Below are positions 1 through 64,000 of a DNA stretch of 64,000 bases, in pieces; the first letter of the stretch is position 1, and every line of letters starts with the position of its first letter. The stretch spans positions 1,612,001-1,676,000 of the forward strand of contig NZ_CP087723.1 in the NCBI RefSeq assembly GCF_024972735.1, read 5' to 3'. The notes beneath the pieces are model-generated. The model was not told the DNA's origin. It saw nothing but the letters and a program-made list of their open reading frames with translations, and ran no database searches. The DNA is from Halalkaliarchaeum sp. AArc-CO (lineage in GTDB: Archaea; Halobacteriota; Halobacteria; Halobacteriales; Haloferacaceae). The translations under genes were made by a program, and so were the position numbers.

Positions 1-692
1 GTTTCCCCGTCATCGGCCCCGTCGTCGTCCTCGTCGTCGAGAGACGCCGAAAGCACACCGGAATCGATCTCCTCTTGGGTCGGGTTCCGCCACAGTACGA
101 CGCCGACGATGACGACCACGGCCGCACCGACGATACCGATCAGCAGGAACAGGTCGTAGCCGAACCCAATGTAAGCGATCAGGCCCGCAACGATCGGCGC
201 GAGGGCAACGCGTCCCAGCGGGTCGCCCATGTTGATGATACCCATTGCCCGACCCATTCTGTCGCCCCGGTACCACCTCGACAGTGTGGGAACTGCGGTT
301 CCAGCGGTCATTCCCACCCCGATACCGGTGAGGAAGCTACCCGCGTAGTAGAACCACTGCGCCTCCGCCCAGCTGTCGATCGCGAACATCGACGCGAGCA
401 GCAACATCCCGACGAAGAACGACGCAGCCGCGATCGCAAACGGAATTTTCGGCGTTTCCAGGTAATCCAGGATCGTTCCAGCGATCGGCGGCCCGATCAC
501 CATCACACCGACACCGACGGCGGAGGCACCCGCCGCGAGAGGTGCGACCGTATCTAGCCCGTAAACGTTCTGTAGATACGGATAAAACAGTGACCAGATC
601 CCGAGATACGCCAGTATGAATCGCAAACCGGTGCCTGATGCCGGATAGAACCAGCGTCTATCTGGACCTACTCCTCGCTTAAGTATGGACAT
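1..692 (-). CDS. MFS transporter, N-terminal part (continues beyond the window start)
   Basis: A minus-strand reading frame stays open from an ATG at 692 to the window edge, giving about 230 residues. It has at least five hydrophobic segments, the glycine-rich helices and the cytoplasmic loop SRWYRGDRMGRAMG typical of major facilitator family transporters, here placed after helix 4. An acidic linker with repeated Asp follows and should be the central loop between the two six-helix halves, so the C-terminal half lies outside the window. The substrate cannot be read. It lies next to the corrinoid methyltransferase genes and shares their strand with the pterin methyltransferase upstream, so uptake of a C1 substrate or export of its demethylated product is an inference only. 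Some resemblance to oxalate/formate-type MFS proteins is by eye. Confidence 0.8.
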   Translation of the reverse strand, partial: MSILKRGVGPDRRWFYPASGTGLRFILAYLGIWSLFYPYLQNVYGLDTVAPLAAGASAVGVGVMVIGPPIAGTILDYLETPKIPFAIAAASFFVGMLLLASMFAIDSWAEAQWFYYAGSFLTGIGVGMTAGTAVPTLSRWYRGDRMGRAMGIINMGDPLGRVALAPIVAGLIAYIGFGYDLFLLIGIVGAAVVVIVGVVLWRNPTQEEIDSGVLSASLDDEDDDGADDGE

Positions 693-799
693 GTCTAACT
701 CGAACCTCCATCCGCAAAACTAGAGGGATAGTAATTATACTTTTTGGCATCAGGACGCTGTCTCCCCGAAAAAGGCTGTTCCCACCGCGGGAACAGGAA

Positions 800-1648
800 C
801 TATCGGCCGCGGTAATAGCCGAGATACCGCGTCGCGTAGTCGTCGCGACCCATCGCGAGGTCGGCGACCAGCGCGGTTTCCTTCGCGGATTCGGCGTGAA
901 TGATCGGCACGTTCAGTCCGGCGTTGACCGCCATCGCGAAGAAGACGTTGTTGATCAGTTCCCTGTTGGGGAGTTCGAAGGAGACGTTGCTCAGACCGAG
1001 CGTGATGTTGTTGCCCAGTTCGTCGCGGACTTTCTCCATGGTGTCGAGAGTGACGCGACCGGCCTCCGAATCGGTAGACAGCGGAAGCGCCGCACAGTCG
1101 ACGATCACGTCCTCTTCAGGAATATCGTGTTCGGCCGCGCGTGCGAGAATCGTTTCGGCGATCTGGAACCTCGTTTCCGCGTCGTTCGGGATCCCGTCGT
1201 CGTCCATCGTCAGGCCGATAACAGCCGTCTCGTACTCGGCTACGAGCGGAAGGATCGTTTCGAGCGACTCCTGTTCACCGTTGACCGAATTGACGACTGG
1301 TTTACCGGGACAAACCTGGAGCGCCTCCTCGAGGGCGTCGGCGTCCTCGTAGTTCGTGTCGATCACGATCGGCACGTCCACCGCGTCCGCAACGGTTTCG
1401 ACCGCCTTCGGGAGGATTTCGTCTTTGTCTACCCCGTCGGCGTCGACGTTGACGTCGATCAGGTCTGCACCGTTTTCGACCTGTTCCACTGCCAGTTCGC
1501 GTACCGGCTCCATGTTCCCCTCGGAAAGCGCCGCAGCCAGATCGGAATCCGGTCGCGGATTGATGCGTTCGCCGATGAGATGAACCTGTTCGGTTCGGTC
1601 GAGAGTGATCGGGTCGCCGGCACCTTGTACGGTTGTCTGTAGTGACAT
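800..1648 (-). CDS. Pterin-binding (methyltetrahydrofolate:corrinoid) methyltransferase
   Basis: 282 residues, the usual length for stand-alone pterin-binding methyltransferases (AcsE/MtvA/MtgA type). Family landmarks are present in order: GERIN near residue 26, DLIDVNVDADG near 62-72, PIVIDTNYEDALEEAL-type segment near 93-110, the PVVNSVNGE loop near 117-125, and LGLSNVSFELPNRELIN near 218-234. These line the pterin pocket of a TIM barrel. Members move a methyl group between a cobalamin on a corrinoid protein and a tetrahydrofolate-like pterin. The gene is divergent from a corrinoid protein gene, its natural partner. It is not DHPS (no sulfonamide-site signature) and not full-length MetH. 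Direction of transfer is inferred: since haloarchaea are not known to make methane or use coenzyme M, the pterin is the likely methyl acceptor. Confidence 0.9.
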   Translation of the reverse strand: MSLQTTVQGAGDPITLDRTEQVHLIGERINPRPDSDLAAALSEGNMEPVRELAVEQVENGADLIDVNVDADGVDKDEILPKAVETVADAVDVPIVIDTNYEDADALEEALQVCPGKPVVNSVNGEQESLETILPLVAEYETAVIGLTMDDDGIPNDAETRFQIAETILARAAEHDIPEEDVIVDCAALPLSTDSEAGRVTLDTMEKVRDELGNNITLGLSNVSFELPNRELINNVFFAMAVNAGLNVPIIHAESAKETALVADLAMGRDDYATRYLGYYRGR

Positions 1649-1916
1649 ACTACCCGGTTAAAATGACACCGCGCGCCAGTAAAAGGATTGTGCTACGTGT
1701 GACAACCACAATCGAGAGCCAGTCTAGCGCACGGAGAACGCCTTGACTGACGACAAAGTGATACCCGTGCGTGCGATTGTCACCAAGCGATCCATCTCCC
1801 CCGAAGAAACAATCCTGATTGTAATAATTAAACTCAAGATGTACGAAACGGCCATCTCAGGCCGTGAGACCCGCAATCTTTAAGGAATCCCACTTTGACG
1901 TTTCAACTGGTTACCG
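1649..1916. promoter_or_regulatory. Divergent promoter region between methyltransferase and corrinoid protein, with repeated GATTGT/ACAATC
   Basis: This 268-bp gap holds GATTGTG (1686-1692) and its inverse CACAATC (1707-1713), a further GATTGT (1775-1780), and the near-perfect palindrome ACAATC-CT-GATTGT at 1809-1822 followed directly by AAT, giving TTGTAAT at 1819-1825. A TATA-like CTTTAAG lies at 1878-1884, giving an expected short leader for the corrinoid gene at 1917. The same TTGTAA core recurs downstream of the IclR gene and upstream of the second corrinoid operon. Operator function is inferred. Confidence 0.55.
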
Positions 1917-2573
1917 ATGTCAGACGAATTTGTGCAAGCGCTGGCTGATCTCGAGGAGGAGAAAGCAGTAGAAATGGCCGAAGAACGTCTGGAGGCCGGC
2001 GAAGACCCGCTCGATATCCTCGACGATCTGAAGGCGGGAATGGCGATCGTCGGCGACCGGTACGAGGCGGAAGACTACTTCATACCCGACCTCATGTACG
2101 CGGGCGACATCATCGAGCAGGTATCCGAGATCCTCCAGACAGAGATGCCCGACGCCGACGAGGAAGATCCGGTTGGCGTCGTCGTCCTGGGCACCGTCAA
2201 GGACGACATCCACGACATCGGGAAGGACCTCGTGTACTTCATGTTCGATCTGAACGGGTTCGAAGTCCACGACCTGGGGATCGACGTCCCCGTGCAGGAC
2301 TTCGTCGACGCCGTCGAGGAGCACGATCCCGACATCCTCGCGTTGAGTGGATTCCTGACCGCGGCGTTCGACTCGATGCAGGAGACCGTCGACGCGCTCG
2401 AGGAGGCGGGACTCATCGAGGAACACAACGAGGACGGGCTTCGAGAAGGAGTGAAAGTGATGATCGGCGGCGGACAGATCACCGACGACGTCTGCGAGTA
2501 CGTGGGAGCTGACGGCTACGAAACCGACGCACCGGGCGGCGTCAATCTGGCGAAAGAGTGGCTCGATGCGTGA
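1917..2573 (+). CDS. Corrinoid (B12-binding) methyl-carrier protein, copy 1
   Basis: 218 residues with the two-domain layout of MtbC/MttC/MtvC-type corrinoid proteins: a helical cap (about 1-85) and a Rossmann-like B12 domain (about 86-218). The cobalt-ligand motif DxHxxG is intact as D97-I-H99-D-I-G102, followed by the SGFLTAAFDSM and GGGQIT segments that wrap the nucleotide tail. The protein carries a methyl group on cobalamin between a substrate-specific methyltransferase and a second methyltransferase. It is divergent from the pterin methyltransferase and followed by DUF1638 and IclR genes on the same strand. A second copy at 35640-36308 is nearly identical through the B12 domain, so both probably interact with the same partners. 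Confidence 0.93.
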   Translation: MSDEFVQALADLEEEKAVEMAEERLEAGEDPLDILDDLKAGMAIVGDRYEAEDYFIPDLMYAGDIIEQVSEILQTEMPDADEEDPVGVVVLGTVKDDIHDIGKDLVYFMFDLNGFEVHDLGIDVPVQDFVDAVEEHDPDILALSGFLTAAFDSMQETVDALEEAGLIEEHNEDGLREGVKVMIGGGQITDDVCEYVGADGYETDAPGGVNLAKEWLDA

Positions 2574-2655
2574 TCCCACGGCTGTAGTGAACTGACCGGC
2601 GTTCATTCGGTACCGGTACGAACGCTTATTTTATCGCCCGACAAATCACCGGGCA

Positions 2656-3486
2656 ATGCTCGGTATCGTCGCCTGTGAAACGCTGTATGACGAACTTCGG
2701 CGGTCGGCTCCCGACGCCGTGATCGAACTGATCCCCCAGTGGTACCACGAGTTTCCGATTCACGCTCCCGAATCGGAACGGATACACGACGCGATCCAAG
2801 AGCGAATCCGGACACTCGAGGAGGCGGGAGTCGACGAAATCCTGGTGTTGTATCACGATCCCGATGGCGTTGCCGGGATTCGAACCTCCGACGTGCCCCT
2901 GTACGTCCATCACGGCGGCGATTGCATCGAACTATTTCTCACCGATCGTCCGAAGGGCCCTCACGGGGAACGGAAGGCTGCGGGAACGTACTACCTGACC
3001 AGGGGCTGGATCGACGTGGGACTGGACTGTTATAAAGTGTACAAGGCGTACGCGGGCGAGCTCGACGAGGTAACCGATCGATTCGAGGAGGCAATGGAGA
3101 GACATCCGGACCTGCGCGTGACCTGGCCCCGAAGCGAACGGATCGAACAGGCCACGGCACGGAGCGAGAGCATGCGAACTCCTCCGGAAACACTCGTCCG
3201 TGACGTCGTCAGCTGCTATCACCACGTCGTGCTTCTGGATACGGGGAACCTCTACCCGTTCCATCAAAAGTATGCCGAGGAGTTTTGCGAGTTCGTCGCC
3301 GAAGTCGGCGGCGACGATTCCCCGTCGGCAAGCGTCTCCCTTTCGGTGATGAACGGCGATCACCTTCGTCTCGAACAGATCCTCGATACCCCAGACACGG
3401 CTCGCGACGTGGAACGGTACGCGGCTGGAACGCCCGTCCCGGAGCCGACGAAGGCGGCTCCGCTCTCCGAATCGCTCGCCGAGTGA
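2656..3486 (+). CDS. DUF1638 family protein
   Basis: 276 residues beginning with the family-typical MLGIVACETLYDEL and containing the conserved GDCIELFL-like and TYYLTRGWID segments. DUF1638 proteins are of unknown biochemical function and, from general knowledge, occur mostly in methanogens and anaerobes next to corrinoid methyltransferase genes; this copy fits that neighbourhood. A TATA-like stretch CTTATTTTAT lies at 2627-2636, so the ATG at 2656 would start the transcript with almost no leader, supporting this start. It is soluble with no signal peptide. It may act with the corrinoid protein encoded 82 bp upstream, but no catalytic role can be read from the sequence. Confidence 0.85.
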   Translation: MLGIVACETLYDELRRSAPDAVIELIPQWYHEFPIHAPESERIHDAIQERIRTLEEAGVDEILVLYHDPDGVAGIRTSDVPLYVHHGGDCIELFLTDRPKGPHGERKAAGTYYLTRGWIDVGLDCYKVYKAYAGELDEVTDRFEEAMERHPDLRVTWPRSERIEQATARSESMRTPPETLVRDVVSCYHHVVLLDTGNLYPFHQKYAEEFCEFVAEVGGDDSPSASVSLSVMNGDHLRLEQILDTPDTARDVERYAAGTPVPEPTKAAPLSESLAE

Positions 3487-3664
3487 ACGTCAGCCGTTCG
3501 ATCATACAGAATCCCTCCGGTGTCCCCGAAAGTGAGGAGAAAACGCTACGGACACGACAACCCAGCCGGTGGACTTCTGACTTCTTCCCGGTTTCCAATA
3601 CGGCTTCAGTCGACTGATTCCTGTGTGAAAAAGACTTTAACTGTTACTCATGAACATCGCAGCT

Positions 3665-4450
3665 ATGAGCCGAAACGGGATCCGGGCGATCGATCGTATG
3701 TTCGATATCGTCGAACACATTCAATACGTCGACGGTGCAGGCGTGTCGAAACTCGCGGAGGATCTGGGGATGGCAAAGAGCACGATCCACTCTCATCTTT
3801 CGACGCTCGAACGTCGCGGCTACGTCGTCCAGGACGAGGACAACAGCTATCACCTGAGTCTCCGATTCTTCGTACTGGGCGGTATCGTCCGCGAAAAGCG
3901 CACCGCGTACCGGCACGTGCGGCCACTCCTGAAGGAGATCGCCGAGGAGACCGGGGAGAGCGTGACTTACGTCGTCGAATCGGACGGGAAGATGGTCTTC
4001 ATGGGAAACGAACGGGGCGAAGAAGGAATTCAGACCGACATCCACGCCGGGTTCTGTACCGAGCTCCATACGACTCCCGAAGGAAAGCTCATCCTGGCAC
4101 ATCTCCCCGAAGAGAAACGATCGCGACTCCTCGACCAGATCAAATTCCCGCTCAAAAACAGGATCGGACGAGCCTCGCTCACCGCCGAACTGGAACGGAT
4201 TCGGGAGGACGGCTTCGCGTACGGGCGCGAGTCGATCGTCGAAAGCGTCGGCACTGTCGCGGCACCGATCGTGGACAACCAGGACCGGTTTCACGGCGCC
4301 GTCGTCGTCGCTGCACCGTCTCTCAGATTCGACGACGAACGCGTCGAAGAGATCGCCGAGATACTGCAGTACAAGATCGGGAAACTGAACATCAACATCA
4401 CCTACCAGGACCTGACGTACCGAATCGAGAGCGACATCAAAACCCGGTGA
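3665..4450 (+). CDS. IclR-family transcriptional regulator
   Basis: 261 residues: an N-terminal winged helix (about 1-75, with VSKLAEDLGMAKSTIHSHLSTLERRGYV as its recognition region) and a C-terminal effector-binding IclR domain (about 90-255) ending in conserved EIAEILQYKIG. An upstream in-frame ATG at 3650 exists, but a TATA-like TTTAAC at 3636-3641 places the transcript start near 3664, so 3665 is preferred. IclR proteins respond to small aromatic or carboxylic metabolites and control catabolic operons. Its position inside the corrinoid/ABC-transporter island makes it the likely local regulator. The repeated TTGTAA motif around it is a candidate binding site, by inference. Confidence 0.92.
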   Translation: MSRNGIRAIDRMFDIVEHIQYVDGAGVSKLAEDLGMAKSTIHSHLSTLERRGYVVQDEDNSYHLSLRFFVLGGIVREKRTAYRHVRPLLKEIAEETGESVTYVVESDGKMVFMGNERGEEGIQTDIHAGFCTELHTTPEGKLILAHLPEEKRSRLLDQIKFPLKNRIGRASLTAELERIREDGFAYGRESIVESVGTVAAPIVDNQDRFHGAVVVAAPSLRFDDERVEEIAEILQYKIGKLNINITYQDLTYRIESDIKTR

Positions 4451-4457
4451 AGAGCTC

Positions 4458-4871
4458 TTGTAACTACAAAATTCGACAGTGATGAACTGTTGTAATTTTA
4501 ATACCATCTCGCGGCGCTCTCGACGGTGTTTGCGTGACAAAATTATGTTTGTAATTCCAACCGGCTGTGAGCGAGTGTGTCTCGACCGGAACCCTGGCCG
4601 GTTCGAGAACGAAATTCATGTCGTCGCGAGTACGCCGGTCGATTCGGAACACCTCTGTTGGGATCCGTCGCCGCCGCGTTGCATTACGCCATTATTTTTG
4701 TAATTTCACTCGTATTCGGTAGTGGTCCGTCTCCAGTACAGACCTGACACGGTCTCCGTTGAAAGAGAAGAGCTCCTCGATGCAACGGGTGAATGTTCGA
4801 CATCGTCGGACCACGAGTTGGTCTCTCCAACGGTATTCCGCAAAAATCTCGGACTCGACAACTCTTGTAAT
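4458..4871. promoter_or_regulatory. Cluster of five TTGTAA motifs downstream of the IclR gene
   Basis: Five same-orientation copies of TTGTAA(T/C) occur at 4458-4464, 4490-4496, 4549-4555, 4698-4704 and 4865-4871. The first is part of a perfect inverted repeat TTGTA-AC-TACAA (4458-4469). Such an AT-rich 6-mer would be rare in GC-rich DNA, so the clustering stands out. Related TTGTAA/TTGTAG elements occur at 1819-1825 and upstream of the second corrinoid operon. A regulator-binding array is inferred, not shown. Confidence 0.4.
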
Positions 4872-5223
4872 CGTGTTCCTGCCGAAAACCGCCCAGAGCA
4901 TGCCGATCGTGGAAAGCAACCGAAACAGTTGGTACCGCGACGGAGTTCCGTCCCAGGAATTTCGATCAGCAGGATCTGCGTTCTTTTCCCCGACAACGAC
5001 ATCCGTAATAACCCTCGAACTGTATCGACAACGTGTAGTTGGCACGTTTCACTCACGTCGAACAGATCTTCGATACCGTAGTGCCAAAATCTCTTTACGA
5101 TGTGCTATTCCTTGCCCGTGGAGATCCATCCCGAACTCCGTGTCGTTCGTCGCGTTCCGACAGTGGGCGCTTGGATTCGGGACAGTATCTCGAGATTCAA
5201 CAGTAGCTCGATGTAATACCTGA

Positions 5224-5385
5224 ATGCCTTCAGATGATCCCCGCGAGTATTCGGAGAGTTTGTGTGGTGCAGTAAAGATAATCACCGTCGCCTATCTCTG
5301 GTACCAGCGCGGAACGTGGCGAGAGCGCGACCCGACTGACCCCGACCACGACGTAGGTACTGACTCCTCCCGGAAGACCGACTGA
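5224..5385 (+). CDS. Possible small acidic protein (53 aa), unassigned
   Basis: An ATG at 5224 directly after an in-frame TGA opens a 53-codon frame starting MPSDDPREYSESLCGAV and ending in an Asp-rich tail with DPTDPDHDVG. Unlike other frames in this gap, the composition is acidic and the codons resemble those of neighbouring genes. There is a short hydrophobic stretch (KIITVAYLWY) but no recognisable family. It lies 54 bp before the stop of livF on the other strand. It could be a real small protein or the tail of a decayed gene. Confidence 0.3.
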   Translation: MPSDDPREYSESLCGAVKIITVAYLWYQRGTWRERDPTDPDHDVGTDSSRKTD

Positions 5386-5438
5386 CGACGAAAAACACGC
5401 TGAAGGGGCCTATTCTCGAGGAAGGCGAGTTCGGACGA

Positions 5439-6143
5439 TCACCCGCTCAGATAACTTTCTTTGACGCGGTCGCTTTCGAGCAGCTCCTTTCCGGTCCCTT
5501 CCGTCGCGATGCGACCGTTTTCCAAGAGATACGCCCGATTCGCTAGATCGAGCGCCTGATCGACGTGCTGTTCGACCAAGACGACAGTGACGTCGTCGCT
5601 GATCTCGTCGACCTTCTCGAACACCCGGTTCGTCAGCTGGGGAGCGAGCCCTCCCGACGGCTCGTCAAGTGCGAGCACTTTCGGTTTGGCCATCAATCCC
5701 CGGCCGATCGCGACCATCTGCTGCTGTCCGCCGCTGAGGGTTCCCGCCTTCTGGTCGTTGCGCTCTTCGAGTATCGGGAACATCTCGTACACTTCCTCGA
5801 GAGTCTCTTCGAAGGTTTCGCGTTCGGTGTAGGCACCCATTTTGAGGTTCTCGTACACGGAAAGGTCGCCGAATAGGTTCCGCTCCTCGGAGACGTGGAC
5901 GAACCCGCGTTCGACGATCTCGCTGGGGGATAAGTTACGACTGTCGGTTCCGAAAATTTCTACCGTACCGTCGGTCGGCGTAATGAGGCCCGACATCGTC
6001 TTGAGAAGCGTCGACTTCCCGGTGCCGTTCGGACCGACAATCGCGACGACCGAGTCGTCTTCGCGGATCTCGAGTGAGACGTCCCACAGTACCTGGAGGT
6101 CACCGTAGTGAACGTCGAGTTCGTCGACGGTGATTCCCGTCAT
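5439..6143 (-). CDS. livF: Branched-chain amino acid-type ABC transporter ATP-binding protein LivF
   Basis: 234 residues, normal LivF length. Walker A GPNGTGKST is near residue 37, the Q-loop region near 82, the signature LSGGQQQM near 137 and Walker B VLALDEPSGGL near 157, followed by the switch His in VLVEQHVDQA. It overlaps livG by 4 bp (ATGA), so the two ATPases are translationally coupled. They are divergent from the binding protein and permeases encoded at 7110-10225, completing a five-component hydrophobic-amino-acid-transporter (HAAT) system. The true cargo is unknown. The surrounding corrinoid genes suggest a methylated amino acid or related amphoteric compound rather than Leu/Ile/Val, by inference. 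Confidence 0.93.
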   Translation of the reverse strand: MTGITVDELDVHYGDLQVLWDVSLEIREDDSVVAIVGPNGTGKSTLLKTMSGLITPTDGTVEIFGTDSRNLSPSEIVERGFVHVSEERNLFGDLSVYENLKMGAYTERETFEETLEEVYEMFPILEERNDQKAGTLSGGQQQMVAIGRGLMAKPKVLALDEPSGGLAPQLTNRVFEKVDEISDDVTVVLVEQHVDQALDLANRAYLLENGRIATEGTGKELLESDRVKESYLSG

Positions 6144-6868
6144 GCTTCCACCTCGGTACCGAGGTACGCCTCCACAACCTGCTGATTCTGCTGGATCTCG
6201 TCGGGAGTTCCCTCGGCAATTTTCTGCCCCTGATTCAGCACGACGATCCGATCTGTCGATCCCATGATCGCGTCCATAACGTGCTCGATCCAGAAAACAG
6301 AGATTCCGAGCTCGTCTCGAATGCGGACCAGCGAGTCGGCCATTTCGAAGAGTTCAGTCGGCGTCAGGCCGCTCCCGATCTCGTCGACGAGAATAAGCTT
6401 CGGGTCGGAGGCTAACCCTCTCGCCAGTTCGAGAAACTTTCGATCGGCGAGAGTAAGACTCCCGGCGTGTTCGTCCTCTGTGGCCTCGATGTCGACGAAT
6501 TCCAGACACTCGCGTGCGATCTGCTCGGCCTCGCTTCGGGACAGCGATTCCTGTCGCCCAAAGATCGCTCCGGCTGTGACGTTGTCGAGGACGGACAACT
6601 CGTTGAACGTCTGGGGAGTCTGGAAGGTACGAGCGATACCGAGCTTGGCGATCTGGTTGGGTTTCTTGCCGACCAACTCCTCACCCTGAAACTGTATCGA
6701 GCCTGCATTAGGGAGATGAACTCCCGTCAAAGTGTGGAAGAGAGTGGTTTTCCCCGCACCGTTCGGACCGATCAGCCCAACGATCTCCCCCTCGTCGATC
6801 GCGAGATCGACGTTGTCGACGGCAGTCAAGCCGCCGAACTCTTTGGTAACACCTGTAGCAGTCAGCAT
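6140..6868 (-). CDS. livG: Branched-chain amino acid-type ABC transporter ATP-binding protein LivG, with atypical signature motif
   Basis: 242 residues with Walker A GPNGAGKTT (about 34-42) and Walker B LILVDEIGSGL (about 158-168), including the catalytic Glu 163. The ABC signature, usually LSxGQ, reads LTLAD at 138-142, so one of the two composite ATP sites of a LivF/LivG heterodimer would be degenerate; LivF carries a normal LSGGQ. Such asymmetry is known in heterodimeric ABC ATPases. The start ATG at 6868 lies about 22-30 bp from a TATA-like TTTATATA on the minus strand (6889-6897), suggesting a leaderless transcript covering livG-livF. Confidence 0.92.
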   Translation of the reverse strand: MLTATGVTKEFGGLTAVDNVDLAIDEGEIVGLIGPNGAGKTTLFHTLTGVHLPNAGSIQFQGEELVGKKPNQIAKLGIARTFQTPQTFNELSVLDNVTAGAIFGRQESLSRSEAEQIARECLEFVDIEATEDEHAGSLTLADRKFLELARGLASDPKLILVDEIGSGLTPTELFEMADSLVRIRDELGISVFWIEHVMDAIMGSTDRIVVLNQGQKIAEGTPDEIQQNQQVVEAYLGTEVEA

Positions 6869-7109
6869 GATCGCTCGTTTCGACTATCGATATATAAATT
6901 GTCGGGTAGATCTATAACTCGGCAAGAAGGTCGACCGGAACGGCGCGTTTTCTCCCCACCACAAGATCAACCAGCCGTCTACTGATTCGGCGTAACTCCC
7001 CGAAAATAAGTCAAATAACCAACGTGAGAGCCGAGCAGCGTTCCAAATCCTGGTCCCGTGCCTGTTCCATAGCCAAACATTTATAATAAATTGGTATAGT
7101 GGCCCATAC
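6869..7109. promoter_or_regulatory. Divergent promoters of livGF and livKHM
   Basis: The 241-bp gap contains two TATA-like boxes facing outward: TTTATATA read on the minus strand at about 6889-6897 for livG, and TTTATAAT at about 7080-7088 for livK. Both are spaced about 25 bp from their ATG, the distance expected for leaderless haloarchaeal transcripts. Both halves of the transporter would thus be expressed from one control region. Confidence 0.6.
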
Positions 7110-8327
7110 ATGGGGAGTAGTAGCTACTCACACAGCCGACGGGCATATATGAAAGCTATCGGTGGAGTTTCAGCGCTCGGCACGGCTTCCTTGGCAGGAT
7201 GTGTGGGGGAAGATTCGGACGATGTATTGATTGGAAACACCGCAGCGTTGTCCGGACCGATGTCGTCGTACGGCCCCTACATCCGGGATGGACTCGAATA
7301 CGCGGCCCAGCAAATCAACGACGACGGTGGAGTCCTCGGGCGAGATCTCCGGATAGCGACGGAGGACAACGAATCCGATCCCGAAACCGCCGCAACGACG
7401 GCACTCCGGCAAATGGACGAAGGGGCCGTGGCGGTAACTGGGCCCGTGTTGAGCGACGTCTCCATCCGGGTGAGACACGAAACGGAAGCACAGCAGGTTC
7501 CGTTCCTCCCGATCCAGGGGGCATCACCCCGTCTACTGGACAAGGAGACCCGGTACACGTTCCGAGTCGGGGCACTGCCGGCACCGTACTACGCGAGAGC
7601 TACCGGCGAATTCGTAGAACATATCGGCGCAGATAACTACGCCGCGATCGTGGCTGATTACTCCTACGGCCACTCGTATCAGGAAGGAATCGAAGAGTTC
7701 GTGAAGTCGATCGACGGGCTGAACACGCAAGTCGAACTGGCTCCGGCCGGCGCGGACGACTTTTCCAGCCAGCTCCGGGCATTGCCGGACGATATCGAGT
7801 ACATGGACCTCGGCGGTCACCCAGTCGGCATCTTCACGATCATTCCCCAGATGTGGGAGGTCGGACTCGATCCGGACGCCACGTCGGGTCCCGGGGATCC
7901 GTTGCCGATCTTTTATGACGCCCTCGGAGACGACATCGACAGAGGAATCACCCAGATCCACATGGTCGATCCGACGACGGACGAGTATGTAGACGTGGCC
8001 CAGCAATACTTCGAAGAAACCGGCGAGTTCTTCGATCCGTTCACCACGTTCGGATACGTCACGGCTCAACTCGTCGCGGAGGCCATCGAAGACGCCGGTG
8101 AAGCGGATCCACAGGCAGTTCGCGACGCCATCAGCGATATCCGTTTCGATTCGCTGCTCGCGTATCCGCTCGAATACAACGAGTGGGGTGAGCTAACGGA
8201 GTCCAAACTTCAGGTGCTAGAGTTCAACCTCGACTCCCCACCGTACTATCCAGACGGCGACTTCTACGTGGAATCCCTCTTCGAGACGGACACATTCGAA
8301 CCGCTGGATCCCGATGAGTGGGAGTAG
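7110..8327 (+). CDS. livK: HAAT-family ABC transporter substrate-binding lipoprotein (LivK-like)
   Basis: 405 residues. The N-terminus has a Tat-like motif SRRAYMK (about 9-15), a hydrophobic stretch and a lipobox LAGC with Cys31, as expected for an exported, membrane-anchored haloarchaeal lipoprotein. The mature part has the periplasmic-binding type I fold typical of LivK/AmiC proteins (NTAALSGPMSSYGP near the start, SDVSIRV and ADYSYGHSY segments). It captures the cargo and delivers it to LivHM. First gene of livKHM; a MetH-reactivation-like gene follows on the same strand. Ligand cannot be assigned from sequence. Confidence 0.92.
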   Translation: MGSSSYSHSRRAYMKAIGGVSALGTASLAGCVGEDSDDVLIGNTAALSGPMSSYGPYIRDGLEYAAQQINDDGGVLGRDLRIATEDNESDPETAATTALRQMDEGAVAVTGPVLSDVSIRVRHETEAQQVPFLPIQGASPRLLDKETRYTFRVGALPAPYYARATGEFVEHIGADNYAAIVADYSYGHSYQEGIEEFVKSIDGLNTQVELAPAGADDFSSQLRALPDDIEYMDLGGHPVGIFTIIPQMWEVGLDPDATSGPGDPLPIFYDALGDDIDRGITQIHMVDPTTDEYVDVAQQYFEETGEFFDPFTTFGYVTAQLVAEAIEDAGEADPQAVRDAISDIRFDSLLAYPLEYNEWGELTESKLQVLEFNLDSPPYYPDGDFYVESLFETDTFEPLDPDEWE

Positions 8328-8387
8328 GGCGGCCCCGTGGTCGAAACGACGTGAGGACGGCGGGAACACAATCGGTAGGACACGACT

Positions 8388-9248
8388 ATGGAACTGCTCA
8401 CGACGCTGATCGAGATAACGATCGATGGAATCGGGAGGGGGATGCTGTGGGCGCTCCTCGGCGCCGGGATCACACTGGTGTTCGGACTGGGGGAGGTACT
8501 AAATCTGTCTCAGGGCGTGTTAGCAGTGGTCGGCGCGGCGGTGGTGTTCGAGATGACCAATATCGGCGTCCACGTCGTCCCCGCGGTCGTGATCGGCATC
8601 GTCGCGCTTGCGGTGTTGAGTTACGCGATCGATCAGGTCATTTTGAGCAGCGTCTATCGATCGGAAGGGGAAGAGCGGATCATGGTGGCGATCTTCGTCA
8701 CTGTCGGTATCCTTCTCGCGCTCGAAGGGTTGATGTTCCAACGGTATCCGGGCAGTTTCTCGCTTCCCGGGGGGATTTCGAGCATCGACGTCGGTAGTGT
8801 GACGATACTCGGCGCGAGCATCCTGAACATCGCCGTCGGTGTGATCGTTATCTCACTTCTATTCATCTATCTGAATTACACGTATTCGGGGAATGCAGCC
8901 CGAACGATCGCCTCCGACGAGACAGGAGCGTATCTGTGTGGCGTTGACGTGCGGAGAATGAGAACAGTTATTTTCATATTGAGCGGAATGTTGGCCGCAA
9001 TAGCCGGGATCCTCTACGGAATCGGGACCGAGATCTCGGTCGCGGCGGCGTTCGAACTGACCGTGTTTGCGCTCCTTGTGTCAATCGTCGGCGGCGTACG
9101 AGACGTCCGAGGAACGATCATGTCCGGTATCGGCCTGGGAGTGGTGTTCACTTACGCGAACTATTTCATCGGTAGCTACGTTGCGATGATCGCCCTGTTC
9201 CTGGCAGTCATGTTGACGATCGCGATCAGAAAGGAGGACACACTATGA
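8388..9248 (+). CDS. livH: HAAT-family ABC transporter permease LivH
   Basis: 286 residues, largely hydrophobic with about eight membrane segments. The N-terminal region GRGMLWALLGAGITLVFGL followed by NLSQG matches the LivH pattern (GxxYALxAlGLTLiFGvxxxxNxAhG). The loop SDETGAYLCGVDVRRMRT corresponds to the cytoplasmic EAA-like coupling loop. It overlaps livM by 4 bp, so the two permeases are coupled. Located 60 bp after livK. Confidence 0.93.
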   Translation: MELLTTLIEITIDGIGRGMLWALLGAGITLVFGLGEVLNLSQGVLAVVGAAVVFEMTNIGVHVVPAVVIGIVALAVLSYAIDQVILSSVYRSEGEERIMVAIFVTVGILLALEGLMFQRYPGSFSLPGGISSIDVGSVTILGASILNIAVGVIVISLLFIYLNYTYSGNAARTIASDETGAYLCGVDVRRMRTVIFILSGMLAAIAGILYGIGTEISVAAAFELTVFALLVSIVGGVRDVRGTIMSGIGLGVVFTYANYFIGSYVAMIALFLAVMLTIAIRKEDTL

Positions 9249-10225
9249 GTGTGATCGACTACGTACGGGAGTTCACGAACGATAGAGGGAACGGTCGGCT
9301 ACCCGAAATAGGGATCATTCTCGCGTTCTTCGCCGTCTTACCGCTTTTCGCCGCCAGTGGATACCTCCTGCGAGTATTTACGATCATCGTCGTCTTCGCA
9401 CTGTTTACCGTCGCGTTGAACATCGTTTTTGGCCATACCGATCAGCTGTTCCTCTTCGTCGGCGGGCTCGCAGGGATGGGTGCATACACAACCGTTATCG
9501 CAGCGAACTCCGTTGGAACGACGCCGTGGATAACGCTCCCGCTGGGGGTCGCAATCGCCGGGATGATCGGCGGGACGGTCAGCTACGTTGCCGCAAAGCG
9601 GAAGTTCACCGTCATCCTGATCGCGATATTTACTCTCGCTCTCCAATTGACCATCATGGAGCTTCTTACGGGCGCGAGAGGGGTGACCGGCGGTAGCGTC
9701 GGAATGCCCGTTCAGGGAGTCGGCATACAGAGTGATATACAGTTTTACTATCTGTTTGTCGCCGTTCTGATCGGATTCCTCGTCGTGTACGCACGGATGA
9801 TCGACTCCCGATACGGACTTGCGTTCGAAACGATAAGACAAGAAGAGCTCGCCGCGGAGGCAACTGGCGTCGACGTTGTCAGGTACAAGGTCATCGCCGG
9901 AACTGTCGGATCTCTAATGATTGGATTCGCCGGCGCGGTTTACGCGTTTTGGGCCGGATACATCTCCCCCGGGACGTTCTCGTTTTTGAGTATTGACGTA
10001 CTCGTGTTGATCATGTTGACTCTGGGCGGGATGCGAACGCTGTCCGGACCAGTCATCGGTGCGATAGCGGTGGTCAGCATAGAGGAAATACTCGCGTCGT
10101 ATCCCCAGTGGAGGCTCGTCATCTTCGGAACACTACTGATCGTCCTGTATCTCAATTTCCGTCAGGGGATCGTTCCGAACGTCAAGAGCGCGTATCGCGA
10201 GCGGTTCGCTTCCGAGAGTGGTTGA
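9245..10225 (+). CDS. livM: HAAT-family ABC transporter permease LivM
   Basis: 326 residues with about nine to ten hydrophobic segments. The stretch ALNIVFGHTDQLFLFVGGLAG replaces the LivM consensus ALslNlllGyaGqlSlGhaaf in the usual place, and RQEELAAEATGVDVVRYK is the conserved cytoplasmic coupling loop (RExExaAeaxGIdvxxyK). Starts inside the livH stop (ATGA). Completes the membrane domain of the importer energised by LivG/LivF. Confidence 0.93.
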   Translation: MSVIDYVREFTNDRGNGRLPEIGIILAFFAVLPLFAASGYLLRVFTIIVVFALFTVALNIVFGHTDQLFLFVGGLAGMGAYTTVIAANSVGTTPWITLPLGVAIAGMIGGTVSYVAAKRKFTVILIAIFTLALQLTIMELLTGARGVTGGSVGMPVQGVGIQSDIQFYYLFVAVLIGFLVVYARMIDSRYGLAFETIRQEELAAEATGVDVVRYKVIAGTVGSLMIGFAGAVYAFWAGYISPGTFSFLSIDVLVLIMLTLGGMRTLSGPVIGAIAVVSIEEILASYPQWRLVIFGTLLIVLYLNFRQGIVPNVKSAYRERFASESG

Positions 10226-10314
10226 TACAGCAGGCGACGGAGGAACCGCCAAATCCATTCCCGCGCTCTTGGTCGGTCGATAGTTGTATAGGGGGAGCGG
10301 ACCTGTAAGAACAC

Positions 10315-11010
10315 ATGGGACTGGTAATCGAGGAGGTGACGATCCTTCGGGAGGTGGGGATCGACTTTTCCCTCGAAGACATCCTGGCAACACCACCGCT
10401 TTCGAAGTGGCGGAAATCCCGGAACTCGAGAGACCAACTCGAAGCGGCGGTCGAACGGATCCGTCCGGAGGTCGAACGGGAACTGAACCCCCGGGCGATC
10501 TACAGAGGAGTGCCCACGGAGACCTCCGGAATTCACGCGTATTCGCCGCCGGCTCCGGTTACGAAAGCGGAATTCGTCGGCAACATCGTCGTGACTCCAG
10601 GGGAGCTAGAATACGGGAACGAGCACGCCGAAGGGATGTTCGACGACTTCGTGCGGGACGCGATCGAAAACGTTGCAGTTCAGCGGCTTTCTGCCGTCGT
10701 CGGGCAGCGGTTCAGGGACGAGGCGAACGAGCGGGGATACAACACGACCCGACTGTTCGCCCCGGGATCCGGCATTGAAAACTGGCCGTTGGAAAACCGC
10801 CGATACGTGTTCGACTCACTACCCTGTGAGGAGATCGGCGTGCGGTTGACCGACGCCGGACAGGTCGAACCGAACAAAACAGTGAGCTGTGTGATCGGGT
10901 TCGGTCCCGACATCGAACAGGCACCTGGGCTCGTCTCTTGTGAGGGTTGTTCGAAACTGCCCGACTGCCCGTACGCAGGGGCGAGGGACGCGATAGCCGC
11001 AAACACGTGA
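10315..11010 (+). CDS. MetH-reactivation-domain-like protein with C-terminal cysteine cluster
   Basis: 231 residues. The C-terminal half resembles the cobalamin-reactivation (AdoMet-binding) domain of methionine synthase: TTRLFAPGSGIENWPLENRR (144-163) matches the R-x-SPGYGxWPL loop, and IGVRLTDAGQVEPNKTVSCVI (174-194) matches the IgvxLtesgxMxPxKSvs strand. It ends with C209-x2-C212-x5-C218, and there are further Cys at 171 and 192; the terminal trio could bind a metal or Fe-S centre. Stand-alone proteins of this type are found beside corrinoid methyltransferases. No RamA/RACo-type activator is seen here, so this protein may re-reduce inactive Co(II) cobalamin. It follows livM by 89 bp on the same strand. 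Confidence 0.78.
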   Translation: MGLVIEEVTILREVGIDFSLEDILATPPLSKWRKSRNSRDQLEAAVERIRPEVERELNPRAIYRGVPTETSGIHAYSPPAPVTKAEFVGNIVVTPGELEYGNEHAEGMFDDFVRDAIENVAVQRLSAVVGQRFRDEANERGYNTTRLFAPGSGIENWPLENRRYVFDSLPCEEIGVRLTDAGQVEPNKTVSCVIGFGPDIEQAPGLVSCEGCSKLPDCPYAGARDAIAANT

Positions 11011-11174
11011 GCGAATGTACTCGCTGACTTCGACACCCGTATCGCATCACAATCGCTAAAGGCGACGAGGTCACACGTTCGGATAGCAGCTGGGAGCTGG
11101 CCTCGAACCACCATGCCCTGACGCGAGTGGGTTCCGTTGGCGTGTGTTTAGCTCCCGTCGTCGAAATCACAACC

Positions 11175-12392
11175 ATGAACGATTCAGCGTATCCGACGAA
11201 ACGATGGGCGATTCTCGGAATAGCCTGGGGAGGATTCTTCGCCGTGGCCATGGCGTGGTACGTAATGCCAACCTTGCAGCCGGACATCCTGGAACTGTAC
11301 GGCGTTACGGCCGCACAGTTTCGAACCGCGTTGACGCTTCCCTTTCTCGTTGCAGGGATACTGGCGATCCCGGGCGGGATCATCGCCGACAGGATCGGAC
11401 TCCGACGGGCTGCAACGCTCGGTCTCGGAATCGCGGGCGTCGGCTTCCTCCTTCGCTCACAGGTCGGCGGCTTCTGGAGCCTTCTGACTCCGATGTTGCT
11501 CGTCGGGGTGGGGATGGGACTGACGATGCCGAACCTCCCGAAACTGGTGAGCGTCTGGTTCCCGCCCGACGAAACCGGATTGGCGACGGGAATCTACAAC
11601 ACCGGCCTGATGGGCGGCCTCTCGACTGGACTGATCATCGCGCCGTTCCTTCCCGGCTGGTCGACCGGGAACCTCCTGCTGGGGGGTGTCGTTCTGGTGT
11701 TGGCCATCGCCTTCTTTGCGATCGTGCGCGATTCCCCACCCGGAGACGAGCTCCCGAAAACGCCCATGATCGAAGGGATACAACGGGCAGTGAAAAGCAG
11801 GAACACGTGGATCGCGTCGTTCGCGCTGTTTGCGGGACTCACAGGAATGGTGGCGATACAGGGGGAGCTTCCGGTTGGGCTTTTCGAGCTGTACGACATC
11901 CCGACTGCGACCGGCGGTCAGATCGCGTCGCTGATCACCTACGCGAGCGTCCTCGGGGCGTTGACGATCCCCGGGTTCGCCACCAGACGGGACCGTCGCA
12001 AGACGATGTTGGTCGTCGCCTCCGTCGGGTTCGGTGTCGTGATGTTCCCGGTCTGGCTCACGGGGAACGTGACTGTGCTGTTCGTCGGCACCGCGATCGC
12101 GGGCTATCTCGCTGGGGGTGCCCTCCCGATCATCATGGAGGTGCCGACCTGGCTCCCCCGACTGGAGTCCGATCCCGTCGAATCCCAGCACGTGGGTGCA
12201 GCCTCCGGCTTGATGACGAGTCTGATGAATGTGGGGGGCTTTGTCGGACTCCCGTTTATCATCGGTCCAATAATCGATCTACAGGGATACACCGTCGCCT
12301 TCGGCGTCGCGATGGTCATCTTCGCGTTCCAGGGAATTCTCGGCCTGCTGTTTACGTTCCCGGAGATCACGGAACCTGCCGGGAGTCAATAA
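11175..12392 (+). CDS. MFS transporter (CynX/NarK-like)
   Basis: 405 residues with twelve predicted membrane segments. The loop between helices 2 and 3 (GGIIADRIGLRRA) is the MFS signature, and GIYNTGLMGG plus the second-half loop FATRRDRRKT are also family-typical. The ATG at 11175 is preferred to an in-frame GTG at 11127 because the added residues are not hydrophobic and the N-terminus MNDSAYPTKRW enters helix 1 directly. It closes the first C1 island. Substrate unknown; export of a demethylated acid or uptake of an anion are both possible. Confidence 0.88.
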   Translation: MNDSAYPTKRWAILGIAWGGFFAVAMAWYVMPTLQPDILELYGVTAAQFRTALTLPFLVAGILAIPGGIIADRIGLRRAATLGLGIAGVGFLLRSQVGGFWSLLTPMLLVGVGMGLTMPNLPKLVSVWFPPDETGLATGIYNTGLMGGLSTGLIIAPFLPGWSTGNLLLGGVVLVLAIAFFAIVRDSPPGDELPKTPMIEGIQRAVKSRNTWIASFALFAGLTGMVAIQGELPVGLFELYDIPTATGGQIASLITYASVLGALTIPGFATRRDRRKTMLVVASVGFGVVMFPVWLTGNVTVLFVGTAIAGYLAGGALPIIMEVPTWLPRLESDPVESQHVGAASGLMTSLMNVGGFVGLPFIIGPIIDLQGYTVAFGVAMVIFAFQGILGLLFTFPEITEPAGSQ

Positions 12393-12951
12393 CAGGAATA
12401 CACGGAGAGAAAATACCGAAATCATCGAGATCAGTTCATTACCGACATCAGTTCGCCATAATTATCTTATTTGAATAATAACATTGATATTGATATATTA
12501 GGGATTTCTGTCTACTGAGAGTACATCCACGATAGATAATCGTTGCCCACTCGGAAAGGTCGAGCAGTGTCCAGTTCGTCGATCGAGCCTTATCAGGTGA
12601 TTCTATAGCGGTCTCGTCGCCGTTCTCTGCACAACAAAAGATACTAGATAAACTCGATGACCTCCAATAATTACAGAAATAACCCCAATATCGGGGATAT
12701 ATCCAATGTTATGAACTCCAGAACCGTATCGCCATCATCAAACGCTCGAGAGGGCTGTCGAGATCAGTTCGATGTAACTGTGGCGGCAGCTCCCCGTATG
12801 TTGAGGAAATCAAAACAGAGTTAGACTAAACGTGACCACCATTCGACAATTAAACAGACATGTAATACTATACATATCTAATACTATACTTTTGAGTAAT
12901 AGTAAATATAATTACCTAGTATTCGGCCATCGATCGCTGCCCGTCGATCCA
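12393..12951. other. AT-rich convergent intergenic region (559 bp)
   Basis: No plausible gene. It separates the stops of two convergent genes and is markedly AT-rich, especially 12460-12500 and 12840-12915, with T-rich runs that could end transcription from both sides. TTATT-TG-AATAA at 12467-12478 is a small inverted repeat. Confidence 0.6.
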
Positions 12952-14373
12952 CTATCGACGTCGCGGATGCTCGACGACGAGTTCGCGACACGTCTCGGGC
13001 GAGTCGACCGTCGTCTCGTATCCGCCGGGCCACCACACACGCAGTCGTCGGGGGGTCTCCCCGCCCAGTCCGAAATGTGCGACTGGTTCCGACTGACAGA
13101 GATAGCTGGAGCCTGCGTCGACGAGACGTCGTTTCCGGGTTTCGTCCGTTTCGAGTTCGACGACGGCACCGCGTGCGGGCGCTCCGTGAGCCGTCGTGGG
13201 TGCCACCCGGAGCCAGTCGTTGTCGTTTTCCACCGCATAGAGGCTGGGTGGCTGGGCGGCGACTTCGCCGTGGACGATGAGCAACTCCAGTGTGCCGTCG
13301 TCGTCGAAATCGGCGACGACCGCCCCAGTCCCGAACCCCGTCGGCTCGAGCGCGTCCCCCGGATCGAGTTCCGTCCAGCCGTCGAGTCGCCGACGGAACA
13401 GCGCGTTCGCTTCGCCCAGACAGTTCTGAAACAGTTCCACGTGTCCGTCGTTGTCGAAGTCGGCCGCGATCAGCGTCCGCGTGGAGGCTGGACGGGCAAA
13501 CTCCGACGGGGCCACGTCTTCGAACCCCGATTTCCCCGGCCGAAAGATCCGGCCGGGGCCCTCCCAGTTGCCGACCGCGAGTTCGAACGCCCCCGCGGCC
13601 GCAGGCATAGACGACCGAGTGGGCTCTTCGCCGTCGGGAAGATCCGTGGCCCCGACGAGTGCGAGCCCCCGCGTGTTCCCGTCCGGATCCGCGAGTTCGG
13701 CGGCGGAGTCGACCTCCGAGAAGTTCCCGCCACCGTTTTCGAACAGGCGGTTCGGACCCCCATCGACCCCGAGATACAGGTCCATTCCGTCGGAGACGAG
13801 CGGCCCGGCACACACCGACCGCCCCCCACAGGTGACGTCGACGCCGAGCGCGGGTGCCATGTCGGTGAGCTCCCCGTCCTCGCCGAGTTCGTAGTACCTG
13901 AGTTCGCTTCCGTAGCAGGCGATCGCCACGCCGTACTGTCCGGTTCCGAACCGGTCGATCGCGGCGACCGACCGACCCGAGCGGAAGTTCTCCCGGCCCT
14001 CGTTCACCTCGAGGGCGAACACGTCCCGCCAGACGTCGCGGTCGGCAGCCGCCCGATCCAGAAGCAGGTCCCCGTCGGCGGTCACCCCTCCGAACGTGTC
14101 GGTGTTGTGAACGTACAGCTCCTCACAGCCGTCGGCGTCGAGATCGGCCGCCGCGACGCCAATGGCGTGACGCCCCGAATCGGCGACGATCCCACACGCG
14201 ACGTCGACCAGATCGTCTCCGCCGTCGGAACCGGCCGCCGGCTGATACAGCCGATTGTTACCGTCGTACCCACAGACGAACGCGATCGGTCCCCGACGCC
14301 CCGGGGTCACCGCGGCCCCGTAGCCGCGCATCGCCCCGTCGTCCACCAGGCGGTCGGAGACGTCCCCGAACAT
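12952..14373 (-). CDS. ASPIC/UnbV and FG-GAP repeat protein (CRTAC1-like)
   Basis: 473 residues. Several FG-GAP/VCBS-type calcium-binding repeats are visible as D-x-D-x-D-G motifs: DLDADGCEELYV near 97, DFDNDGHVELFQN near 315 and DFDDDGTLELLIV near 365. The last 75 residues form an ASPIC/UnbV domain (HGAPARGAVVELET ... HFGLGGETPRRLRVWWPGG). Such proteins fold as beta-propellers and are usually secreted, but no Sec or Tat signal is visible here: the sequence begins directly with MFGDVSDRL. Either it is cytoplasmic or it leaves by another route. Function unknown. It is flanked by the glp operon on the same strand, 111 bp away. Confidence 0.88.
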   Translation of the reverse strand: MFGDVSDRLVDDGAMRGYGAAVTPGRRGPIAFVCGYDGNNRLYQPAAGSDGGDDLVDVACGIVADSGRHAIGVAAADLDADGCEELYVHNTDTFGGVTADGDLLLDRAAADRDVWRDVFALEVNEGRENFRSGRSVAAIDRFGTGQYGVAIACYGSELRYYELGEDGELTDMAPALGVDVTCGGRSVCAGPLVSDGMDLYLGVDGGPNRLFENGGGNFSEVDSAAELADPDGNTRGLALVGATDLPDGEEPTRSSMPAAAGAFELAVGNWEGPGRIFRPGKSGFEDVAPSEFARPASTRTLIAADFDNDGHVELFQNCLGEANALFRRRLDGWTELDPGDALEPTGFGTGAVVADFDDDGTLELLIVHGEVAAQPPSLYAVENDNDWLRVAPTTAHGAPARGAVVELETDETRKRRLVDAGSSYLCQSEPVAHFGLGGETPRRLRVWWPGGYETTVDSPETCRELVVEHPRRR

Positions 14374-14430
14374 ACCCCGCCCTCACAGGTCACCGAATAA
14401 GAGGATAGGGGTTCGAATCAGGCCAACAGT

Positions 14431-14483
14431 TCCCGGATGGAACCGGTCTCCCGGATGGAACCGGTCTCCCGGACCGAACCGTG
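14431..14483. repeat. 18-bp tandem repeat (two exact copies plus a degenerate third)
   Basis: The unit TCCCGGATGGAACCGGTC occurs at 14431-14448 and 14449-14466, followed by an imperfect third copy up to the glpC stop codon. It sits between the glpC 3' end and the start of the FG-GAP gene on the same strand. Too short and few for a CRISPR; likely slippage. Confidence 0.8.
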
Positions 14484-15773
14484 TCACTCCGATACGACCG
14501 CTGCCTCGAGCACCTGCAGAGGATGTTTGATCTCGTAGCCGGTCCCGTGTTCCATCTGCATCGCGCAGGTCGGACACTCGGTCATCCCGACCTCGCCGTC
14601 GGACTGCTCCATGTGGTGGAACATCTCCTCGCCCATCGCCATCGACGCCTCGTACTTCTCGGCTTTCCAGCCGTACGTACCCGAGATCCCCGAACAGGAG
14701 TCGCCGACGTCCTCGATCGCGACGCCGTCGACCTCGCGGAACAGTTCGACCGCCTGTCGGTCGAGCCCCTGGTTTCGGGCGTGACAGGGCGCGTGATACG
14801 CCAGCGCGGGATGGTCGACCTCGGCGTCGGTTACTGCCGACTCCAGATCCTCGTGGATCCGGAGATACTCGAGCGCCTCGTAGGTGTGCTCGGAGACGTC
14901 GTCGATTCGATCGATGTCGAACAGTTCGGGATACTCCTTGCGCAACGAGAGCGAACACGAGGTACACGAAGCGACGATGTCGGCGTCGTCGTCGATCGCC
15001 GCCGCGAGTGATTCGACGTTCGTTTCGGCGGCCCGCCGTGCGTCCGAGAGCATCCCGTTTGCGAACATCGGCGTGCCCGAACACCGCTGTTCGGGGACGA
15101 GCACCTCGTAGCCGAACTCCTCGAACACCCGGACCATCGCCTTGCCGACCTCCGGCGTATTGTAGTTGGAGTAACAGCCGTGGAAGTACGCCACCCGTTT
15201 GTCGTCGCTTTCGACCTGCGCACCGCCGCGCTCGCGCCACCACTCCCGGAACGTCTGCGTCGCGAACGCGGGGAACTCCCGCTCGCTCGGAAGCCCGAGC
15301 AGTTTCTCGTTGAGCTTCCGGGTCACGCTCAGTCCCATCACGAAGTTGACCAATCTCGGGACCTTGCTACCGACTTTAGCCAGGAGGCCGTAGTTCGCCA
15401 GGATCCGGTTTCTGAGGTACTCCCGGGATAACTTGTTCATCTGTTCGTCGACGTATTCGCCCCTGGCCTCGTTGTGCATCTGGGCCAGCGGTACCTCCGA
15501 GGGACAGGCACTATCACAGCGGAGGCAGTTCGAACACGAGAGGATCGAGTCGTCGATGTCCGCGTCCTCCTTTCGCTTGAGACGCCACTGTTCGGGCCCC
15601 TGGAACTTCGGCCCCGGGAACTCGTCGTCGACCGCTGCGACCGGACACGACGTCTCGCAGGTGGTGCACTTGTAGCAGGCGTCGGCGCCCGCCCTGAGGT
15701 CCAGTTCCCGTTCGGGGAACACCTCGATCGGTTCGACCGCGTCGTCGTCGCACGGTGGCTGGTGGTTGCTCAT
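14484..15773 (-). CDS. glpC: Anaerobic-type glycerol-3-phosphate dehydrogenase subunit C
   Basis: 429 residues. Two ferredoxin-like clusters lie at the N-terminus (CYKCTTCETSCPV near 33 and CSNCLRCDSACP near 80), followed by two CCG (heterodisulfide-reductase-type) modules: HGCYSNYN, RCSGTPMF, CTSCSLSL in the first and HAPCHARNQG, DSCSGISG, CPTCAMQM in the second. GlpC anchors GlpAB at the membrane and passes electrons to quinone. Its start overlaps the glpB stop by 4 bp, so glpABC is one operon. In haloarchaea this complex serves aerobic glycerol use as well. Confidence 0.95.
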   Translation of the reverse strand: MSNHQPPCDDDAVEPIEVFPERELDLRAGADACYKCTTCETSCPVAAVDDEFPGPKFQGPEQWRLKRKEDADIDDSILSCSNCLRCDSACPSEVPLAQMHNEARGEYVDEQMNKLSREYLRNRILANYGLLAKVGSKVPRLVNFVMGLSVTRKLNEKLLGLPSEREFPAFATQTFREWWRERGGAQVESDDKRVAYFHGCYSNYNTPEVGKAMVRVFEEFGYEVLVPEQRCSGTPMFANGMLSDARRAAETNVESLAAAIDDDADIVASCTSCSLSLRKEYPELFDIDRIDDVSEHTYEALEYLRIHEDLESAVTDAEVDHPALAYHAPCHARNQGLDRQAVELFREVDGVAIEDVGDSCSGISGTYGWKAEKYEASMAMGEEMFHHMEQSDGEVGMTECPTCAMQMEHGTGYEIKHPLQVLEAAVVSE

Positions 15774-17179
15774 CGGTTTGCCTCCAGTGTGGTGTCGTTT
15801 GCAACCGCGGCGGCACCCCTCCCGGCGACGACGCCGGTGGCCAGCGAGACGCCGCTTGCCGACTTCTCCCGAGCGACGTCGGCACCGCCGAGCACCGCGC
15901 CGGCGGCAAACAGGTTCGGATACTCCGGCTCGCCGTCGCCGGACGGATCGACGGGTCGAAGCCGATTGTCCGTCGCGAGGCCGAACCTGGCGAAGGGGTG
16001 GTCGCCGAACGCGTCGTCGAGGAACCAGTCGTATCGATCCGCCGGATGGGCGACCGGACAGTCGAAGACGGGTTCCGTCACGCGTTTTCGATCCGACTGT
16101 AATCCCTTTCCGATCAGCCCACCCGTCGCGAGAACGACGGCGTCGGCGGCGTAGGGGACCCCCGTTCCGTTCCGATCGACCACGACGGTCTCGACGGCGC
16201 CGTCCGTGCCGACCGTTCGATCGACGGCTCTTACACCCGTCTCGAAGCTGACTCCCGCCGCGTCCAGTTGCTCGAGCAACAGGTCCTCGAGCCTGAGACC
16301 CGGAAGGCTCGGCGGCCCCATCGGGATCTCGAACACCTCCGCACCGAGACGATCTCCGAGTTCCTCCCGGATTTGGTCGGCACGGTCCTCGCCCAGAAAC
16401 GCCGGAAATCCGACCCGGATGTCGGACGCGTCAGCCACCGAATCGGCGAACTCCGCCAGCTGCGGTTCGACTGCCGTCGTCAGCGCTTTTCGGGCCGGAA
16501 CACCGTCGATCGGCTCGTCGTCGTCGAGCGCCCTGGCAAAGCGGGTGATCTTCGCGTCGTCCCGGAACGCCTCGGCGAACTTGACCTCCGCGCCCGCCAC
16601 CGGGAACGGGACGCCGGACGCCGACAGCCCGTCGGCGAGCGCGCCCGCGTCGTACTCCGAAAGCGACCGGAACCCGACGACGAACATCGGGCGCTCGTCG
16701 CTGGCGACGCCGGCCGCCGTCGCCGCCGGGTAGCGCGCGGTCGGTTTGACCGTCCCGCCGAACGTCGGTACGAGCGCGTTGCTGTCGGTGTGTCCCCCCC
16801 GGTAGGCGTCGCCGACGAGCTCGTCGAACAGCGCGAACCCCTCGGCGACGGCCTCGGAGCCGACGATCGAGTAGGGGTGTTCCTCGGGAAGGTCTTCGAT
16901 CGCGTCGTACGGATTCACTACCGGGCCGCGGAGCGTGGACTCGGAAGCTCGCTCGGATCCAGACCCGGAACCAGAACCGGAACCGGAACCGAGATCGGAC
17001 TCGCCATCCTCGCGTTTCGGGACGTATCCGAGTGCGTCGACGAGCCCGGATGACTGTCGGAGAGTGCTTTTTTTGTGGGAGACGAGCCTGACGTCTGCAC
17101 CCTCCCGGGCGGCCGAGATCGCCGCGGTCGTCCCCGCGAGTCCGCCGCCGATCACGAGCACGTCGCTTTCAAGCCCCAT
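15770..17179 (-). CDS. glpB: Anaerobic-type glycerol-3-phosphate dehydrogenase subunit B
   Basis: 469 residues from the ATG at 17179, chosen because it immediately precedes the FAD-binding motif [21 protein letters not shown] (about 7-27); in-frame sequence further upstream lies inside glpA. The C-terminal part has the second FAD contact segment [14 protein letters not shown]. GlpB works with GlpA and GlpC to oxidise sn-glycerol-3-phosphate. The start overlaps the end of glpA by 11 bp. An unusual Gly-Ser run encoded by six hexamers is inserted near residue 65-75. Confidence 0.94.
16955..16990. repeat. Hexanucleotide repeat inside glpB encoding (Gly-Ser)6
   Basis: Six consecutive hexamers of the form (G/A)GA(A/C/T)CC on the plus strand (GGATCC, AGACCC, GGAACC, AGAACC, GGAACC, GGAACC) encode [12 protein letters not shown] on the minus strand. 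It forms a flexible linker between an Asp/Ser-rich segment and the next folded part. Copy number could change by slippage in steps of two residues without a frameshift. Confidence 0.85.
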
Positions 17180-18884
17180 GACTCCCTCCCGACGTGCCGC
17201 GTTCGGTTCCCGGGTCGAACGCGTCGAAGTCGATCTCTTCTTTCCGTACGTCCCGCCGACCAGCGGGATCACAGTCGTGGTTCATCGTCGTCGCGTGGAG
17301 CATGTGCGTGAGCATCGCCTGCGATAGCTGTTCGCCCCACAGAGAGTGTCTGACGCCCTTGAATCGCTCGCGGTACAACTCCTCGCGCGCCTCCCGGGCG
17401 ATCGCCTCCCCGTACTCCGGATACAGTTCTGCCGCCATTCGATGGCTGCAGAAGCCGCCCTGACAGTTCCCCATCGAGGCCCGGGTTCGGAGGCGGACGC
17501 CGTTCAAGTCGGATCCTGCCTGCGCGATCGCGTCCTGGAGTTCCGCGCGAGTGACCGCCTCACATTCGCAGATCACCGGGTTCGGCCCGTCGGTGTCGAG
17601 CACGTCGGGCGATCGCGATCCGAGCCGTTGGACACTCCGTCGGCTCACCGGCGACCGGAGCCCGAACTGGTTCATGTATCTCTCGAGGGCGTCGGGCTCC
17701 TCGGATCCGGGGAGGGGGTGATCGGCGGTTTCGCAGTCGGCGTCGACACCCAGGCGATCGCAGACGTGGTCGGCGACGTCCTCGGCCATCAGGCGGTAGG
17801 TGGTGAGCTTGCCCCCCACGACGGTCGTCAGTCCGGGAAGGTCGTCGCGGTCGTCGTGATCCAACAGGAAGTAGTCCCTCGTAATATCGGTCGGATCGTC
17901 CGTTCCCGTTCCGGGGGGCTCATAAAGCGGTCGCACGCCCCAGAACGACCGCAGCGTTCTAGACTCCCGGAGGACCGGGAGCAGTTCCGCGAGCGTGTCG
18001 ATCATCAGGTCGACTTCCCACTGCTCTTCGGGATACTCCTCGGGATCCTCGACCTCCTCGTCGGTGGTGCCGAGGATGCACGCAGTCTCGTGGGGGACGA
18101 CGATGTCGGCGTCGCCTTTGGGTCGACACCGGTTGATCACGGTGTCGACCTGCCGCACGTTCATCACCGTCATCACGCCCTTCGACGGTCTGACCTCGAT
18201 GTCGACCCCAGCGAGATCCCCGATCCGTCCGGCCCAGGCCCCGGTCGCGTTCACAACGTGGTCCGCCTCGATGCGTTCGGTCGTCCCGGGCGTCCGGTGG
18301 ACTCGTTTCCCCGGCCCCGAGTCGTGTTCGACTTCCACGCCGACGACCTCGCCGCCCTCGACGAGTACGTCGACGACCTCTGCATGGGTTTCGATCCGGG
18401 CGCCGTGGTTCTCCGCATCCGCAGCGTTGGCCACACAGAGCCGGAAGGGATCGATCGCCGCGTCGGGAACGGTGATTGCTTTGTCGACGTCGCCCGCGAG
18501 ATACGGCTCTCGACGTCGGGCCTCCTCGCGTGAGATGACTTCCGCCGGGATGTCACACGCTTTGCATCCCTCGAGTTTCTCTTCGAAGTACTCCTCGCTG
18601 TCCTCGGGCCGCTTTACGAACAGCCCGCCGGTGTCTTCGATACAGTGTCCGGCGATCTCCCGCAGAATCCTGTTTTCGGCCATACACTCCCGGGCACTCT
18701 TGCGGTCCGACACCGCGTAGCGACCTCCGCTGTGGAGCAGTCCGTGCATCCGCCCGGTCGTCCCGTGGGTGAGGGTCCCCTTCTCGACGAGGACGGCGTC
18801 CAGCCCGCGCATCGCCAGATCCCTGACGATCCCGCAGCCAGTCGATCCGCCGCCGACGACGATCACGTCGGCTGATTGGGTCAT
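17169..18884 (-). CDS. glpA: Anaerobic-type glycerol-3-phosphate dehydrogenase subunit A
   Basis: 571 residues. N-terminal FAD motif [21 protein letters not shown], a DAO-type oxidase body, and a C-terminal BFD-like [2Fe-2S] domain with [11 protein letters not shown] and [13 protein letters not shown] cysteines. It oxidises glycerol-3-phosphate to dihydroxyacetone phosphate. The ATG at 18884 is preferred over an in-frame GTG at 18908, because a TATA-like ACATAAAG on the minus strand at about 18911-18918 would leave the GTG upstream of the transcript start. First gene of glpABC, divergent from glpK. Confidence 0.94.
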
Positions 18885-19064
18885 TTCCGTTTCGACGTTC
18901 GTCCGCACGCACTTTATGTTATCTCCGATTCCGGAGCGTCGATAACGATATCTCGTTTCAACGACCCTGCAGCGCGGTCTCCCCGTGGTGACCCGCGTCA
19001 GGGGAAAGATTATGGCCCCGTTCCACGACAGTTATCGATGACGCTTCACCGAGCGTAACGAACC
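18885..19064. promoter_or_regulatory. Divergent glpA/glpK control region
   Basis: The 180-bp gap carries the glpA TATA-like box (18911-18918, minus strand) and an inverted repeat AACGA-TATC-TCGTT at 18944-18957, well placed for a repressor or activator controlling both directions. In other haloarchaea glycerol genes are under GlpR control; no glpR gene is present in this window. Confidence 0.45.
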
Positions 19065-20600
19065 ATGCAACGATACGTCGGAGCGATCGATCAGGGGACG
19101 ACCGGGACGCGGTTCATGCTGTTCGACCACGACGGCACGGTCGTCGGAAACGCGTACCGGAAACACGAGCAGCTGTACCCCTCCCCGGGCTGGGTCGAAC
19201 ACGATCCCGAAGAGATCTGGAAGAACACACGGGCGGTCATCGAGCGTGCGCTCTCGAAGGCGTCCGTTGCGCCGGATGAACTGGCAGCGATCGGAGTGAC
19301 CAACCAGCGGGAGACGACGCTTTTGTGGGAGCGGGAGACCGGGAGGCCGATCCACGACGCGATCGTCTGGCAGGACCGACGGACCACGGAACGGGTCGAA
19401 CAGTTGCGCGAAAACGGTTGGGAAGAAAAGATCCGAACGAAGACGGGACTAGAGCCCGATGCGTACTTTTCGGCGACGAAAGCGGAGTGGCTGCTGGAGA
19501 ACGCCGACCCGATCGAGGTGGAACCCGCACGCCACGAGGACGTCCGCGAACGGGCCGAAAACGGCGAGATCCTGTTCGGGACGATCGACACGTGGCTGAT
19601 CTGGAACCTCACGGGAGAGCACGTGACCGACGTGACGAACGCCTCCCGGACGATGCTGTACGACATCCGCTCTGGGGAGTGGGACGACGAGCTGCTCGCG
19701 GAGTTTTCGCTGCCCCGCGAGATGCTCCCGGAAGTTCGGCCCTCCTCCGACGAGGAGACCTACGGGACGACTGATCCGGACGGCTTTCTCGGCGCGGAGG
19801 TATCCGTCGCGGGCGCGCTGGGCGACCAGCAGGCGGCGCTGTTCGGACAGACGTGTTTCACCCCCGGCGAGGCGAAAAACACCTACGGTACTGGGAGTTT
19901 CTTCCTGATGAACACCGGCGAAAAGGCAGTCGACTCCGAACACGGCCTGCTCACGACGGTGGCGTTCCAGCGTTCGGGCGAGCCGATCCAGTACGCCCTC
20001 GAGGGGTCGATTTTCATCACCGGCGCGGCGATCGAGTGGCTGGAGGACGTCGATCTGATCGAGGATCCGGCCCAGACCGAGGAACTCGCACGATCAGTCG
20101 AATCGACCGACGGAGTGTATCTGGTTCCGGCGTTTACGGGCCTCGGTGCGCCCCACTGGGATCAGCGTGCGCGGGGAACGATCGTCGGCATGACCCGCGG
20201 CACCCGGAGGGAACATCTCGTGCGGGCGACCCTCGAGTCGATTGCCTACCAGACGCGAGACGTCGCCGAGGCGATGGCCGCCGACGCCGACGTCAAGCCG
20301 GAACAGCTTCGCGTCGACGGCGGCGCGGTGAAGAACAACTTCCTGTGTGGGATCCAGGCCGACATCGTCGACACGGAGATCGTCAGACCGGAAGTCGACG
20401 AGACGACCGCGCTGGGGGCGGCGTACGCGGCCGGCCTCGCGGTCGGATACTGGGAGGACCTCGACGAGCTCCGGGAGAACTGGCGGATCGACAGGACCTT
20501 CGAACCGGGCGGTGACAGACGCGATATCGAACGGCGGTACGACCGCTGGAAGGAAGCAGTCGACCGTGCGAAAGGCTGGGCGATCGAGCCGGACGAGTGA
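19065..20600 (+). CDS. glpK: Glycerol kinase
   Basis: 511 residues, the usual length. FGGY-kinase landmarks: GAIDQGTTGTRFMLFD at residues 5-20, the substrate loop TNQRETTLLWERETG near 85, TGSFFLMNTG near 270, and the C-terminal RVDGGAVKNNFLCGIQADI. It phosphorylates glycerol to glycerol-3-phosphate, the substrate of the divergently encoded GlpABC complex. No glpF-type facilitator is seen in this window. A Cdc6-like gene follows 37 bp downstream on the same strand. Confidence 0.97.
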   Translation: MQRYVGAIDQGTTGTRFMLFDHDGTVVGNAYRKHEQLYPSPGWVEHDPEEIWKNTRAVIERALSKASVAPDELAAIGVTNQRETTLLWERETGRPIHDAIVWQDRRTTERVEQLRENGWEEKIRTKTGLEPDAYFSATKAEWLLENADPIEVEPARHEDVRERAENGEILFGTIDTWLIWNLTGEHVTDVTNASRTMLYDIRSGEWDDELLAEFSLPREMLPEVRPSSDEETYGTTDPDGFLGAEVSVAGALGDQQAALFGQTCFTPGEAKNTYGTGSFFLMNTGEKAVDSEHGLLTTVAFQRSGEPIQYALEGSIFITGAAIEWLEDVDLIEDPAQTEELARSVESTDGVYLVPAFTGLGAPHWDQRARGTIVGMTRGTRREHLVRATLESIAYQTRDVAEAMAADADVKPEQLRVDGGAVKNNFLCGIQADIVDTEIVRPEVDETTALGAAYAAGLAVGYWEDLDELRENWRIDRTFEPGGDRRDIERRYDRWKEAVDRAKGWAIEPDE

Positions 20601-20637
20601 GATCGAACACGGCTACACGCCGACATCCATCCGACAG

Positions 20638-21810
20638 ATGAACCTCGAGGAACGAATTACCAGACGGCTACGGCGGAACCGGAGCCGGCAGCTCGTCCGG
20701 GACTACGCCGCGGTCAGTCCGGTGTCTCATCCACCGGAGCCTGTCGCACGCGAGGCTTCACTCGAGCGGATTCTGGACGCACTCGAGCCGGCATTTTCGG
20801 GGGCGCTTCCCCCGTCGACGTACGTCTGGGGGCCGAAAGGAGCCGGCAAAACCGCGCTTGTGAAAGCCACCTTCGATCTCCTCGCCGGCGTCTCGCGGGA
20901 ACAACACCGTGGCATCCACACGACGACGAGAACCGAGCGTCCGAAGACGCCACCGTTCGTGTACGTCGACGCACGCGATGCGGACAGCGAGTTCGCCCTG
21001 CTTGCGGCCGTGCTGAACGGACTGCTCGATCGTCCCGCACCCACCCAGGGAGTGAGCACCGGACGGATCCGGGAGCAGATCTCCCGGGAGATCGACGGCC
21101 GCGATGGCGTCGTCGTCGCGGTCGATCACGTCGGGGAACCGCGCACACACGACCTCACGTCGGTCGCGGAAACGCTCGCCACCGTGGAGGGTACGTTCGT
21201 CTGGATCGGTATCGGTCGGGACTCCCCCGACGTGTACTCGACCGAGCCGGACCAGGTCGTCGAGGTTCCGGCGTTCCGGCGTCACGCGATGGTCGACGTC
21301 CTCACCGACCGCACGTCCGCCGGACTCTCCCGAAACGCGGTGACCCACGAACAGCTCCGGGAACTCGCCGTCTGGGCCGAGGGCGACGCACACGACGCCC
21401 TGGCGGCGGTGTTCGGCGGTGCTGTCCTCGCGGAACGGAACGGTACCGACACGATCCGACCGTCCGATCTCGACGCCGGCATCGACGCCGTTCCCTGCCC
21501 GTGTATCGCGCTCGGGCGGGTGCTCTCGTTACCGAAGAACTGGCAACGCGTGCTCGCCGCGCTGGTCGACCTCCCCCGTAACGACCGGACGTCGGTGACT
21601 AAAGCGACCGACGCGCTCGCCACGTCTTCCGGGATCGAACTCTCTGCGGGAACCGTCCGGCGGATGCTGTACGAACTCGCCGAGGAAGGCATCCTGGACC
21701 GAGAGCCGGCGGAAGCGTCCGGAAGCCGGGGACGACCCCCCAGCCGGATCGAACCGCTGTTTCCGACGCTGGTGTTTCGCGAACTGTATCGCGAACGGAC
21801 CGACGAATGA
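20638..21810 (+). CDS. Orc1/Cdc6-like AAA+ protein with degenerate Walker B
   Basis: 390 residues from the ATG at 20638, which starts MNLEERITRRLRRNRSRQL; sequence upstream in frame belongs to glpK. Walker A is intact (GPKGAGKT, 65-72). The Walker B position reads VVVAVDH with D163-H164, so the catalytic Glu of the usual DE is missing, and sensor 1 (GIGRDS) is also unusual. The C-terminal 90 residues form a winged helix (SAGTVRRMLYELAEEGIL). This layout is that of archaeal Orc1/Cdc6 proteins, but as a divergent paralogue that probably binds rather than hydrolyses ATP. No ORB-like repeats flank it, so no replication origin is claimed. Confidence 0.75.
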   Translation: MNLEERITRRLRRNRSRQLVRDYAAVSPVSHPPEPVAREASLERILDALEPAFSGALPPSTYVWGPKGAGKTALVKATFDLLAGVSREQHRGIHTTTRTERPKTPPFVYVDARDADSEFALLAAVLNGLLDRPAPTQGVSTGRIREQISREIDGRDGVVVAVDHVGEPRTHDLTSVAETLATVEGTFVWIGIGRDSPDVYSTEPDQVVEVPAFRRHAMVDVLTDRTSAGLSRNAVTHEQLRELAVWAEGDAHDALAAVFGGAVLAERNGTDTIRPSDLDAGIDAVPCPCIALGRVLSLPKNWQRVLAALVDLPRNDRTSVTKATDALATSSGIELSAGTVRRMLYELAEEGILDREPAEASGSRGRPPSRIEPLFPTLVFRELYRERTDE

Positions 21811-21884
21811 CGCGTCGTCGACGGCGGCAACCGGTGCGCTGGACGTGTAACTTTTGAACGTCGGTCCCTCACTGACGGGAAACG

Positions 21885-22400
21885 ATGATCGAATCGACCG
21901 TACAACTGGGGGAGCTGGGGATCGGACTTCTCGGCTCCGAGCTGTTCCCCCGCGGGTGGGAACACTACCTCCTCGGCGGACTGCTCATCGGGCTGGGAAC
22001 TGTCGTCATCTACGCTGCGACGGCGATCCCGGCGGGCGCGAGCACGTTCCTCGAATCGACGCTGTCGTACGCCTCCCGGCTCCGGCGGTTCCAGCAGCCG
22101 CGGTTCGTCGGCTCCCGTGACTGGCGGGTAGTGTTCACACTCGGGATCGTCGCGGGCGCGGCGGGCTACTCCGTCGTCGCCGGCGAGTTCGGCTGGCTGA
22201 CCGACGTCCAGCCGTGGCGGCTGTTCGTCGGGGGAATCCTCATCGGCGTCGGGACCCGCCTCGGGAAGGGCTGTACGTCGGGACATGGGGTCTGTGGAGT
22301 CGGCTCCGGCTCCCGGACGTCGATCCTCAACGTCGCCGTGTTCATGCTCGTCGCGATCGGCGTCGCGCAACTGGTGTTCGCGATGGGGGTGCGGCCGTGA
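21885..22400 (+). CDS. YeeE/YedE (sulfur transport) family membrane protein, first half
   Basis: 171 residues with about four or five membrane segments. It carries the conserved GVGTRLGKGCTSGHGVCGVG segment, whose Cys in CTSGHG is characteristic of YeeE/YedE (TsuA-like) channels for thiosulfate or related sulfur species. A second half-size protein follows with a 3-nt overlap of stop and start. Together they make the two pseudo-repeats that are fused in bacterial TsuA. Confidence 0.9.
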   Translation: MIESTVQLGELGIGLLGSELFPRGWEHYLLGGLLIGLGTVVIYAATAIPAGASTFLESTLSYASRLRRFQQPRFVGSRDWRVVFTLGIVAGAAGYSVVAGEFGWLTDVQPWRLFVGGILIGVGTRLGKGCTSGHGVCGVGSGSRTSILNVAVFMLVAIGVAQLVFAMGVRP

Positions 22401-22897
22401 GTCCGACCGCCGAAGAGGGAAGCTCCGGGGAAACCGACGGCGGTCGCGACCAGCATCCGCTGTTTCTCCCCACCGTCTTCCTCGGGGGCGTTATCTTCGG
22501 CGCGGGGCTTTCAGTGAGTCGGATGGCACGGCCGGAGATCGTCCTCGAGTTCCTGCAGTTTCGGGATCTCGGGCTCCTTTTCGTCATGGGCGGGGCGGCG
22601 GTCGTCGTCGGGATCTCCGTGTTCGGGCTGGTCCGCTCCGGAAGGCGCGCGCCGCTTACCGGCGACCCGTACCGGCGGCGGTTGAAGTCGATGGACAGAA
22701 ACGTCATCCTCGGGGGCGGAATCTTCGGTGTCGGCTGGGGCCTGTCCGGGATCTGCCCGGGAGCGGCGTACGCCAGCCTGGGTATCGGGAACGTGATCAT
22801 TCTGTACGGCATCGCGGGGATGTTCCTGGGCGCGTATCTCCAGGGGTATCTCCGGGAACTAACGGCGGAGACGCCGGAACCTGCCGTCGCGGACTGA
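22397..22897 (+). CDS. YeeE/YedE (sulfur transport) family membrane protein, second half
   Basis: 166 residues from a GTG at 22397 that overlaps the preceding stop (GTGA), the only start that keeps the acidic N-terminus SPTAEEGSSGETDG and excludes sequence inside the first gene. It has four to five membrane segments and the motif FGVGWGLSGICPG with the conserved Cys. Coupled translation suggests an obligate heteromeric transporter with the upstream protein. Cargo is inferred from family knowledge. Confidence 0.88.
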   Translation: MSPTAEEGSSGETDGGRDQHPLFLPTVFLGGVIFGAGLSVSRMARPEIVLEFLQFRDLGLLFVMGGAAVVVGISVFGLVRSGRRAPLTGDPYRRRLKSMDRNVILGGGIFGVGWGLSGICPGAAYASLGIGNVIILYGIAGMFLGAYLQGYLRELTAETPEPAVAD

Positions 22898-22990
22898 ACT
22901 CCCTATCGGCCGACAGCGTCGACACGGCAGCCGCCGAAACCGGGCCGCACCCGCAGCCTTTTATCGCCGGCCACCGTTGCCGCAGATGAG

Positions 22991-23137
22991 ATGCCCCAGG
23001 TTCACCTCGACGAGGAAACGATCGACCGCCTTGACCGCCTCCGGGAAGAAGACGAGGAGTACGACGAAATAATAAACGAACTGATCAACATCTACGAGGT
23101 CGAGGAGCTGACGCTTTTCCGCAGCGGCGGGGAGTAA
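22991..23137 (+). CDS. Small haloarchaeal DUF7557-type protein (48 aa)
   Basis: The frame MPQVHLDEETIDRLDRLR continues with YDEIINELINIYE and ends at a TAA at 23135. It has the ribbon-helix-helix/antitoxin-like pattern of haloarchaeal DUF7557 proteins: a short beta strand (QVHLDEET) and two helices. Its codon use is strongly halophilic. No toxin gene is adjacent, the next gene being on the other strand. DNA binding is plausible but unproven. Confidence 0.72.
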   Translation: MPQVHLDEETIDRLDRLREEDEEYDEIINELINIYEVEELTLFRSGGE

Positions 23138-23183
23138 CTCCGTCGTCTCCGCCTGCAAACGGGTGATCTCCGGCTCGTTTGCG

Positions 23184-24626
23184 TTACCGCCGCTCGCGGA
23201 CGAAATCGATCGCCTTCCAGGGGGTTCCCAGGGCGTTCAACCCGATTCCGACCAGCACGAACAGCACGTACAGCCCGAGCGTCGAGAGGAACAGCACGAT
23301 CATCGCGGCGATCGCCCAGCCCCCCGAGAGATAATAAAACGCCCCGAGGGTGAGAACCACCCCGTACAGCAACACCAGATACGGGCCCCACCCTCGAGCG
23401 TGCCCGCGCCGGAGGCGGGATCGAACATATCGTTTCAGTTCGGCCTCGAGTTCCGGCTTCTCGACGGTCCGTCGTTCGACGTCACCTTCGAACTCCTCGA
23501 GCCGGGCGCGCAGCTCCTCCAGCTCCGTTTGCATCGCCGCCACGTCCGGGGCGCCCCTCACGCCGTCTGTCGGATCCGCGGACGGGGCGTCGTCGGACCC
23601 CTCCGTCGATTCGCCATCGTCGCGGTCGTCGTCCGCCATACGTGCCCCCACACGAACGGGGGACTGTTGTAGTTGCCGGTCCGTCGACCCGTCGGGGCGT
23701 CGCCGGACCCCCTCCCGGGTGGTGAAGGTATCTCGCAACCGGCTGACCCCTCGCGAGGGCGACGAGTCGCCCTCAGCTGGCGGTTCGCTATCCCTCTCTC
23801 CGTCGAGCACAGCGTTGATCGCTGCCCCGACCAGAAGCACGATCGCCGCAAAGTACAGCCAGGTAACGATCAACAGGATACCGCCGACGAGCCCGTACAC
23901 TTGATACTGTCCGGCCGCGCCGGCGTACACCTGGAACCCCGCCTGCAACACCGTCCAGCCGACCGCGGCGAATATCGTTCCGGGAAGCACTTCGCGAGCC
24001 GTCACTTCCTGATAGGGAAGCAGGTAATACAGCGGGAAGAAGACGACCGCGAGCACGATCGGCAACGCGAGCACGCTCGTGATCCCGAACAGCGGACCCA
24101 CATTCAGGGCGGCAACCACGCCCGCCGTGACGACCATGAGCACCGCCCCCAGGCCGATGCTTGCGGCGACGAGAACGGCATCCAGAAGTTCGTCGAGGAG
24201 CCCGATCGACTTCTTGGAGCCGTACACGCGCACGAAAGCGACGTCCAGTCCCCGAAACACCTTCAGTGCCGACCAGACCAGTCCAACGACGCCGACGACC
24301 GTTGCCCCGACCCGTCCTTCCGCGCCAGCGATCGCCCCCTGAATGATCTGTTCGCCTGCCGGCGTGAGAAACCCGGCGACGAGGCTCACGAGCGTCGCGG
24401 CCATCCGTTCGCCGAAGAACGTCGTAGAGAGAGCGACAACGAGCAGAAGTGCCGGGAAAAGCGAGACGAACGCGTAGTAGGCGACGCTGGCGGCGAGAAA
24501 CGTGACCTGCTGGTCGCGAACGACGGCCACGACCTCCCGTACCAATCTTTCCGTCGTCGCGATCCGCGATCCGGGCCGATCGGGCTCCGTTTCGTCCCCG
24601 GAACGGGATGACACAGCGCTGTTCAC
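23184..24626 (-). CDS. YihY/BrkB family membrane protein with extra C-terminal coiled-coil and membrane domain
   Basis: 480 residues from a GTG start. Residues about 25-280 form the YihY domain with six hydrophobic segments (ASVAYYAFVSLFPALLLVV, SALKVFRGLDVAF, LPYQEVTAREVLPG). A Ser/Asp/Glu-rich linker (about 285-350), a predicted coiled coil (MQTELEELRARLEEFEGDVERR, about 363-385) and a two- to three-helix membrane segment follow. Plain YihY proteins are about 300 residues, so this is a fusion. The transport or membrane role of the family is not settled. It is convergent with the small DUF7557 gene. Confidence 0.85.
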   Translation of the reverse strand: MNSAVSSRSGDETEPDRPGSRIATTERLVREVVAVVRDQQVTFLAASVAYYAFVSLFPALLLVVALSTTFFGERMAATLVSLVAGFLTPAGEQIIQGAIAGAEGRVGATVVGVVGLVWSALKVFRGLDVAFVRVYGSKKSIGLLDELLDAVLVAASIGLGAVLMVVTAGVVAALNVGPLFGITSVLALPIVLAVVFFPLYYLLPYQEVTAREVLPGTIFAAVGWTVLQAGFQVYAGAAGQYQVYGLVGGILLIVTWLYFAAIVLLVGAAINAVLDGERDSEPPAEGDSSPSRGVSRLRDTFTTREGVRRRPDGSTDRQLQQSPVRVGARMADDDRDDGESTEGSDDAPSADPTDGVRGAPDVAAMQTELEELRARLEEFEGDVERRTVEKPELEAELKRYVRSRLRRGHARGWGPYLVLLYGVVLTLGAFYYLSGGWAIAAMIVLFLSTLGLYVLFVLVGIGLNALGTPWKAIDFVRERR

Positions 24627-24679
24627 ACGGGAGATTTCGGCGCTTTCCTACATAAGTCGACGGGGGCGGTTTCCCGCCC

Positions 24680-25123
24680 TCACACCGGCCTCGTGGATTT
24701 ACGAACTGTCATCACCGGAACGTCCGCGGTCCGGACGACTTTCTCCGTGACGTTGCCGACGAGGAAGCTCTCGATGTTGCCGCGTCCCCGCGTCCCCATG
24801 ACGATCGCGTCGAGTCCGTTCTCCTCGGCGTAGTCGACGATCGCCTCGTAGGGCTTGCCCTGTTCGACCGCCTGTTCGCAGTCGACGCCTGCCTCTTCGG
24901 CCAGTTCGGCGATCCGGCCCGTCATCTCGAGGCCGTGTTCGCGGAGCTCTTCTATCCCCTCTTTTTTGCGTTGCAACTTGAACGGCTGCCCACCCACCTC
25001 TGGATCGATCACGTGCAGGGCGTGGACTTGTGCGCCGAGCTCGGCGGCGAGCTCGACACCTTTTTTGCCAGCAGCTTCGGCCTCGTCGCTTCCGTCCGTC
25101 GGGATGAGAATTGTTCGGTACAT
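24680..25123 (-). CDS. Universal stress protein (UspA family)
   Basis: 147 residues from the ATG at 25123 (MYRTILIPTDGSDEAEAAGKK); the in-frame extension upstream is Cys/His-rich and not family-like. The ATP-binding signature GxxGxGxxxS/T region reads MGTRGRGNIESFLVGNVTEKVV. The protein ends with PVMTVRK as usual. Its promoter region upstream (25124-25320) is shared with gatE on the other strand and has a TATA-like stretch TATAAAATACTTTATG around 25162-25177. Confidence 0.93.
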   Translation of the reverse strand: MYRTILIPTDGSDEAEAAGKKGVELAAELGAQVHALHVIDPEVGGQPFKLQRKKEGIEELREHGLEMTGRIAELAEEAGVDCEQAVEQGKPYEAIVDYAEENGLDAIVMGTRGRGNIESFLVGNVTEKVVRTADVPVMTVRKSTRPV

Positions 25124-25320
25124 GAGGTTGTCACACGTACAAGTGAAACAACTGACACCGCTTATAAAATACTTTATGTGGGGTATACACTGCTTTATCG
25201 GCGACTGTAGGTAGTGGACATCGGGAGACGGCCACCGAAACGGAAAGACAGCCACCGACGGGGAGCGGTCGGGGAGCGTAACGAGCCACCTTTTTACTGT
25301 CCGACCGCACACGTCCGATA

Positions 25321-27201
25321 ATGACCGACAGCGACTCCGCGTACGACTACGGGGATCTCGGGCTCGTCGCCGGCCTGGAGATCCACCAGCAGCTGGACAC
25401 CGAGACCAAGCTCTTCTGTGATTCGCCGACGGCGTTGCGGGAACCCGAGCAGGCCGAGCGGACGATCACCCGGTATCTCCACCCGACGAAAAGCGAACTC
25501 GGAGAACTCGACGAGGCGGCACTGGAGGAGAGCCGCGTCGACAGGGAGTTCGAGTACCTCGCGTACGACACCACCTGTCTCGTCGAGGAGGACGACGAGC
25601 CACCCCGTCGGGTCGACGAGGAGGCGCTCGAGGTCGCGCTACAGATCGCCAGCCTGCTGGACGTCGACGTCGTCGACCAGGCGCACGTGATGCGAAAGCT
25701 CGTCATCGACGGCTCCAACACCTCCGGCTTCCAGCGGTCGATGCTGCTCGGACAGGACGGCGAGATCCAGACGAGCGAGGGCGCGATCTCCATCGTCGAT
25801 CTCCTGCTCGAAGAGGAGTCGGCACAGCGCGTCGAAGAGCGGGACCACGGTGTCGTCTACAGCCTCGACAGGCTCGGGATCCCGCTCGTCGAGATCGGAA
25901 CCGGGCCCGACATTCGCTCCCCCGAACAGGCCCAGGAGGCCGCAGAGCGGATCGGAATGCTGCTCCGGTCGACCGGCCGCGTAAAGCGCGGTCTGGGAAC
26001 CATTCGACAGGACGTCAACGTCTCGATCGCGGAGGGGGCCCGCGTGGAGATCAAGGGCGTCCAGGAGCTCGGCGGGATCGCCGACATCGTGGAGCTCGAG
26101 GTGCGGCGTCAAGTGGAGCTGCTGGAGATCGCCGACGAACTTGCCGATCGGGGCGCAAGCGTCGCCGATCCCGTCGACGTGACCGACGTGTTCGACGACA
26201 CCGACTCGGGAGTCGTCCGGGGTGCCGTCGATGACGGCGGGAGCGTGTACGCGGTCCGTCTGGAAGGGTTCGACGGGCTCGTCGGCAGAGAGATCCAGCC
26301 CGATCGCCGTCTCGGAACCGAGTTTTCCGATCACGCGAAACGCCACGGCGCAGGCGGGATCTTCCACACCGACGAACTCCCGGCCTACGGGGTGACCGAA
26401 GCCGAAGTCGAGGCGCTTCGGGAGGCAGTCGACGCCGGGGCGGAAGATGCGGTCGCGATCGTGGCCGACGGCACAGAGACCGCGGAATTGGCGATCGACG
26501 CCGTCGCCGAACGGGCGGAAACAGCGCTCGAGGGCGTGCCCGAGGAAACCCGGGGTGCAAACGACGACGGGACGACACGATACCTCCGACCCCTCCCCGG
26601 TGCGGCTCGGATGTACCCCGAGACCGACGTACCGCCGGTCGAGCCGGATCCGTCCGACGTCGAGACCCCGGAACTGCTCACCGAGAAAGTCGAGCGCTAC
26701 CGCGACGAGCTGGGCCTCGACGAGGGACTGGCCCGACAGGTTGCATACGGCCGGCGAATGCCGCTGTTCGAGTCCGCCGTCGAGGCGGGCGTCGATGCGA
26801 CGTTCGCGGCCTCGGTTCTGGAGAGCACTACGACCGAGCTCCGTCGCGATGAGGTGGCCGTCGAGAACCTCGAGGACGACCACTACCTCGGGGTGCTGCA
26901 ACTCGTCGAGGACGGCGACCTCGCGAAGGAGGGTGTCGAAGACGTGCTCCGGACGCTCGCGGACGATCCGGTGTTGTCACTCGAGGATGCGATCGACGAG
27001 GCGGGCGTCGCAGGGGTCGACGAAAGCGAGGTTCGAGAAGCGGTCGTCGCGGTGGTCGAACGCAACGCCGACCAGATCGAATCGGAGGGAATGGGTGCCT
27101 TCTCCGGGTTGATGGGCGAGTGTATGGGTGCGCTCCGCGGAAAGGCCGACGGCGAACTCGTAAGCGACGTGTTGCGCGAGGAGATCCAGCGCCGGAGCTA
27201 A
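25321..27201 (+). CDS. gatE: Glu-tRNA(Gln) amidotransferase subunit E
   Basis: 626 residues, normal for archaeal GatE. It begins DYGDLGLVAGLEIHQQLDT, contains the GatB/E core (QRSMLLGQDGEIQTSEGAI, IGTGPDIRSPEQAQEAAERIG, TIRQDVNVSIAEGARVEIKGVQ), the bacterial-AspRS-like GAD insertion (about 285-400) and the C-terminal tail domain (Yqey-like, ENLEDDHYLGVL to FSGLMGECMGALRGKADG). With GatD it converts Glu-tRNA(Gln) to Gln-tRNA(Gln). gatD is not in this window, as is common in archaea. Confidence 0.98.
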   Translation: MTDSDSAYDYGDLGLVAGLEIHQQLDTETKLFCDSPTALREPEQAERTITRYLHPTKSELGELDEAALEESRVDREFEYLAYDTTCLVEEDDEPPRRVDEEALEVALQIASLLDVDVVDQAHVMRKLVIDGSNTSGFQRSMLLGQDGEIQTSEGAISIVDLLLEEESAQRVEERDHGVVYSLDRLGIPLVEIGTGPDIRSPEQAQEAAERIGMLLRSTGRVKRGLGTIRQDVNVSIAEGARVEIKGVQELGGIADIVELEVRRQVELLEIADELADRGASVADPVDVTDVFDDTDSGVVRGAVDDGGSVYAVRLEGFDGLVGREIQPDRRLGTEFSDHAKRHGAGGIFHTDELPAYGVTEAEVEALREAVDAGAEDAVAIVADGTETAELAIDAVAERAETALEGVPEETRGANDDGTTRYLRPLPGAARMYPETDVPPVEPDPSDVETPELLTEKVERYRDELGLDEGLARQVAYGRRMPLFESAVEAGVDATFAASVLESTTTELRRDEVAVENLEDDHYLGVLQLVEDGDLAKEGVEDVLRTLADDPVLSLEDAIDEAGVAGVDESEVREAVVAVVERNADQIESEGMGAFSGLMGECMGALRGKADGELVSDVLREEIQRRS

Positions 27202-27291
27202 CTGCCTTTCAGTATCTTTACGTTCCGTCGCCGTAACCGCCAGACGACAACTGTAACGATCGACTCATGAAACGAGCGTGGGAGATGACAG

Positions 27292-29619
27292 ATGCGTCCA
27301 GTTGCTGAGCCGATCCAGGTGCTGTACGTCGACGGTGATCGGGAGCGGTCCGAGCGAATCCGGACAGCCATCGAAGGAGTGGACCGGGAGATAACCGTGC
27401 TGACCGCCAGCAGCGCCGCGGACGGCCTGGCGGTACTGTCCGATCGGGACGTCGACTGTGTCGTCGCCGTCTACGAGCTGCCGGAGACGAACGGAATCGA
27501 GCTCCTGAACGCTGTTCGGGAGCGGGAGCCGACCTGTCCGTTCGTCCTTCGTCCGGACAATGGATCCGAAGAGATCGCGAGCGAGGCGATCTCCGCCGGT
27601 GTGACCGACTACCTTCAGACGGGCGCCGGGAACGACCCCCACGAACTGCTTGCAAGCCGAATCCGGAACGCGGTCGAGGACACTCGGACCGGCGAGCAGA
27701 CGGCAGTGGAACACCGGATCAACGTCGTGGTCAGGCGCATCAACGGGGCGCTGGTTCGTGCCTCGACGCGGGATGAGGTCGACGAACGCGTCTGTGAGAT
27801 CATCAGCGACTCCGAGCCGTACCGGTTCGCCTGGATCGGCGAGTACGACGAGAACACCGACACCGTCGAACCTCGAACGTCCGCCGGGACCGGAGACGGA
27901 TATCTCGAGGGGCTCGAGATCACTGCAGACGACAGTCCGACGGGACAGGGACCGACCGGGAGAGCAATCAGAAACAGGGAGTTGACCGTGCTCCAGAACA
28001 TCCCGGAGACCCCGGAGTACGAACCGTGGCGCGACCGGGCGCTCGAATACGGCTACGGATCCAGCGCGGCAGTCCCCCTTATTTATAACGACACCCTGTA
28101 CGGCGTGTTGAACGTCTACGCCGACACGAAGTACGCGTTCGACGAACACGAACGGGAGCTTTTGTCGAACCTCGGCGAGACCATCGCTCATGCGCACAGA
28201 CGCATCGAACTCCAACAGCAGTACACCGACCAGTACCGCACCCTGTTCCAAGACGCTCCCGTGATGCTCGTGTCCACTCGGGCCACCGGCGACGGGCCGG
28301 TCATCGAGGACTGCAACCGGACGTTCGCCGATCGGCTCGGATACACTCGCGAGGAACTGTCCGACACCCGGCTTGCCGACTACTACACCACGGAGTCGGC
28401 GGAACAACTCCTCTCGGAGGACGGGTATCGACGCGCACTCGACGGCGATTTCGTCCGGGAACAGCGGACCCTCGTGACACGCGATGGCGAGGAACTGCTC
28501 ACCGTCATGCGCGCGTCACCCCGCCAGAATACCGACGGTGAGATCGTCGGAACCCACGGACTGTTCGTGGACATTACGGACGAACAGCAAGTTCGAGAGC
28601 TCGAACGCACGAACGCGGTGCTGTCGACGCTGTTCGACGCGTTACCGCAGGGCATCCTCGTCGAAGACGAGTCGCGTCGCGTCCTGATCGCCAACGAGCG
28701 GCTGTTCGAGCTGTTCGAGTTCCCGGCCAGTCCCGAGGAACTCGTCGGCGAGGACTGTGATCGGATTGCCCGCGACGTCAGCCAGAAATTCGAACGACCC
28801 ACGGAATTCGTCGAGCGCATCGACGACCTGATCGCCGACCGTGATCCCGTCGACAACGAGCGACTGACACTGGCGGACGGACGAACGTTCGAGCGGAGCT
28901 ACCGTCCGATCGAACTCTCGGAAAGCGAGGGCCACCTGTGGGTGTACCGGGACGTCACCGATCGCACCGAGCGCGAGCGGGAACTGGAACGACAAAACGA
29001 GCGACTCGAGGAGTTTACCTCCGTGGTCTCTCACGACCTGCGCAACCCGTTGAGCGTCGCCCGAGGACGGCTCGAACTCGCTCGCGAGGAGTGTGACAGC
29101 GACCATCTGGACCACGTCGAGCGGATGCACGGTCGGATAGAAACGCTGATCGAGAACCTCCTCACGCTGGCCCGGGAAGGAACGTCAGTGAGTACCGGCG
29201 AGCGGGTCGAGCTCCCAGCTCTCATCGACGGCTGTGCCGGGAACGTCGAAATCGACAACTCGGCAGTCGTCGTCGACCTCGAGCGAACCGTGCTGGCCGA
29301 CCGGAACCGCCTCAAACAGGTGTTCGAAAACCTCCTTCGAAACGCAGCCGAACACGGTGGGGCAGATGTTTCGGTGCGGATCGGCGAACTCGACGACGAG
29401 GACGGGTTCTACGTGGAGGACGACGGTCCCGGAATCCCGGAGAGCGATCGCGACGAGGTGTTCGAAGCGGGCTACTCGTCGTCCCCCGAAGGCACCGGAT
29501 TCGGACTGAGCATCGTCAAAGAGATCGTCGAAGCACACGGATGGGAGATCCGCGTCACCGAAGGCACGAACGGGGGTGCGCGCTTCGAAATCACCGGCGT
29601 GGAGTTCGAGGGCGGGTAG
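27292..29619 (+). CDS. Multidomain sensor histidine kinase (degenerate receiver-GAF-PAS-PAS-HisKA-HATPase)
   Basis: 775 residues, no membrane segments. Residues about 8-125 are a receiver-like domain, but the phosphoacceptor Asp is replaced: DCVVAVYELPETNG has Val60 where DCVVSDYxMP is expected. A GAF domain (about 140-300) and two PAS domains (about 305-425 and 435-550) follow. HisKA has the phospho-His H581 in VVSHDLRNPLS, and the HATPase shows NLLRNAAEHGG, DDGPGIPESD and GTGFGLSIVKEI. It is a soluble kinase sensing a cytoplasmic signal. No output regulator is adjacent. This architecture is common in haloarchaea; the receiver's loss of Asp is the odd part. Confidence 0.93.
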   Translation: MRPVAEPIQVLYVDGDRERSERIRTAIEGVDREITVLTASSAADGLAVLSDRDVDCVVAVYELPETNGIELLNAVREREPTCPFVLRPDNGSEEIASEAISAGVTDYLQTGAGNDPHELLASRIRNAVEDTRTGEQTAVEHRINVVVRRINGALVRASTRDEVDERVCEIISDSEPYRFAWIGEYDENTDTVEPRTSAGTGDGYLEGLEITADDSPTGQGPTGRAIRNRELTVLQNIPETPEYEPWRDRALEYGYGSSAAVPLIYNDTLYGVLNVYADTKYAFDEHERELLSNLGETIAHAHRRIELQQQYTDQYRTLFQDAPVMLVSTRATGDGPVIEDCNRTFADRLGYTREELSDTRLADYYTTESAEQLLSEDGYRRALDGDFVREQRTLVTRDGEELLTVMRASPRQNTDGEIVGTHGLFVDITDEQQVRELERTNAVLSTLFDALPQGILVEDESRRVLIANERLFELFEFPASPEELVGEDCDRIARDVSQKFERPTEFVERIDDLIADRDPVDNERLTLADGRTFERSYRPIELSESEGHLWVYRDVTDRTERERELERQNERLEEFTSVVSHDLRNPLSVARGRLELAREECDSDHLDHVERMHGRIETLIENLLTLAREGTSVSTGERVELPALIDGCAGNVEIDNSAVVVDLERTVLADRNRLKQVFENLLRNAAEHGGADVSVRIGELDDEDGFYVEDDGPGIPESDRDEVFEAGYSSSPEGTGFGLSIVKEIVEAHGWEIRVTEGTNGGARFEITGVEFEGG

Positions 29620-29635
29620 CCATCCACGGCGGGAT

Positions 29636-30037
29636 TCATCCGTCGGCTACTGGTTCGAACATGAATCCGTCCCACTCCTGGCTGTCGGCTTCCCGGATCC
29701 CGGCCTCGGGGTCGCGAAGCTGGGTGCAGTAGACCGGCTCGACCCGGTCGCCGATTTCGACGTCGCCAGTCGTGAGCTGGCCGATCGCCCGAACTGACTC
29801 GCCCTCGAGGTCGAACTCGACGATCGCGAGATGGTTCGGCTCGCGGACGCCCGGCGGCGTCGCCGTCGAGGTCGTCCAGGTCACGACCGTCGCAGTGCGA
29901 TCGCCGAGGTCGATTTCCTCGACGGGTTCGCCGCCGTTGCGACCGACAGGATGTCCAGGATACGTGATCGTGCCGTCGTCGTATCTGACCGCACTCAGTT
30001 CCGGCCGAACTTCGGACTCTGTGTCGCGCTCAGACAT
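29636..30037 (-). CDS. OB-fold (DUF35-type) thiolase-partner protein without zinc ribbon
   Basis: 133 residues with an OB-fold region (IDLGDRTATVVTWTTS ... LTTGDVEIGDRVEPVY) as in the DUF35 C-terminal half. The four-Cys rubredoxin-like zinc ribbon that normally precedes it is absent: there is a single Cys in the protein. DUF35 proteins bind thiolases and stabilise or channel acyl-CoA. It overlaps the upstream thiolase-like gene by 8 bp on the same strand, which supports a complex of the two products. Confidence 0.8.
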   Translation of the reverse strand: MSERDTESEVRPELSAVRYDDGTITYPGHPVGRNGGEPVEEIDLGDRTATVVTWTTSTATPPGVREPNHLAIVEFDLEGESVRAIGQLTTGDVEIGDRVEPVYCTQLRDPEAGIREADSQEWDGFMFEPVADG

Positions 30038-31187
30038 CGCCGGCCTCCATGATCGTCGTGGTCACGCAGTTTCCGAACCCGCCGACGTTGCATGCGAGTC
30101 CGACCTCGGCGTCGACCTGTCTGGGGCCGGCCTCGCCGAGCAGTTGCTGGTAGATCTCGTACACCTGGGCGACGCCGGACGCCCCGAGAGGGTGACCCTT
30201 GGACTTGAGGCCGCCGGAGGTGTTGATCGGCAACTCCCCGTCCCGGTCGGTGACGCCTTCCTCGACGGCCTTCCAGCCGGCCCCCTTCTCGAAGAACCCG
30301 AGATCCTCGCTTTGCAGGAACTCGAGGATCGTGAACATGTCGTGGAGTTCGGCCACGTCGATGTCCTCGGGACCCCGGTCCGCCATCCGGTAGGCGATCT
30401 CCGAGGACTCCACGACACCCCGCATCGTCGTCGGATCGTCCCGCTCGTGAACGACGTGGGTGTCGGTCGCGCCGCCGATTCCAGAGACAACGACGTGATC
30501 GAATCCACGCTCCCGCGCGAGGGACTCGGGACAAAACAGGAGTGCAGCGGAGCCATCAGTGATCGGACAGAAGTCGTACAGCCGGAGGGGGTCGGCGACG
30601 ATCGGTGATTCAAGCACCGTCTCGAGGTCGACCTCCTTGCGGAACTGAGCGTGGGGATTGTCGATCCCGTTGCGGTGGTTCTTGACCGCCACCTTCCCGA
30701 GGCTCTCCCGCGGAGCGTCGTACTCGTGGAGGTACAGCCGGGCGGTAAGGCCCGCAAACGACGGGAGCGTGACGCCGTGTTTGTACTCGACCGGGTGGGT
30801 AAGCGACGCGATCACGTCGGTCGCCTCCGCGGTCGACCGGTGGGTCATCTTCTCCCCGCCCACGAGAAGCGTCATCTCGGAGGCGCCAGACGCCACCGAC
30901 TGCCAGGCCGCGTACACGCCGGCACCGCCCGAGGAGGAGGTCTGGTCGATCCGCTGGGTGTACGCCGGCAGCGCAGAGAGGTCGTGTGCGAGCGCGTTCA
31001 CTACGCCGGTCTGTCCCTCGAACTCGCCGCTTGCCATGTTCGAGACGTACAGGTGCGCTATCTCGTCGGGGGTGACGCCGGCGTTCTCGAGACACGCTGC
31101 GCCCGCCTCCGCGAGTAGTTCCCTGATCCACGCCTCGCGGTCGCCGAACCGCGTCATCGACGCGCCGATTATCGCTACGCGATCCAT
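30030..31187 (-). CDS. Thiolase-like protein lacking the N-terminal nucleophilic cysteine
   Basis: 385 residues from the ATG at 31187 (MDRVAIIGASMTRFG). It belongs to the SCP2-type/archaeal thiolases. The usual C-A/S-S-G nucleophile segment reads DQTSSSGGAG (81-90), so Ser84 stands where Cys is expected. The C-terminal catalytic parts are present: GHPLGASGVAQ and ACNVGGFGNCV. Without the first Cys, classical acyl transfer is unlikely; it may bind acyl-CoA or catalyse a decarboxylating/Claisen step differently. It overlaps the OB-fold gene and is divergent from an epimerase gene. Confidence 0.85.
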   Translation of the reverse strand: MDRVAIIGASMTRFGDREAWIRELLAEAGAACLENAGVTPDEIAHLYVSNMASGEFEGQTGVVNALAHDLSALPAYTQRIDQTSSSGGAGVYAAWQSVASGASEMTLLVGGEKMTHRSTAEATDVIASLTHPVEYKHGVTLPSFAGLTARLYLHEYDAPRESLGKVAVKNHRNGIDNPHAQFRKEVDLETVLESPIVADPLRLYDFCPITDGSAALLFCPESLARERGFDHVVVSGIGGATDTHVVHERDDPTTMRGVVESSEIAYRMADRGPEDIDVAELHDMFTILEFLQSEDLGFFEKGAGWKAVEEGVTDRDGELPINTSGGLKSKGHPLGASGVAQVYEIYQQLLGEAGPRQVDAEVGLACNVGGFGNCVTTTIMEAGDV

Positions 31188-31284
31188 ACGCGGAGGCCGT
31201 GGGGAACCCCGGTATAGCTTTCGGCACGGGCCGACCGGATCGTCGACCGGAACGCACTTGTCCCCCGCCACGGATCGCCCGGAC

Positions 31285-32235
31285 ATGGATCTCACCGACG
31301 CCCGCGTGCTGGTGACCGGCGGCGCGGGACTGGTTGGATCGCACCTCGCGGCGGCGCTTCTGGAGGACGCCGATCACGTCCGCGTCGCAGACGACTGCTC
31401 GAAGGGCGATCCCGACCGGCTCCCCGACGGGGTCGAGTTCGTCGAAGCCGACATGTGCGACAGTGGCGACGTCGCCGACGTCGTGACGCCGGATCTCGAC
31501 GTCGTCTTCCACCTGGCGGCGTACACGGACACGAACTTCACGGACGGTCGACTGCTGTTCGAGGAGAACACCCAGATGACGTACAACGTGCTCGAACGGA
31601 TGGACGAGGTCGGCGTCGACGCCTTCGCATTCACCTCCTCCTCGACGGTGTACGGGGAGGCACCCCGTCCGACGCCCGAAGATCACGCTCCCCTCGAGCC
31701 GATCAGCGTCTACGGCTCCGCCAAACTCGCCGACGAGGCGCTTACCTCGACGTACGCTCACACCTACGGGATCCAGTCGTGGGTGTTCCGGTTCGCGAAC
31801 ATCGTCGGTCCCCACCAGCGGGGAACCGTGGTGCCGGACTTCATCGAAAAACTGCTTGCTGATCCAGACACGCTCGAGATTCTGGGCGACGGCCGTCAGG
31901 AGAAGTCGTACATGCACGTCACCGACTGCGTGGACGCGATCCGCCACGTCGTCGAACACGCCGACGACCAGTACAACGTGTACAATCTCGGGACGGAAAC
32001 GACCACCTCTGTCACCCGAATCGCCGACGTCGTCTGTGCCGTGATGGGCGTCGATCCCGGCTACGAGTACACCGGCGGCGACCGCGGCTGGGAGGGTGAC
32101 GTCCCGCGGATGCGCCTGGACGTCGAACGGCTCTCGTCGCTGGGGTACGAACCGGAACTGTCGAGCGACGAAGCGGTCCGCCGGGCAGCAGAACAACTGT
32201 ACGCGGAGCTCCGGGAAGAGAACACCGCAGGCTGA
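31285..32235 (+). CDS. NAD-dependent epimerase/dehydratase (UDP-glucose 4-epimerase-like)
   Basis: 316 residues from the ATG at 31285. Extended SDR features: the NAD motif VTGGAGLVGSHLAAALL (9-25), the catalytic Ser region TSSSTVYGE and YGSAK containing the Tyr-x3-Lys pair, and the C-terminal NDP-sugar contact QEKSYMHVTDCVDAI. It is likely to act on a nucleotide sugar in surface polysaccharide or glycan synthesis; the exact sugar is not readable. It shares a 97-bp divergent promoter region with the thiolase-like gene. A GT2 gene lies about 1 kb downstream. Confidence 0.9.
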   Translation: MDLTDARVLVTGGAGLVGSHLAAALLEDADHVRVADDCSKGDPDRLPDGVEFVEADMCDSGDVADVVTPDLDVVFHLAAYTDTNFTDGRLLFEENTQMTYNVLERMDEVGVDAFAFTSSSTVYGEAPRPTPEDHAPLEPISVYGSAKLADEALTSTYAHTYGIQSWVFRFANIVGPHQRGTVVPDFIEKLLADPDTLEILGDGRQEKSYMHVTDCVDAIRHVVEHADDQYNVYNLGTETTTSVTRIADVVCAVMGVDPGYEYTGGDRGWEGDVPRMRLDVERLSSLGYEPELSSDEAVRRAAEQLYAELREENTAG

Positions 32236-32278
32236 TTGTGGCTGCTGACAGCTATTCCGGGATCGGCCGCCACCGGCG

Positions 32279-32752
32279 TCACCGCCGGATGAGGTTCGAC
32301 AGCTTCTCCGTGAGCCCGCCGTCCCCGAGCTTGAGGTAGTAGGCGTCGCCGCCGTCCTCGTAGTAGTTGCGGATGTGTCGGTCGACGTCGAAACCGAGAT
32401 GACGGTAGAATTCGAGGGCGTTCTCGTTCGTGGTTCGGGCGTGGCAAGTCACTGTCCGGTGGTTCGCGGCGACGTCCGCGACGAGACGTTCGCCGTATCC
32501 TTGTCCACGGAATTCGGGGGTGACCGCGAGAAACAGGATGTAGCCGTCACGTCGGACGGAGGCGAACCCCGCAAGTTCGTCGTCCTCGAAGTAGAGGTGA
32601 GAGGTTGCCCGGCGGTAGGCGTTCCTGAAAAATCCCTTCCGCTGTTTCAGGACGTTCTCCTCCCGGCGGATCCGCTCTTTGAGCTCCCAGGCGAGCTCGA
32701 GGTGTTCGCTGTCCCCGGGTTCGTCGATCCGTTTCTCCACCCTGACGCTCAC
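32279..32752 (-). CDS. GNAT-family N-acetyltransferase
   Basis: 157 residues. The acetyl-CoA-binding motif is visible as FLAVTPEFRGQGYGERLVADVAA (V-x-P-x-x-R-x-x-G-x-G/A), followed by the motif-B segment ENALEFYRHLGFDVDRHIRNYYEDGGDAYYLKL, which is RimI-like. The substrate (protein N-terminus or small molecule) cannot be fixed. Convergent with the epimerase gene. Confidence 0.9.
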   Translation of the reverse strand: MSVRVEKRIDEPGDSEHLELAWELKERIRREENVLKQRKGFFRNAYRRATSHLYFEDDELAGFASVRRDGYILFLAVTPEFRGQGYGERLVADVAANHRTVTCHARTTNENALEFYRHLGFDVDRHIRNYYEDGGDAYYLKLGDGGLTEKLSNLIRR

Positions 32753-32830
32753 TACTCGCTGTTACTGTGCGATAGCAGTTAACTCCACTGGGCCGAAGCG
32801 AATACTACCTCCCCCAGCAAAATACCCCGT

Positions 32831-33262
32831 ATGGAGTACACGCTGCGGGACCACACGGCCGACGTCGCCGTCGAGGCGACCGGCGCCACGCTGGGGGAGG
32901 CGTTTGCAGCCGTTGCGGAGGGACTCACTGAGGCGATGTGTGAAACGTATCCCTCCGGCGGCGAACGGTTCTCCGTCGAAGAGCGCGCCGAGAGTCGGGA
33001 AGCGCTGCTGTTCGACTATCTGGATCGACTCATCTACGAACGGGACGTTCGGGGCGTGCTCCCCGTCGACCACGACTGTGCCGTCTCCGTCGACGAATCG
33101 ACAGCGAACGGGGAGGACGACGAGTGGGTTGCCGTCGCGAGCGCCCGCGGCGTGCCCCTCTCGGAGGTGACCGCACGCGACGTCAAGGCAGTCACGTACT
33201 CCGAGATGACTCTCGAGGAACGTGACGGCGAGTGGTACGCGTACGTCGTGTTCGACGTCTGA
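32831..33262 (+). CDS. Archease
   Basis: 143 residues, the usual archease length, starting MEYTLRDHTADVAVEA with the conserved His-Thr-Ala-Asp metal site (HTAD) and ending with the acidic SEMTLEERDGEWYAYVVFDV where the C-terminal Asp contributes to metal binding. Archease activates the RNA ligase RtcB for multiple turnover in tRNA splicing. rtcB is not in this window. It is divergent from the GNAT gene. Confidence 0.95.
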   Translation: MEYTLRDHTADVAVEATGATLGEAFAAVAEGLTEAMCETYPSGGERFSVEERAESREALLFDYLDRLIYERDVRGVLPVDHDCAVSVDESTANGEDDEWVAVASARGVPLSEVTARDVKAVTYSEMTLEERDGEWYAYVVFDV

Positions 33263-33325
33263 TCCCCCGATCCCGACGAACACCCGACGGATTGATTTAT
33301 AAGTCTGGTTTCCCGAAACGTTCCC

Positions 33326-34246
33326 ATGTCCCGAGACCCTCCAGCGAGCGTTCTCCTCCCGACGACTGTCTGGACGTCCGCGATCGAGGAAGTCGCCGAC
33401 CAGCTCGGCCCGTCGGACGAGCTCCTCGTGATCTGCGATACGGCGTCGGATCCGGTCGACAGAGACGTCTCGGAGGACACGGGCGCGGTCCGGCTCGTGA
33501 TCGCCGGTGAGCCGGTGGGTTGTTCCGGGAAGGCGAACGCCATCGCCGCCGGGATGGAGGCCGCCGAACACGACCGGATTGTCTGGACCGACGACGACTT
33601 CCACCACCCGGACGACTGGCTCGAGAGGCTGCTGTCGGCGTACGACCGACAGGGGCCGACCACCGAGGTGCCGTCGTTCGTCGGTCGGGATCCGCTGTCG
33701 ACGCTTTTCGAACCACAGTACGCTCTTGGCGGTACGGCCGGCGTCTACTTCGGCGACGTCGCGTGGGCCGGCGCCGTCGTCTTCGAGCGCAATGATCTCC
33801 CGGACGAAGGGATGTTCGTACGCGACCTCAGGAGTACGGTGAGCGACGACGGCCTGTTGACCGACCGCCTGGACATCACGCCGGTAAAGCGTGTGCGACG
33901 CGTCGAGGTGGGCGGTACGGTTCGGGAAACGCTCGAACGACACGTTCGGTTCGTCCAGATCGTCCGTCGACACGCGCCTGCCGGATTCGCGATCAACGGC
34001 GTCCTGGCGCTGGGGACAACGGTCGCAGGGGTACTGTTTCCCCTGCCGACGTTGGCCCTGTTGACCGGACTGTTTGCAGTCCTGTACGCCGCGTTCGGTG
34101 TTCGACGCTGGACGTTCCTTTTGGCGTATCCGTCGGTGATGGTGTCGGTACCGTTTCTGGCGTACGGCCTGCTGCGCCGCACGTTCGTCTGGGGAGGTCG
34201 GCGCTACCGGTGGCGGAGTCTGTTCGACGTCGAGGTAGTTGAGTAA
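33326..34246 (+). CDS. Family 2 glycosyltransferase, membrane-anchored
   Basis: 306 residues. The N-terminal GT-A part has CDTASDPVD, the GCSGKANAIAAGMEAA segment and the metal-binding DDDF motif (WTDDDFHHPDDWLERLL). The acceptor-site region is GMFVRDLRSTVSDDG. Two to three hydrophobic helices follow (about 215-290). The layout resembles haloarchaeal GT2 enzymes acting on lipid-linked intermediates. It follows archease by 64 bp. Convergent with the URO-D methyltransferase gene. Confidence 0.88.
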   Translation: MSRDPPASVLLPTTVWTSAIEEVADQLGPSDELLVICDTASDPVDRDVSEDTGAVRLVIAGEPVGCSGKANAIAAGMEAAEHDRIVWTDDDFHHPDDWLERLLSAYDRQGPTTEVPSFVGRDPLSTLFEPQYALGGTAGVYFGDVAWAGAVVFERNDLPDEGMFVRDLRSTVSDDGLLTDRLDITPVKRVRRVEVGGTVRETLERHVRFVQIVRRHAPAGFAINGVLALGTTVAGVLFPLPTLALLTGLFAVLYAAFGVRRWTFLLAYPSVMVSVPFLAYGLLRRTFVWGGRRYRWRSLFDVEVVE

Positions 34247-34270
34247 ACAGTTCCAGCTCGGCCGGCACGG

Positions 34271-34330
34271 TGGAGGGAGAATCGGTACGGTGGGGGCAGA
34301 ATCGGTACGGTGGGGGCAGAATCGGTACGG
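34271..34330. repeat. 20-bp tandem repeat, three copies
   Basis: Units of TGGGGGCAGAATCGGTACGG (34291-34310, 34311-34330) are exact, and 34271-34290 differs at two positions; flanking partial copies extend it on both sides. It lies in the gap between the convergent stops at 34246 and 34351. Spacers are absent, so it is not a CRISPR array. Confidence 0.9.
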
Positions 34331-34350
34331 TGGAGAGAGGAGACGTCGTC

Positions 34351-35640
34351 CTACCGGACGGAATTTACCATCGCCCGGACGTTCTCCGGTTTGGCTTCGT
34401 CGAGTCCGACTCCCGGCGCCAGAACGAAGCCGTTCTCCCCGACGGTCTCCACGAGCTCTTTCGAGTAGTCGCGGACCTTCTCCGGTTCCGCAGTGTAAAG
34501 TAGCGACGTTGGAACGTTTCCGGCGATACACGTTCTGTCCCCCAGCACCTCCGCCGCCCGGCCCATGTCCGTGTTCTGGAAGTGCCAGACCATCGGCCCG
34601 TCGGAATACTCGGCAATGATTTCGAGTCTGCTCTCGTAGCTCCCCTCCGCGAACAGCCAGGGAATCAGACCCTCTTCGTGGAGGGCTTCGATCACTGTCC
34701 GGAGCTGCGGCCAGTAGAACTCCTCGAACTCCGCAGGGGACATGAAGCTGTCCGCCCCTTTGTGCAATGGAATGAACACGTGTGGGTTGTTGTTCACCCG
34801 TGCGGTCGTGATCCCGAGTTCGATCGCCCACGGGGTAATCCGCTCGATCGCTTCGAGGAGAGTGTCGGGGCGGCGCTTCAGATCCATCATCACCCCTCTG
34901 GTGCCCCTGATGGTGTCCCCGAGCATATCATACGGTGCGAGAGTGATCCCGCCAACGTTTTGAGGGTGACCGGACGCGACGATCTCCTCGACGGTCGCTC
35001 CGACGACGCCTTGCCACTCGAGGGCCGCCTCTCCCGCCTGCTCGAGCGCATCGAACGCCTCCTGCACCTCCGGGAGGCCGAACGGGAGAACGAACGGGTG
35101 GACGCTTGCGATCCCGACGCTGAGCGAGATCAACTGGGGTAACTGCGCTAGCCCACCCAGCTCCCCGAACGCTGCCGGTACGTAGTGCCGAAGGAGGAAG
35201 TCCGTCGGATCCCGGATGAACGCGTCGTAATCCTCCGCACTCATGTAGTCGGGCTCCTTGGCCTGATAGACGGTGTCCGGCGAGGAGCCGTCTCCCGGCC
35301 AGTCGAACACCCGGTAGTCGACTGCCTCGAGGGACTCCGCCGACGGAATGAGGGTCGTCGACCACGGGAAGACGTCGAGATCGAGATCCTCCGCGAAATG
35401 AAGGAGCGCCGCACTGAGCTGTTCCCCGTCGTTCATCGCCGTTTCCGGCGTGATCCCGTGATGAAACGCCGGGTAAAACGTGCTCAACACGGAGACTGGA
35501 ACCCGATCCGGACCGTCCATCCGGACCGCGTCGGCGTATCGTTGCGCCCGTTTGCGGTACTGTTCTCTGGCGTCTTCGTCCGTGAATTCGACTCCTTCCC
35601 CGGCGATCCACGAGTCGAGAGTCGGCTGGGGCAGCGACAT
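34351..35640 (-). CDS. URO-D-fold methyltransferase (MtaA/O-demethylase MT-I-like)
   Basis: 429 residues, a uroporphyrinogen-decarboxylase-fold protein. It is not HemE: it is too long, lacks the HemE RQAGRY N-terminus, and lies next to a corrinoid protein. The MtaA/MtbA zinc ligands are not conserved: the H-x-C site reads H353-F-Q, and the later PGC reads PGV (V411). Instead E318-x13-E332-x20-H353 resembles the E-x14-E-x20-H zinc pattern reported, as I recall it, for acetogen O-demethylase methyltransferase I. The start ATG at 35640 overlaps the stop of the corrinoid gene by one base, giving tight coupling. Likely role: transfer of a methyl group from a methylated substrate to the corrinoid protein. 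Confidence 0.85.
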   Translation of the reverse strand: MSLPQPTLDSWIAGEGVEFTDEDAREQYRKRAQRYADAVRMDGPDRVPVSVLSTFYPAFHHGITPETAMNDGEQLSAALLHFAEDLDLDVFPWSTTLIPSAESLEAVDYRVFDWPGDGSSPDTVYQAKEPDYMSAEDYDAFIRDPTDFLLRHYVPAAFGELGGLAQLPQLISLSVGIASVHPFVLPFGLPEVQEAFDALEQAGEAALEWQGVVGATVEEIVASGHPQNVGGITLAPYDMLGDTIRGTRGVMMDLKRRPDTLLEAIERITPWAIELGITTARVNNNPHVFIPLHKGADSFMSPAEFEEFYWPQLRTVIEALHEEGLIPWLFAEGSYESRLEIIAEYSDGPMVWHFQNTDMGRAAEVLGDRTCIAGNVPTSLLYTAEPEKVRDYSKELVETVGENGFVLAPGVGLDEAKPENVRAMVNSVR

Positions 35641-36308
35641 CACGCCACCTCCGCCCCTTCCAGCCACTGTTTCGCCAACTTGACTCCGCCGGGTGCGTCG
35701 GTTTCGTAACCGTCAGCCCGAACGTACATGCGGACGTCCTCGGTGATCTGCCCGCCGCCGATCATCACTTTCGTCCCCTTGCGTAGCCCCTCGTCGTCGA
35801 ACTCCTCGATGAGTCCAGCCTCCTCGAGCGCGTCGACGGTCTCCTGCATCGAGTCGAACGCCGCGGTCAAAAAGCCGCTCAGCGCCACAATGTCGGGGTC
35901 GTGCTCCTCGACGGCATCGACGAAGTCCTGCACGGGGACGTCGATTCCCAGGTCGTGTACTTTGAACCCGTTCAGATCGAACATGAAGTACACGAGGTCC
36001 TTTCCGATGTCGTGGATGTCGTCCTTGACAGTTCCGAGAACGACGGTTCCGAGCGTGTCCTCCTCCTGTTCGGGGAGCTCCTCTTGGATGAGCTGTGAGA
36101 TCTGTTCGATGATGTCGCCCGCGTACATGAGGTCGGGTATGAAGTAGTCTTCCGCCTCGTACCGGTCGCCGACGATTGCCATTCCCGCCTTCAGATCGTC
36201 GAGAACAGCCATCGGATCCTCGCCGGAGTCGAGACGCTCCTCGGCGATCTGTATTGCCCGTTCCTCCTCGAGATCTGCTAACGCGTGTATCAGCTCGTCT
36301 GAAGTCAT
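35640..36308 (-). CDS. Corrinoid (B12-binding) methyl-carrier protein, copy 2
   Basis: 222 residues from the ATG at 36308. It is colinear with copy 1 (1917-2573) and nearly identical over residues 39-65 and 91-160; differences cluster at the N-terminus, in the linker at 68-88 and at the C-terminus. The cobalt motif is D97-I-H99-D-I-G102. The C-terminus is extended by a few residues (EGAEVA). First gene of the operon with the URO-D methyltransferase. A minus-strand TATA-like TTTAAG (36338-36343) resembles the one in front of copy 1. Confidence 0.93.
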   Translation of the reverse strand: MTSDELIHALADLEEERAIQIAEERLDSGEDPMAVLDDLKAGMAIVGDRYEAEDYFIPDLMYAGDIIEQISQLIQEELPEQEEDTLGTVVLGTVKDDIHDIGKDLVYFMFDLNGFKVHDLGIDVPVQDFVDAVEEHDPDIVALSGFLTAAFDSMQETVDALEEAGLIEEFDDEGLRKGTKVMIGGGQITEDVRMYVRADGYETDAPGGVKLAKQWLEGAEVA

Positions 36309-36337
36309 AATACACCAATATGTCGGTCCGCACATCA

Positions 36338-36419
36338 CTTAAAGCAGGGCTGCTATTCCCATCGAACGGCAGGTAGAACGTTTGAAATTGGACTTTTACA
36401 AGTTCAGTATGAACTACAA
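36338..36419. promoter_or_regulatory. Promoter region of the URO-D/corrinoid operon with TTGTAA-like elements
   Basis: Read on the minus strand there is a TTTAAG TATA-like box (36338-36343). Upstream lies AGTTC-AGTAT-GAACT (36401-36415), an inverted repeat flanked by TTGTA on both sides when read on the minus strand (TTGTAG and TTGTAA). The core matches the motif repeated near the IclR gene and upstream of copy 1, suggesting common control. Confidence 0.45.
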
Positions 36420-36536
36420 TATACAAACAGACAGTAATAGATAGCTGTCACATATTCGGAAAGCCACCCCGTCGTCGTTCCACAGAACTGTAACTGGAAG
36501 ACTGCAGTTTTCGAGTAGTAACCGAGATTGTTCGCA

Positions 36537-36749
36537 TCAGAGCGGTTCGATCAGTTCGACGACGTGGCCGTCGGGATCCTCGAGGAACGCGGTGCGGGCG
36601 CCTGCGGCGGGCTGGTCCCCCGGCTCTTTTATTGCGTCGTGGTGATCGATCCGCTCGAAGGCGGCGTCGACGTCGTCGACCTTCACCCAATTCAAGGCGG
36701 AGGCCCCATCCTCAACGAGCGCAGGGATTCCGACTGGTCGGAAGCACAA
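36537..36749 (-). pseudogene. VOC (glyoxalase-fold) protein, C-terminal fragment
   Basis: About 70 codons with the C-terminal half of a VOC-fold protein: WVKVDDVDAAFERIDHHDA, then ARTAFLEDPDGHVVELIEPL with the second-metal-ligand Glu. The N-terminal half (first beta-alpha-beta-beta-beta module) is missing. The frame runs back to the left end of the TnpB element at about 36750, so it was cut by that element or by a deletion next to it. An internal ATG at 36749 is not a credible start. Confidence 0.75.
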
Positions 36750-36859
36750 GCGAGTAGGGTGGGGAGGAAGCCGACAACAAGTATGTCAATCCCACGCACA
36801 GAGCCAGCCCTAATACCCCAACCGCAGCCTTTACAATCTAGTAAACCGACATATTACGT

Positions 36860-38221
36860 ATGGTGGAAGCGAACCGAACTGTTGTGATTCCTCTCAAAAT
36901 TCCAGAAGAATCACGCTCGGACTTCCACCAGACTATCCTGCCGTATCTCTACTGCCAGCAGGAAGCTGTCGAACACTGCTGGCCAGACTCACCGAAACAG
37001 CCAGCCGACCTGCAAACCAGCAAGCAGGATGCCGAAAACGCACTCTACGACCAACTTCGAGACGAGACCAACGAACAACTCCACTCGAATCTCGTCCAGA
37101 AAGCCATCAAAGACGCAACCAGCGCGATCTCCTCGTGCAAGACCAACTGGGAGAACGGCGACCGTCTCAGCAAACCTGATTTTTACCACCGTGAGCGGGC
37201 TGGCTACACGATGACCTACGACAAACGAGCCGCCACCTACGGTCGGTACGAAGCGACGTTCTCGACGCTCAACGGCACTGTGACCTGTAGATACGAACTG
37301 CCAGCAGAAATCGAGGGAACGCCGTACGGCGAGTATATCCTGGACAGACGGTGGTCGTTTTCCACGAGCAAACTCGTCTTTGACGGCGAGCGGTTCTGGC
37401 TCCACGCGGTGATGCAACGCCAGTTCGGAGATGACCCAGTGTATGCACCCACGACGGACAATTCAGGTTCAGACACGCATGAGGACACTCATCGTGTACT
37501 CGGCGTGGACTTGAACGTCGATGGGGCAACAGCGGTGACGTCGACTGGCCAGTTCTACGGCAACGCCGATGCACTCAACGCCTACCGGTCTGAGCAAGAA
37601 CAGTTACGCGGCGAACTTCAGCAAACAGGGACGCGAAGTGCCCATCTCCGGTTTCAACAGCGGCGTGGCACGGAGTGGCGATACTACGACCAGTACGCCC
37701 ACCATGTTGCCAATGCCATCAAACAGGAAGCACTCCGGGTTCGTGCCACCCACGTCGCCTTCGAGGAGTTGAGGCGGATTCGCACGCGCATCTCGAATCT
37801 GCCCAAGTTCCAGCACTGGCTGTTCAAAAAAGTCCGCACGTACACTGAATACAAGCTGGAAGGATACGGTGTGACTGTGGATACAACGAACCCGGAATAC
37901 ACGAGTCAGGGTTGTAGCCGCACAGATTGTGAGTGTGTGGACGAAGACAATCGTGACGGCAAGCACTTCGAGTGCGTTGAGTGTGGGTATACAGTAAATT
38001 CGGATTACAATGCGGCCAAGAACATCGGATTCCGGTATCTCTGTGAGGAGCTATCCAGCCCGGCGAGCCGCACGTGTTCGTCCGGGCAGGCCACGAGTCA
38101 ACTGGCCTTGGTGTCGGGGACACTCTCACCACCCGGCGATTTTGCCGAGCATGAGTGGGTGTCCACCGACAAGCCCCACCCTCAACAAGCGAGTGGCAGT
38201 TCATCTGCCCGAGCGCAGTAG
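36860..38221 (+). CDS. tnpB: RNA-guided endonuclease TnpB
   Basis: 453 residues. The RuvC catalytic acids look intact: D217 in RVLGVDLNVDG, E302 or E303 in HVAFEELRRI, and D382 in VNSDYNAAKNIG. The zinc finger lies between them as GCSRTDCECVDEDN and FECVECGY (about 351-377). The last 60 residues (after FRYLCEEL) are low-complexity and are encoded by DNA that doubles as the omega-RNA region. A likely active nuclease guided by its own 3' RNA. No stop codon or frameshift interrupts it. The ATG at 36860 follows an AT-rich stretch (CATATTACGT). Confidence 0.92.
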   Translation: MVEANRTVVIPLKIPEESRSDFHQTILPYLYCQQEAVEHCWPDSPKQPADLQTSKQDAENALYDQLRDETNEQLHSNLVQKAIKDATSAISSCKTNWENGDRLSKPDFYHRERAGYTMTYDKRAATYGRYEATFSTLNGTVTCRYELPAEIEGTPYGEYILDRRWSFSTSKLVFDGERFWLHAVMQRQFGDDPVYAPTTDNSGSDTHEDTHRVLGVDLNVDGATAVTSTGQFYGNADALNAYRSEQEQLRGELQQTGTRSAHLRFQQRRGTEWRYYDQYAHHVANAIKQEALRVRATHVAFEELRRIRTRISNLPKFQHWLFKKVRTYTEYKLEGYGVTVDTTNPEYTSQGCSRTDCECVDEDNRDGKHFECVECGYTVNSDYNAAKNIGFRYLCEELSSPASRTCSSGQATSQLALVSGTLSPPGDFAEHEWVSTDKPHPQQASGSSSARAQ

Positions 38222-38228
38222 GGTGGGG
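38174..38228 (+). ncRNA. Predicted 3' end of TnpB omega-RNA (sotRNA) overlapping the tnpB stop
   Basis: CCCCACCCT (38174-38182) and AGGGTGGGG (38220-38228) form a perfect 9-bp stem. Inside it GGCAG-TTCAT-CTGCC (38195-38209) is a perfect 5-bp hairpin. The structure spans the end of the tnpB reading frame and its TAG stop. Sense-overlapping RNAs at the 3' end of IS1341 tnpB genes are known in Halobacterium, and TnpB guide RNAs are made from this position. The 5' boundary is not visible and probably lies 50-100 nt further upstream; the guide would begin after 38228. Confidence 0.65.
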
Positions 38229-38536
38229 TAGTTGACGTACGGATGTCCGCGGAGCCGTCGATCCATCCGTTCGGCGAGAACCGCCGGCTGCGTGGGGTCG
38301 GCACCGAGAACGGTGTCTGCGAGTTCTTCGATTCCCGCCCGTGCGCCACGGGGAAAGGCGGGGAGATATGCGGTGCCCAGCGTCGACAGTTCGCCCCAGC
38401 CGACGACTCCCTCGTCGGTGTCGAGACGGACGATCGTCGAATCGAACGCCTCGTAGGAGTTGCCGCCCGCCCAGTCGTAGCTTCCCTCGGCGATCGGGAG
38501 ATCCACCTGATAGACGCGTATCCCTGTGACGTGCAT
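38229..38536 (-). pseudogene. MR/MLE-type enolase-superfamily protein, N-terminal fragment
   Basis: About 102 codons starting MHVTGIRVYQVDLPIAEG at 38536, with the capping-domain pattern of mandelate racemase/muconate lactonizing enzymes (FDSTIVRLDTDEGVVGWGE, PAVLAERMDRRLRGHPYVN). It stops at the right end of the TnpB element exactly before the place where the family has its SAIDxALWD barrel start, so the catalytic barrel is missing. It resembles the amino-acid-derived branch (such as hydroxyproline betaine epimerase or hydroxyproline dehydratase) by eye, at low confidence. Confidence 0.78.
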
Positions 38537-38621
38537 TTACAGGCTACCAACCTGCCGCTTTGGCTAAAAGGTTAGGGGCGGAAAACGCGTTCGAATCGCG
38601 CCGGTAGAACCGCTCTCTTCG

Positions 38622-39209
38622 TTACATTCGACGATCTCGGTAGCGATGAACCACGGACAGCCCCAGCAGCGCACCCGCAAACAGTGTGGCGTATCCCATC
38701 CCCGGCACCGCCGAAAACGGCGACAGCCCGAGCCACGCCAGCCCGACCACCCCGAGCGACAGGCAGGCGAGCGCCAGATAGTACCTGCTCCACGTGTGAC
38801 GCACCTGGCTGCTCCTCTCGAGATACGCGAGGAGTTCGTCGGCTTCTCCGGCCAGTTCGACCCGTCCGCGATCTCTGTCGTAGTCGATGACGCCTTCGGC
38901 GGCGAGTTTCGGCAGATGTGACTGGTACAGCGAGATGTAAACGCGCTTTCGTTGCTCCGAGGTCACCTCCCCCATCGGCAGGTCGTGTTCCCCGGCGGCA
39001 ATCCGGGCCGCGAGGTCACCGATGGTCGTCTCCGCCTCGACGTGTTTCAGGTACTCGAGGACGTCCCGGCGGCGTCGGCTGCTCAACAGCTGGTGGACGG
39101 CGTCCGGAGAGAGGTCCCCGGCAACGTTCGCGTTCGGATCCACAGGTCGGTCGTTGCTCGGCTTCGTCGACTTCCGCGAGAGGGCTCCCGCAGCGAGTAT
39201 TTTCCCCAT
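38622..39209 (-). CDS. Haloarchaeal winged-helix protein with two membrane helices (DUF7344 type)
   Basis: 195 residues from the ATG at 39209 (MGKILAAGALSRKS). A winged-helix domain (about 30-120: LSPDAVHQLLSSRRRRDVLEYLK, TIGDLAARIAAGE, RKRVYISLYQSHLPKLAAEGVIDYDR) is followed by two hydrophobic helices (about 145-190). This is the common haloarchaeal DUF7344 arrangement, a membrane-bound putative regulator. No partner gene is evident. Confidence 0.87.
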   Translation of the reverse strand: MGKILAAGALSRKSTKPSNDRPVDPNANVAGDLSPDAVHQLLSSRRRRDVLEYLKHVEAETTIGDLAARIAAGEHDLPMGEVTSEQRKRVYISLYQSHLPKLAAEGVIDYDRDRGRVELAGEADELLAYLERSSQVRHTWSRYYLALACLSLGVVGLAWLGLSPFSAVPGMGYATLFAGALLGLSVVHRYRDRRM

Positions 39210-39345
39210 TAAAGATCCCTGTCGGAGGAAACGAAGCAGTCGACAAAACAGTTTGCAGCAACACAGTACTATAGTCGAACTGACAGTATTGCCGGGCTGG
39301 TTGTGATTCGATGGCCAACCCATGCACAACAGGCGTTCGACGGCG

Positions 39346-40299
39346 TCACTCGTCGATCGGACACCTGGTCAGTTCGACGACTTCGACCGCCTCGTTCACT
39401 GTGACGCGAAGCTCTTCGGTGTCGACCGGAATTCTGATTCGGATCCGCAGGGGGTCGGCTTCGAGCAGTTCACACTCTATGTTGCTGATGTACGGTGCGT
39501 TTCGCCAGGTCAGTTTGCTGAACGGGATCGTCTCCTCCAAGCCGTGCTCGTAGTAGAAGGCGACCACTCCAGGATCGTTCAGGATCTCGAACCAGATCAG
39601 GCACCGGCGGGTGTACTCGCAGCGTTCACACACGTAGTCGACCCAGATGGGATTCCGAAAGCCGCAGGAATCACAGACGCCTCGGTCGCCGGCATCGTGC
39701 CCGTGGCAGATGTCGATCTTCGAGTCGACGCGTCCGGCACACTCCGGACAGACCCCGCTCATCATCGGGGTGGCCTTGGCGTCGTAAAAGGCGTGTGCGG
39801 CCTCGAGGAGTTCCTCGGGTGTTCTGTCCTGGATCCCTGCCGGCGGAAACGCGAACCGCATGTACGTCCCCGCCGGATACTCCTCGCCGCCGATACCCGG
39901 ACACTCCGTACAACGAACCAGGATGCGCTCGTTTACGTACTGTAATTCCACAGGCGCGCCACAGTACGGACACCTTGAGTCACATTCGACCGGCTCGATT
40001 CGCGGTTTTCGGTTGATGCTCCCCGCGAGAACCGCCCGAATAACCTGTTTTCCCGCCTCCCGGAGGTCGTACCCCCTCTCGGTTTTCCGGACGAAGTTCC
40101 CAGTGAGCTTCGAGAGGTGATAGTTGAAGTTGCCGGGATCGTTGTGGCCGACTTTCTTCCGGAGGACAGCAAACCGGACGGGGGTCTCGGACGCCTTCCA
40201 GAGCGTTCGGAGAATCTCGATTCGGGTCCCGTCCCCGAGAATTGCGAACGCCTCGTCGGGCGTTAGTTCCTGGGACGTCTCAGAATCCGGGGAGACCAT
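39346..40299 (-). CDS. ArsR-like winged-helix protein with zinc-ribbon-rich C-terminal domain
   Basis: 317 residues from the ATG at 40299 (MVSPDSETSQELTPDEAF). N-terminal winged helix (about 15-100: DGTRIEILRTLWKA, FNYHLSKLTGNFVRKTERGYDL), then Cys pairs forming several zinc-binding sites: CPYCGAP and CTECPG, CPECAG, CDSCGF and CERCEY. A beta-rich C-terminus follows. This architecture is frequent in haloarchaea and probably a transcription regulator; effector unknown. Confidence 0.87.
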   Translation of the reverse strand: MVSPDSETSQELTPDEAFAILGDGTRIEILRTLWKASETPVRFAVLRKKVGHNDPGNFNYHLSKLTGNFVRKTERGYDLREAGKQVIRAVLAGSINRKPRIEPVECDSRCPYCGAPVELQYVNERILVRCTECPGIGGEEYPAGTYMRFAFPPAGIQDRTPEELLEAAHAFYDAKATPMMSGVCPECAGRVDSKIDICHGHDAGDRGVCDSCGFRNPIWVDYVCERCEYTRRCLIWFEILNDPGVVAFYYEHGLEETIPFSKLTWRNAPYISNIECELLEADPLRIRIRIPVDTEELRVTVNEAVEVVELTRCPIDE

Positions 40300-40582
40300 A
40301 TCGTGTAATAGTTTCACATAACTAATTCTTTTTGGATAACTCGACGGGCAGATCGGGAGATCGCTGACTCGCGAGACTGTACTCCGAGTGAATACGTTCC
40401 CGGGGAACAGTCGACTCGGTGTCTGACCGACTGAATCGTACATCCTGTCTCATCCATCGTTATCACAGTCACGGATCCGGACGTACTCCGGATGTGGATG
40501 ATCGAGACTGTGCTCACGCTGTCGTCGCCGATCCCCTATCGAGCGTTCGAGCCCCAGCCTCAGAATGGTCCGAGCCCCGATC

Positions 40583-40804
40583 TCAAAGCGTTTCAGCGAT
40601 TTCCTCGACGGCGAGGGCGATCCGATACAGGAGATAGACCACCAACAGGAAAATGCCGACGCACAGCAGTCCGGCCCAGACCGCGAGCGGTATAATGAGG
40701 CTTCCCATGATCAGTAGTCCATACACGAGACTCGCGACGAACAAGACGACGACCGCTCCGACGGGCCCTGTCGGGACCTCGACCTCCGCGAATGTGATGC
40801 TCAT
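40583..40804 (-). CDS. Small membrane protein (73 aa)
   Basis: From the ATG at 40804, MSITFAEVEVPTGPVGAVVV leads into two hydrophobic helices separated by LIIPLAVWAG and an amphipathic C-terminus LYRIALAVEEIAETL. Codon use is haloarchaeal and the two-helix pattern is clean. No family is recognised. It is divergent from the ABC exporter gene that starts at 40960. Confidence 0.68.
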   Translation of the reverse strand: MSITFAEVEVPTGPVGAVVVLFVASLVYGLLIMGSLIIPLAVWAGLLCVGIFLLVVYLLYRIALAVEEIAETL

Positions 40805-40959
40805 ACTTCCACACTCCGACGAGCGGACTAATAGATCCTGATCAATCAAACGCGTGTTTGCGCCTCTCACTCCGGCCACCGAACCACCTCCCCCGGACAA
40901 ACAGCGGTCGACTTCTCCGGAGCCGTCGGATACTTGCTCCCCGAGGGCCAGTGTCGGGT

Positions 40960-43068
40960 GTGTCGACGGACGCGGACGAACGGAACGTCTTCGAGGTGTA
41001 TCGGGACCGGGTCGACCGGCCGATCACGCGGCTGTTCCGCGAGTACGGCACCGCCGAGTGGCCGTACCTCGCGGTCGGGATGACCGCAAACGTGATCGCC
41101 CGTCTGGCGAGCCTGGTGCCGCCGCTGGTGTTGGGGGTGGCCATCGACGCGGTGTTCACCGGCGAGGGGGAGTTTTCCCTCCCGATCGTCCCCGACGCGT
41201 GGCTTCCGGCCGAGCAGGCCGGCCAGTTCTGGCTCTCGGTCGGGCTCATCGTCGGCGGCTTCCTCCTCACGGCGGTGTTCACCTGGATCTACGGCGTCGC
41301 TGCAAACTACTTCGCCCACCGGGTGATGCACACCGTCCGGACGGACTCGTTTGCGAAGATGCAGCGGCTCGATATGACCTTCTTCGACGACAAACAGACC
41401 GGCGAGGTGATGAGCGTCCTCAACAACGACGCCACCAACCTCGAGCGGTTCCTCGACAACGCCCTGCAAAACTCCGCCCGACTCGGGGTGATGGTGCTCG
41501 GGATCGCCGCCGTCCTCTTTTATCTGAACTGGCAGCTCGCGATCGTCACGCTGATCGCAATCCCGCTGATGGTGCTTTTCACCGTCTGGTTCATCCGGGC
41601 GATCGAACCCCGCTATGTGAAACAGCGCGCCGCGGTCGGCGATCTCAACACCGTCCTCGAGAACGCGCTGTCGGGCGTGGAACTCGTCAAGACGAGCAAC
41701 ACCGAGGAGTACGAGACCGAACGCGTCCGCCGGGCCTCCTTCGAGTATTTCCGGCGGACCATCTCGATCCTCAAGCTCAACTACCTCTACCGGCCCGGAA
41801 TGGAACTGCTGGCTGGAGTGGCGTTCGCGGCGACGTTCCTCGTCGGCGGGATCTGGCTGTTCGCCGGCCCGCCAGGGCCGTTCACGCTCCCGCTTACGGT
41901 CGGCGCGTTCGTCACGTTCGTCTTCCTGACCCAGCAGTTCGTCGCCCCGCTTGCCGAAGTCTCCAACATCGTCGATCAGTACGAGAACGCGAAGGCGTCC
42001 GCCGAACGCGTGTTCGGCCTCCAGGACGTCCCGATCCGGATCACCGACGCCCCCGAGGCGGTCGACCTCGACGTGGAGGGTCGCGTCGCGTACGAGGACG
42101 TCTCCTTTGCCTACACCGAGAACGCACTCCAGGACCCCGACGAGGCCGGCGAGTACGTGCTTTCGGACGTCTCCTTCGAGGCCGAAACCGGCGAGACGGT
42201 GGCGTTCGTGGGGCCGACAGGTGCCGGCAAGTCGACTCTTTTGAAACTCCTGCTCCGGCTGTACGAACCGACGGAGGGATCGATTCGCGTCGACGGATAC
42301 GACATCCGCGACGTGCGAATCGAGAGCCTCCGGAACGCGATCGGCTACGTCTCCCAGGACACGACGCTTTTCGACGGGACGATCGCCGAGAACATCCGCT
42401 ACGGTCGCTACGAAGGAGCGATCGAGATCGGCACCGATCCGGACGCGACCGGGGGCGGGCTCCGTCGTCGGCTCGTGGATGTCTCCGCCGGCGACGGAGA
42501 GAGTGACGTTGACGCCGGCGGCGTGAAGCGCCGAATCGACCGGAGTCGGGAAATCCCGAACCCGGAGGAACTTCGCGAACAGGTGACCGAGGCGGCGAAG
42601 GCGGCGGAGGCTCACGAGTTCATCTCCTCGCTACCGGACGGCTACGACACCCGGGTCGGCGAGCGGGGCGTGAAGCTGTCGGGGGGTCAGCGACAGCGGA
42701 TCGCAATCGCCCGAACTGTTCTCCAGGATCCCGAGATCCTGATCCTCGACGAAGCGACTTCGGCGGTCGACACGGAGACGGAAATGCTGATCCAGCGGTC
42801 CTTGAACCGCCTCGCTGCAGACCGCACGACGTTCGCGATCGCACACCGACTGTCGACGATCAAGGACGCCGACCGGATCCTCGTTCTGGAGGGTGGACGG
42901 ATCGTCGAGCGGGGTGCCCACGAGGAGCTACTCGAACGCGACGGGCTGTACGCGAAGCTGTGGGGAGTGCAGGCCGGCGAGATCGAGTCACTGCCCGAGG
43001 AGTTTATCGAGGCCGCCCGCGAGCGCGCGAACGAACGGGGCGTCGAAACCGAGTATCTCGACGATTGA
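40960..43068 (+). CDS. ABC exporter half-transporter (MsbA/MDR-like) with an insertion in the nucleotide-binding domain
   Basis: 702 residues from a GTG at 40960 (STDADERNVFEVYRDRV); an in-frame ATG at 40858 would add a basic tail that does not fit. Six membrane segments (about 40-360) precede an NBD with Walker A GPTGAGKST, Q-loop SQDTTLF, signature LSGGQRQR, Walker B ILILDEATSA and the H-loop AHRLST. Between the Q-loop and signature there is an extra segment of about 45 residues rich in Gly and Asp (42410-42560), seen in halophilic relatives. Homodimeric export of a lipid or drug is likely; the substrate is unknown. Confidence 0.93.
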   Translation: MSTDADERNVFEVYRDRVDRPITRLFREYGTAEWPYLAVGMTANVIARLASLVPPLVLGVAIDAVFTGEGEFSLPIVPDAWLPAEQAGQFWLSVGLIVGGFLLTAVFTWIYGVAANYFAHRVMHTVRTDSFAKMQRLDMTFFDDKQTGEVMSVLNNDATNLERFLDNALQNSARLGVMVLGIAAVLFYLNWQLAIVTLIAIPLMVLFTVWFIRAIEPRYVKQRAAVGDLNTVLENALSGVELVKTSNTEEYETERVRRASFEYFRRTISILKLNYLYRPGMELLAGVAFAATFLVGGIWLFAGPPGPFTLPLTVGAFVTFVFLTQQFVAPLAEVSNIVDQYENAKASAERVFGLQDVPIRITDAPEAVDLDVEGRVAYEDVSFAYTENALQDPDEAGEYVLSDVSFEAETGETVAFVGPTGAGKSTLLKLLLRLYEPTEGSIRVDGYDIRDVRIESLRNAIGYVSQDTTLFDGTIAENIRYGRYEGAIEIGTDPDATGGGLRRRLVDVSAGDGESDVDAGGVKRRIDRSREIPNPEELREQVTEAAKAAEAHEFISSLPDGYDTRVGERGVKLSGGQRQRIAIARTVLQDPEILILDEATSAVDTETEMLIQRSLNRLAADRTTFAIAHRLSTIKDADRILVLEGGRIVERGAHEELLERDGLYAKLWGVQAGEIESLPEEFIEAARERANERGVETEYLDD

Positions 43069-43615
43069 GACGGACTGGGAGTGACTACTTTCGATACGTT
43101 TCGATGTCCACGAGGAGTATCGACAATAGAGCCACTACTGTCCACGATACTACCATATTCAAATATTATCTGTATATATGATATTTATTGAATACTGATC
43201 GATGGGGTTCGAACAGGGAGCTCACAGAATCCATCTATTACCTTTCGTAATCGAACGGTTCGTCGCGCTGTACTCAGTCGATTATCGGCCAGTTCCTCGA
43301 TCGGGTGCCTGCCAGTCCCCAGTCGAGGGCGATGACGCGAACTATACCGAATCTTGGCGAGAGAAATGCAGATTACACGTCGCTATCTGCCGATAAAGCG
43401 GAATTACTTATCGGATATATTCGGAAAACAGTCGAGATCTCGAAATCGAACCAAAGGATCCTTAAAAACATACGATAATTGATTTAAAGTCGGATGAGAC
43501 AGATAATCGATTATTATCTGTCCCGAATCGATCTCGGCCAGCCTCAGACCGAAGTGAGTCCCGACCGATATCGAACCGGAGACTCGATCCGGCCTCACCG
43601 TAGGAACTTCCGCCG
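43069..43615. other. AT-rich intergenic region (547 bp)
   Basis: No supported gene. It separates the stops of the ABC exporter and the KDPG aldolase genes, which are convergent. AT-rich stretches at 43150-43195 and 43400-43505 could act in termination. Small frames here are not acidic and have no family resemblance. Confidence 0.6.
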
Positions 43616-44254
43616 TCACTCCCGGGCAGCGGCGACTGCCTCGACGGTCCGACACGCGTTCTCCGTGATCCTCGAGTACTCGCCCCTGTCGACGGCCTCA
43701 TCGGAGACGATTCCGCTTCCCACGCCGACAGCTGCTGCGCCGGCCTCGACGTACGACCCCGCGTTCGAGGGGCCGACACCGCCGGTGGGAACCAGCGGGA
43801 TCTGTGGGAGGGGGCCGCCGATCGCGGCGACGTGTTCGGGGCCGCCCGTTTTCGCCGGGAAGACCTTGACGAATTCGGCACCCGCTTCGTACGCCTGTAA
43901 CGCTTCACTCGGAGTGAACGCCCCCGCGACGACGGGCGTTCCGTAGCGATTACACGTCTCGATGACGCCGGGATCAACCGTCGGAGTCACCACGAACTCG
44001 GCACCGGCCAACTGGACGGCGCGGGCGGTTTCCCCGTCGAGGACGCTCCCGGCCCCGACGAGCACGTCGTCGAAGAGGTCCGAAACGGCGTCGACGAGTC
44101 CCGTCACGTTCGGCGTGTCCGCCGTGATCTCCAGTGCGGTTACGCCCCCGTCGACGACCGCGGAAGCGACTTCGACGACAGAATCCTCGGTCACACCCCG
44201 GAGTATCGCGAGTACGCCACTGTGGGTGATCCACTCGAGTTGACGATCCTCCAT
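43616..44254 (-). CDS. eda: KDPG/KHG aldolase (Eda family)
   Basis: 212 residues. It matches the bacterial-type 2-dehydro-3-deoxyphosphogluconate aldolase: GVLAILRG at the start, ALEITADTPN with the catalytic Glu, GAGSVLDGE, VTPTVDPGVIETC, and the Schiff-base Lys region FVKVFPAKTGG, then PTGGVGPSNAGSYVEAGA. It cleaves KDPG to pyruvate and glyceraldehyde-3-phosphate. The KDG kinase gene is 45 bp upstream on the same strand, so the two steps of the semi-phosphorylated Entner-Doudoroff route are encoded together. Confidence 0.94.
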   Translation of the reverse strand: MEDRQLEWITHSGVLAILRGVTEDSVVEVASAVVDGGVTALEITADTPNVTGLVDAVSDLFDDVLVGAGSVLDGETARAVQLAGAEFVVTPTVDPGVIETCNRYGTPVVAGAFTPSEALQAYEAGAEFVKVFPAKTGGPEHVAAIGGPLPQIPLVPTGGVGPSNAGSYVEAGAAAVGVGSGIVSDEAVDRGEYSRITENACRTVEAVAAARE

Positions 44255-44299
44255 GTAGGCACCCGCGTGCCGGCCCCCTTAAAGCCAACTACCCGAATG

Positions 44300-45241
44300 C
44301 TACCTATCGATGTCGGAACTCCCTGTTTCGATGACGGACTCCACCTCCCGGGGCGTTACGACTGCGAGATCCCCTTCGATCGTACGCTTCAGCGCGGCCG
44401 TGGCAGCCCCCCACTCCAGTGCGTCCGCGATCGACTCCCCCCGGACGCGCTGGGAGAGGAACCCGCCGACGAACGCGTCGCCGGTGCCGATTGGATCGAC
44501 GGTTTCGGTCCCGAACGACGGTTGCCACACGGGTCCGTCCGGACAGCTCGCGAGCGCGCCGTCCGAGCCTCGCGTCACCACGACGGTCTCACAGTCGTAG
44601 CGTTCCCGGAGCTGTTCGGCGATCGATTCGGCCCCCCCATCGACGTTCAGTATCGTCTTCGCGTCCCGCTCGGGGACGAACAGGAGGTCGACGTCCGGCA
44701 AGAGCTCGTCGTACGCCGACCGCGCGGTTTGGGGCGACCAGAGCTTACTCCGGTAGTTGAGATCGAACGCGGTCGTGGTGTCCACCGAGAGGAGTTCACT
44801 CGTCGTCCGATACAGCGTCTCGGAAAGCGCCGGGGTTATCCCCGTCGTAAAGAAGACGTCCGACTCCCGGATCCACCGAACCGAAAGTTCTTCGACGGTA
44901 GCTGAGGTTATCGCCGCGTCGGCACGGTCGTAGATCACATCCGTCCCCCGTGGCTGTCCACCCTGTTCGATGTAGTAGGTTCCCTGCCGGCCGTCGTCGC
45001 TCCAGGCGATTGCCGGAGTCACGCCGTGCTGTCGGATGTCGTTTCTGACGCGCCGGCCCAGTGATGTATTCGGGAGCTTCGACAGCCAGACGGCGTCGAC
45101 CTCGAGACGGCTCGCGGCGATCGCGACGTTGCTCTCGGCGCCTGCGGTCCGGAACTCGAGCTGTGATGCGGTTTCCAGTCGCTGGCCGCGTTGCGGGGAA
45201 AGACGCAGCATCGTCTCGCCGAACGTCGTTACCTCGACCAT
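44300..45241 (-). CDS. kdgK: 2-keto-3-deoxygluconate kinase (PfkB family)
   Basis: 313 residues. PfkB signatures: RTAGAESNVAIAASRLEVD near residue 31 and the C-terminal DPIGTGDAFVGGFLSQ with the catalytic Asp. KDG-kinase-like contacts include GTYYIEQGGQPRGTDVIYDR. It phosphorylates KDG to KDPG for the adjacent aldolase. Start is 5 bp from the dehydrogenase stop upstream, so the three genes form one operon. Confidence 0.92.
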   Translation of the reverse strand: MVEVTTFGETMLRLSPQRGQRLETASQLEFRTAGAESNVAIAASRLEVDAVWLSKLPNTSLGRRVRNDIRQHGVTPAIAWSDDGRQGTYYIEQGGQPRGTDVIYDRADAAITSATVEELSVRWIRESDVFFTTGITPALSETLYRTTSELLSVDTTTAFDLNYRSKLWSPQTARSAYDELLPDVDLLFVPERDAKTILNVDGGAESIAEQLRERYDCETVVVTRGSDGALASCPDGPVWQPSFGTETVDPIGTGDAFVGGFLSQRVRGESIADALEWGAATAALKRTIEGDLAVVTPREVESVIETGSSDIDR

Positions 45242-45245
45242 TACC

Positions 45246-46202
45246 CTACACGTCGGTATTGACGAGGTTCATCGGTCCGTCCCCATTGAGTACGCCGATT
45301 ACGTCTTCGGTTACGGTACGACGTAGCTCCGCGAGCGAGTCCTCCGAGTACCAGGCGACGTGGGGGGTGAGGATCACGTCGTCCCGGTCGATCAGGGGGG
45401 AGTTTTCCGGGGGTTCCTCGGGCAACACGTCGAGCCCGGCCCCGGCGAGCTCGCCAGTCTCGAGCGCCTCGGCGAGCGCGCCGGTGTCGATGACCGCCCC
45501 GCGGGCAGTGTTGACGATAAACGCGTGATCCCGCATCTGCTCGAACGCCGCCGCGTCGAAGAGTTCCTGTGTCTCGTCGGTCAGGGGGACGTGCACCGAG
45601 AGGACGTCCGACCCTGCCAGCAACTCGTCGAAATCGACCTTTCGCGCGCCGTGTTCTGCGATCTCTTCCGCCGAGAGATACGGATCGTACGCGATCACGT
45701 CCAGACCAAAGGCTTCGGCCTTCCTGGCGAGTGTCTGTGGGATCTCGCCGAACCCGGCAAGGCCGAGCGTCTGTTCGGTCAGGCGGTGGATCGGTTTCCC
45801 CTGGTTCCAGTCCCAGGTTCCGCCCGTTATTTCCCGATCGAAGAGCGCTACCTTGCGGACACACCCCAGGATCAGCGCCATGGCGTGTGTCGAGACTTCG
45901 TCGAGACAGTACGAGGGTACGTTCACGACGGAGACGCCGTGCTCGGTCGCGGCATCGAGGTCGACGGAGTCGACACCGATCCCGTACCGCCCGACGACCT
46001 GGATTTCGGGACGCGCCTCGAACACCTCCTCGGTCACCTCGCCGTACTGGACCAAGAGCCCGTCGGCGCCCTCGGCCGCCTCGATGATTTCCTCCGGCGA
46101 TCTGGCCTGTGCACCCTCCAGCTCTACGCCCGCACCGTTCGCGAGACCTTGTTCTATCGACAGATCAGGGAAATTGTAATCCGTGACGAGTATCTTCGCC
46201 AT
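45246..46202 (-). CDS. D-isomer 2-hydroxyacid dehydrogenase (CtBP/phosphoglycerate dehydrogenase-like)
   Basis: 318 residues from the ATG at 46202. The NAD-binding motif reads GLAGFGEIPQTLARKAEAFG. The Arg/Glu/His catalytic set is present in NTARGAVIDTGAL, DVLPEEPPEN and TPHVAWYSEDS. There is no C-terminal ACT domain, so it is not standard SerA. In operon with KDG kinase and KDPG aldolase, it probably acts on a sugar acid or 2-keto acid (for example 2-ketogluconate-type) feeding KDG; this is inferred from context. A TATA-like CCCTATTTT lies at 46227-46235 on the minus strand. Confidence 0.9.
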   Translation of the reverse strand: MAKILVTDYNFPDLSIEQGLANGAGVELEGAQARSPEEIIEAAEGADGLLVQYGEVTEEVFEARPEIQVVGRYGIGVDSVDLDAATEHGVSVVNVPSYCLDEVSTHAMALILGCVRKVALFDREITGGTWDWNQGKPIHRLTEQTLGLAGFGEIPQTLARKAEAFGLDVIAYDPYLSAEEIAEHGARKVDFDELLAGSDVLSVHVPLTDETQELFDAAAFEQMRDHAFIVNTARGAVIDTGALAEALETGELAGAGLDVLPEEPPENSPLIDRDDVILTPHVAWYSEDSLAELRRTVTEDVIGVLNGDGPMNLVNTDV

Positions 46203-46278
46203 ACTGGCACCTATACCGGGTGAAGAAAATAGGGTTTCCCTTGCTGCAAGATTGTTGATGTGTGTAGGTCCCGGGTCC

Positions 46279-46299
46279 CCCTTCACGAGTTGTGAAGGG
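46279..46299. promoter_or_regulatory. Perfect 8-bp inverted repeat in the divergent sugar-acid promoter region
   Basis: CCCTTCAC-GAGTT-GTGAAGGG lies between the dehydrogenase start (46202) and the LarA-like gene (46380). It is 44 bp upstream of the dehydrogenase-side TATA and about 49 bp upstream of TTTATA (46348-46353) for the other gene. The arrangement suggests an operator for a dimeric regulator rather than a terminator, since no transcription unit ends here. Confidence 0.6.
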
Positions 46300-46379
46300 A
46301 AGCGATCCATCCGGCCTGTAGTCCCCGATCCGAAATGAGGGATCCTTTTTATAGCTATCGACCGAAACCGAAAATCACG

Positions 46380-47717
46380 ATGACAGACGACACAGGGAGG
46401 GACGTAGTGATCTCGGAGGCGACGATCCTCGAGACCTGTGGCGATCGGGTGCTCCCGGAGATGGGAGTCGTCGAACAGCTCTGGGAGACCGATCCGATCC
46501 CGCCCGAGGAGATCGAGGATCGTGCCGCCGCGTGTGTGACGTCATTCGAGTGGGACGATGTCCCGGACGGTGGCTCAGTCGCGATCGGCGTGGGGAGCCG
46601 CGGGATCGCGAACCTCCCCACGATCGTGCGTGGGGTCGTCCGTGGGGTCGAGGACGCGGGCTATGAGCCATTCGTGTTCCCCGCGATGGGGAGTCACGGG
46701 GGTGCGACCGGGGACGGACAGCGGAAGAAGCTCGAGGCGCTGGGGGTGACGCCGGAGTCGATCGGCTGTGAGATCCGTTCGGAGATGGCCGTCGAACAGG
46801 TGGGGACAACCGCCGACCGGGAGGTCCCGATCGTGGCCGACGCCAACGCCGTCGCCGCGGACGCGATCGTGCCGATCAACCGGATCAAGCCACACACCGG
46901 CTTCAGTGGGTGCGTCGAGAGTGGCCTCTCGAAGATGCTCGTCATCGGAATGGGGAAACAGCGGGGCGCCAAGCTCGCCCACGAGTGGGCAGTCGACTGG
47001 AGCTTCCGGAAGATGATCCCGTCGATCACCGAACGATTGCTCTCGGAGCTCCCGATCGTGGGCGGCGTGGCGATCGTCGAGGATCAGTACGATGACACGG
47101 TCATCGTTGAAGGGATCCCATCTTCGGAATTCCTGGATCGGGAAGCAGAACTTCTGGAGATAGCATACGACTACATGCCGACGCTCCCCTTCGATGAACT
47201 CGACGTCCTCGTTGTCGATCGAATGGGTAAGGAGATCAGCGGGACAGGGATGGACACCAACGTAATCGGTCGGATCCACATCGCCTATGAGCCACCACCG
47301 GAGCGGCCGACGATCGGCCGGATCTATGTTCGATCGCTCACCGGGCCCTCTCATGGTAACGCCACGGCAGTGGGGCTTGCCGACTTCGTCCACGCCGACC
47401 TGGAGGCGGCGACCGATCGAACGAAGACCTGTATAAACGCATTGACCGCGAGCGCTCCGCAGGGGTCCCGGATGCCGCCGGTCGTGGAGACGGATCGCGG
47501 CGGGCTCGTCGCCGCGCTCTCGACGATCGGGGTGTACGATCCCGGGACGGTCAGGGTGGTCCGCGTCACCGACACGATGCACCTGGACCGGTTTTACGCC
47601 TCCGCTGCGCTCGTCGAGGCCGCCCGAAAACGGGATGACCTCCGCGTACTCTCCGAACCGAGCCCGATCGAGTTCGAGAACGAACGGTTCCGTGCACCCT
47701 CCCCTTCTACAGGCTGA
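46380..47717 (+). CDS. LarA-like (DUF2088) nickel-pincer family protein
   Basis: 445 residues from the ATG at 46380; a TATA-like TTTATA (46348-46353) puts the transcript start close to it, making an in-frame ATG at 46335 unlikely. Family motifs: GVGSRGIANLP, PAMGSHGGATGDGQRKKLEALG, and RIKPHTGFSGCVESGLSKMLVIGMGKQRGA, with the His residues corresponding to LarA pocket positions. LarA racemises lactate with a nickel-pincer nucleotide; homologues epimerise other 2-hydroxyacids, including sugar acids. Being divergent from 2-hydroxyacid dehydrogenase/KDG kinase/KDPG aldolase, it may epimerise a sugar acid. larBCE-type cofactor genes are not in this window. Confidence 0.82.
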   Translation: MTDDTGRDVVISEATILETCGDRVLPEMGVVEQLWETDPIPPEEIEDRAAACVTSFEWDDVPDGGSVAIGVGSRGIANLPTIVRGVVRGVEDAGYEPFVFPAMGSHGGATGDGQRKKLEALGVTPESIGCEIRSEMAVEQVGTTADREVPIVADANAVAADAIVPINRIKPHTGFSGCVESGLSKMLVIGMGKQRGAKLAHEWAVDWSFRKMIPSITERLLSELPIVGGVAIVEDQYDDTVIVEGIPSSEFLDREAELLEIAYDYMPTLPFDELDVLVVDRMGKEISGTGMDTNVIGRIHIAYEPPPERPTIGRIYVRSLTGPSHGNATAVGLADFVHADLEAATDRTKTCINALTASAPQGSRMPPVVETDRGGLVAALSTIGVYDPGTVRVVRVTDTMHLDRFYASAALVEAARKRDDLRVLSEPSPIEFENERFRAPSPSTG

Positions 47718-48499
47718 GCAGACCGAGTGCCTCGGGGGCCGTGGACTCCCCAACCGTGACCCGCCCGACCGCCCGAGGCTACCAGGCCGATGGTCGGATG
47801 GGAATGTTTGACTAACCCACGGGAAGCCTCGGAGTCGTCCGGAAATCTTCGATTTCCGTAATGACGTGAGACGAAATCTCTCGAACCACTTGAGCCCGAG
47901 GCGGTTCACTCCTTGCTCGTGACCTTCGAGATGCCGACGACGGTATCGACCTCGAGTAACCACATCAGCTACAATTGGATGGCGTTGGCGTCTTTCTTGA
48001 TTGCGACCATCGCCAGTACCTCGCGCTTGACACCCCCTACGTGTTCGACTCCAATCTCGTATTTAGGTTACAATACTAATTTTGTAACGTTCAGGTATTC
48101 TGTACGGCAATTCACTGTCGTCGCAACACGCATCATCCGCTCAGCCACGGCAATCGGACAAGTATCCGGCTTTCGAAGTCGTCGAAACGGCCGGACGATC
48201 GACAGCGTCGCGAGTCGGCTGCTCAAGTCGGCGGAGACAGTAGCGCTCGAGGTTGTCCAGAACCCGCGGAATTATCGTCTCCGAAGGCCGTCTACGCAGC
48301 AGTTTCCGAGGAAGCATTGACAGGGGACACCTTTCGGATCAATAGCGGAGTTGACAGCGGTCCCGGATCCCACGTCCGAATGTATCGATCCACTTCTGGT
48401 GAACTGCCTCGGCCTGCTCCGCCTGTAGAATCGTTTTCGAGGAGAGTCGGTACAGTTTTGGCCGGTACATTTTTGAAGATCTGAGAAGAAAACAGTGAC
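47718..48499. other. 782-bp region with decayed coding remnants and an inverted repeat
   Basis: No intact gene is supported. A plus-strand segment at about 48281-48375 reads like the C-terminus of a short-chain dehydrogenase (SEEALTGDTFRINSGVD), but it lacks an upstream frame and seems frameshifted from SAETVALEVVQNPR just before it. A minus-strand segment near 47925-48050 (KREVLAMVAIKKDANAIQL, then a stop) also looks like gene debris. GTTACAA-TACTAATT-TTGTAAC at 48067-48088 is a perfect 7-bp inverted repeat containing the TTGTAA core. Confidence 0.5.
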
Positions 48500-49258
48500 A
48501 TGGGAACGCTCGACCATGTAATGATCCGCGTGGAGGATCTCGATGAATCACTGGACTGGTACAAGACGCACCTCGAATACGAGGAGAAGGGACGCTGGGA
48601 GGCGGACACATTCACGAACGTCTTCCTCGGCCCGAAAGACATGCACGAGGACGGAGCGAAACTCGAATTGACGTACAATCACGACGGCCGAAGTTACACG
48701 ATGGGCGACGCGTGGGGACACATCGCCGTCCGCGTCGACGACCTCGAGGACGCCTACGAGGGCCTGATGGAACAGGGCGTCGAAGACTACCGGGATCCCG
48801 AATCCTGCGGGTACAAGTACGCGTTCGTGAAAGACCCGGACGGCCACGAGATCGAGATCGTCGAGCGCGATCACGGCGCCCAGTGGAGCCTGGATCACAC
48901 CATGATCCGGATCGAAGACCCAGACGAAGCGCTCGGGTGGTGGACCAGGAAGCTCGAATACGCGTACAACGGGAAGCGGTGGGAAGCGGACACGTTCGCG
49001 AACTACTTCATGGAGCCGCTCGACGCCGCGCCCGAGGAGATGGCAGTCGAACTCACGTACAACTACGACGACCGGACGTACACGATGGGCGACGCGTGGG
49101 GGCATCTCGCCGTCCGCGTCGACGACCTCGAAGCTGCGTGGGAGGACCTGATGTTGCGGGACGCCGAGGACTACCGGGACCCCGAGTCCTGTGACTACAA
49201 CTACGCCTTCACGAAGGACCAGGACGGCCACGAGATCGAGATCGTGACCGTCGACTGA
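48500..49258 (+). CDS. Tandem-VOC (glyoxalase/dioxygenase superfamily) protein
   Basis: 252 residues made of two homologous VOC domains (about 1-132 and 133-252). Both keep a full set of possible metal ligands: DHVMIRVED and DHTMIRIED, KLELTYN and AVELTYN, MGDAWGHIAVRVDD and MGDAWGHLAVRVDD, and GHEIEIVERD and GHEIEIVTVD. The two halves are very alike, so the duplication is recent or constrained. Lactoylglutathione lyase-like in fold, but the substrate is not readable; haloarchaea lack glutathione. The gene stands alone, 105 bp from the convergent AOR gene. Confidence 0.9.
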   Translation: MGTLDHVMIRVEDLDESLDWYKTHLEYEEKGRWEADTFTNVFLGPKDMHEDGAKLELTYNHDGRSYTMGDAWGHIAVRVDDLEDAYEGLMEQGVEDYRDPESCGYKYAFVKDPDGHEIEIVERDHGAQWSLDHTMIRIEDPDEALGWWTRKLEYAYNGKRWEADTFANYFMEPLDAAPEEMAVELTYNYDDRTYTMGDAWGHLAVRVDDLEAAWEDLMLRDAEDYRDPESCDYNYAFTKDQDGHEIEIVTVD

Positions 49259-49362
49259 GAAGAGCGGGTGTCGTGATTTTCTGGTCGATCGGTCTTCCGA
49301 AAGGCTGGTCGAACGGTAACGACCGACAAATGTCAGACTAGCTGACATCACTTCTCGTGGAC

Positions 49363-51054
49363 TTACGGGGCTAACCCGTAGATATTCTGGATCTGCTGTT
49401 CCGGGACGGTCCCGTCGTCGTTCCAGCCCCGCGTGTCGTAGTACGCATCGAGTGCCTCCTCGAACCCGTCTAACTGATCGACGTACGGGAGCGTGTCGTC
49501 CGCACGGTCGAATCCCCGCCGGTTGTTGAAGTCGCGCTCGAGTGTGACCACCCGTTCGCCGACGGCCGTCAACTCCGAGAGATCGGCGTCGAACAACGCC
49601 TCGAGTCGCTCGGGATGCTCGGCGATCATCCCCCGGGAGAACCGACAGATGACACCGCAGTCCTCGAGGGCGCGCATGTTCTCCTGGGTAGCGACCGCCG
49701 GCGCTTTCCCCTCCAGTCCCTCCGGTGGGAACGCATCCGCCTCGTCGACAAGCGGGTACTCCCACGCGTAGAAGGTGGAGTACATGTGGTCGCCGCCGCG
49801 GTTGGCGACGGCGTACGCGAGCCCCTGGCCGTGGAGCGTCCGCCCTTCGTGGGCCGCAAAGTCCAGCCCTTTTACCGTCCAGTTCTCTACCCCCAACTCC
49901 TCGTGACACCGGGCGATCCCCTCCGCGAGCGTGTCGCCGATCCCCTCGCGGTGGGCGATCTTCTCGACAGTCTCGTGGATCAATTCGACGTCGCCGAACG
50001 CGTCCTCGCTTTCGAGATACGCCGCGATCGTGTTGCCACACGAGATCGTGTCCATCCCGAGTTGATCACAGAGTTCGTTCGACTGCATCACGTCGACGAC
50101 GTCGTCGACGGCCTGGTTCGAGCCGAACGCCATGATCGTCTCGAACTCGGGGCCTTCGGTCTCGAGGCCGCTTTCCTCGTCGCGGGTGGGGAGCTTGCAG
50201 GCGAACGCACAGCGGGAGCAGGTGCCGCGTTTGTGCTTTTTGGCCTCGACGGCGTCGCCGTTGATCCCCTCGATCCCCTCGAACTGTTTCTCCGACCAGT
50301 AGCGGGTGGGCATCCCCTCGATCTCGTTTGCGAGATCCGTCACCGACGCCGTCCCCTGCCGTTTCATGATGCTGTCGCTTTCGGCAGCCTCCCGATGGAT
50401 CTCCGCTTGCACGTCCGGAACCTCGATGTCGGGGGCCGAGTCGCCCTCGAACGTGACCGCCTTCAGGTTCTTCGCCCCCATCACCGCCCCGAGACCGCCC
50501 CGCCCGAACGCGCGGCTCTCGGAGGTCATGATCGAGGCGAACCTGACCTGGTTCTCGCCGGCCGGTCCGATACAGAGCACGTTTTCGGCCTCGAGACCGC
50601 GCTCGTCGTGTACGTACTCGGTGACCTCGGGGACGCGCGCACCCTCGAGTTCCGGCGCCGGATCGAACTCGATGCCGTCGTCGGTGACGTGGACGATGAG
50701 CAACTCGTCGCTTTCCCCGACGAACTCGACGGCGCCGTATCCCGTCTCTGCAAAGGGGCGGGAGACGAATCCGCCGGCATTTGAAGATGCGAGCCCGTTC
50801 GTGAGCGGCGACACGGCGGTCGCGTTCGTTCGGCCGGTGAAGCTCATCTCCGACTGCTGGAGGGGGCCGGTCGAAAAGTAGAGCCTGTTGTCCGAGCCAA
50901 GTGGATCGGCGTCGAAGGGAATTCGTTCGTGAGCCAGGCGCGTTGCGACCCCGCGTCCGCCGATAAACTCGTCGCGGACATCGTCGATCCGTTCCGTCTC
51001 GTGGTCCCTCGCAGACAGATCTACTGTGAGGAGTGACCCTTGCGTTGTAAGCAT
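49363..51054 (-). CDS. Aldehyde:ferredoxin oxidoreductase, paralogue 1
   Basis: 563 residues from the ATG at 51054, aligned with the likely start of paralogue 2 (LLTVDLSARD versus LLTLDVTDRE); an in-frame ATG at 51066 is possible. AOR N-terminal domain (FIGGRGVATRLAHERIPFDADPLG, GFVSRPFAETGYGAVEF, RGGLGAVMGAKNLKAV) binds tungstopterin. The [4Fe-4S] ligands are CSRCAFAC plus a fourth Cys in DTISCGNTIAAY. It would oxidise aldehydes to acids with ferredoxin as acceptor. Adjacent LLM and MoaD-like genes suggest cofactor and redox links. Confidence 0.93.
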   Translation of the reverse strand: MLTTQGSLLTVDLSARDHETERIDDVRDEFIGGRGVATRLAHERIPFDADPLGSDNRLYFSTGPLQQSEMSFTGRTNATAVSPLTNGLASSNAGGFVSRPFAETGYGAVEFVGESDELLIVHVTDDGIEFDPAPELEGARVPEVTEYVHDERGLEAENVLCIGPAGENQVRFASIMTSESRAFGRGGLGAVMGAKNLKAVTFEGDSAPDIEVPDVQAEIHREAAESDSIMKRQGTASVTDLANEIEGMPTRYWSEKQFEGIEGINGDAVEAKKHKRGTCSRCAFACKLPTRDEESGLETEGPEFETIMAFGSNQAVDDVVDVMQSNELCDQLGMDTISCGNTIAAYLESEDAFGDVELIHETVEKIAHREGIGDTLAEGIARCHEELGVENWTVKGLDFAAHEGRTLHGQGLAYAVANRGGDHMYSTFYAWEYPLVDEADAFPPEGLEGKAPAVATQENMRALEDCGVICRFSRGMIAEHPERLEALFDADLSELTAVGERVVTLERDFNNRRGFDRADDTLPYVDQLDGFEEALDAYYDTRGWNDDGTVPEQQIQNIYGLAP

Positions 51055-51272
51055 CGTTCGATTCATCGCTCCGTTACGTTTTGAATCTACTGCTCGGTTA
51101 CCGTGCTGCTGTCCGGGCGTCGATGGAACTATGACCGTCGTCGATTGGTTCGCTTGTCGACACCGTTTACGGACGACGTCGACTGGCACAACCCGATCTG
51201 GAGGCACGAGGATGGCAGCGTCGCGGAGTGGTAAGTTACCGGTACACGAGCTACCGATCGAAGAGCCTCCTC

Positions 51273-52244
51273 CTACCGATCGAGGATCTCCGTCTCCATC
51301 ATCTCGATGAACTTCTCTTGATCCCGACTCGTGGACAGCAGTTCGACCTCGTCGAACCCGGCGGCCTCGAGTTCGTCGAGTTTCTCCCGGAGGTCGGCGG
51401 GATCGTCAGTGACCAGGAACTCGTCCGTCATCTCCTCGAGGGGGATCTCCCTGCCCGCAGCCTCGATTTCCCGCGGATCTGCGATTTCCTGGTCGAAGCC
51501 GATCGCCGGCGGCCCGCGCCAGAACCCGGTGCTCTCGAGCGCGCGCTCGTAGTCCTCGTCGTAAGACACCAGCAGCTGACGGATCCGCCTGATCTCGTCC
51601 GGATCGCGGTCGGCCGTGGCGGCACCGTCTTCCAGCGCCGGGACGAGATGCTTTTCGTAGACGTCGACGTCACGGAGCGTGAGGAACCCGTCGGCGTACT
51701 GTCCGGCGACGTGGGTCGATTTCGGTCCGTTTCCGGCGACGTACAGCGGCACGCGTTCCTCAGGAAGCGTGTAGAGGTACAGGTCGTTTGTCTGCCAGTA
51801 GTGGCCGTCGAAGTCGACGACTTCGCCGCTCCAGAGTCGGGTGATGATCTCGCAGGCGTCGATCAGCCGCTTTCGTCGTTCCGGATACGGGGGCCAGTCG
51901 TATCCCAGTGGCACCTCGTTCATCGCCTCCCCGGTACCCAGTGCGAGGTGAACTCGCCCGGGATACATCGCCCCAAGCGTGCCGAACGCCTGCGCCAGGA
52001 ACCCCGGATGGTAGCGGGCGATCGGCGGTGTGACTCCCGTCCCCATCCGCAGGCTGTCGGTCCGCTCCAGGGCCGAACCAAGCCACGGGTGGGCCGCTCC
52101 GCAGTGAGCGTCGGTGTGCCACCACGGGTGTACGTGGTCGCTGGTCCAGACGGTGTCAAAGCCCGCACCCTCGGCCCGCTGTGCGTGATCGAGTAACGTC
52201 GTCGGGTCGTACTGCTCGTGGGCGGCAAACAGGCCAATCTCCAT
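51273..52244 (-). CDS. LLM-class (F420-dependent, G6PDH-like) oxidoreductase
   Basis: 323 residues from the ATG at 52244. The TIM-barrel start EIGLFAAHEQYDPTTLLDHAQRAEGAGFDTVWTSDH is typical of F420-dependent enzymes, with the GTGVTPPIARYHPGFLAQAFGTLGAMYPGRVHLALGTGEAMNE block that binds F420 in the glucose-6-phosphate-dehydrogenase-like (TIGR03557-type) group. Haloarchaea make F420. Substrate unknown. It lies between the two AOR genes and is divergent from the MoaD-like gene. A TATA-like CTTATATG on the minus strand is at about 52268-52276. Confidence 0.88.
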   Translation of the reverse strand: MEIGLFAAHEQYDPTTLLDHAQRAEGAGFDTVWTSDHVHPWWHTDAHCGAAHPWLGSALERTDSLRMGTGVTPPIARYHPGFLAQAFGTLGAMYPGRVHLALGTGEAMNEVPLGYDWPPYPERRKRLIDACEIITRLWSGEVVDFDGHYWQTNDLYLYTLPEERVPLYVAGNGPKSTHVAGQYADGFLTLRDVDVYEKHLVPALEDGAATADRDPDEIRRIRQLLVSYDEDYERALESTGFWRGPPAIGFDQEIADPREIEAAGREIPLEEMTDEFLVTDDPADLREKLDELEAAGFDEVELLSTSRDQEKFIEMMETEILDR

Positions 52245-52278
52245 AGCTCCACTTGCTCGGTCAGTACGCATATAAGTA

Positions 52279-52344
52279 TTCCCTGCTCCGAGAGATACCG
52301 TTCCCTGCCCCGACCGACATCATTCCCTGCCACGACAGATAAGT
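52279..52344. repeat. Three 22-bp direct repeats (iteron-like) in the LLM/MoaD divergent promoter region
   Basis: TTCCCTGC starts at 52279, 52301 and 52323, exactly 22 bp apart, and the following bases of each unit are also related (C-CGA then GATA or GACA). Twenty-two bp is two helical turns, which would put bound proteins on one DNA face. They lie between the TATA-like boxes of the LLM gene (52268-52276) and of the MoaD-like gene (ATAAGTAT, about 52340-52347). Operator function is inferred. Confidence 0.75.
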
Positions 52345-52367
52345 ATCAGTAGACCGAGCGTGCGTGT

Positions 52368-52652
52368 ATGGAGGTCGAGTGCAACTTCTTTGGACCCGTT
52401 CGCGACGTTGTCGGAACGAAGACTGTCGTCTGTGAACTTCCGGTGGGGGCCACCGTCGCCGAACTCGTCTGCGATCTCGACGAGACCTACGACGGGCTCG
52501 CCGATCAGCTACTGGAAAGAGAACACGAACTGGCCGAAAACCTCGTGATCACCGTCGACGGTCGGAACGTCCGACAGCTCGACGGGGGAGAAACGGAACT
52601 CGACGACGGGACGGTCGTCCGAATCTCCCCATCCGTCGGTGGCGGCGGCTAG
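52368..52652 (+). CDS. MoaD/ThiS-family ubiquitin-like protein with C-terminal Gly-Gly
   Basis: 94 residues of beta-grasp type: VECNFFGPVRDVVGTKTVVCELPVG, TVAELVCDLDETYDGLADQLLER, ITVDGRNVRQLDGGETELDDGTVVRISPSVGGGG. The terminal diglycine is present, so it could be adenylated by an E1-like enzyme and act in molybdo/tungstopterin sulfur transfer or as a SAMP-type modifier. It precedes AOR paralogue 2 by 61 bp (to the ATG at 52714), which suits a tungstopterin role. Haloarchaea have several such proteins. Confidence 0.88.
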   Translation: MEVECNFFGPVRDVVGTKTVVCELPVGATVAELVCDLDETYDGLADQLLEREHELAENLVITVDGRNVRQLDGGETELDDGTVVRISPSVGGGG

Positions 52653-52683
52653 AAACCGGAGACGGTCGCGTCCGAAACCAACG

Positions 52684-52690
52684 TTTAATA
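52684..52690 (+). promoter_or_regulatory. TATA-like box of AOR paralogue 2
   Basis: TTTAATA at 52684-52690 is 24 bp from the ATG at 52714, the spacing for a leaderless start. It argues that AOR 2 has its own promoter and that the ATG at 52690, inside the box, is not used. Confidence 0.55.
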
Positions 52691-52713
52691 TGTATGGTAT
52701 TGTCTCACCAGAC

Positions 52714-54411
52714 ATGATCACTGCAGGTGGTCCACTGTTGACGTTGGACGTCACCGATCGAGAGGCCAGAGAAGAGAACATCGACGACGTGCTGGGGACG
52801 TTTATCGGTGGACGGGGGGTCGCAACCAAACTCGCCCACGATCGGATCCCGTTCGACGCCGATCCGTTCGGGCCCGAAAATCGGGTGTACGTCTCGACCG
52901 GGCCGCTCCAGCAGGCGACGATGAGTTTCACGGGCCGGATGAACGTCACCGGCCTCTCGCCGTTGACTGGCGGCCTCCTCTCGACGAACGCCGGCGGTTA
53001 TCTCTCGCGGAACTTCGTCGGGACGGGACACAACTGTGTCGAGGTCGTCGGCGAAAGCGACGAGTTGCTCGCGATCCACGTCACCGAGGACGGCGTGGAG
53101 TTCGAAGAAGTCCCCGAACTCGAGGAAGCAACCGTCCCCGAGGTCACCGAGTACGTAAACGACGAGCGCGGTCTCGAGGCCGAAAACGTGCTCTGTATCG
53201 GTCCGGCGGGGGAAAACCTCGTCCGGTACGCCTGCGTGATGACCTACGAGTCCCGGGCGTTCGGCCGCGGCGGAATGGGCGCGGTGCTCGGATCGAAAAA
53301 CGTCAAAGCCATCACGTTCGAAGGGGACGCCGAGTTCGACGTTGGGCTCCCGGAAGACGTCCAGTCGGAGGTCCACCAGAAGGCGGCGACGTCCGATTCG
53401 ATCTTCCGGCGACAGGGCACGACCTCCGGGACGGAGTTCATAAACGACGAGTTCTCGCTGCCGACCCGATACTTCAACGACTACCACTTCGAAGAGGTCG
53501 AAGGGATCGGGGGTGACGCCGTCGAATCGAAGAAGTACAAAACGGCGGCGTGTTCGGCCTGTGCGTTCGCCTGCAAGCTCCCCACCCGCGACGAGGAGAC
53601 CGGCCTCGAGACCGAAGGTCCCGAGTTCGAGACGGTCTACTCCTTCGGTTCGAACCAGGGAGTCGGGGACGTCGTCGACGTGATGAAATCGAACGACCTC
53701 TGTGACGAGTTCGGTCTGGACACCATCTCGTGTGGAGTCACCATCGCCGCCTACATGGACGCCCACGACGAGTTCGGCAACGCGGCGCTCGCCCACGAGC
53801 TCATCGAGAAGATCGCCTACCGTGACGGGGAAGGGGACCTCCTCGCGGAAGGCGTCGACCGCGTCCACGAGGAACTGGGCGTCGACAACTACACGGTAAA
53901 GGGAATGGAGTTCGCCGCCCACGACGGACGGACGATCCACGGCCAGGGGCTGTCCTATGCGGTTGCGAATCGCGGGGGCGACCACATGTACTCTGTGATG
54001 CTGCGGGACGAATACGACGGCAATTTCCCGCGTGAAGGGCTCGACGGGAAGCCCGAGCGCATCGTCGAACTCGAAAACTACGCGGCGTTCCGGGACAGCG
54101 GCATCATCTGTGCGTTCTCGAAGGAGGCGGAGGGGTTCGTCTCCGAAGAGACGTTCGAGAGACTGTTCGATACAGAGTACGAGAAACTCGTGGAGGTCGG
54201 GAGCCGGGTCGTCGAACTCGAACGGCACTTCAACAACAGACGCGGGATGGACCGCGAGGACGACGATCTGCCGTACGAGATCCCCGGGTTCGAGGCCGGT
54301 CTCGACGAGTATTACCAGACGCGTGGCTGGAACGACGACGGGACCGTCCCCGAGCACCGCGTCGCCGAATACGCAGAAACCGACGAGCCGGGCGGAACGG
54401 CCGACGACTGA
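52714..54411 (+). CDS. Aldehyde:ferredoxin oxidoreductase, paralogue 2
   Basis: 565 residues (MITAGGPLLTLDVTDRE). Same domain order as paralogue 1: FIGGRGVATKLAHDRIPFD, GGYLSRNFVGTGHNCVEV, RGGMGAVLGSKNVKAI, then the [4Fe-4S] cysteines CSACAFAC and DTISCGVTIAAY. The two proteins are closely related along their whole length, and both have the C-terminal LDEYYQTRGWNDDGT/LDAYYDTRGWNDDGT signature. They differ around the middle, where substrate specificity may lie. Preceded by a MoaD-like gene, followed by a second one on the other strand. Confidence 0.94.
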   Translation: MITAGGPLLTLDVTDREAREENIDDVLGTFIGGRGVATKLAHDRIPFDADPFGPENRVYVSTGPLQQATMSFTGRMNVTGLSPLTGGLLSTNAGGYLSRNFVGTGHNCVEVVGESDELLAIHVTEDGVEFEEVPELEEATVPEVTEYVNDERGLEAENVLCIGPAGENLVRYACVMTYESRAFGRGGMGAVLGSKNVKAITFEGDAEFDVGLPEDVQSEVHQKAATSDSIFRRQGTTSGTEFINDEFSLPTRYFNDYHFEEVEGIGGDAVESKKYKTAACSACAFACKLPTRDEETGLETEGPEFETVYSFGSNQGVGDVVDVMKSNDLCDEFGLDTISCGVTIAAYMDAHDEFGNAALAHELIEKIAYRDGEGDLLAEGVDRVHEELGVDNYTVKGMEFAAHDGRTIHGQGLSYAVANRGGDHMYSVMLRDEYDGNFPREGLDGKPERIVELENYAAFRDSGIICAFSKEAEGFVSEETFERLFDTEYEKLVEVGSRVVELERHFNNRRGMDREDDDLPYEIPGFEAGLDEYYQTRGWNDDGTVPEHRVAEYAETDEPGGTADD

Positions 54412-54426
54412 CCGTCACACCCCGCG

Positions 54427-54708
54427 TTATCCCTCTGGCATCGGTGAGGAAGTGATGCTAAGTCGATCGCCGTCTTCGAGTGTCGTATCGCCCCCGTCGA
54501 GTAGTTTCGCGTTCGTGCCGTTCCGCACGACCAGTACGGTTTCCTCCCGGAACCCCTCGAGGAGACAGAACTCGGCGGAACGGTCGTTTTCGGTTTCGAG
54601 TGCGGCGAGCAGATCTTCGACCGTCGAATCCGGCGGGACTGTGTAGGTGAACTCCGTTCGATCGAACAGCTCTCGAACCGCTCCGTACGTCTTGATTTCG
54701 ATTTCCAT
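54427..54708 (-). CDS. MoaD/ThiS-like protein without C-terminal diglycine
   Basis: 93 residues: EIEIKTYGAVRELFDRTEF, STVEDLLAALETENDRSAE, VVRNGTNAKLLDGGDTTLEDGDRLSITSSPMPEG. The beta-grasp pattern is clear, but the chain ends Pro-Glu-Gly instead of Gly-Gly. Standard adenylation and thiocarboxylation need Gly-Gly, so either it is processed, acts as a non-conjugating partner, or has a different role. Convergent with AOR 2, stops 16 bp apart. Confidence 0.78.
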   Translation of the reverse strand: MEIEIKTYGAVRELFDRTEFTYTVPPDSTVEDLLAALETENDRSAEFCLLEGFREETVLVVRNGTNAKLLDGGDTTLEDGDRLSITSSPMPEG

Positions 54709-55260
54709 GGACGGTGGTGGTGGTCCGACCGTTTGAATCTACGGCTCCGGAAGATGGGGCCCGACCGGGGAGTAATAAAAAGTATATTTCTACCTAACTA
54801 CCATATTTCGTATATTAAATTCGAACGGAGATACCATCGATTGTTCACCTCCCGATCGAGTGAAACTAAAGGCGACGCGAGACGATGGTACCCGAAGGAC
54901 GATCGCCCGATCGACAGCCACTCCTGGACGTAAAATTCGTCCGTCCGCCAAGCGACAACGAAACGGATTTGGACCGTTAAACCAGAGGATCAGTTGGCTC
55001 ACCGTGGTTTTCGAATCGGATCTTCGAGTTCCGTCCGTAGTCGGTTACCTACTCCTCGAGATCGCGGTCTAGCTCGGATCGTTCGATGCGACGATCGTAA
55101 CGAGTAGTTGTAAATTATCTCGTGATCCCATGGCATAATACTCAGTAAAAATACTATAACTGAAACATTATACTTATAACAATCCTTTGGGTTTTCAACC
55201 GGTGCCGAACCCCACGTTCTTTCTTCCTCCACAAACGTTTCTAGAACGGCTTCCGGAGCG
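54709..55260. other. 552-bp intergenic region, nothing assigned
   Basis: Divergence region upstream of the MoaD-like gene and downstream of the PH-domain pair. AT-rich around 54775-54835 and 55130-55185. No frame has the expected composition. A TTGTAAA occurs at about 55109. Confidence 0.55.
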
Positions 55261-55812
55261 CTACGACTCGAGACTTTTCCGGAGCGCTACGACCTCGTCG
55301 CGGATCGCGGTCCACGCTTCGAGAGATCCCGGGATTTCAGCGGCCGTCCGTCCCGTGGCCAGTTCGCGAACGATCTCGTAGGGCTCCGTCGGGTCGTACA
55401 CGTCGTACAGTTGCAGATCGCGTCCACCGGCGATCTCGACGTCGACGGTGCCGTAGCCGAACACCGAGCCGGTGAGCCCCTGCGAATAGCCGACGTTTTG
55501 AACGCGGCTGTATTCGACGCGACGAACCGACCGACCCAGGATTCCAGTTTTCACCGCGATCTCGCCGTCGGTCAACACGAAGTTGGTCGTGACCACCCGC
55601 AAGTAGTGGTACAGACCCGGCACGGCCGCAACGGGAACCAACAGTAGCGCCCAACCGCTGACGGAAACGGCGAGCCAGAACACGACCACGAGCAACGCCA
55701 CGCTGAGCCCGATGCCCGGCAATGCGCGAGTCGTTCGTGGTGACGCCTCCCACATGACAGTCTCGCCGTCGAATCGACGCCAATCGTCGGATACGACCGG
55801 ATTCGGACTCAT
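55261..55812 (-). CDS. Bacterial PH-domain (YdbT/YdbS-like) membrane protein, second of a pair
   Basis: 183 residues. Two hydrophobic helices (about 30-70) are followed by a bacterial PH (bPH2) domain: VLTDGEIAVKTGILGRSVRRVEYSRVQNVGYSQGLTGSVFGYGTVDVEIAG. Ends in a short helical tail. Its start overlaps the stop of the preceding homologue by 4 bp, so both are made together. Family function is unknown, membrane-associated. Confidence 0.88.
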   Translation of the reverse strand: MSPNPVVSDDWRRFDGETVMWEASPRTTRALPGIGLSVALLVVVFWLAVSVSGWALLLVPVAAVPGLYHYLRVVTTNFVLTDGEIAVKTGILGRSVRRVEYSRVQNVGYSQGLTGSVFGYGTVDVEIAGGRDLQLYDVYDPTEPYEIVRELATGRTAAEIPGSLEAWTAIRDEVVALRKSLES

Positions 55813-56435
55813 CGGTCTCGGGTGTTATCGGTGCCGGCGCCGTCGGTGTTACTGTCACCGTTGCTGTCCGTTCGATTGGCGTCGGTATCGTTTCCGTCCG
55901 TTCCAATCTCGTCGTTACCGTTGTCGTCCTGACCCTCCTCGACGATGCGCCGAATCGTGCGCAGTTCCGTCAGAATCTCCGCGAGTACGTCCTCCTTGTC
56001 GTCTCCACCACGTCCGTCTCTACGCTCGATCCGGCTGTCGATGAGCTCCTGGACGTCTGCGGGTGCCGGCACGCTCCGGAACTGCATCTCGACGCCGGAA
56101 CTGCCGGCGGTGCTCACCTCGACGTTGCCGTAACCGAAGTAGGAACCGATGGCGCTCTGGCTGTAGGAGATGTTCTGTACCTTGTCGAAGCCGATTTTCT
56201 GGACGTCCCGCGAGAGGATGCCGGTCTTTTTATACAGGCCGGAGGTCGTGACGACGTAGTTCGTGTTCGTATAGGTGAGATACGCCCCGAGGATGATCAC
56301 GAGCCCGATGAGGAGAATGGAGAGCGGAATGCCGACGATCAACGCCGGGACGAGGCTACTTCGGTGTGGACGGCTCGACCACAGCACTTCCTCGTCCTCT
56401 TCCAGCGTAAGCCAGTCGAAACCGACATCGTCCAT
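55809..56435 (-). CDS. Bacterial PH-domain membrane protein, first of a pair
   Basis: 208 residues from the ATG at 56435 (MDDVGFDWLTLEEDEEVLW). An in-frame TTG further upstream at 56555 would add a Thr/Asp-rich tail and sits too close to its only GGAG. Two membrane helices precede the PH domain VVTTSGLYKKTGILSRDVQKIGFDKVQNISYSQSAIGSYFGYGNVEVSTAG. The C-terminal 60 residues are very Asp/Asn/Thr-rich (NGDSNTDGAGTDNTRDR) and probably disordered. Paired with the downstream homologue. Confidence 0.85.
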   Translation of the reverse strand: MDDVGFDWLTLEEDEEVLWSSRPHRSSLVPALIVGIPLSILLIGLVIILGAYLTYTNTNYVVTTSGLYKKTGILSRDVQKIGFDKVQNISYSQSAIGSYFGYGNVEVSTAGSSGVEMQFRSVPAPADVQELIDSRIERRDGRGGDDKEDVLAEILTELRTIRRIVEEGQDDNGNDEIGTDGNDTDANRTDSNGDSNTDGAGTDNTRDR

Positions 56436-56719
56436 CGAGGTCGCTGTCGTCACGTCAGGGGTTTCTGTAGTCACGTCCCCAGTCACATCCCCGGAGGGGA
56501 AAGATCTATCGCGACTTTCCGATGACTTTCCCGGGATCGACGTCTCGTATCGCAACTCCGTGAGAGTAGTTCACCGTCCGATCGGGTAGCCACGCGCTGA
56601 CGGACGATTCCGCGGAACGGAGACGGCCGAACACACAATATCGGTACGGGTCGGCCGAATAGCAAGAAGCGGAACGCATACGGCCACAGTTTCCGAACGG
56701 GTTCAAAAGGGCCAAAACA

Positions 56720-57844
56720 ATGACCGATCACGACGCAATAACGACACGGCTGTCACGGGCCAGGAGCGGGCTTCGATCCGGAGTCGCCGACGCGCTCGTC
56801 TGTTTCCCCAGTTCCAACATGTACTACCTCTCGGGGTTCGAGGACGAGCCGATGGAGCGGCACCTCTTTTTGATCGTCACCCCCGACGACGCGCTGTTTC
56901 TGGCGCCGGAGATGTACGACGAACAGATCCGGGAGGAGTCGCCGATCGCCGACGTCCGAACCTGGGGGGACGACGAGGATCCGATCGCATTGCTTGCATC
57001 CATCGGCGAGGAGTTGGAACTCGCCGCTGGACGGCTCCTGGTCGACGACCGCATGTGGGCAATGTTCACCCAGGACCTCCGGGAGGTGTTCCCGGAGGCC
57101 ACCTTCGGTCTGGCGAGCGAACTGCTGACCGACCTGCGCATCCGCAAAGACGACAGCGAACTGGATCGCCTCGAACGGGCGGCGTCGATCGCTGATTCGG
57201 TGAGCGAATTGATCCGCACGCTCGGTTCGGACGCGATCGGCATGACCGAACGCGAACTCGCCGTCGAGATCGAACGTCGACTCGAGGACGCAGGCGGCGA
57301 CGGGATCTCCTTCGACGTCGTCGTCGGGTCCGGTCCGAACGGTGCCCGTCCCCACCACCGCCACGGCGCCCGGGCGATCGAACCCGGCGATCCGGTAGTG
57401 CTCGACTTTGGGACCCGGTTCGGCGGGTATCCGAGCGACCAGACCAGGACGGTCGTGTTCGGCGGGAATCCGCCGACGGAGTTCGAATCGGCGTTTGACG
57501 CCGTTCTGGCTGCACAGAAGGCGGGGATCCAGGCGATCGAACCTGGCGTCGAGGCCAGCGAGGTCGATCGGGCCGCACGCGAGGTCATCGAAAAGCGAGG
57601 CTACGGCGACCAGTTCATCCACCGGACTGGCCACGGGGTCGGACTCGACGTCCACGAACCCCCCTACATCACCGGAGAAAACGACCGGAAGCTCGAGGAG
57701 GGAATGGTGTTCAGCGTCGAACCCGGCGTCTACATCGAGGGGGCGTTCGGGATTCGCATCGAGGATCTCGTCGTCGTCACTGGGGACGGCTGCAAGCGCT
57801 TGAACCGATCACCCCGAACCTGGAAACCGCTCGGTGAGGAATAA
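56720..57844 (+). CDS. M24-family metallopeptidase (Xaa-Pro aminopeptidase-like)
   Basis: 374 residues: an N-terminal creatinase-type domain (about 1-135, with SNMYYLSGF) and a pita-bread domain with all metal ligands: D in VLDFGTRFGGYPSDQTRTVVFG (two Asp), H in HRTGHGVGLDVHEPP, E in MVFSVEPGVYIEG and E in GIRIEDLVVV. It hydrolyses X-Pro dipeptides or oligopeptides. Proline turnover could connect it to quaternary-amine metabolism, but no neighbour supports this. Convergent with the lipoyl-protein gene. Confidence 0.92.
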   Translation: MTDHDAITTRLSRARSGLRSGVADALVCFPSSNMYYLSGFEDEPMERHLFLIVTPDDALFLAPEMYDEQIREESPIADVRTWGDDEDPIALLASIGEELELAAGRLLVDDRMWAMFTQDLREVFPEATFGLASELLTDLRIRKDDSELDRLERAASIADSVSELIRTLGSDAIGMTERELAVEIERRLEDAGGDGISFDVVVGSGPNGARPHHRHGARAIEPGDPVVLDFGTRFGGYPSDQTRTVVFGGNPPTEFESAFDAVLAAQKAGIQAIEPGVEASEVDRAAREVIEKRGYGDQFIHRTGHGVGLDVHEPPYITGENDRKLEEGMVFSVEPGVYIEGAFGIRIEDLVVVTGDGCKRLNRSPRTWKPLGEE

Positions 57845-57859
57845 GGTCGGTTCCAGGCG

Positions 57860-58117
57860 TCACGCCGGCGCAAGTACCGCCAGCGTCGCCCCGCGGGTGA
57901 ACTCCTCGTCTTCCAGGAGGTGAATTTCCTCGAGTTTCCCCGAGACCGGTGCGGAAACGTCGAAGCTCACTTTTTCGACCTGCAGTTCACACAGCGGATC
58001 ACCGGCCTCGACAGTCGCCCCCTCCCTGAGGAACCAGTTGACGACGACCCCTTCCTCGGACTCGACGTCCGCAGGCCAGTGATCGTCGACGAGGACGGCG
58101 ACTCGCTCCCCACTCAT
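57860..58117 (-). CDS. Free-standing lipoyl-domain protein
   Basis: 85 residues, a single biotinyl/lipoyl fold: WPADVESEEGVVVNWFLREGATVEAGDPLCELQVEKVSFDVSAPVSG with the modification Lys at position 49 (VEK, in place of the usual DK-hairpin TDK), then FTRGATLAVLAPA. There is no peripheral-subunit or acyltransferase domain, so it is not an E2. It overlaps the E1 beta gene by 4 bp and must carry the acyl or hydroxyalkyl group made by E1. How the group is released is unclear because no E2 catalytic domain or E3 is adjacent. Confidence 0.87.
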   Translation of the reverse strand: MSGERVAVLVDDHWPADVESEEGVVVNWFLREGATVEAGDPLCELQVEKVSFDVSAPVSGKLEEIHLLEDEEFTRGATLAVLAPA

Positions 58118-59142
58118 TCGTGGACAGCCCGGACGGCGTCTGCGATGTCACCGGTATCCGGGATCGTTTCGTTCTCCAGCGGCCGGGCGTACGGGATCGG
58201 GACGTCCGGGTGGGCGAGCCGTTCGACCGCCTCGAGGTCCGCGAGACCGCCCTCGACGACCGAGGCAATTATCTCTCCGGTCACACCGAACGAACGGTAG
58301 TCCTCGTCGACGACCACCAGCCGACCGGTCTTCCGGACCGATTCGAGGACGGTGTCGGTGTCCAGCGGAACGAGCGATCGGAGATCGACGACTTCGACGT
58401 CGATCCCCTCCTCAGTCAGCGATTCGGCAGCCTCGAGCGCCCGATGGACGTGGAGTCCGAGCGTGACCACGGTCACGTCGCCACCCTCGCGTTTCACGTC
58501 TGCGCTCCCGAACGGGATCGTGTAGTCTGTCTCGGGCACCGGCGTCTTCGGTCCATCCGGTGCGGGCATCCAGCCAATTCCCATCAGCCGCTTGTGGAAC
58601 ATGTACACGACCGGATCGTCGTCCCGGATCGCGTTGTGCATCAACCCCTTGGCGTCGAACGCCGTCGACGGGACGACGACTTTCATTCCCGGGAGATGAG
58701 CGAACGTCCCGTACAGCGTCTGTGAGTGCTGGGCGGCGTCGTTGTACGTCCCACCCACGGCCGCGGTGAGCACCATGGGCACGTTGACGGCGCCACCGCT
58801 CATGTAGGTGTTCTTCGCCATCTGGTTGTAGATCTGATCCATCGCGACGCCGAAGAAGTCGACGAACATCAGCTCCGCGATGGGCCGCATCCCTTCCTGT
58901 GCAGCGCCGACAGCCGCCCCGAGGTAGGCGGTTTCACTGATTGGGACGTCCATGACGCGGTCGTGGCCGAACTCGTCGAGCAGCCCCTGCGTGGAGTCGA
59001 AGATGCCGCCGTAGTCGGCGACGTCTTCCCCCATGTAAAACACCTCCTCGTTGTCGCGCATTTCGTCGGCGATGGCCTCGACCATCGCGCGGCTCATCGT
59101 CAGTTCGCGGTCGACCGTCTCCGAGTGAGTCTCTGCCGTCAT
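58114..59142 (-). CDS. 2-oxoacid (or acetoin) dehydrogenase E1 component, beta subunit
   Basis: 342 residues. Typical E1 beta: MGEDVADYGGIFDSTQGLLDEFG, DVPISETAYLGAAVGAAQEGMRPIAELMFVDFFGVAMDQI, the C-terminal VTVVTLGLHVHRALEAAESL and FGVTGEIIASVVEGGLADLEAVERLAHPDVPIPYA. The pattern is nearer to the acetoin/branched-chain group than to archaeal pyruvate dehydrogenase, by eye. Overlaps E1 alpha by 1 base at its start and the lipoyl gene at its end, in one operon. Confidence 0.93.
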   Translation of the reverse strand: MTAETHSETVDRELTMSRAMVEAIADEMRDNEEVFYMGEDVADYGGIFDSTQGLLDEFGHDRVMDVPISETAYLGAAVGAAQEGMRPIAELMFVDFFGVAMDQIYNQMAKNTYMSGGAVNVPMVLTAAVGGTYNDAAQHSQTLYGTFAHLPGMKVVVPSTAFDAKGLMHNAIRDDDPVVYMFHKRLMGIGWMPAPDGPKTPVPETDYTIPFGSADVKREGGDVTVVTLGLHVHRALEAAESLTEEGIDVEVVDLRSLVPLDTDTVLESVRKTGRLVVVDEDYRSFGVTGEIIASVVEGGLADLEAVERLAHPDVPIPYARPLENETIPDTGDIADAVRAVHE

Positions 59143-60188
59143 CAGTCGTCACCTCCTGCCAGGTCGAACGTCGGTTCGGTGTCGGTCACTCCCGACGGCG
59201 GGTTGACGAACACGTCCTCGTCGGCCGCCTCGGGATCCGGTTCCGGCTGCTCTTTGGCCCACTCGATCGCCTCGTCGACGCGCTCGTGAGCCGCCGTTTT
59301 GATCGATTCCATGGTTTCCTCCTCCACGCCGTGTGCCCGCAGCTCTTCTTTCAAGCGTTCGATCGAATCGCGTTTCGCTGCCAGTTCCTGGTCCTCCTCG
59401 GGCCGATACGTCTCCGGATCACCCATGAAGTGCCCCATTCGACGGTGGACCTGGAGTTCGAGCAGCGTCGGGCCGTTGCCGTCGCGGGCGCGCCCGATCG
59501 CCTCGTCTGCGGCCCCGTAGACGGCGATCACGTCGTCCTCGTCAACGCGGATTCCGGGCATGTCGAATCCGTCCGCGCGCCTGGAACCGTCGAGGGGTGT
59601 CGTGACTCGTTCCTTCGGCATGCTGATCGCCCAGTCGTTGTCCTCGATCACGAACACCACCGGCAGGTCGTGGACGCTCGCGAGGTTCAGCGACTCGAGG
59701 AACGCCCCCTGGCTGATCGCCCCCTCACCCAGGAACGCTACGGCGACGCTGTCTTTCCCGCGCTTTTTGGCGGCCATCCCTGCCCCGACCGCGGGCGGAC
59801 AACCCTGGGCGATGATCCCACTGCAGGCGAACTTCACGTCCGGATCGAACAGGTGCATGTGTCCTCCTTTCCCGGAGGAACAGCCGGTTTCCCGGCCGAA
59901 AATCTCCGCCGTCATTCGGTCGAGGTCGACCCCCTTCGCGATGGCGATGTGGTGGGGTCGATGTGGTGCCGTCACCGCGTCGTCGTCCCGGAGGTGATGG
60001 CACACGCCGATTCCGGACGCCTCGTGGCCCGCTGCGAGGTGAAGCTCGCCCGGGATCGGTCCGGCGCTGATGTCGAAGGCCGGCTGCTTGCCCACGAGGT
60101 ACTCCTCTTGAAGCCGTTCTTCGTAATACCTGGCCGTCACCATGTCCTCGTACAAGCCCGTCAGCTTCTCTTTGCTTATCGTTGTCAT
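59142..60188 (-). CDS. 2-oxoacid (or acetoin) dehydrogenase E1 component, alpha subunit
   Basis: 348 residues. The thiamine diphosphate motif GDG-x-N type is present as AFLGEGAISQGAFLESLNLAS with Asn, and the phosphorylation-loop/active-site His region as HRPHHIAIAKGVDLDRM. MGHFMGDPETYR marks the acetoin/branched-chain type. E1 decarboxylates a 2-oxoacid or cleaves acetoin and reductively acylates a lipoyl group. First gene of the E1 alpha-E1 beta-lipoyl operon. Confidence 0.94.
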   Translation of the reverse strand: MTTISKEKLTGLYEDMVTARYYEERLQEEYLVGKQPAFDISAGPIPGELHLAAGHEASGIGVCHHLRDDDAVTAPHRPHHIAIAKGVDLDRMTAEIFGRETGCSSGKGGHMHLFDPDVKFACSGIIAQGCPPAVGAGMAAKKRGKDSVAVAFLGEGAISQGAFLESLNLASVHDLPVVFVIEDNDWAISMPKERVTTPLDGSRRADGFDMPGIRVDEDDVIAVYGAADEAIGRARDGNGPTLLELQVHRRMGHFMGDPETYRPEEDQELAAKRDSIERLKEELRAHGVEEETMESIKTAAHERVDEAIEWAKEQPEPDPEAADEDVFVNPPSGVTDTEPTFDLAGGDD

Positions 60189-60283
60189 ACTACAATGTGT
60201 GAGCTACGACGCTAAACGTGATAAAGCTATGTCACGAATGTGTCCGGCGGCTGGTGGGTCCGGCTGTCCCTGACGTCGACTCC

Positions 60284-60658
60284 TCAGGAGTCACGTTCCT
60301 CGCGGAGATACGCCCCCAGATATCCACCGAGTGCCCCGAGCCCCGCGTTCCAGACCAGAAGGATCGGAAAAAACAGGAACAGAACCACCAGCAGTTCAAT
60401 GCCGGCTGGAATCCCTGGACCGCCACCAGTCACGGGGGCGACCACAAAGAAGCCGAAAATAACGAGCCCGAAAAGCAGGAACGGAACGAACGCGAAGAGC
60501 CCCGAGAGGGCGCCGACCTTTGCTCCACGTTTGCGGTTTTCCCCCTGTAGATAGCCCGCCACGCCGCCGCCGAGGACCGGGGAGATGCCGGTAAACGAAA
60601 GGACAACCGTAACGACCGCGCCGATGATCGCGTTGAGGAGAGTGTCGCCTCTTGCCAT
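60284..60658 (-). CDS. DUF5518 membrane protein
   Basis: 124 residues with three to four hydrophobic helices and the conserved glycine-rich turn SPVLGGGVAGYLQGENRKRGAKVGALSG that marks haloarchaeal DUF5518 proteins. The C-terminus GALGGYLGAYLREER is a second glycine-zipper-like helix. No function is known. Encoded between the E1 operon and the GGGPS-like gene on the same strand. Confidence 0.87.
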   Translation of the reverse strand: MARGDTLLNAIIGAVVTVVLSFTGISPVLGGGVAGYLQGENRKRGAKVGALSGLFAFVPFLLFGLVIFGFFVVAPVTGGGPGIPAGIELLVVLFLFFPILLVWNAGLGALGGYLGAYLREERDS

Positions 60659-60726
60659 AGAGGTTCGAGGACAGCGACCGATAAAATAGTTCCTCGTCTC
60701 CGTGTTTTTGTCCGGCTCTCACCACG

Positions 60727-62067
60727 CTACCGTGGAAGTTCTTCGATCGGGAGGTGATGGGCCGGGAACGACACCGACGGCTCGTCGTCCGACTGAGGCG
60801 ATCTGGTTGACTCCCGAAACGTCCGAAGGCAGACTGAATCAAGGAGATTTGCAGCGAGAGTCGACGTCGACGAGTTGCCTCCGGGTGGCCCGAGCCTGGC
60901 TTCGAGCCGACTGTGGTAGTCGTCCCGGAACACCGCCGACATCTCCGCCGGATCCGTGAGCCGCCCCTCGCGGATCGCCTCTCGAACGTCCGTTTCGGCC
61001 CTCGCGAGGACGCAGTGGGCTGTAACTCCTGCAACCAGACAGTCGCGTGCGGCCCCGGCCGGATCCTCGACCGACGGGATCGTCGAGAGGTATTCGACCG
61101 CAGCAGTGTCGGCGACGTCGGCGGTGCCCTCGAGCCACGCTTCGATCCTGTCGGGGTGAGCCGACGTCCCGATCTCCGAATCGGCGACGAACGAGGAAGC
61201 GAGATCGGCTTCCTCGGCGGCGATCCGGTGGAAGACGTCCCCGACGATCACCGTATCGGCGCCTGCCGAGAGGATCTCGGTCGCCTTATCGCGGGAGTCG
61301 ATCCCGCCGCCGTACCACAGCCGGGTCCAGTCGAGAGCGGGGGCAGTCATCTCGAGAATGTCGACCGCTTCAGAGCCACCATATGTACCGGAGTATTCGA
61401 GGTAGAGTACTTCACTGCCGAGATACCGTTCCGCTGCCATCGCCCGGTCTCTGGCCTGTTCGGGGGAGAGAAGATCTGACTCGCCGACCCCCGCCTCCCG
61501 GGCGGCCGCGCTGTCGGGGTTTTGGATGACGTACGCTTCGAAGACCGCGGAGTAGAGCATCCAGTTCGTGAGAAACTCCGCGAGACGGTCGCCGTATCGG
61601 TTCACGACCCGTGACGGCAACAGCTTCTCGACGGCTGCAGGTGCCAGTTCCTCCCGGATGAACCGCGTTCCGGTTCCGAGGGTGCCGACGAACGCCTCGT
61701 CGTCACCGTTGAGAACCTGGGGCACCGCCAGGAACGCCGACGCCGACAGCGTCTCTTCGGTGACGTGACTCGCCGCGCTGGGCTCGTGAAACGCCGGCGT
61801 CGACACCGACGAGAGCAGCCTGAACGTCTCGACGGTGTTCGTTTCCGTTACGTCCGCCGACCCGCCGACGGAGATGCCGTCCGTGTGTTCGAGATACCGC
61901 GGATACGCGATCGGGAGCTTCTTTGCGTCCTCCGGATCGACCTTCGTGACGTGCTCCCAGTCCCCCGGAACCGGGTTCGTGTCGAACGGCAACAGCGTTC
62001 GACCGGCGAGACACCCCGCCGTCGTCGCCCGGCCGATGGTTCGCGCGATCCGGTCGAATGCGCTCAT
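60727..62067 (-). CDS. Long geranylgeranylglyceryl-phosphate-synthase-like (PcrB family) protein
   Basis: 446 residues from the ATG at 62067 (MSAFDRIARTIGRATTAG). The PcrB/GGGPS barrel is seen in HVTKVDPEDAKKLP near the start, HTDGISVGGSADVT, YLEYSGTYGG, LWYGGGIDSRDKATEILSAGADTVIVGDVFHRI. Canonical GGGP synthases are about 230-280 residues, so the last 130-150 residues (LEGTADVADTAAVEYLS to the end) are extra. It may be a paralogue of the lipid enzyme with another prenyl or polyol substrate; a second, normal GGGPS is expected elsewhere. Confidence 0.78.
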   Translation of the reverse strand: MSAFDRIARTIGRATTAGCLAGRTLLPFDTNPVPGDWEHVTKVDPEDAKKLPIAYPRYLEHTDGISVGGSADVTETNTVETFRLLSSVSTPAFHEPSAASHVTEETLSASAFLAVPQVLNGDDEAFVGTLGTGTRFIREELAPAAVEKLLPSRVVNRYGDRLAEFLTNWMLYSAVFEAYVIQNPDSAAAREAGVGESDLLSPEQARDRAMAAERYLGSEVLYLEYSGTYGGSEAVDILEMTAPALDWTRLWYGGGIDSRDKATEILSAGADTVIVGDVFHRIAAEEADLASSFVADSEIGTSAHPDRIEAWLEGTADVADTAAVEYLSTIPSVEDPAGAARDCLVAGVTAHCVLARAETDVREAIREGRLTDPAEMSAVFRDDYHSRLEARLGPPGGNSSTSTLAANLLDSVCLRTFRESTRSPQSDDEPSVSFPAHHLPIEELPR

Positions 62068-62219
62068 TACACGTATGCTGCCCCGCGTGATCGAATAAGC
62101 GCTGCGTTTGAGCGTCGACTGCAATCAACTCCCTTCCAGGGCGTGAATCCAGATGGAATTTGATACCATAGTATTTCGACACGATTATACGTAGAGCGTC
62201 GAACCACCCGATACAGTCG

Positions 62220-62420
62220 ATGCCGGATCCCTCCCGCCTCCGCGACAGCACGCAGATCGTCTTACCGTGTGCTGCACTGGACGGGATAGAAGAAAGCATC
62301 GAACAACAGTTTACGGTCACGGTGTTTCAGGACTCGGACCAGTGCCGGATAATCGGTAGTCCCGTCGAGATCAAAGCGGTAGGCGAATACCTGGCACGCC
62401 AGGGATATTCAATCAGATGA
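62220..62420 (+). CDS. VNG_1110C family small protein
   Basis: 66 residues: MPDPSRLRDSTQIVLPCAAL at the start and CRIIGSPVEIKAVGEYLARQG near the end match the haloarchaeal VNG_1110C family. Function unknown. It is divergent from the GGGPS-like gene (152-bp gap) and upstream of the BMP transporter genes on the same strand. Confidence 0.85.
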   Translation: MPDPSRLRDSTQIVLPCAALDGIEESIEQQFTVTVFQDSDQCRIIGSPVEIKAVGEYLARQGYSIR

Positions 62421-62548
62421 CGGCCACCGGCTAGAGAAGAATTACGAGCAGTTCTCAAGCAGTACCTGCCGATATCCTCCTGTAAAGCGTGAGGAATTCA
62501 CTCCACAGATCCGTAACAATAAATACCCCGTGTGCGGCAACGGGTGAT

Positions 62549-63613
62549 ATGGATCGACGGCAATTTCTGACGACGGTAAGCGCGGGAACAGCAGCAGCGA
62601 TCGCGGGCTGTATGGGCGGCGGCGGCGGCGCAGACTTCAACGTCGGGATGGTGTACGCGACTGGCGGGCTCGGCGATCAGTCGTTCAATGACATGGCACA
62701 CACCGGTGTTCAGGAGGCCGAAGAGGACTTCGAACTCGACTACCAGAACGCCGAACCCGACGGTCCAGACGAGGTAGGGGAACTCCAGCGTCGATTCGCG
62801 AACAGCGAAGACCCCGACTTCGACCTCATCAGTTGTATCGGCTTCGTCCAGGAAACAGACCTGCTCGACAACGCCCGGGAGTTCCCGGAGCAGAACTTCA
62901 TGATCGTCGACGGCGTCGTCGAGGCAGACGACGGGTTCGTCGACAACGTGGCGAACTACATCTTCAGGGAGCAGGAGGGTTCCTTCCAGGTGGGCGTACT
63001 CGCCGGAATGCTGACCGGGATGGAGTACGACCACGGCGGGGGATCGACGAACACCGACGAGCAGATGGTCGGGTTCGTCGGCGGTCAGGAAGTGCCGTTG
63101 ATCGAACGGTTCGAAGCAGGATACAAGGCCGGCGTCGAGTACGTCGACGAAGACATCGAATTCACGTCGGCGTACGCAGGCGACTGGAACGATCCGTCCA
63201 CCGGGCAGGAGATCGCCTCGTCGATGTACGACGACGGTGCAGACGTCGTGTATCACGCGGCCGGCGGCACCGGATCGGGCGTCTTCGAGGCAGCCCAGTC
63301 GGAAGGGCGGTACGCGATCGGCGTCGACGACGACCAGTCGCGTACGGCGCCCGAGTTTTCCGACGTGATCGTTGCCTCGATGCTCAAACGGGTGAACGTT
63401 GCAGTGTACGAGTCGATCGAGAACACTCTCAACGACGACTTCCGCGGCGGAGAACTGAACGATCTGGGTATCGCCGAGGATGGTGTCGCCGCAGTGATCG
63501 GCCAGGACTTCGAAGGCGAACTCCCCGCAGCGATTACCGACGAACTCGAACTGACGCGGGAGGCCATCGTCGACGGCGACATCACGGTTCCCGACAACCT
63601 CGATGACGTGTAG
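62549..63613 (+). CDS. BMP-family ABC transporter substrate-binding lipoprotein
   Basis: 354 residues from the ATG at 62549; an in-frame ATG at 62489 is upstream of the signal peptide. Tat-like motif DRRQFLTT (2-9) and lipobox IAGC with Cys21 show export and lipid anchoring. The mature protein has BMP/PnrA-type features: GMVYATGGLGDQSFNDMAHTG, SCIGFVQETDL, VGFVGGQEVPLIERFEAGYKAG, AYAGDWNDPSTGQEIASSMYDDGADVVYHAAGGTGSGVFEAA. This family imports purine nucleosides. An ATPase gene follows 9 bp downstream. Confidence 0.94.
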   Translation: MDRRQFLTTVSAGTAAAIAGCMGGGGGADFNVGMVYATGGLGDQSFNDMAHTGVQEAEEDFELDYQNAEPDGPDEVGELQRRFANSEDPDFDLISCIGFVQETDLLDNAREFPEQNFMIVDGVVEADDGFVDNVANYIFREQEGSFQVGVLAGMLTGMEYDHGGGSTNTDEQMVGFVGGQEVPLIERFEAGYKAGVEYVDEDIEFTSAYAGDWNDPSTGQEIASSMYDDGADVVYHAAGGTGSGVFEAAQSEGRYAIGVDDDQSRTAPEFSDVIVASMLKRVNVAVYESIENTLNDDFRGGELNDLGIAEDGVAAVIGQDFEGELPAAITDELELTREAIVDGDITVPDNLDDV

Positions 63614-63622
63614 TCCGTCAGA

Positions 63623-64000
63623 ATGAGACAGTACGAAGGGCCGGACGGCGCCGAGGAGGCCGATAGCGTCGACTACGCCGTCAGAATGGAAGGGATCACG
63701 AAACGGTTCCCGGGCGTCGTGGCGAACGACGACGTCGACTTTGCCGTCGAACGTGGCTCTGTGCACGCACTGGTCGGCGAGAACGGTGCCGGCAAAACGA
63801 CGCTCATGAACGTCCTGTACGGCCTCTACCGGCCCACGGAAGGGAGACTCGTCGTCGACGACACAGAGCGGACGTTCGGGAGTCCCCGTGACGCTATCGA
63901 CACGGGAATCGGGATGATCCACCAGCACTTCATGCTGATTCCGCCCATGACAGTCGCGGAGAACATGGTGTTGGGAGAGGAGCCGACGAAGTTCTTCGGC
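63623..64000 (+). CDS. BMP-type (nucleoside) ABC transporter ATP-binding protein, N-terminal part
   Basis: The first 126 codons of a gene running past the window end. It starts MRQYEGPDGAEEADSV, then EGITKRFPGVVANDDVDF, Walker A GENGAGKTT, and the Q-loop GMIHQHFMLIPPMTVAENM typical of the sugar/nucleoside (RbsA/YufO) tandem ATPases of about 500 residues. It directly follows the BMP lipoprotein gene, so it energises the same importer; the permeases should follow outside the window. Confidence 0.93.
   Translation, partial: MRQYEGPDGAEEADSVDYAVRMEGITKRFPGVVANDDVDFAVERGSVHALVGENGAGKTTLMNVLYGLYRPTEGRLVVDDTERTFGSPRDAIDTGIGMIHQHFMLIPPMTVAENMVLGEEPTKFFG

Follow-up and report, generated by a model that had tools for sequence, protein, structure and literature searches.

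A URO-D-fold methyltransferase paired with a corrinoid protein in a haloarchaeon: probable first step of a folate-linked demethylation system

Introduction

What purpose might a haloarchaeon have for a URO-D-fold methyltransferase whose gene overlaps that of a corrinoid protein? Acetogens and a few archaea are known to demethylate methoxy compounds by corrinoid-dependent systems, the archaea being proposed users of H4MPT. In the open-access literature that we searched, the coverage of which is incomplete, no description of such a system in haloarchaea was found. We analysed the gene pair MT1a–CPa and its surroundings in a window of 64,000 nucleotides (G000:C2:1612001-1676000) of a 3.18-Mb haloarchaeal genome; positions given without a contig are those of the window. 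A first-pass annotation had taken MT1a for an O- or N-demethylating methyltransferase I (MT I) with a zinc site of its own, and the two halves of this proposal fared differently.

Results

Gene content and genomic context

Pfam assigned PF01208 (URO-D) to MT1a with 76 bits. Its ATG lies at 35640, while the longest open reading frame opens 27 bases earlier with GTG. CPa precedes MT1a, and at their junction (...GCGTGATGTCG..., TGATG) the stop codon TGA and the start codon ATG share one base; with B12-binding domains recognized by Pfam in the upstream gene, the one-base overlap with a corrinoid gene read in the first pass is confirmed. A URO-D-fold MT I encoded together with a B12-binding corrinoid protein is the arrangement of the Odm, Mto and Cdm kinds of system. 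The pairing is not due to chance: an MT1a query retrieved 57 loci, spread over Chloroflexota, Deltaproteobacteria, Acidobacteriota, Spirochaetes, Bacillota and Asgard archaea, and 44 of them contain corrinoid-protein genes, which mostly adjoin the MT I gene.

Table 1 Positions in the window of the system components and of the MT1a codons discussed.
Feature	Position	Strand	Basis or remark
MT1a, URO-D-fold methyltransferase I, 429 aa from ATG	34351..35640	-	Pfam URO-D, CdmB profile match, AF2 model
CPa, corrinoid (B12-binding) methyl-carrier protein	35640..36308	-	PF02310 + PF02607, DxHxxG at residue 97
H293 codon	34762..34764	-	His just past strand, predicted barrel mouth
E332 codon	34645..34647	-	near-invariant acid at place of Cys in MtaA H-x-C
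D358 codon	34567..34569	-	conserved Asp just past strand 351-354
H353 codon	34582..34584	-	proposed zinc ligand; variable in homologues, kept in MT1a orthologues
E318 codon	34687..34689	-	proposed zinc ligand; outer helix, variable
MT II, pterin-binding methyltransferase, predicted methyl-corrinoid:tetrahydrofolate	800..1648	-	PF00809 98 bits; NF005719 254 bits vs cut-off 259
CPb, second corrinoid protein	1917..2573	+	PF02310/PF02607
DUF1638 protein, system-associated	2656..3486	+	PF07796 56 bits; also in both other haloarchaeal clusters
231-aa protein, remote MetH activation domain relative, C-x2-C-x5-C tail	10315..11010	+	homologues near MT I; weak PF02965 matches

A second locus straddles the start of the window, about 32 kb from MT1a–CPa, and outside the window it holds a RACo/RamA-type activator, an MFS carrier and the paralogues MT1b and MT1c (57% and 45% identical to MT1a, respectively); inside, the genes for MT II, CPb and the DUF1638 protein continue it. 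The full set thus comprises three MT I paralogues, two corrinoid proteins, a folate-type MT II, the RACo/RamA activator, the MFS carrier, a DUF1638 protein and a MetH-activation-like protein. As in Odm/Mto/Cdm-kind systems, a pterin MT II and a RACo/RamA activator are encoded near the system, both of them in the second locus and not beside MT1a. Genes for a branched-chain-amino-acid-type ABC transporter (solute-binding protein, permease and ATPases; 5439-9248), possibly a substrate importer, stand between the DUF1638 and MetH-like genes.

Two other haloarchaea (G001 and G007) carry all parts in one cluster of roughly 15 kb, in the order activator, MT1b, CP, MT1a, 222-aa protein, MT II, CP, MT1c, MFS and DUF1638; in G001, an SSF symporter was identified between the 222-aa protein and MT II. 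As both keep the parts together, MT1a–CPa appears, from this comparison, to have been relocated in the window genome, over a distance of about 32 kb. A TnpB-like gene (Cas12f1-like TNB domain; 36860-38221, plus strand) adjoins the pair, making transposition plausible. This gene overlaps the end of a 111-aa N-terminal MR/MLE fragment (38201-38536, minus strand) that looks cut. Farther along the window, aldehyde:ferredoxin oxidoreductase genes (49363-51207, minus strand; 52639-54411, plus strand) flank a luciferase-like monooxygenase gene.

The 231-aa protein is 40% identical to the 222-aa protein of the G001 and G007 clusters, which in both stands between MT1a and MT II. Homologues also occur in 13 loci of bacteria, usually immediately downstream of the MT I gene. 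Within this family, C209 and C218 are invariant and C212 nearly so. The 231-aa protein gave no significant Pfam match, its matches to PF02965 being weak; its family and neighbourhood mark it as a likely corrinoid-related accessory.

Distribution and folate pathway

Matches to the MT1a query (E <= 1e-20) occurred in three of 292 Halobacteria genomes, representing two of 78 genera. Outside the haloarchaea, the MT I clade is broadly shared with uncharacterized proteins of bacteria and Asgard archaea, the closest of them up to 45% identical along the full length; these relatives and the rarity in Halobacteria suggest that the MT I genes were acquired horizontally. MTHFR (PF02219) alone is a poor marker of the system, being present in 72 of the 292 genomes. 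DUF5981, however—the C-terminal partner fused to MTHFR in G000 and G007—exceeded its cut-off in exactly three of the 292, the same three that hold the system. The chance of this coincidence is about 2e-7 when genomes are treated as independent and 3e-4 when counted by genus, the latter figure being fairer because G001 and G007 share ancestry.

For onward oxidation, Pfam identified in G000 a formate-THF ligase, MTHFR and a formate-dehydrogenase-like molybdopterin oxidoreductase, and FolD was recognized by sequence only. The MTHFR-DUF5981 fusion could instead serve a second corrinoid system of the MtrH/MttB type, given that genomes holding the system also hold MttB-type methyltransferases and that MtrH-like genes lie near a second activator in G000 and G007. 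Four MttB-family matches are present in G000, one of them with an in-frame TGA (C2:693966-695369, minus strand). The second corrinoid locus of this genome (G000:C2:2244000-2258500; L112, L116 and L122) carries genes for a DMGDH-like protein, a second activator, a second DUF1638, MTHFR, MtrH, formate dehydrogenase, formate-THF ligase, MttB and FolD. A haem-copper oxidase was found in G000; the same search found none in G001 and G007, suggesting an anaerobic way of life for both.

Conserved residues at the predicted barrel mouth

To rank positions of MT1a, we computed entropy over all 429 of them in 102 representatives sharing less than 80% identity. D358 (Asp in 95; rank 12), E332 (94 Glu and 6 Asp; rank 14) and H293 (His in 91; rank 24) stood out as conserved polar residues at the predicted barrel mouth, and in the same set H293 and E332 co-vary (p 1e-7, by a statistic that ignores phylogeny). 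The AF2 model (mean pLDDT 95) places H293 after strand 287-292 and E332 after strand 326-331. When MT1a was aligned with MtaA (4ay7; hhalign, E 7e-6), the H-I-C of the latter fell on F330-A331-E332, and a gapless back-count from the shared GNV motif gave the identical register over 47 residues. This register rests on the 4ay7 segment from HMMER, because three methanogen genomes yielded distant relatives only and no true MtaA. We consequently reject H353-F-Q355 as the H-x-C place, to which the first-pass annotation had assigned it. V411 (rank 271) is plausible at the MtaA third-ligand place, which lies outside the hhalign segment. Position 353 matches, exactly or to within one residue, an MtaA Glu that acts there as a labile fourth ligand and has Glu665 as its MetE analogue.

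These positions invite the idea that MT1a binds a metal through two His and one Glu—H293, E332 and H353—at a barrel-mouth site peculiar to its orthologues. In the model, all three are predicted at or near strand C-terminal ends (H353 within strand 351-354), and E332 and H353 coincide, to within one residue, with the MtaA Cys and the next Glu. Such an orthologue-specific site may exist, since none of the three MT1a orthologues (61% identity) has lost H353. Position 353, however, is among the most variable of the family (rank 379; His in 18 of 70 close relatives), is Gln in MT1b and more generally Q or I in paralogues of the same clusters, and both CdmB and a Moorella O-demethylase are metal-free (PMC13222342). 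We therefore hold a metal at this site to be possible but on the unlikely side.

Characterized relatives and the class of substrate

Among characterized systems, the MtoB/MtoC/MtoD proteins of Methermicoccus and Archaeoglobus come close in layout, with a corrinoid protein beside MT I, an MFS carrier and an activator, at about 30% identity. The A. fulgidus mto cluster, published at AF_0006-13 (PMC8359953), has this same CP-MT I-MFS-activator set in our data (L040), and its MFS is 34% identical to that of the haloarchaeon. H293, E332 and D358 are kept in 11 of 11 MtoB-type sequences, whereas A. fulgidus MtoB has Val at residue 353. The Mto system belongs to a different clade and has H4MPT, reached through MtoA, as its proposed acceptor; the haloarchaeal one has a PF00809 MT II, folate pathway genes and three MT I paralogues. 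The acetogen O-demethylases OdmB, VdmB and MtvB resemble it, by literature descriptions rather than sequences, in combining an MT I of the URO-D superfamily with a corrinoid protein and a folate MT II.

In a quick maximum-likelihood tree—where the HemE root is a long branch and only the separateness of clades is relied on—haloarchaeal MT1a and MT1b formed one clade (99) with MT1c branching nearby, and the MtoB-type proteins and CdmB formed another (98; 15 rows), outside which MT1a falls. As its clade is separate from these characterized enzymes, transfer of a substrate class from them is weak. An O-methyl (methoxy) compound is the most likely substrate of MT1a.

Carrier, activator and MT II would work in the same way if MT1a took its methyl group from a methylated or quaternary amine, and a DMGDH-like gene is at hand in the second corrinoid locus. 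Set against such N-demethylation are the four MttB-family matches that the genome already has for amines and the fact that the URO-D-fold MT Is named in the literature act on methoxyaromatics or haloalkanes, so that we judge it quite unlikely.

Even less probable is dehalogenation of a haloalkane in the manner of CdmB, the chloromethane MT I of Acetobacterium malicum subsp. dehalogenans, despite the fact that CdmB is the best PDB match of MT1a (9rui, E 2.2e-35; full-length profile match, E 1.3e-85) and shares its MT I-corrinoid-MT II-activator logic and folate acceptor. CdmB is haloalkane-specific, crystallized without zinc, is affected by neither EDTA nor zinc, and has been placed near MtoB (PMC13222342). 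It belongs to a separate clade, has hydrophobic haloalkane channels and no metal, and shows W, Q, N and W at the places aligned with MT1a positions 293, 332, 358 and 353, whereas MT1a keeps H293 and E332. In a Lokiarchaeal array (L088:5304-11287), four MT I genes in a row accompany a single corrinoid protein, and one of these Asgard paralogues (L088:7296) has Q332 with H293 kept.

The proposed zinc triad

The pattern E-x14-E-x20-H denotes zinc binding in acetogen O-demethylase methyltransferase I, and that zinc site is reportedly the subject of one published study. By analogy, the first-pass annotation had read MT1a as a zinc-dependent O-demethylase with E318, E332 and H353 as ligands. Some acetogen MT Is do contain zinc (PMC13222342). 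The numbering of E318, E332, H353, Q355 and V411 was accurate, and E-x13-E-x20-H is literally present in MT1a, its orthologues and 14 of 133 aligned homologues; E-x14-E-x20-H itself, from which MT1a departs in its first gap, occurred in register in 0 of the 133 and in 0 of 75 further URO-D-like Bacillota ORFs. Of the triad, E332 stands, being both conserved and at the barrel mouth. Free variation among homologues, named beforehand as counting against the triad, was found for H353 and for E318, which ranks 267 of 429 and has a hydrophobic residue in its place in 47 of 70 close relatives. E318 is moreover modelled in an outer helix (302-322), four residues before the C-terminal end, and by TIM-barrel topology would be on the face opposite the active site. 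Co-variation of E318 with H353 was not significant among the 102 representatives (Fisher p 0.17). Conservation, fold and lack of co-variation lead us to reject the triad as highly improbable; the reactive residues are probably H293 and E332.

That MT1a is a CoM or other thiol methylase like MtaA/MtbA, or an ordinary HemE, is barely conceivable and was rejected: it shares their fold and matches their profiles weakly, but stays far below the curated cut-offs (38 vs 400 bits for MtaA, 32 vs 303 for HemE), has F330-A-E332 and V411 instead of the H-x-C...C zinc ligands and a partner set different from that of the methylcobamide:CoM methyltransferases, and a true hemE lies elsewhere in the genome (C2:407139).

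Discussion

We propose, with a probability of about 0.7, that MT1a–CPa performs the first step in a system for corrinoid-dependent demethylation, probably O-demethylation, that feeds methyl-tetrahydrofolate in a haloarchaeon. This reading draws on the component set, the pairing with a corrinoid protein, the likeness to mto clusters, the missing thiol-methylase ligands, the residues H293, E332 and D358, and the coincidence with DUF5981. It also upholds the earlier view of MT1a as an O- or N-demethylating MT I coupled to a corrinoid protein, as opposed to a CoM methylase, a view that also has on its side the homology to CdmB and MtoB along the full length and the complete set of MT I, corrinoid protein, MT II and activator in the vicinity. 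By analogy, the system most likely works like the Odm, Mto and Cdm systems while standing outside the MtoB/CdmB clade.

From the observed gene content, conservation, register, predicted fold and distribution, we infer direction, substrate and chemistry as follows. The RACo/RamA-type activator would keep the corrinoid as Co(I), and MT1a would take a small methylated substrate into the mouth of its TIM barrel and offer its methyl group to Co(I)-CPa. The leaving group would be polarized or protonated by H293 and E332 with assistance from D358; in MT1a, which has H353 nearby, a metal might contribute. From methyl-Co(III)-CPa, the methyl group would then pass to tetrahydrofolate via the PF00809-type MT II, and methyl-THF could be oxidized via MTHFR, FolD, formate-THF ligase and formate dehydrogenase, for all of which the genome has genes. 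The three MT I paralogues may serve different substrates.

Our hypothesis that H293 and E332 assist the departure of a poor leaving group rests on one characterized exception, CdmB. More tentative still, with the odds against it, is the combined proposition that some haloarchaea demethylate methoxylated compounds by a folate-linked corrinoid pathway with a distinct MT I clade and that the H293/E332 pair sets the chemistry of this branch of the superfamily, being present for alkoxide or phenolate, which leave poorly, and lost in haloalkane-specific CdmB, whose leaving group needs no such assistance.

If true, a folate-linked version of this metabolism in Halobacteria would mean an added carbon or electron source at high salt, also for two relatives in which no haem-copper oxidase was detected. 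For the family, the H293/E332 reading corrects the zinc-site hypothesis. With Trp and Gln in place of this pair in one structurally solved haloalkane relative, C-O versus C-halogen activation by URO-D-fold MT Is becomes a question for mutagenesis of two residues.
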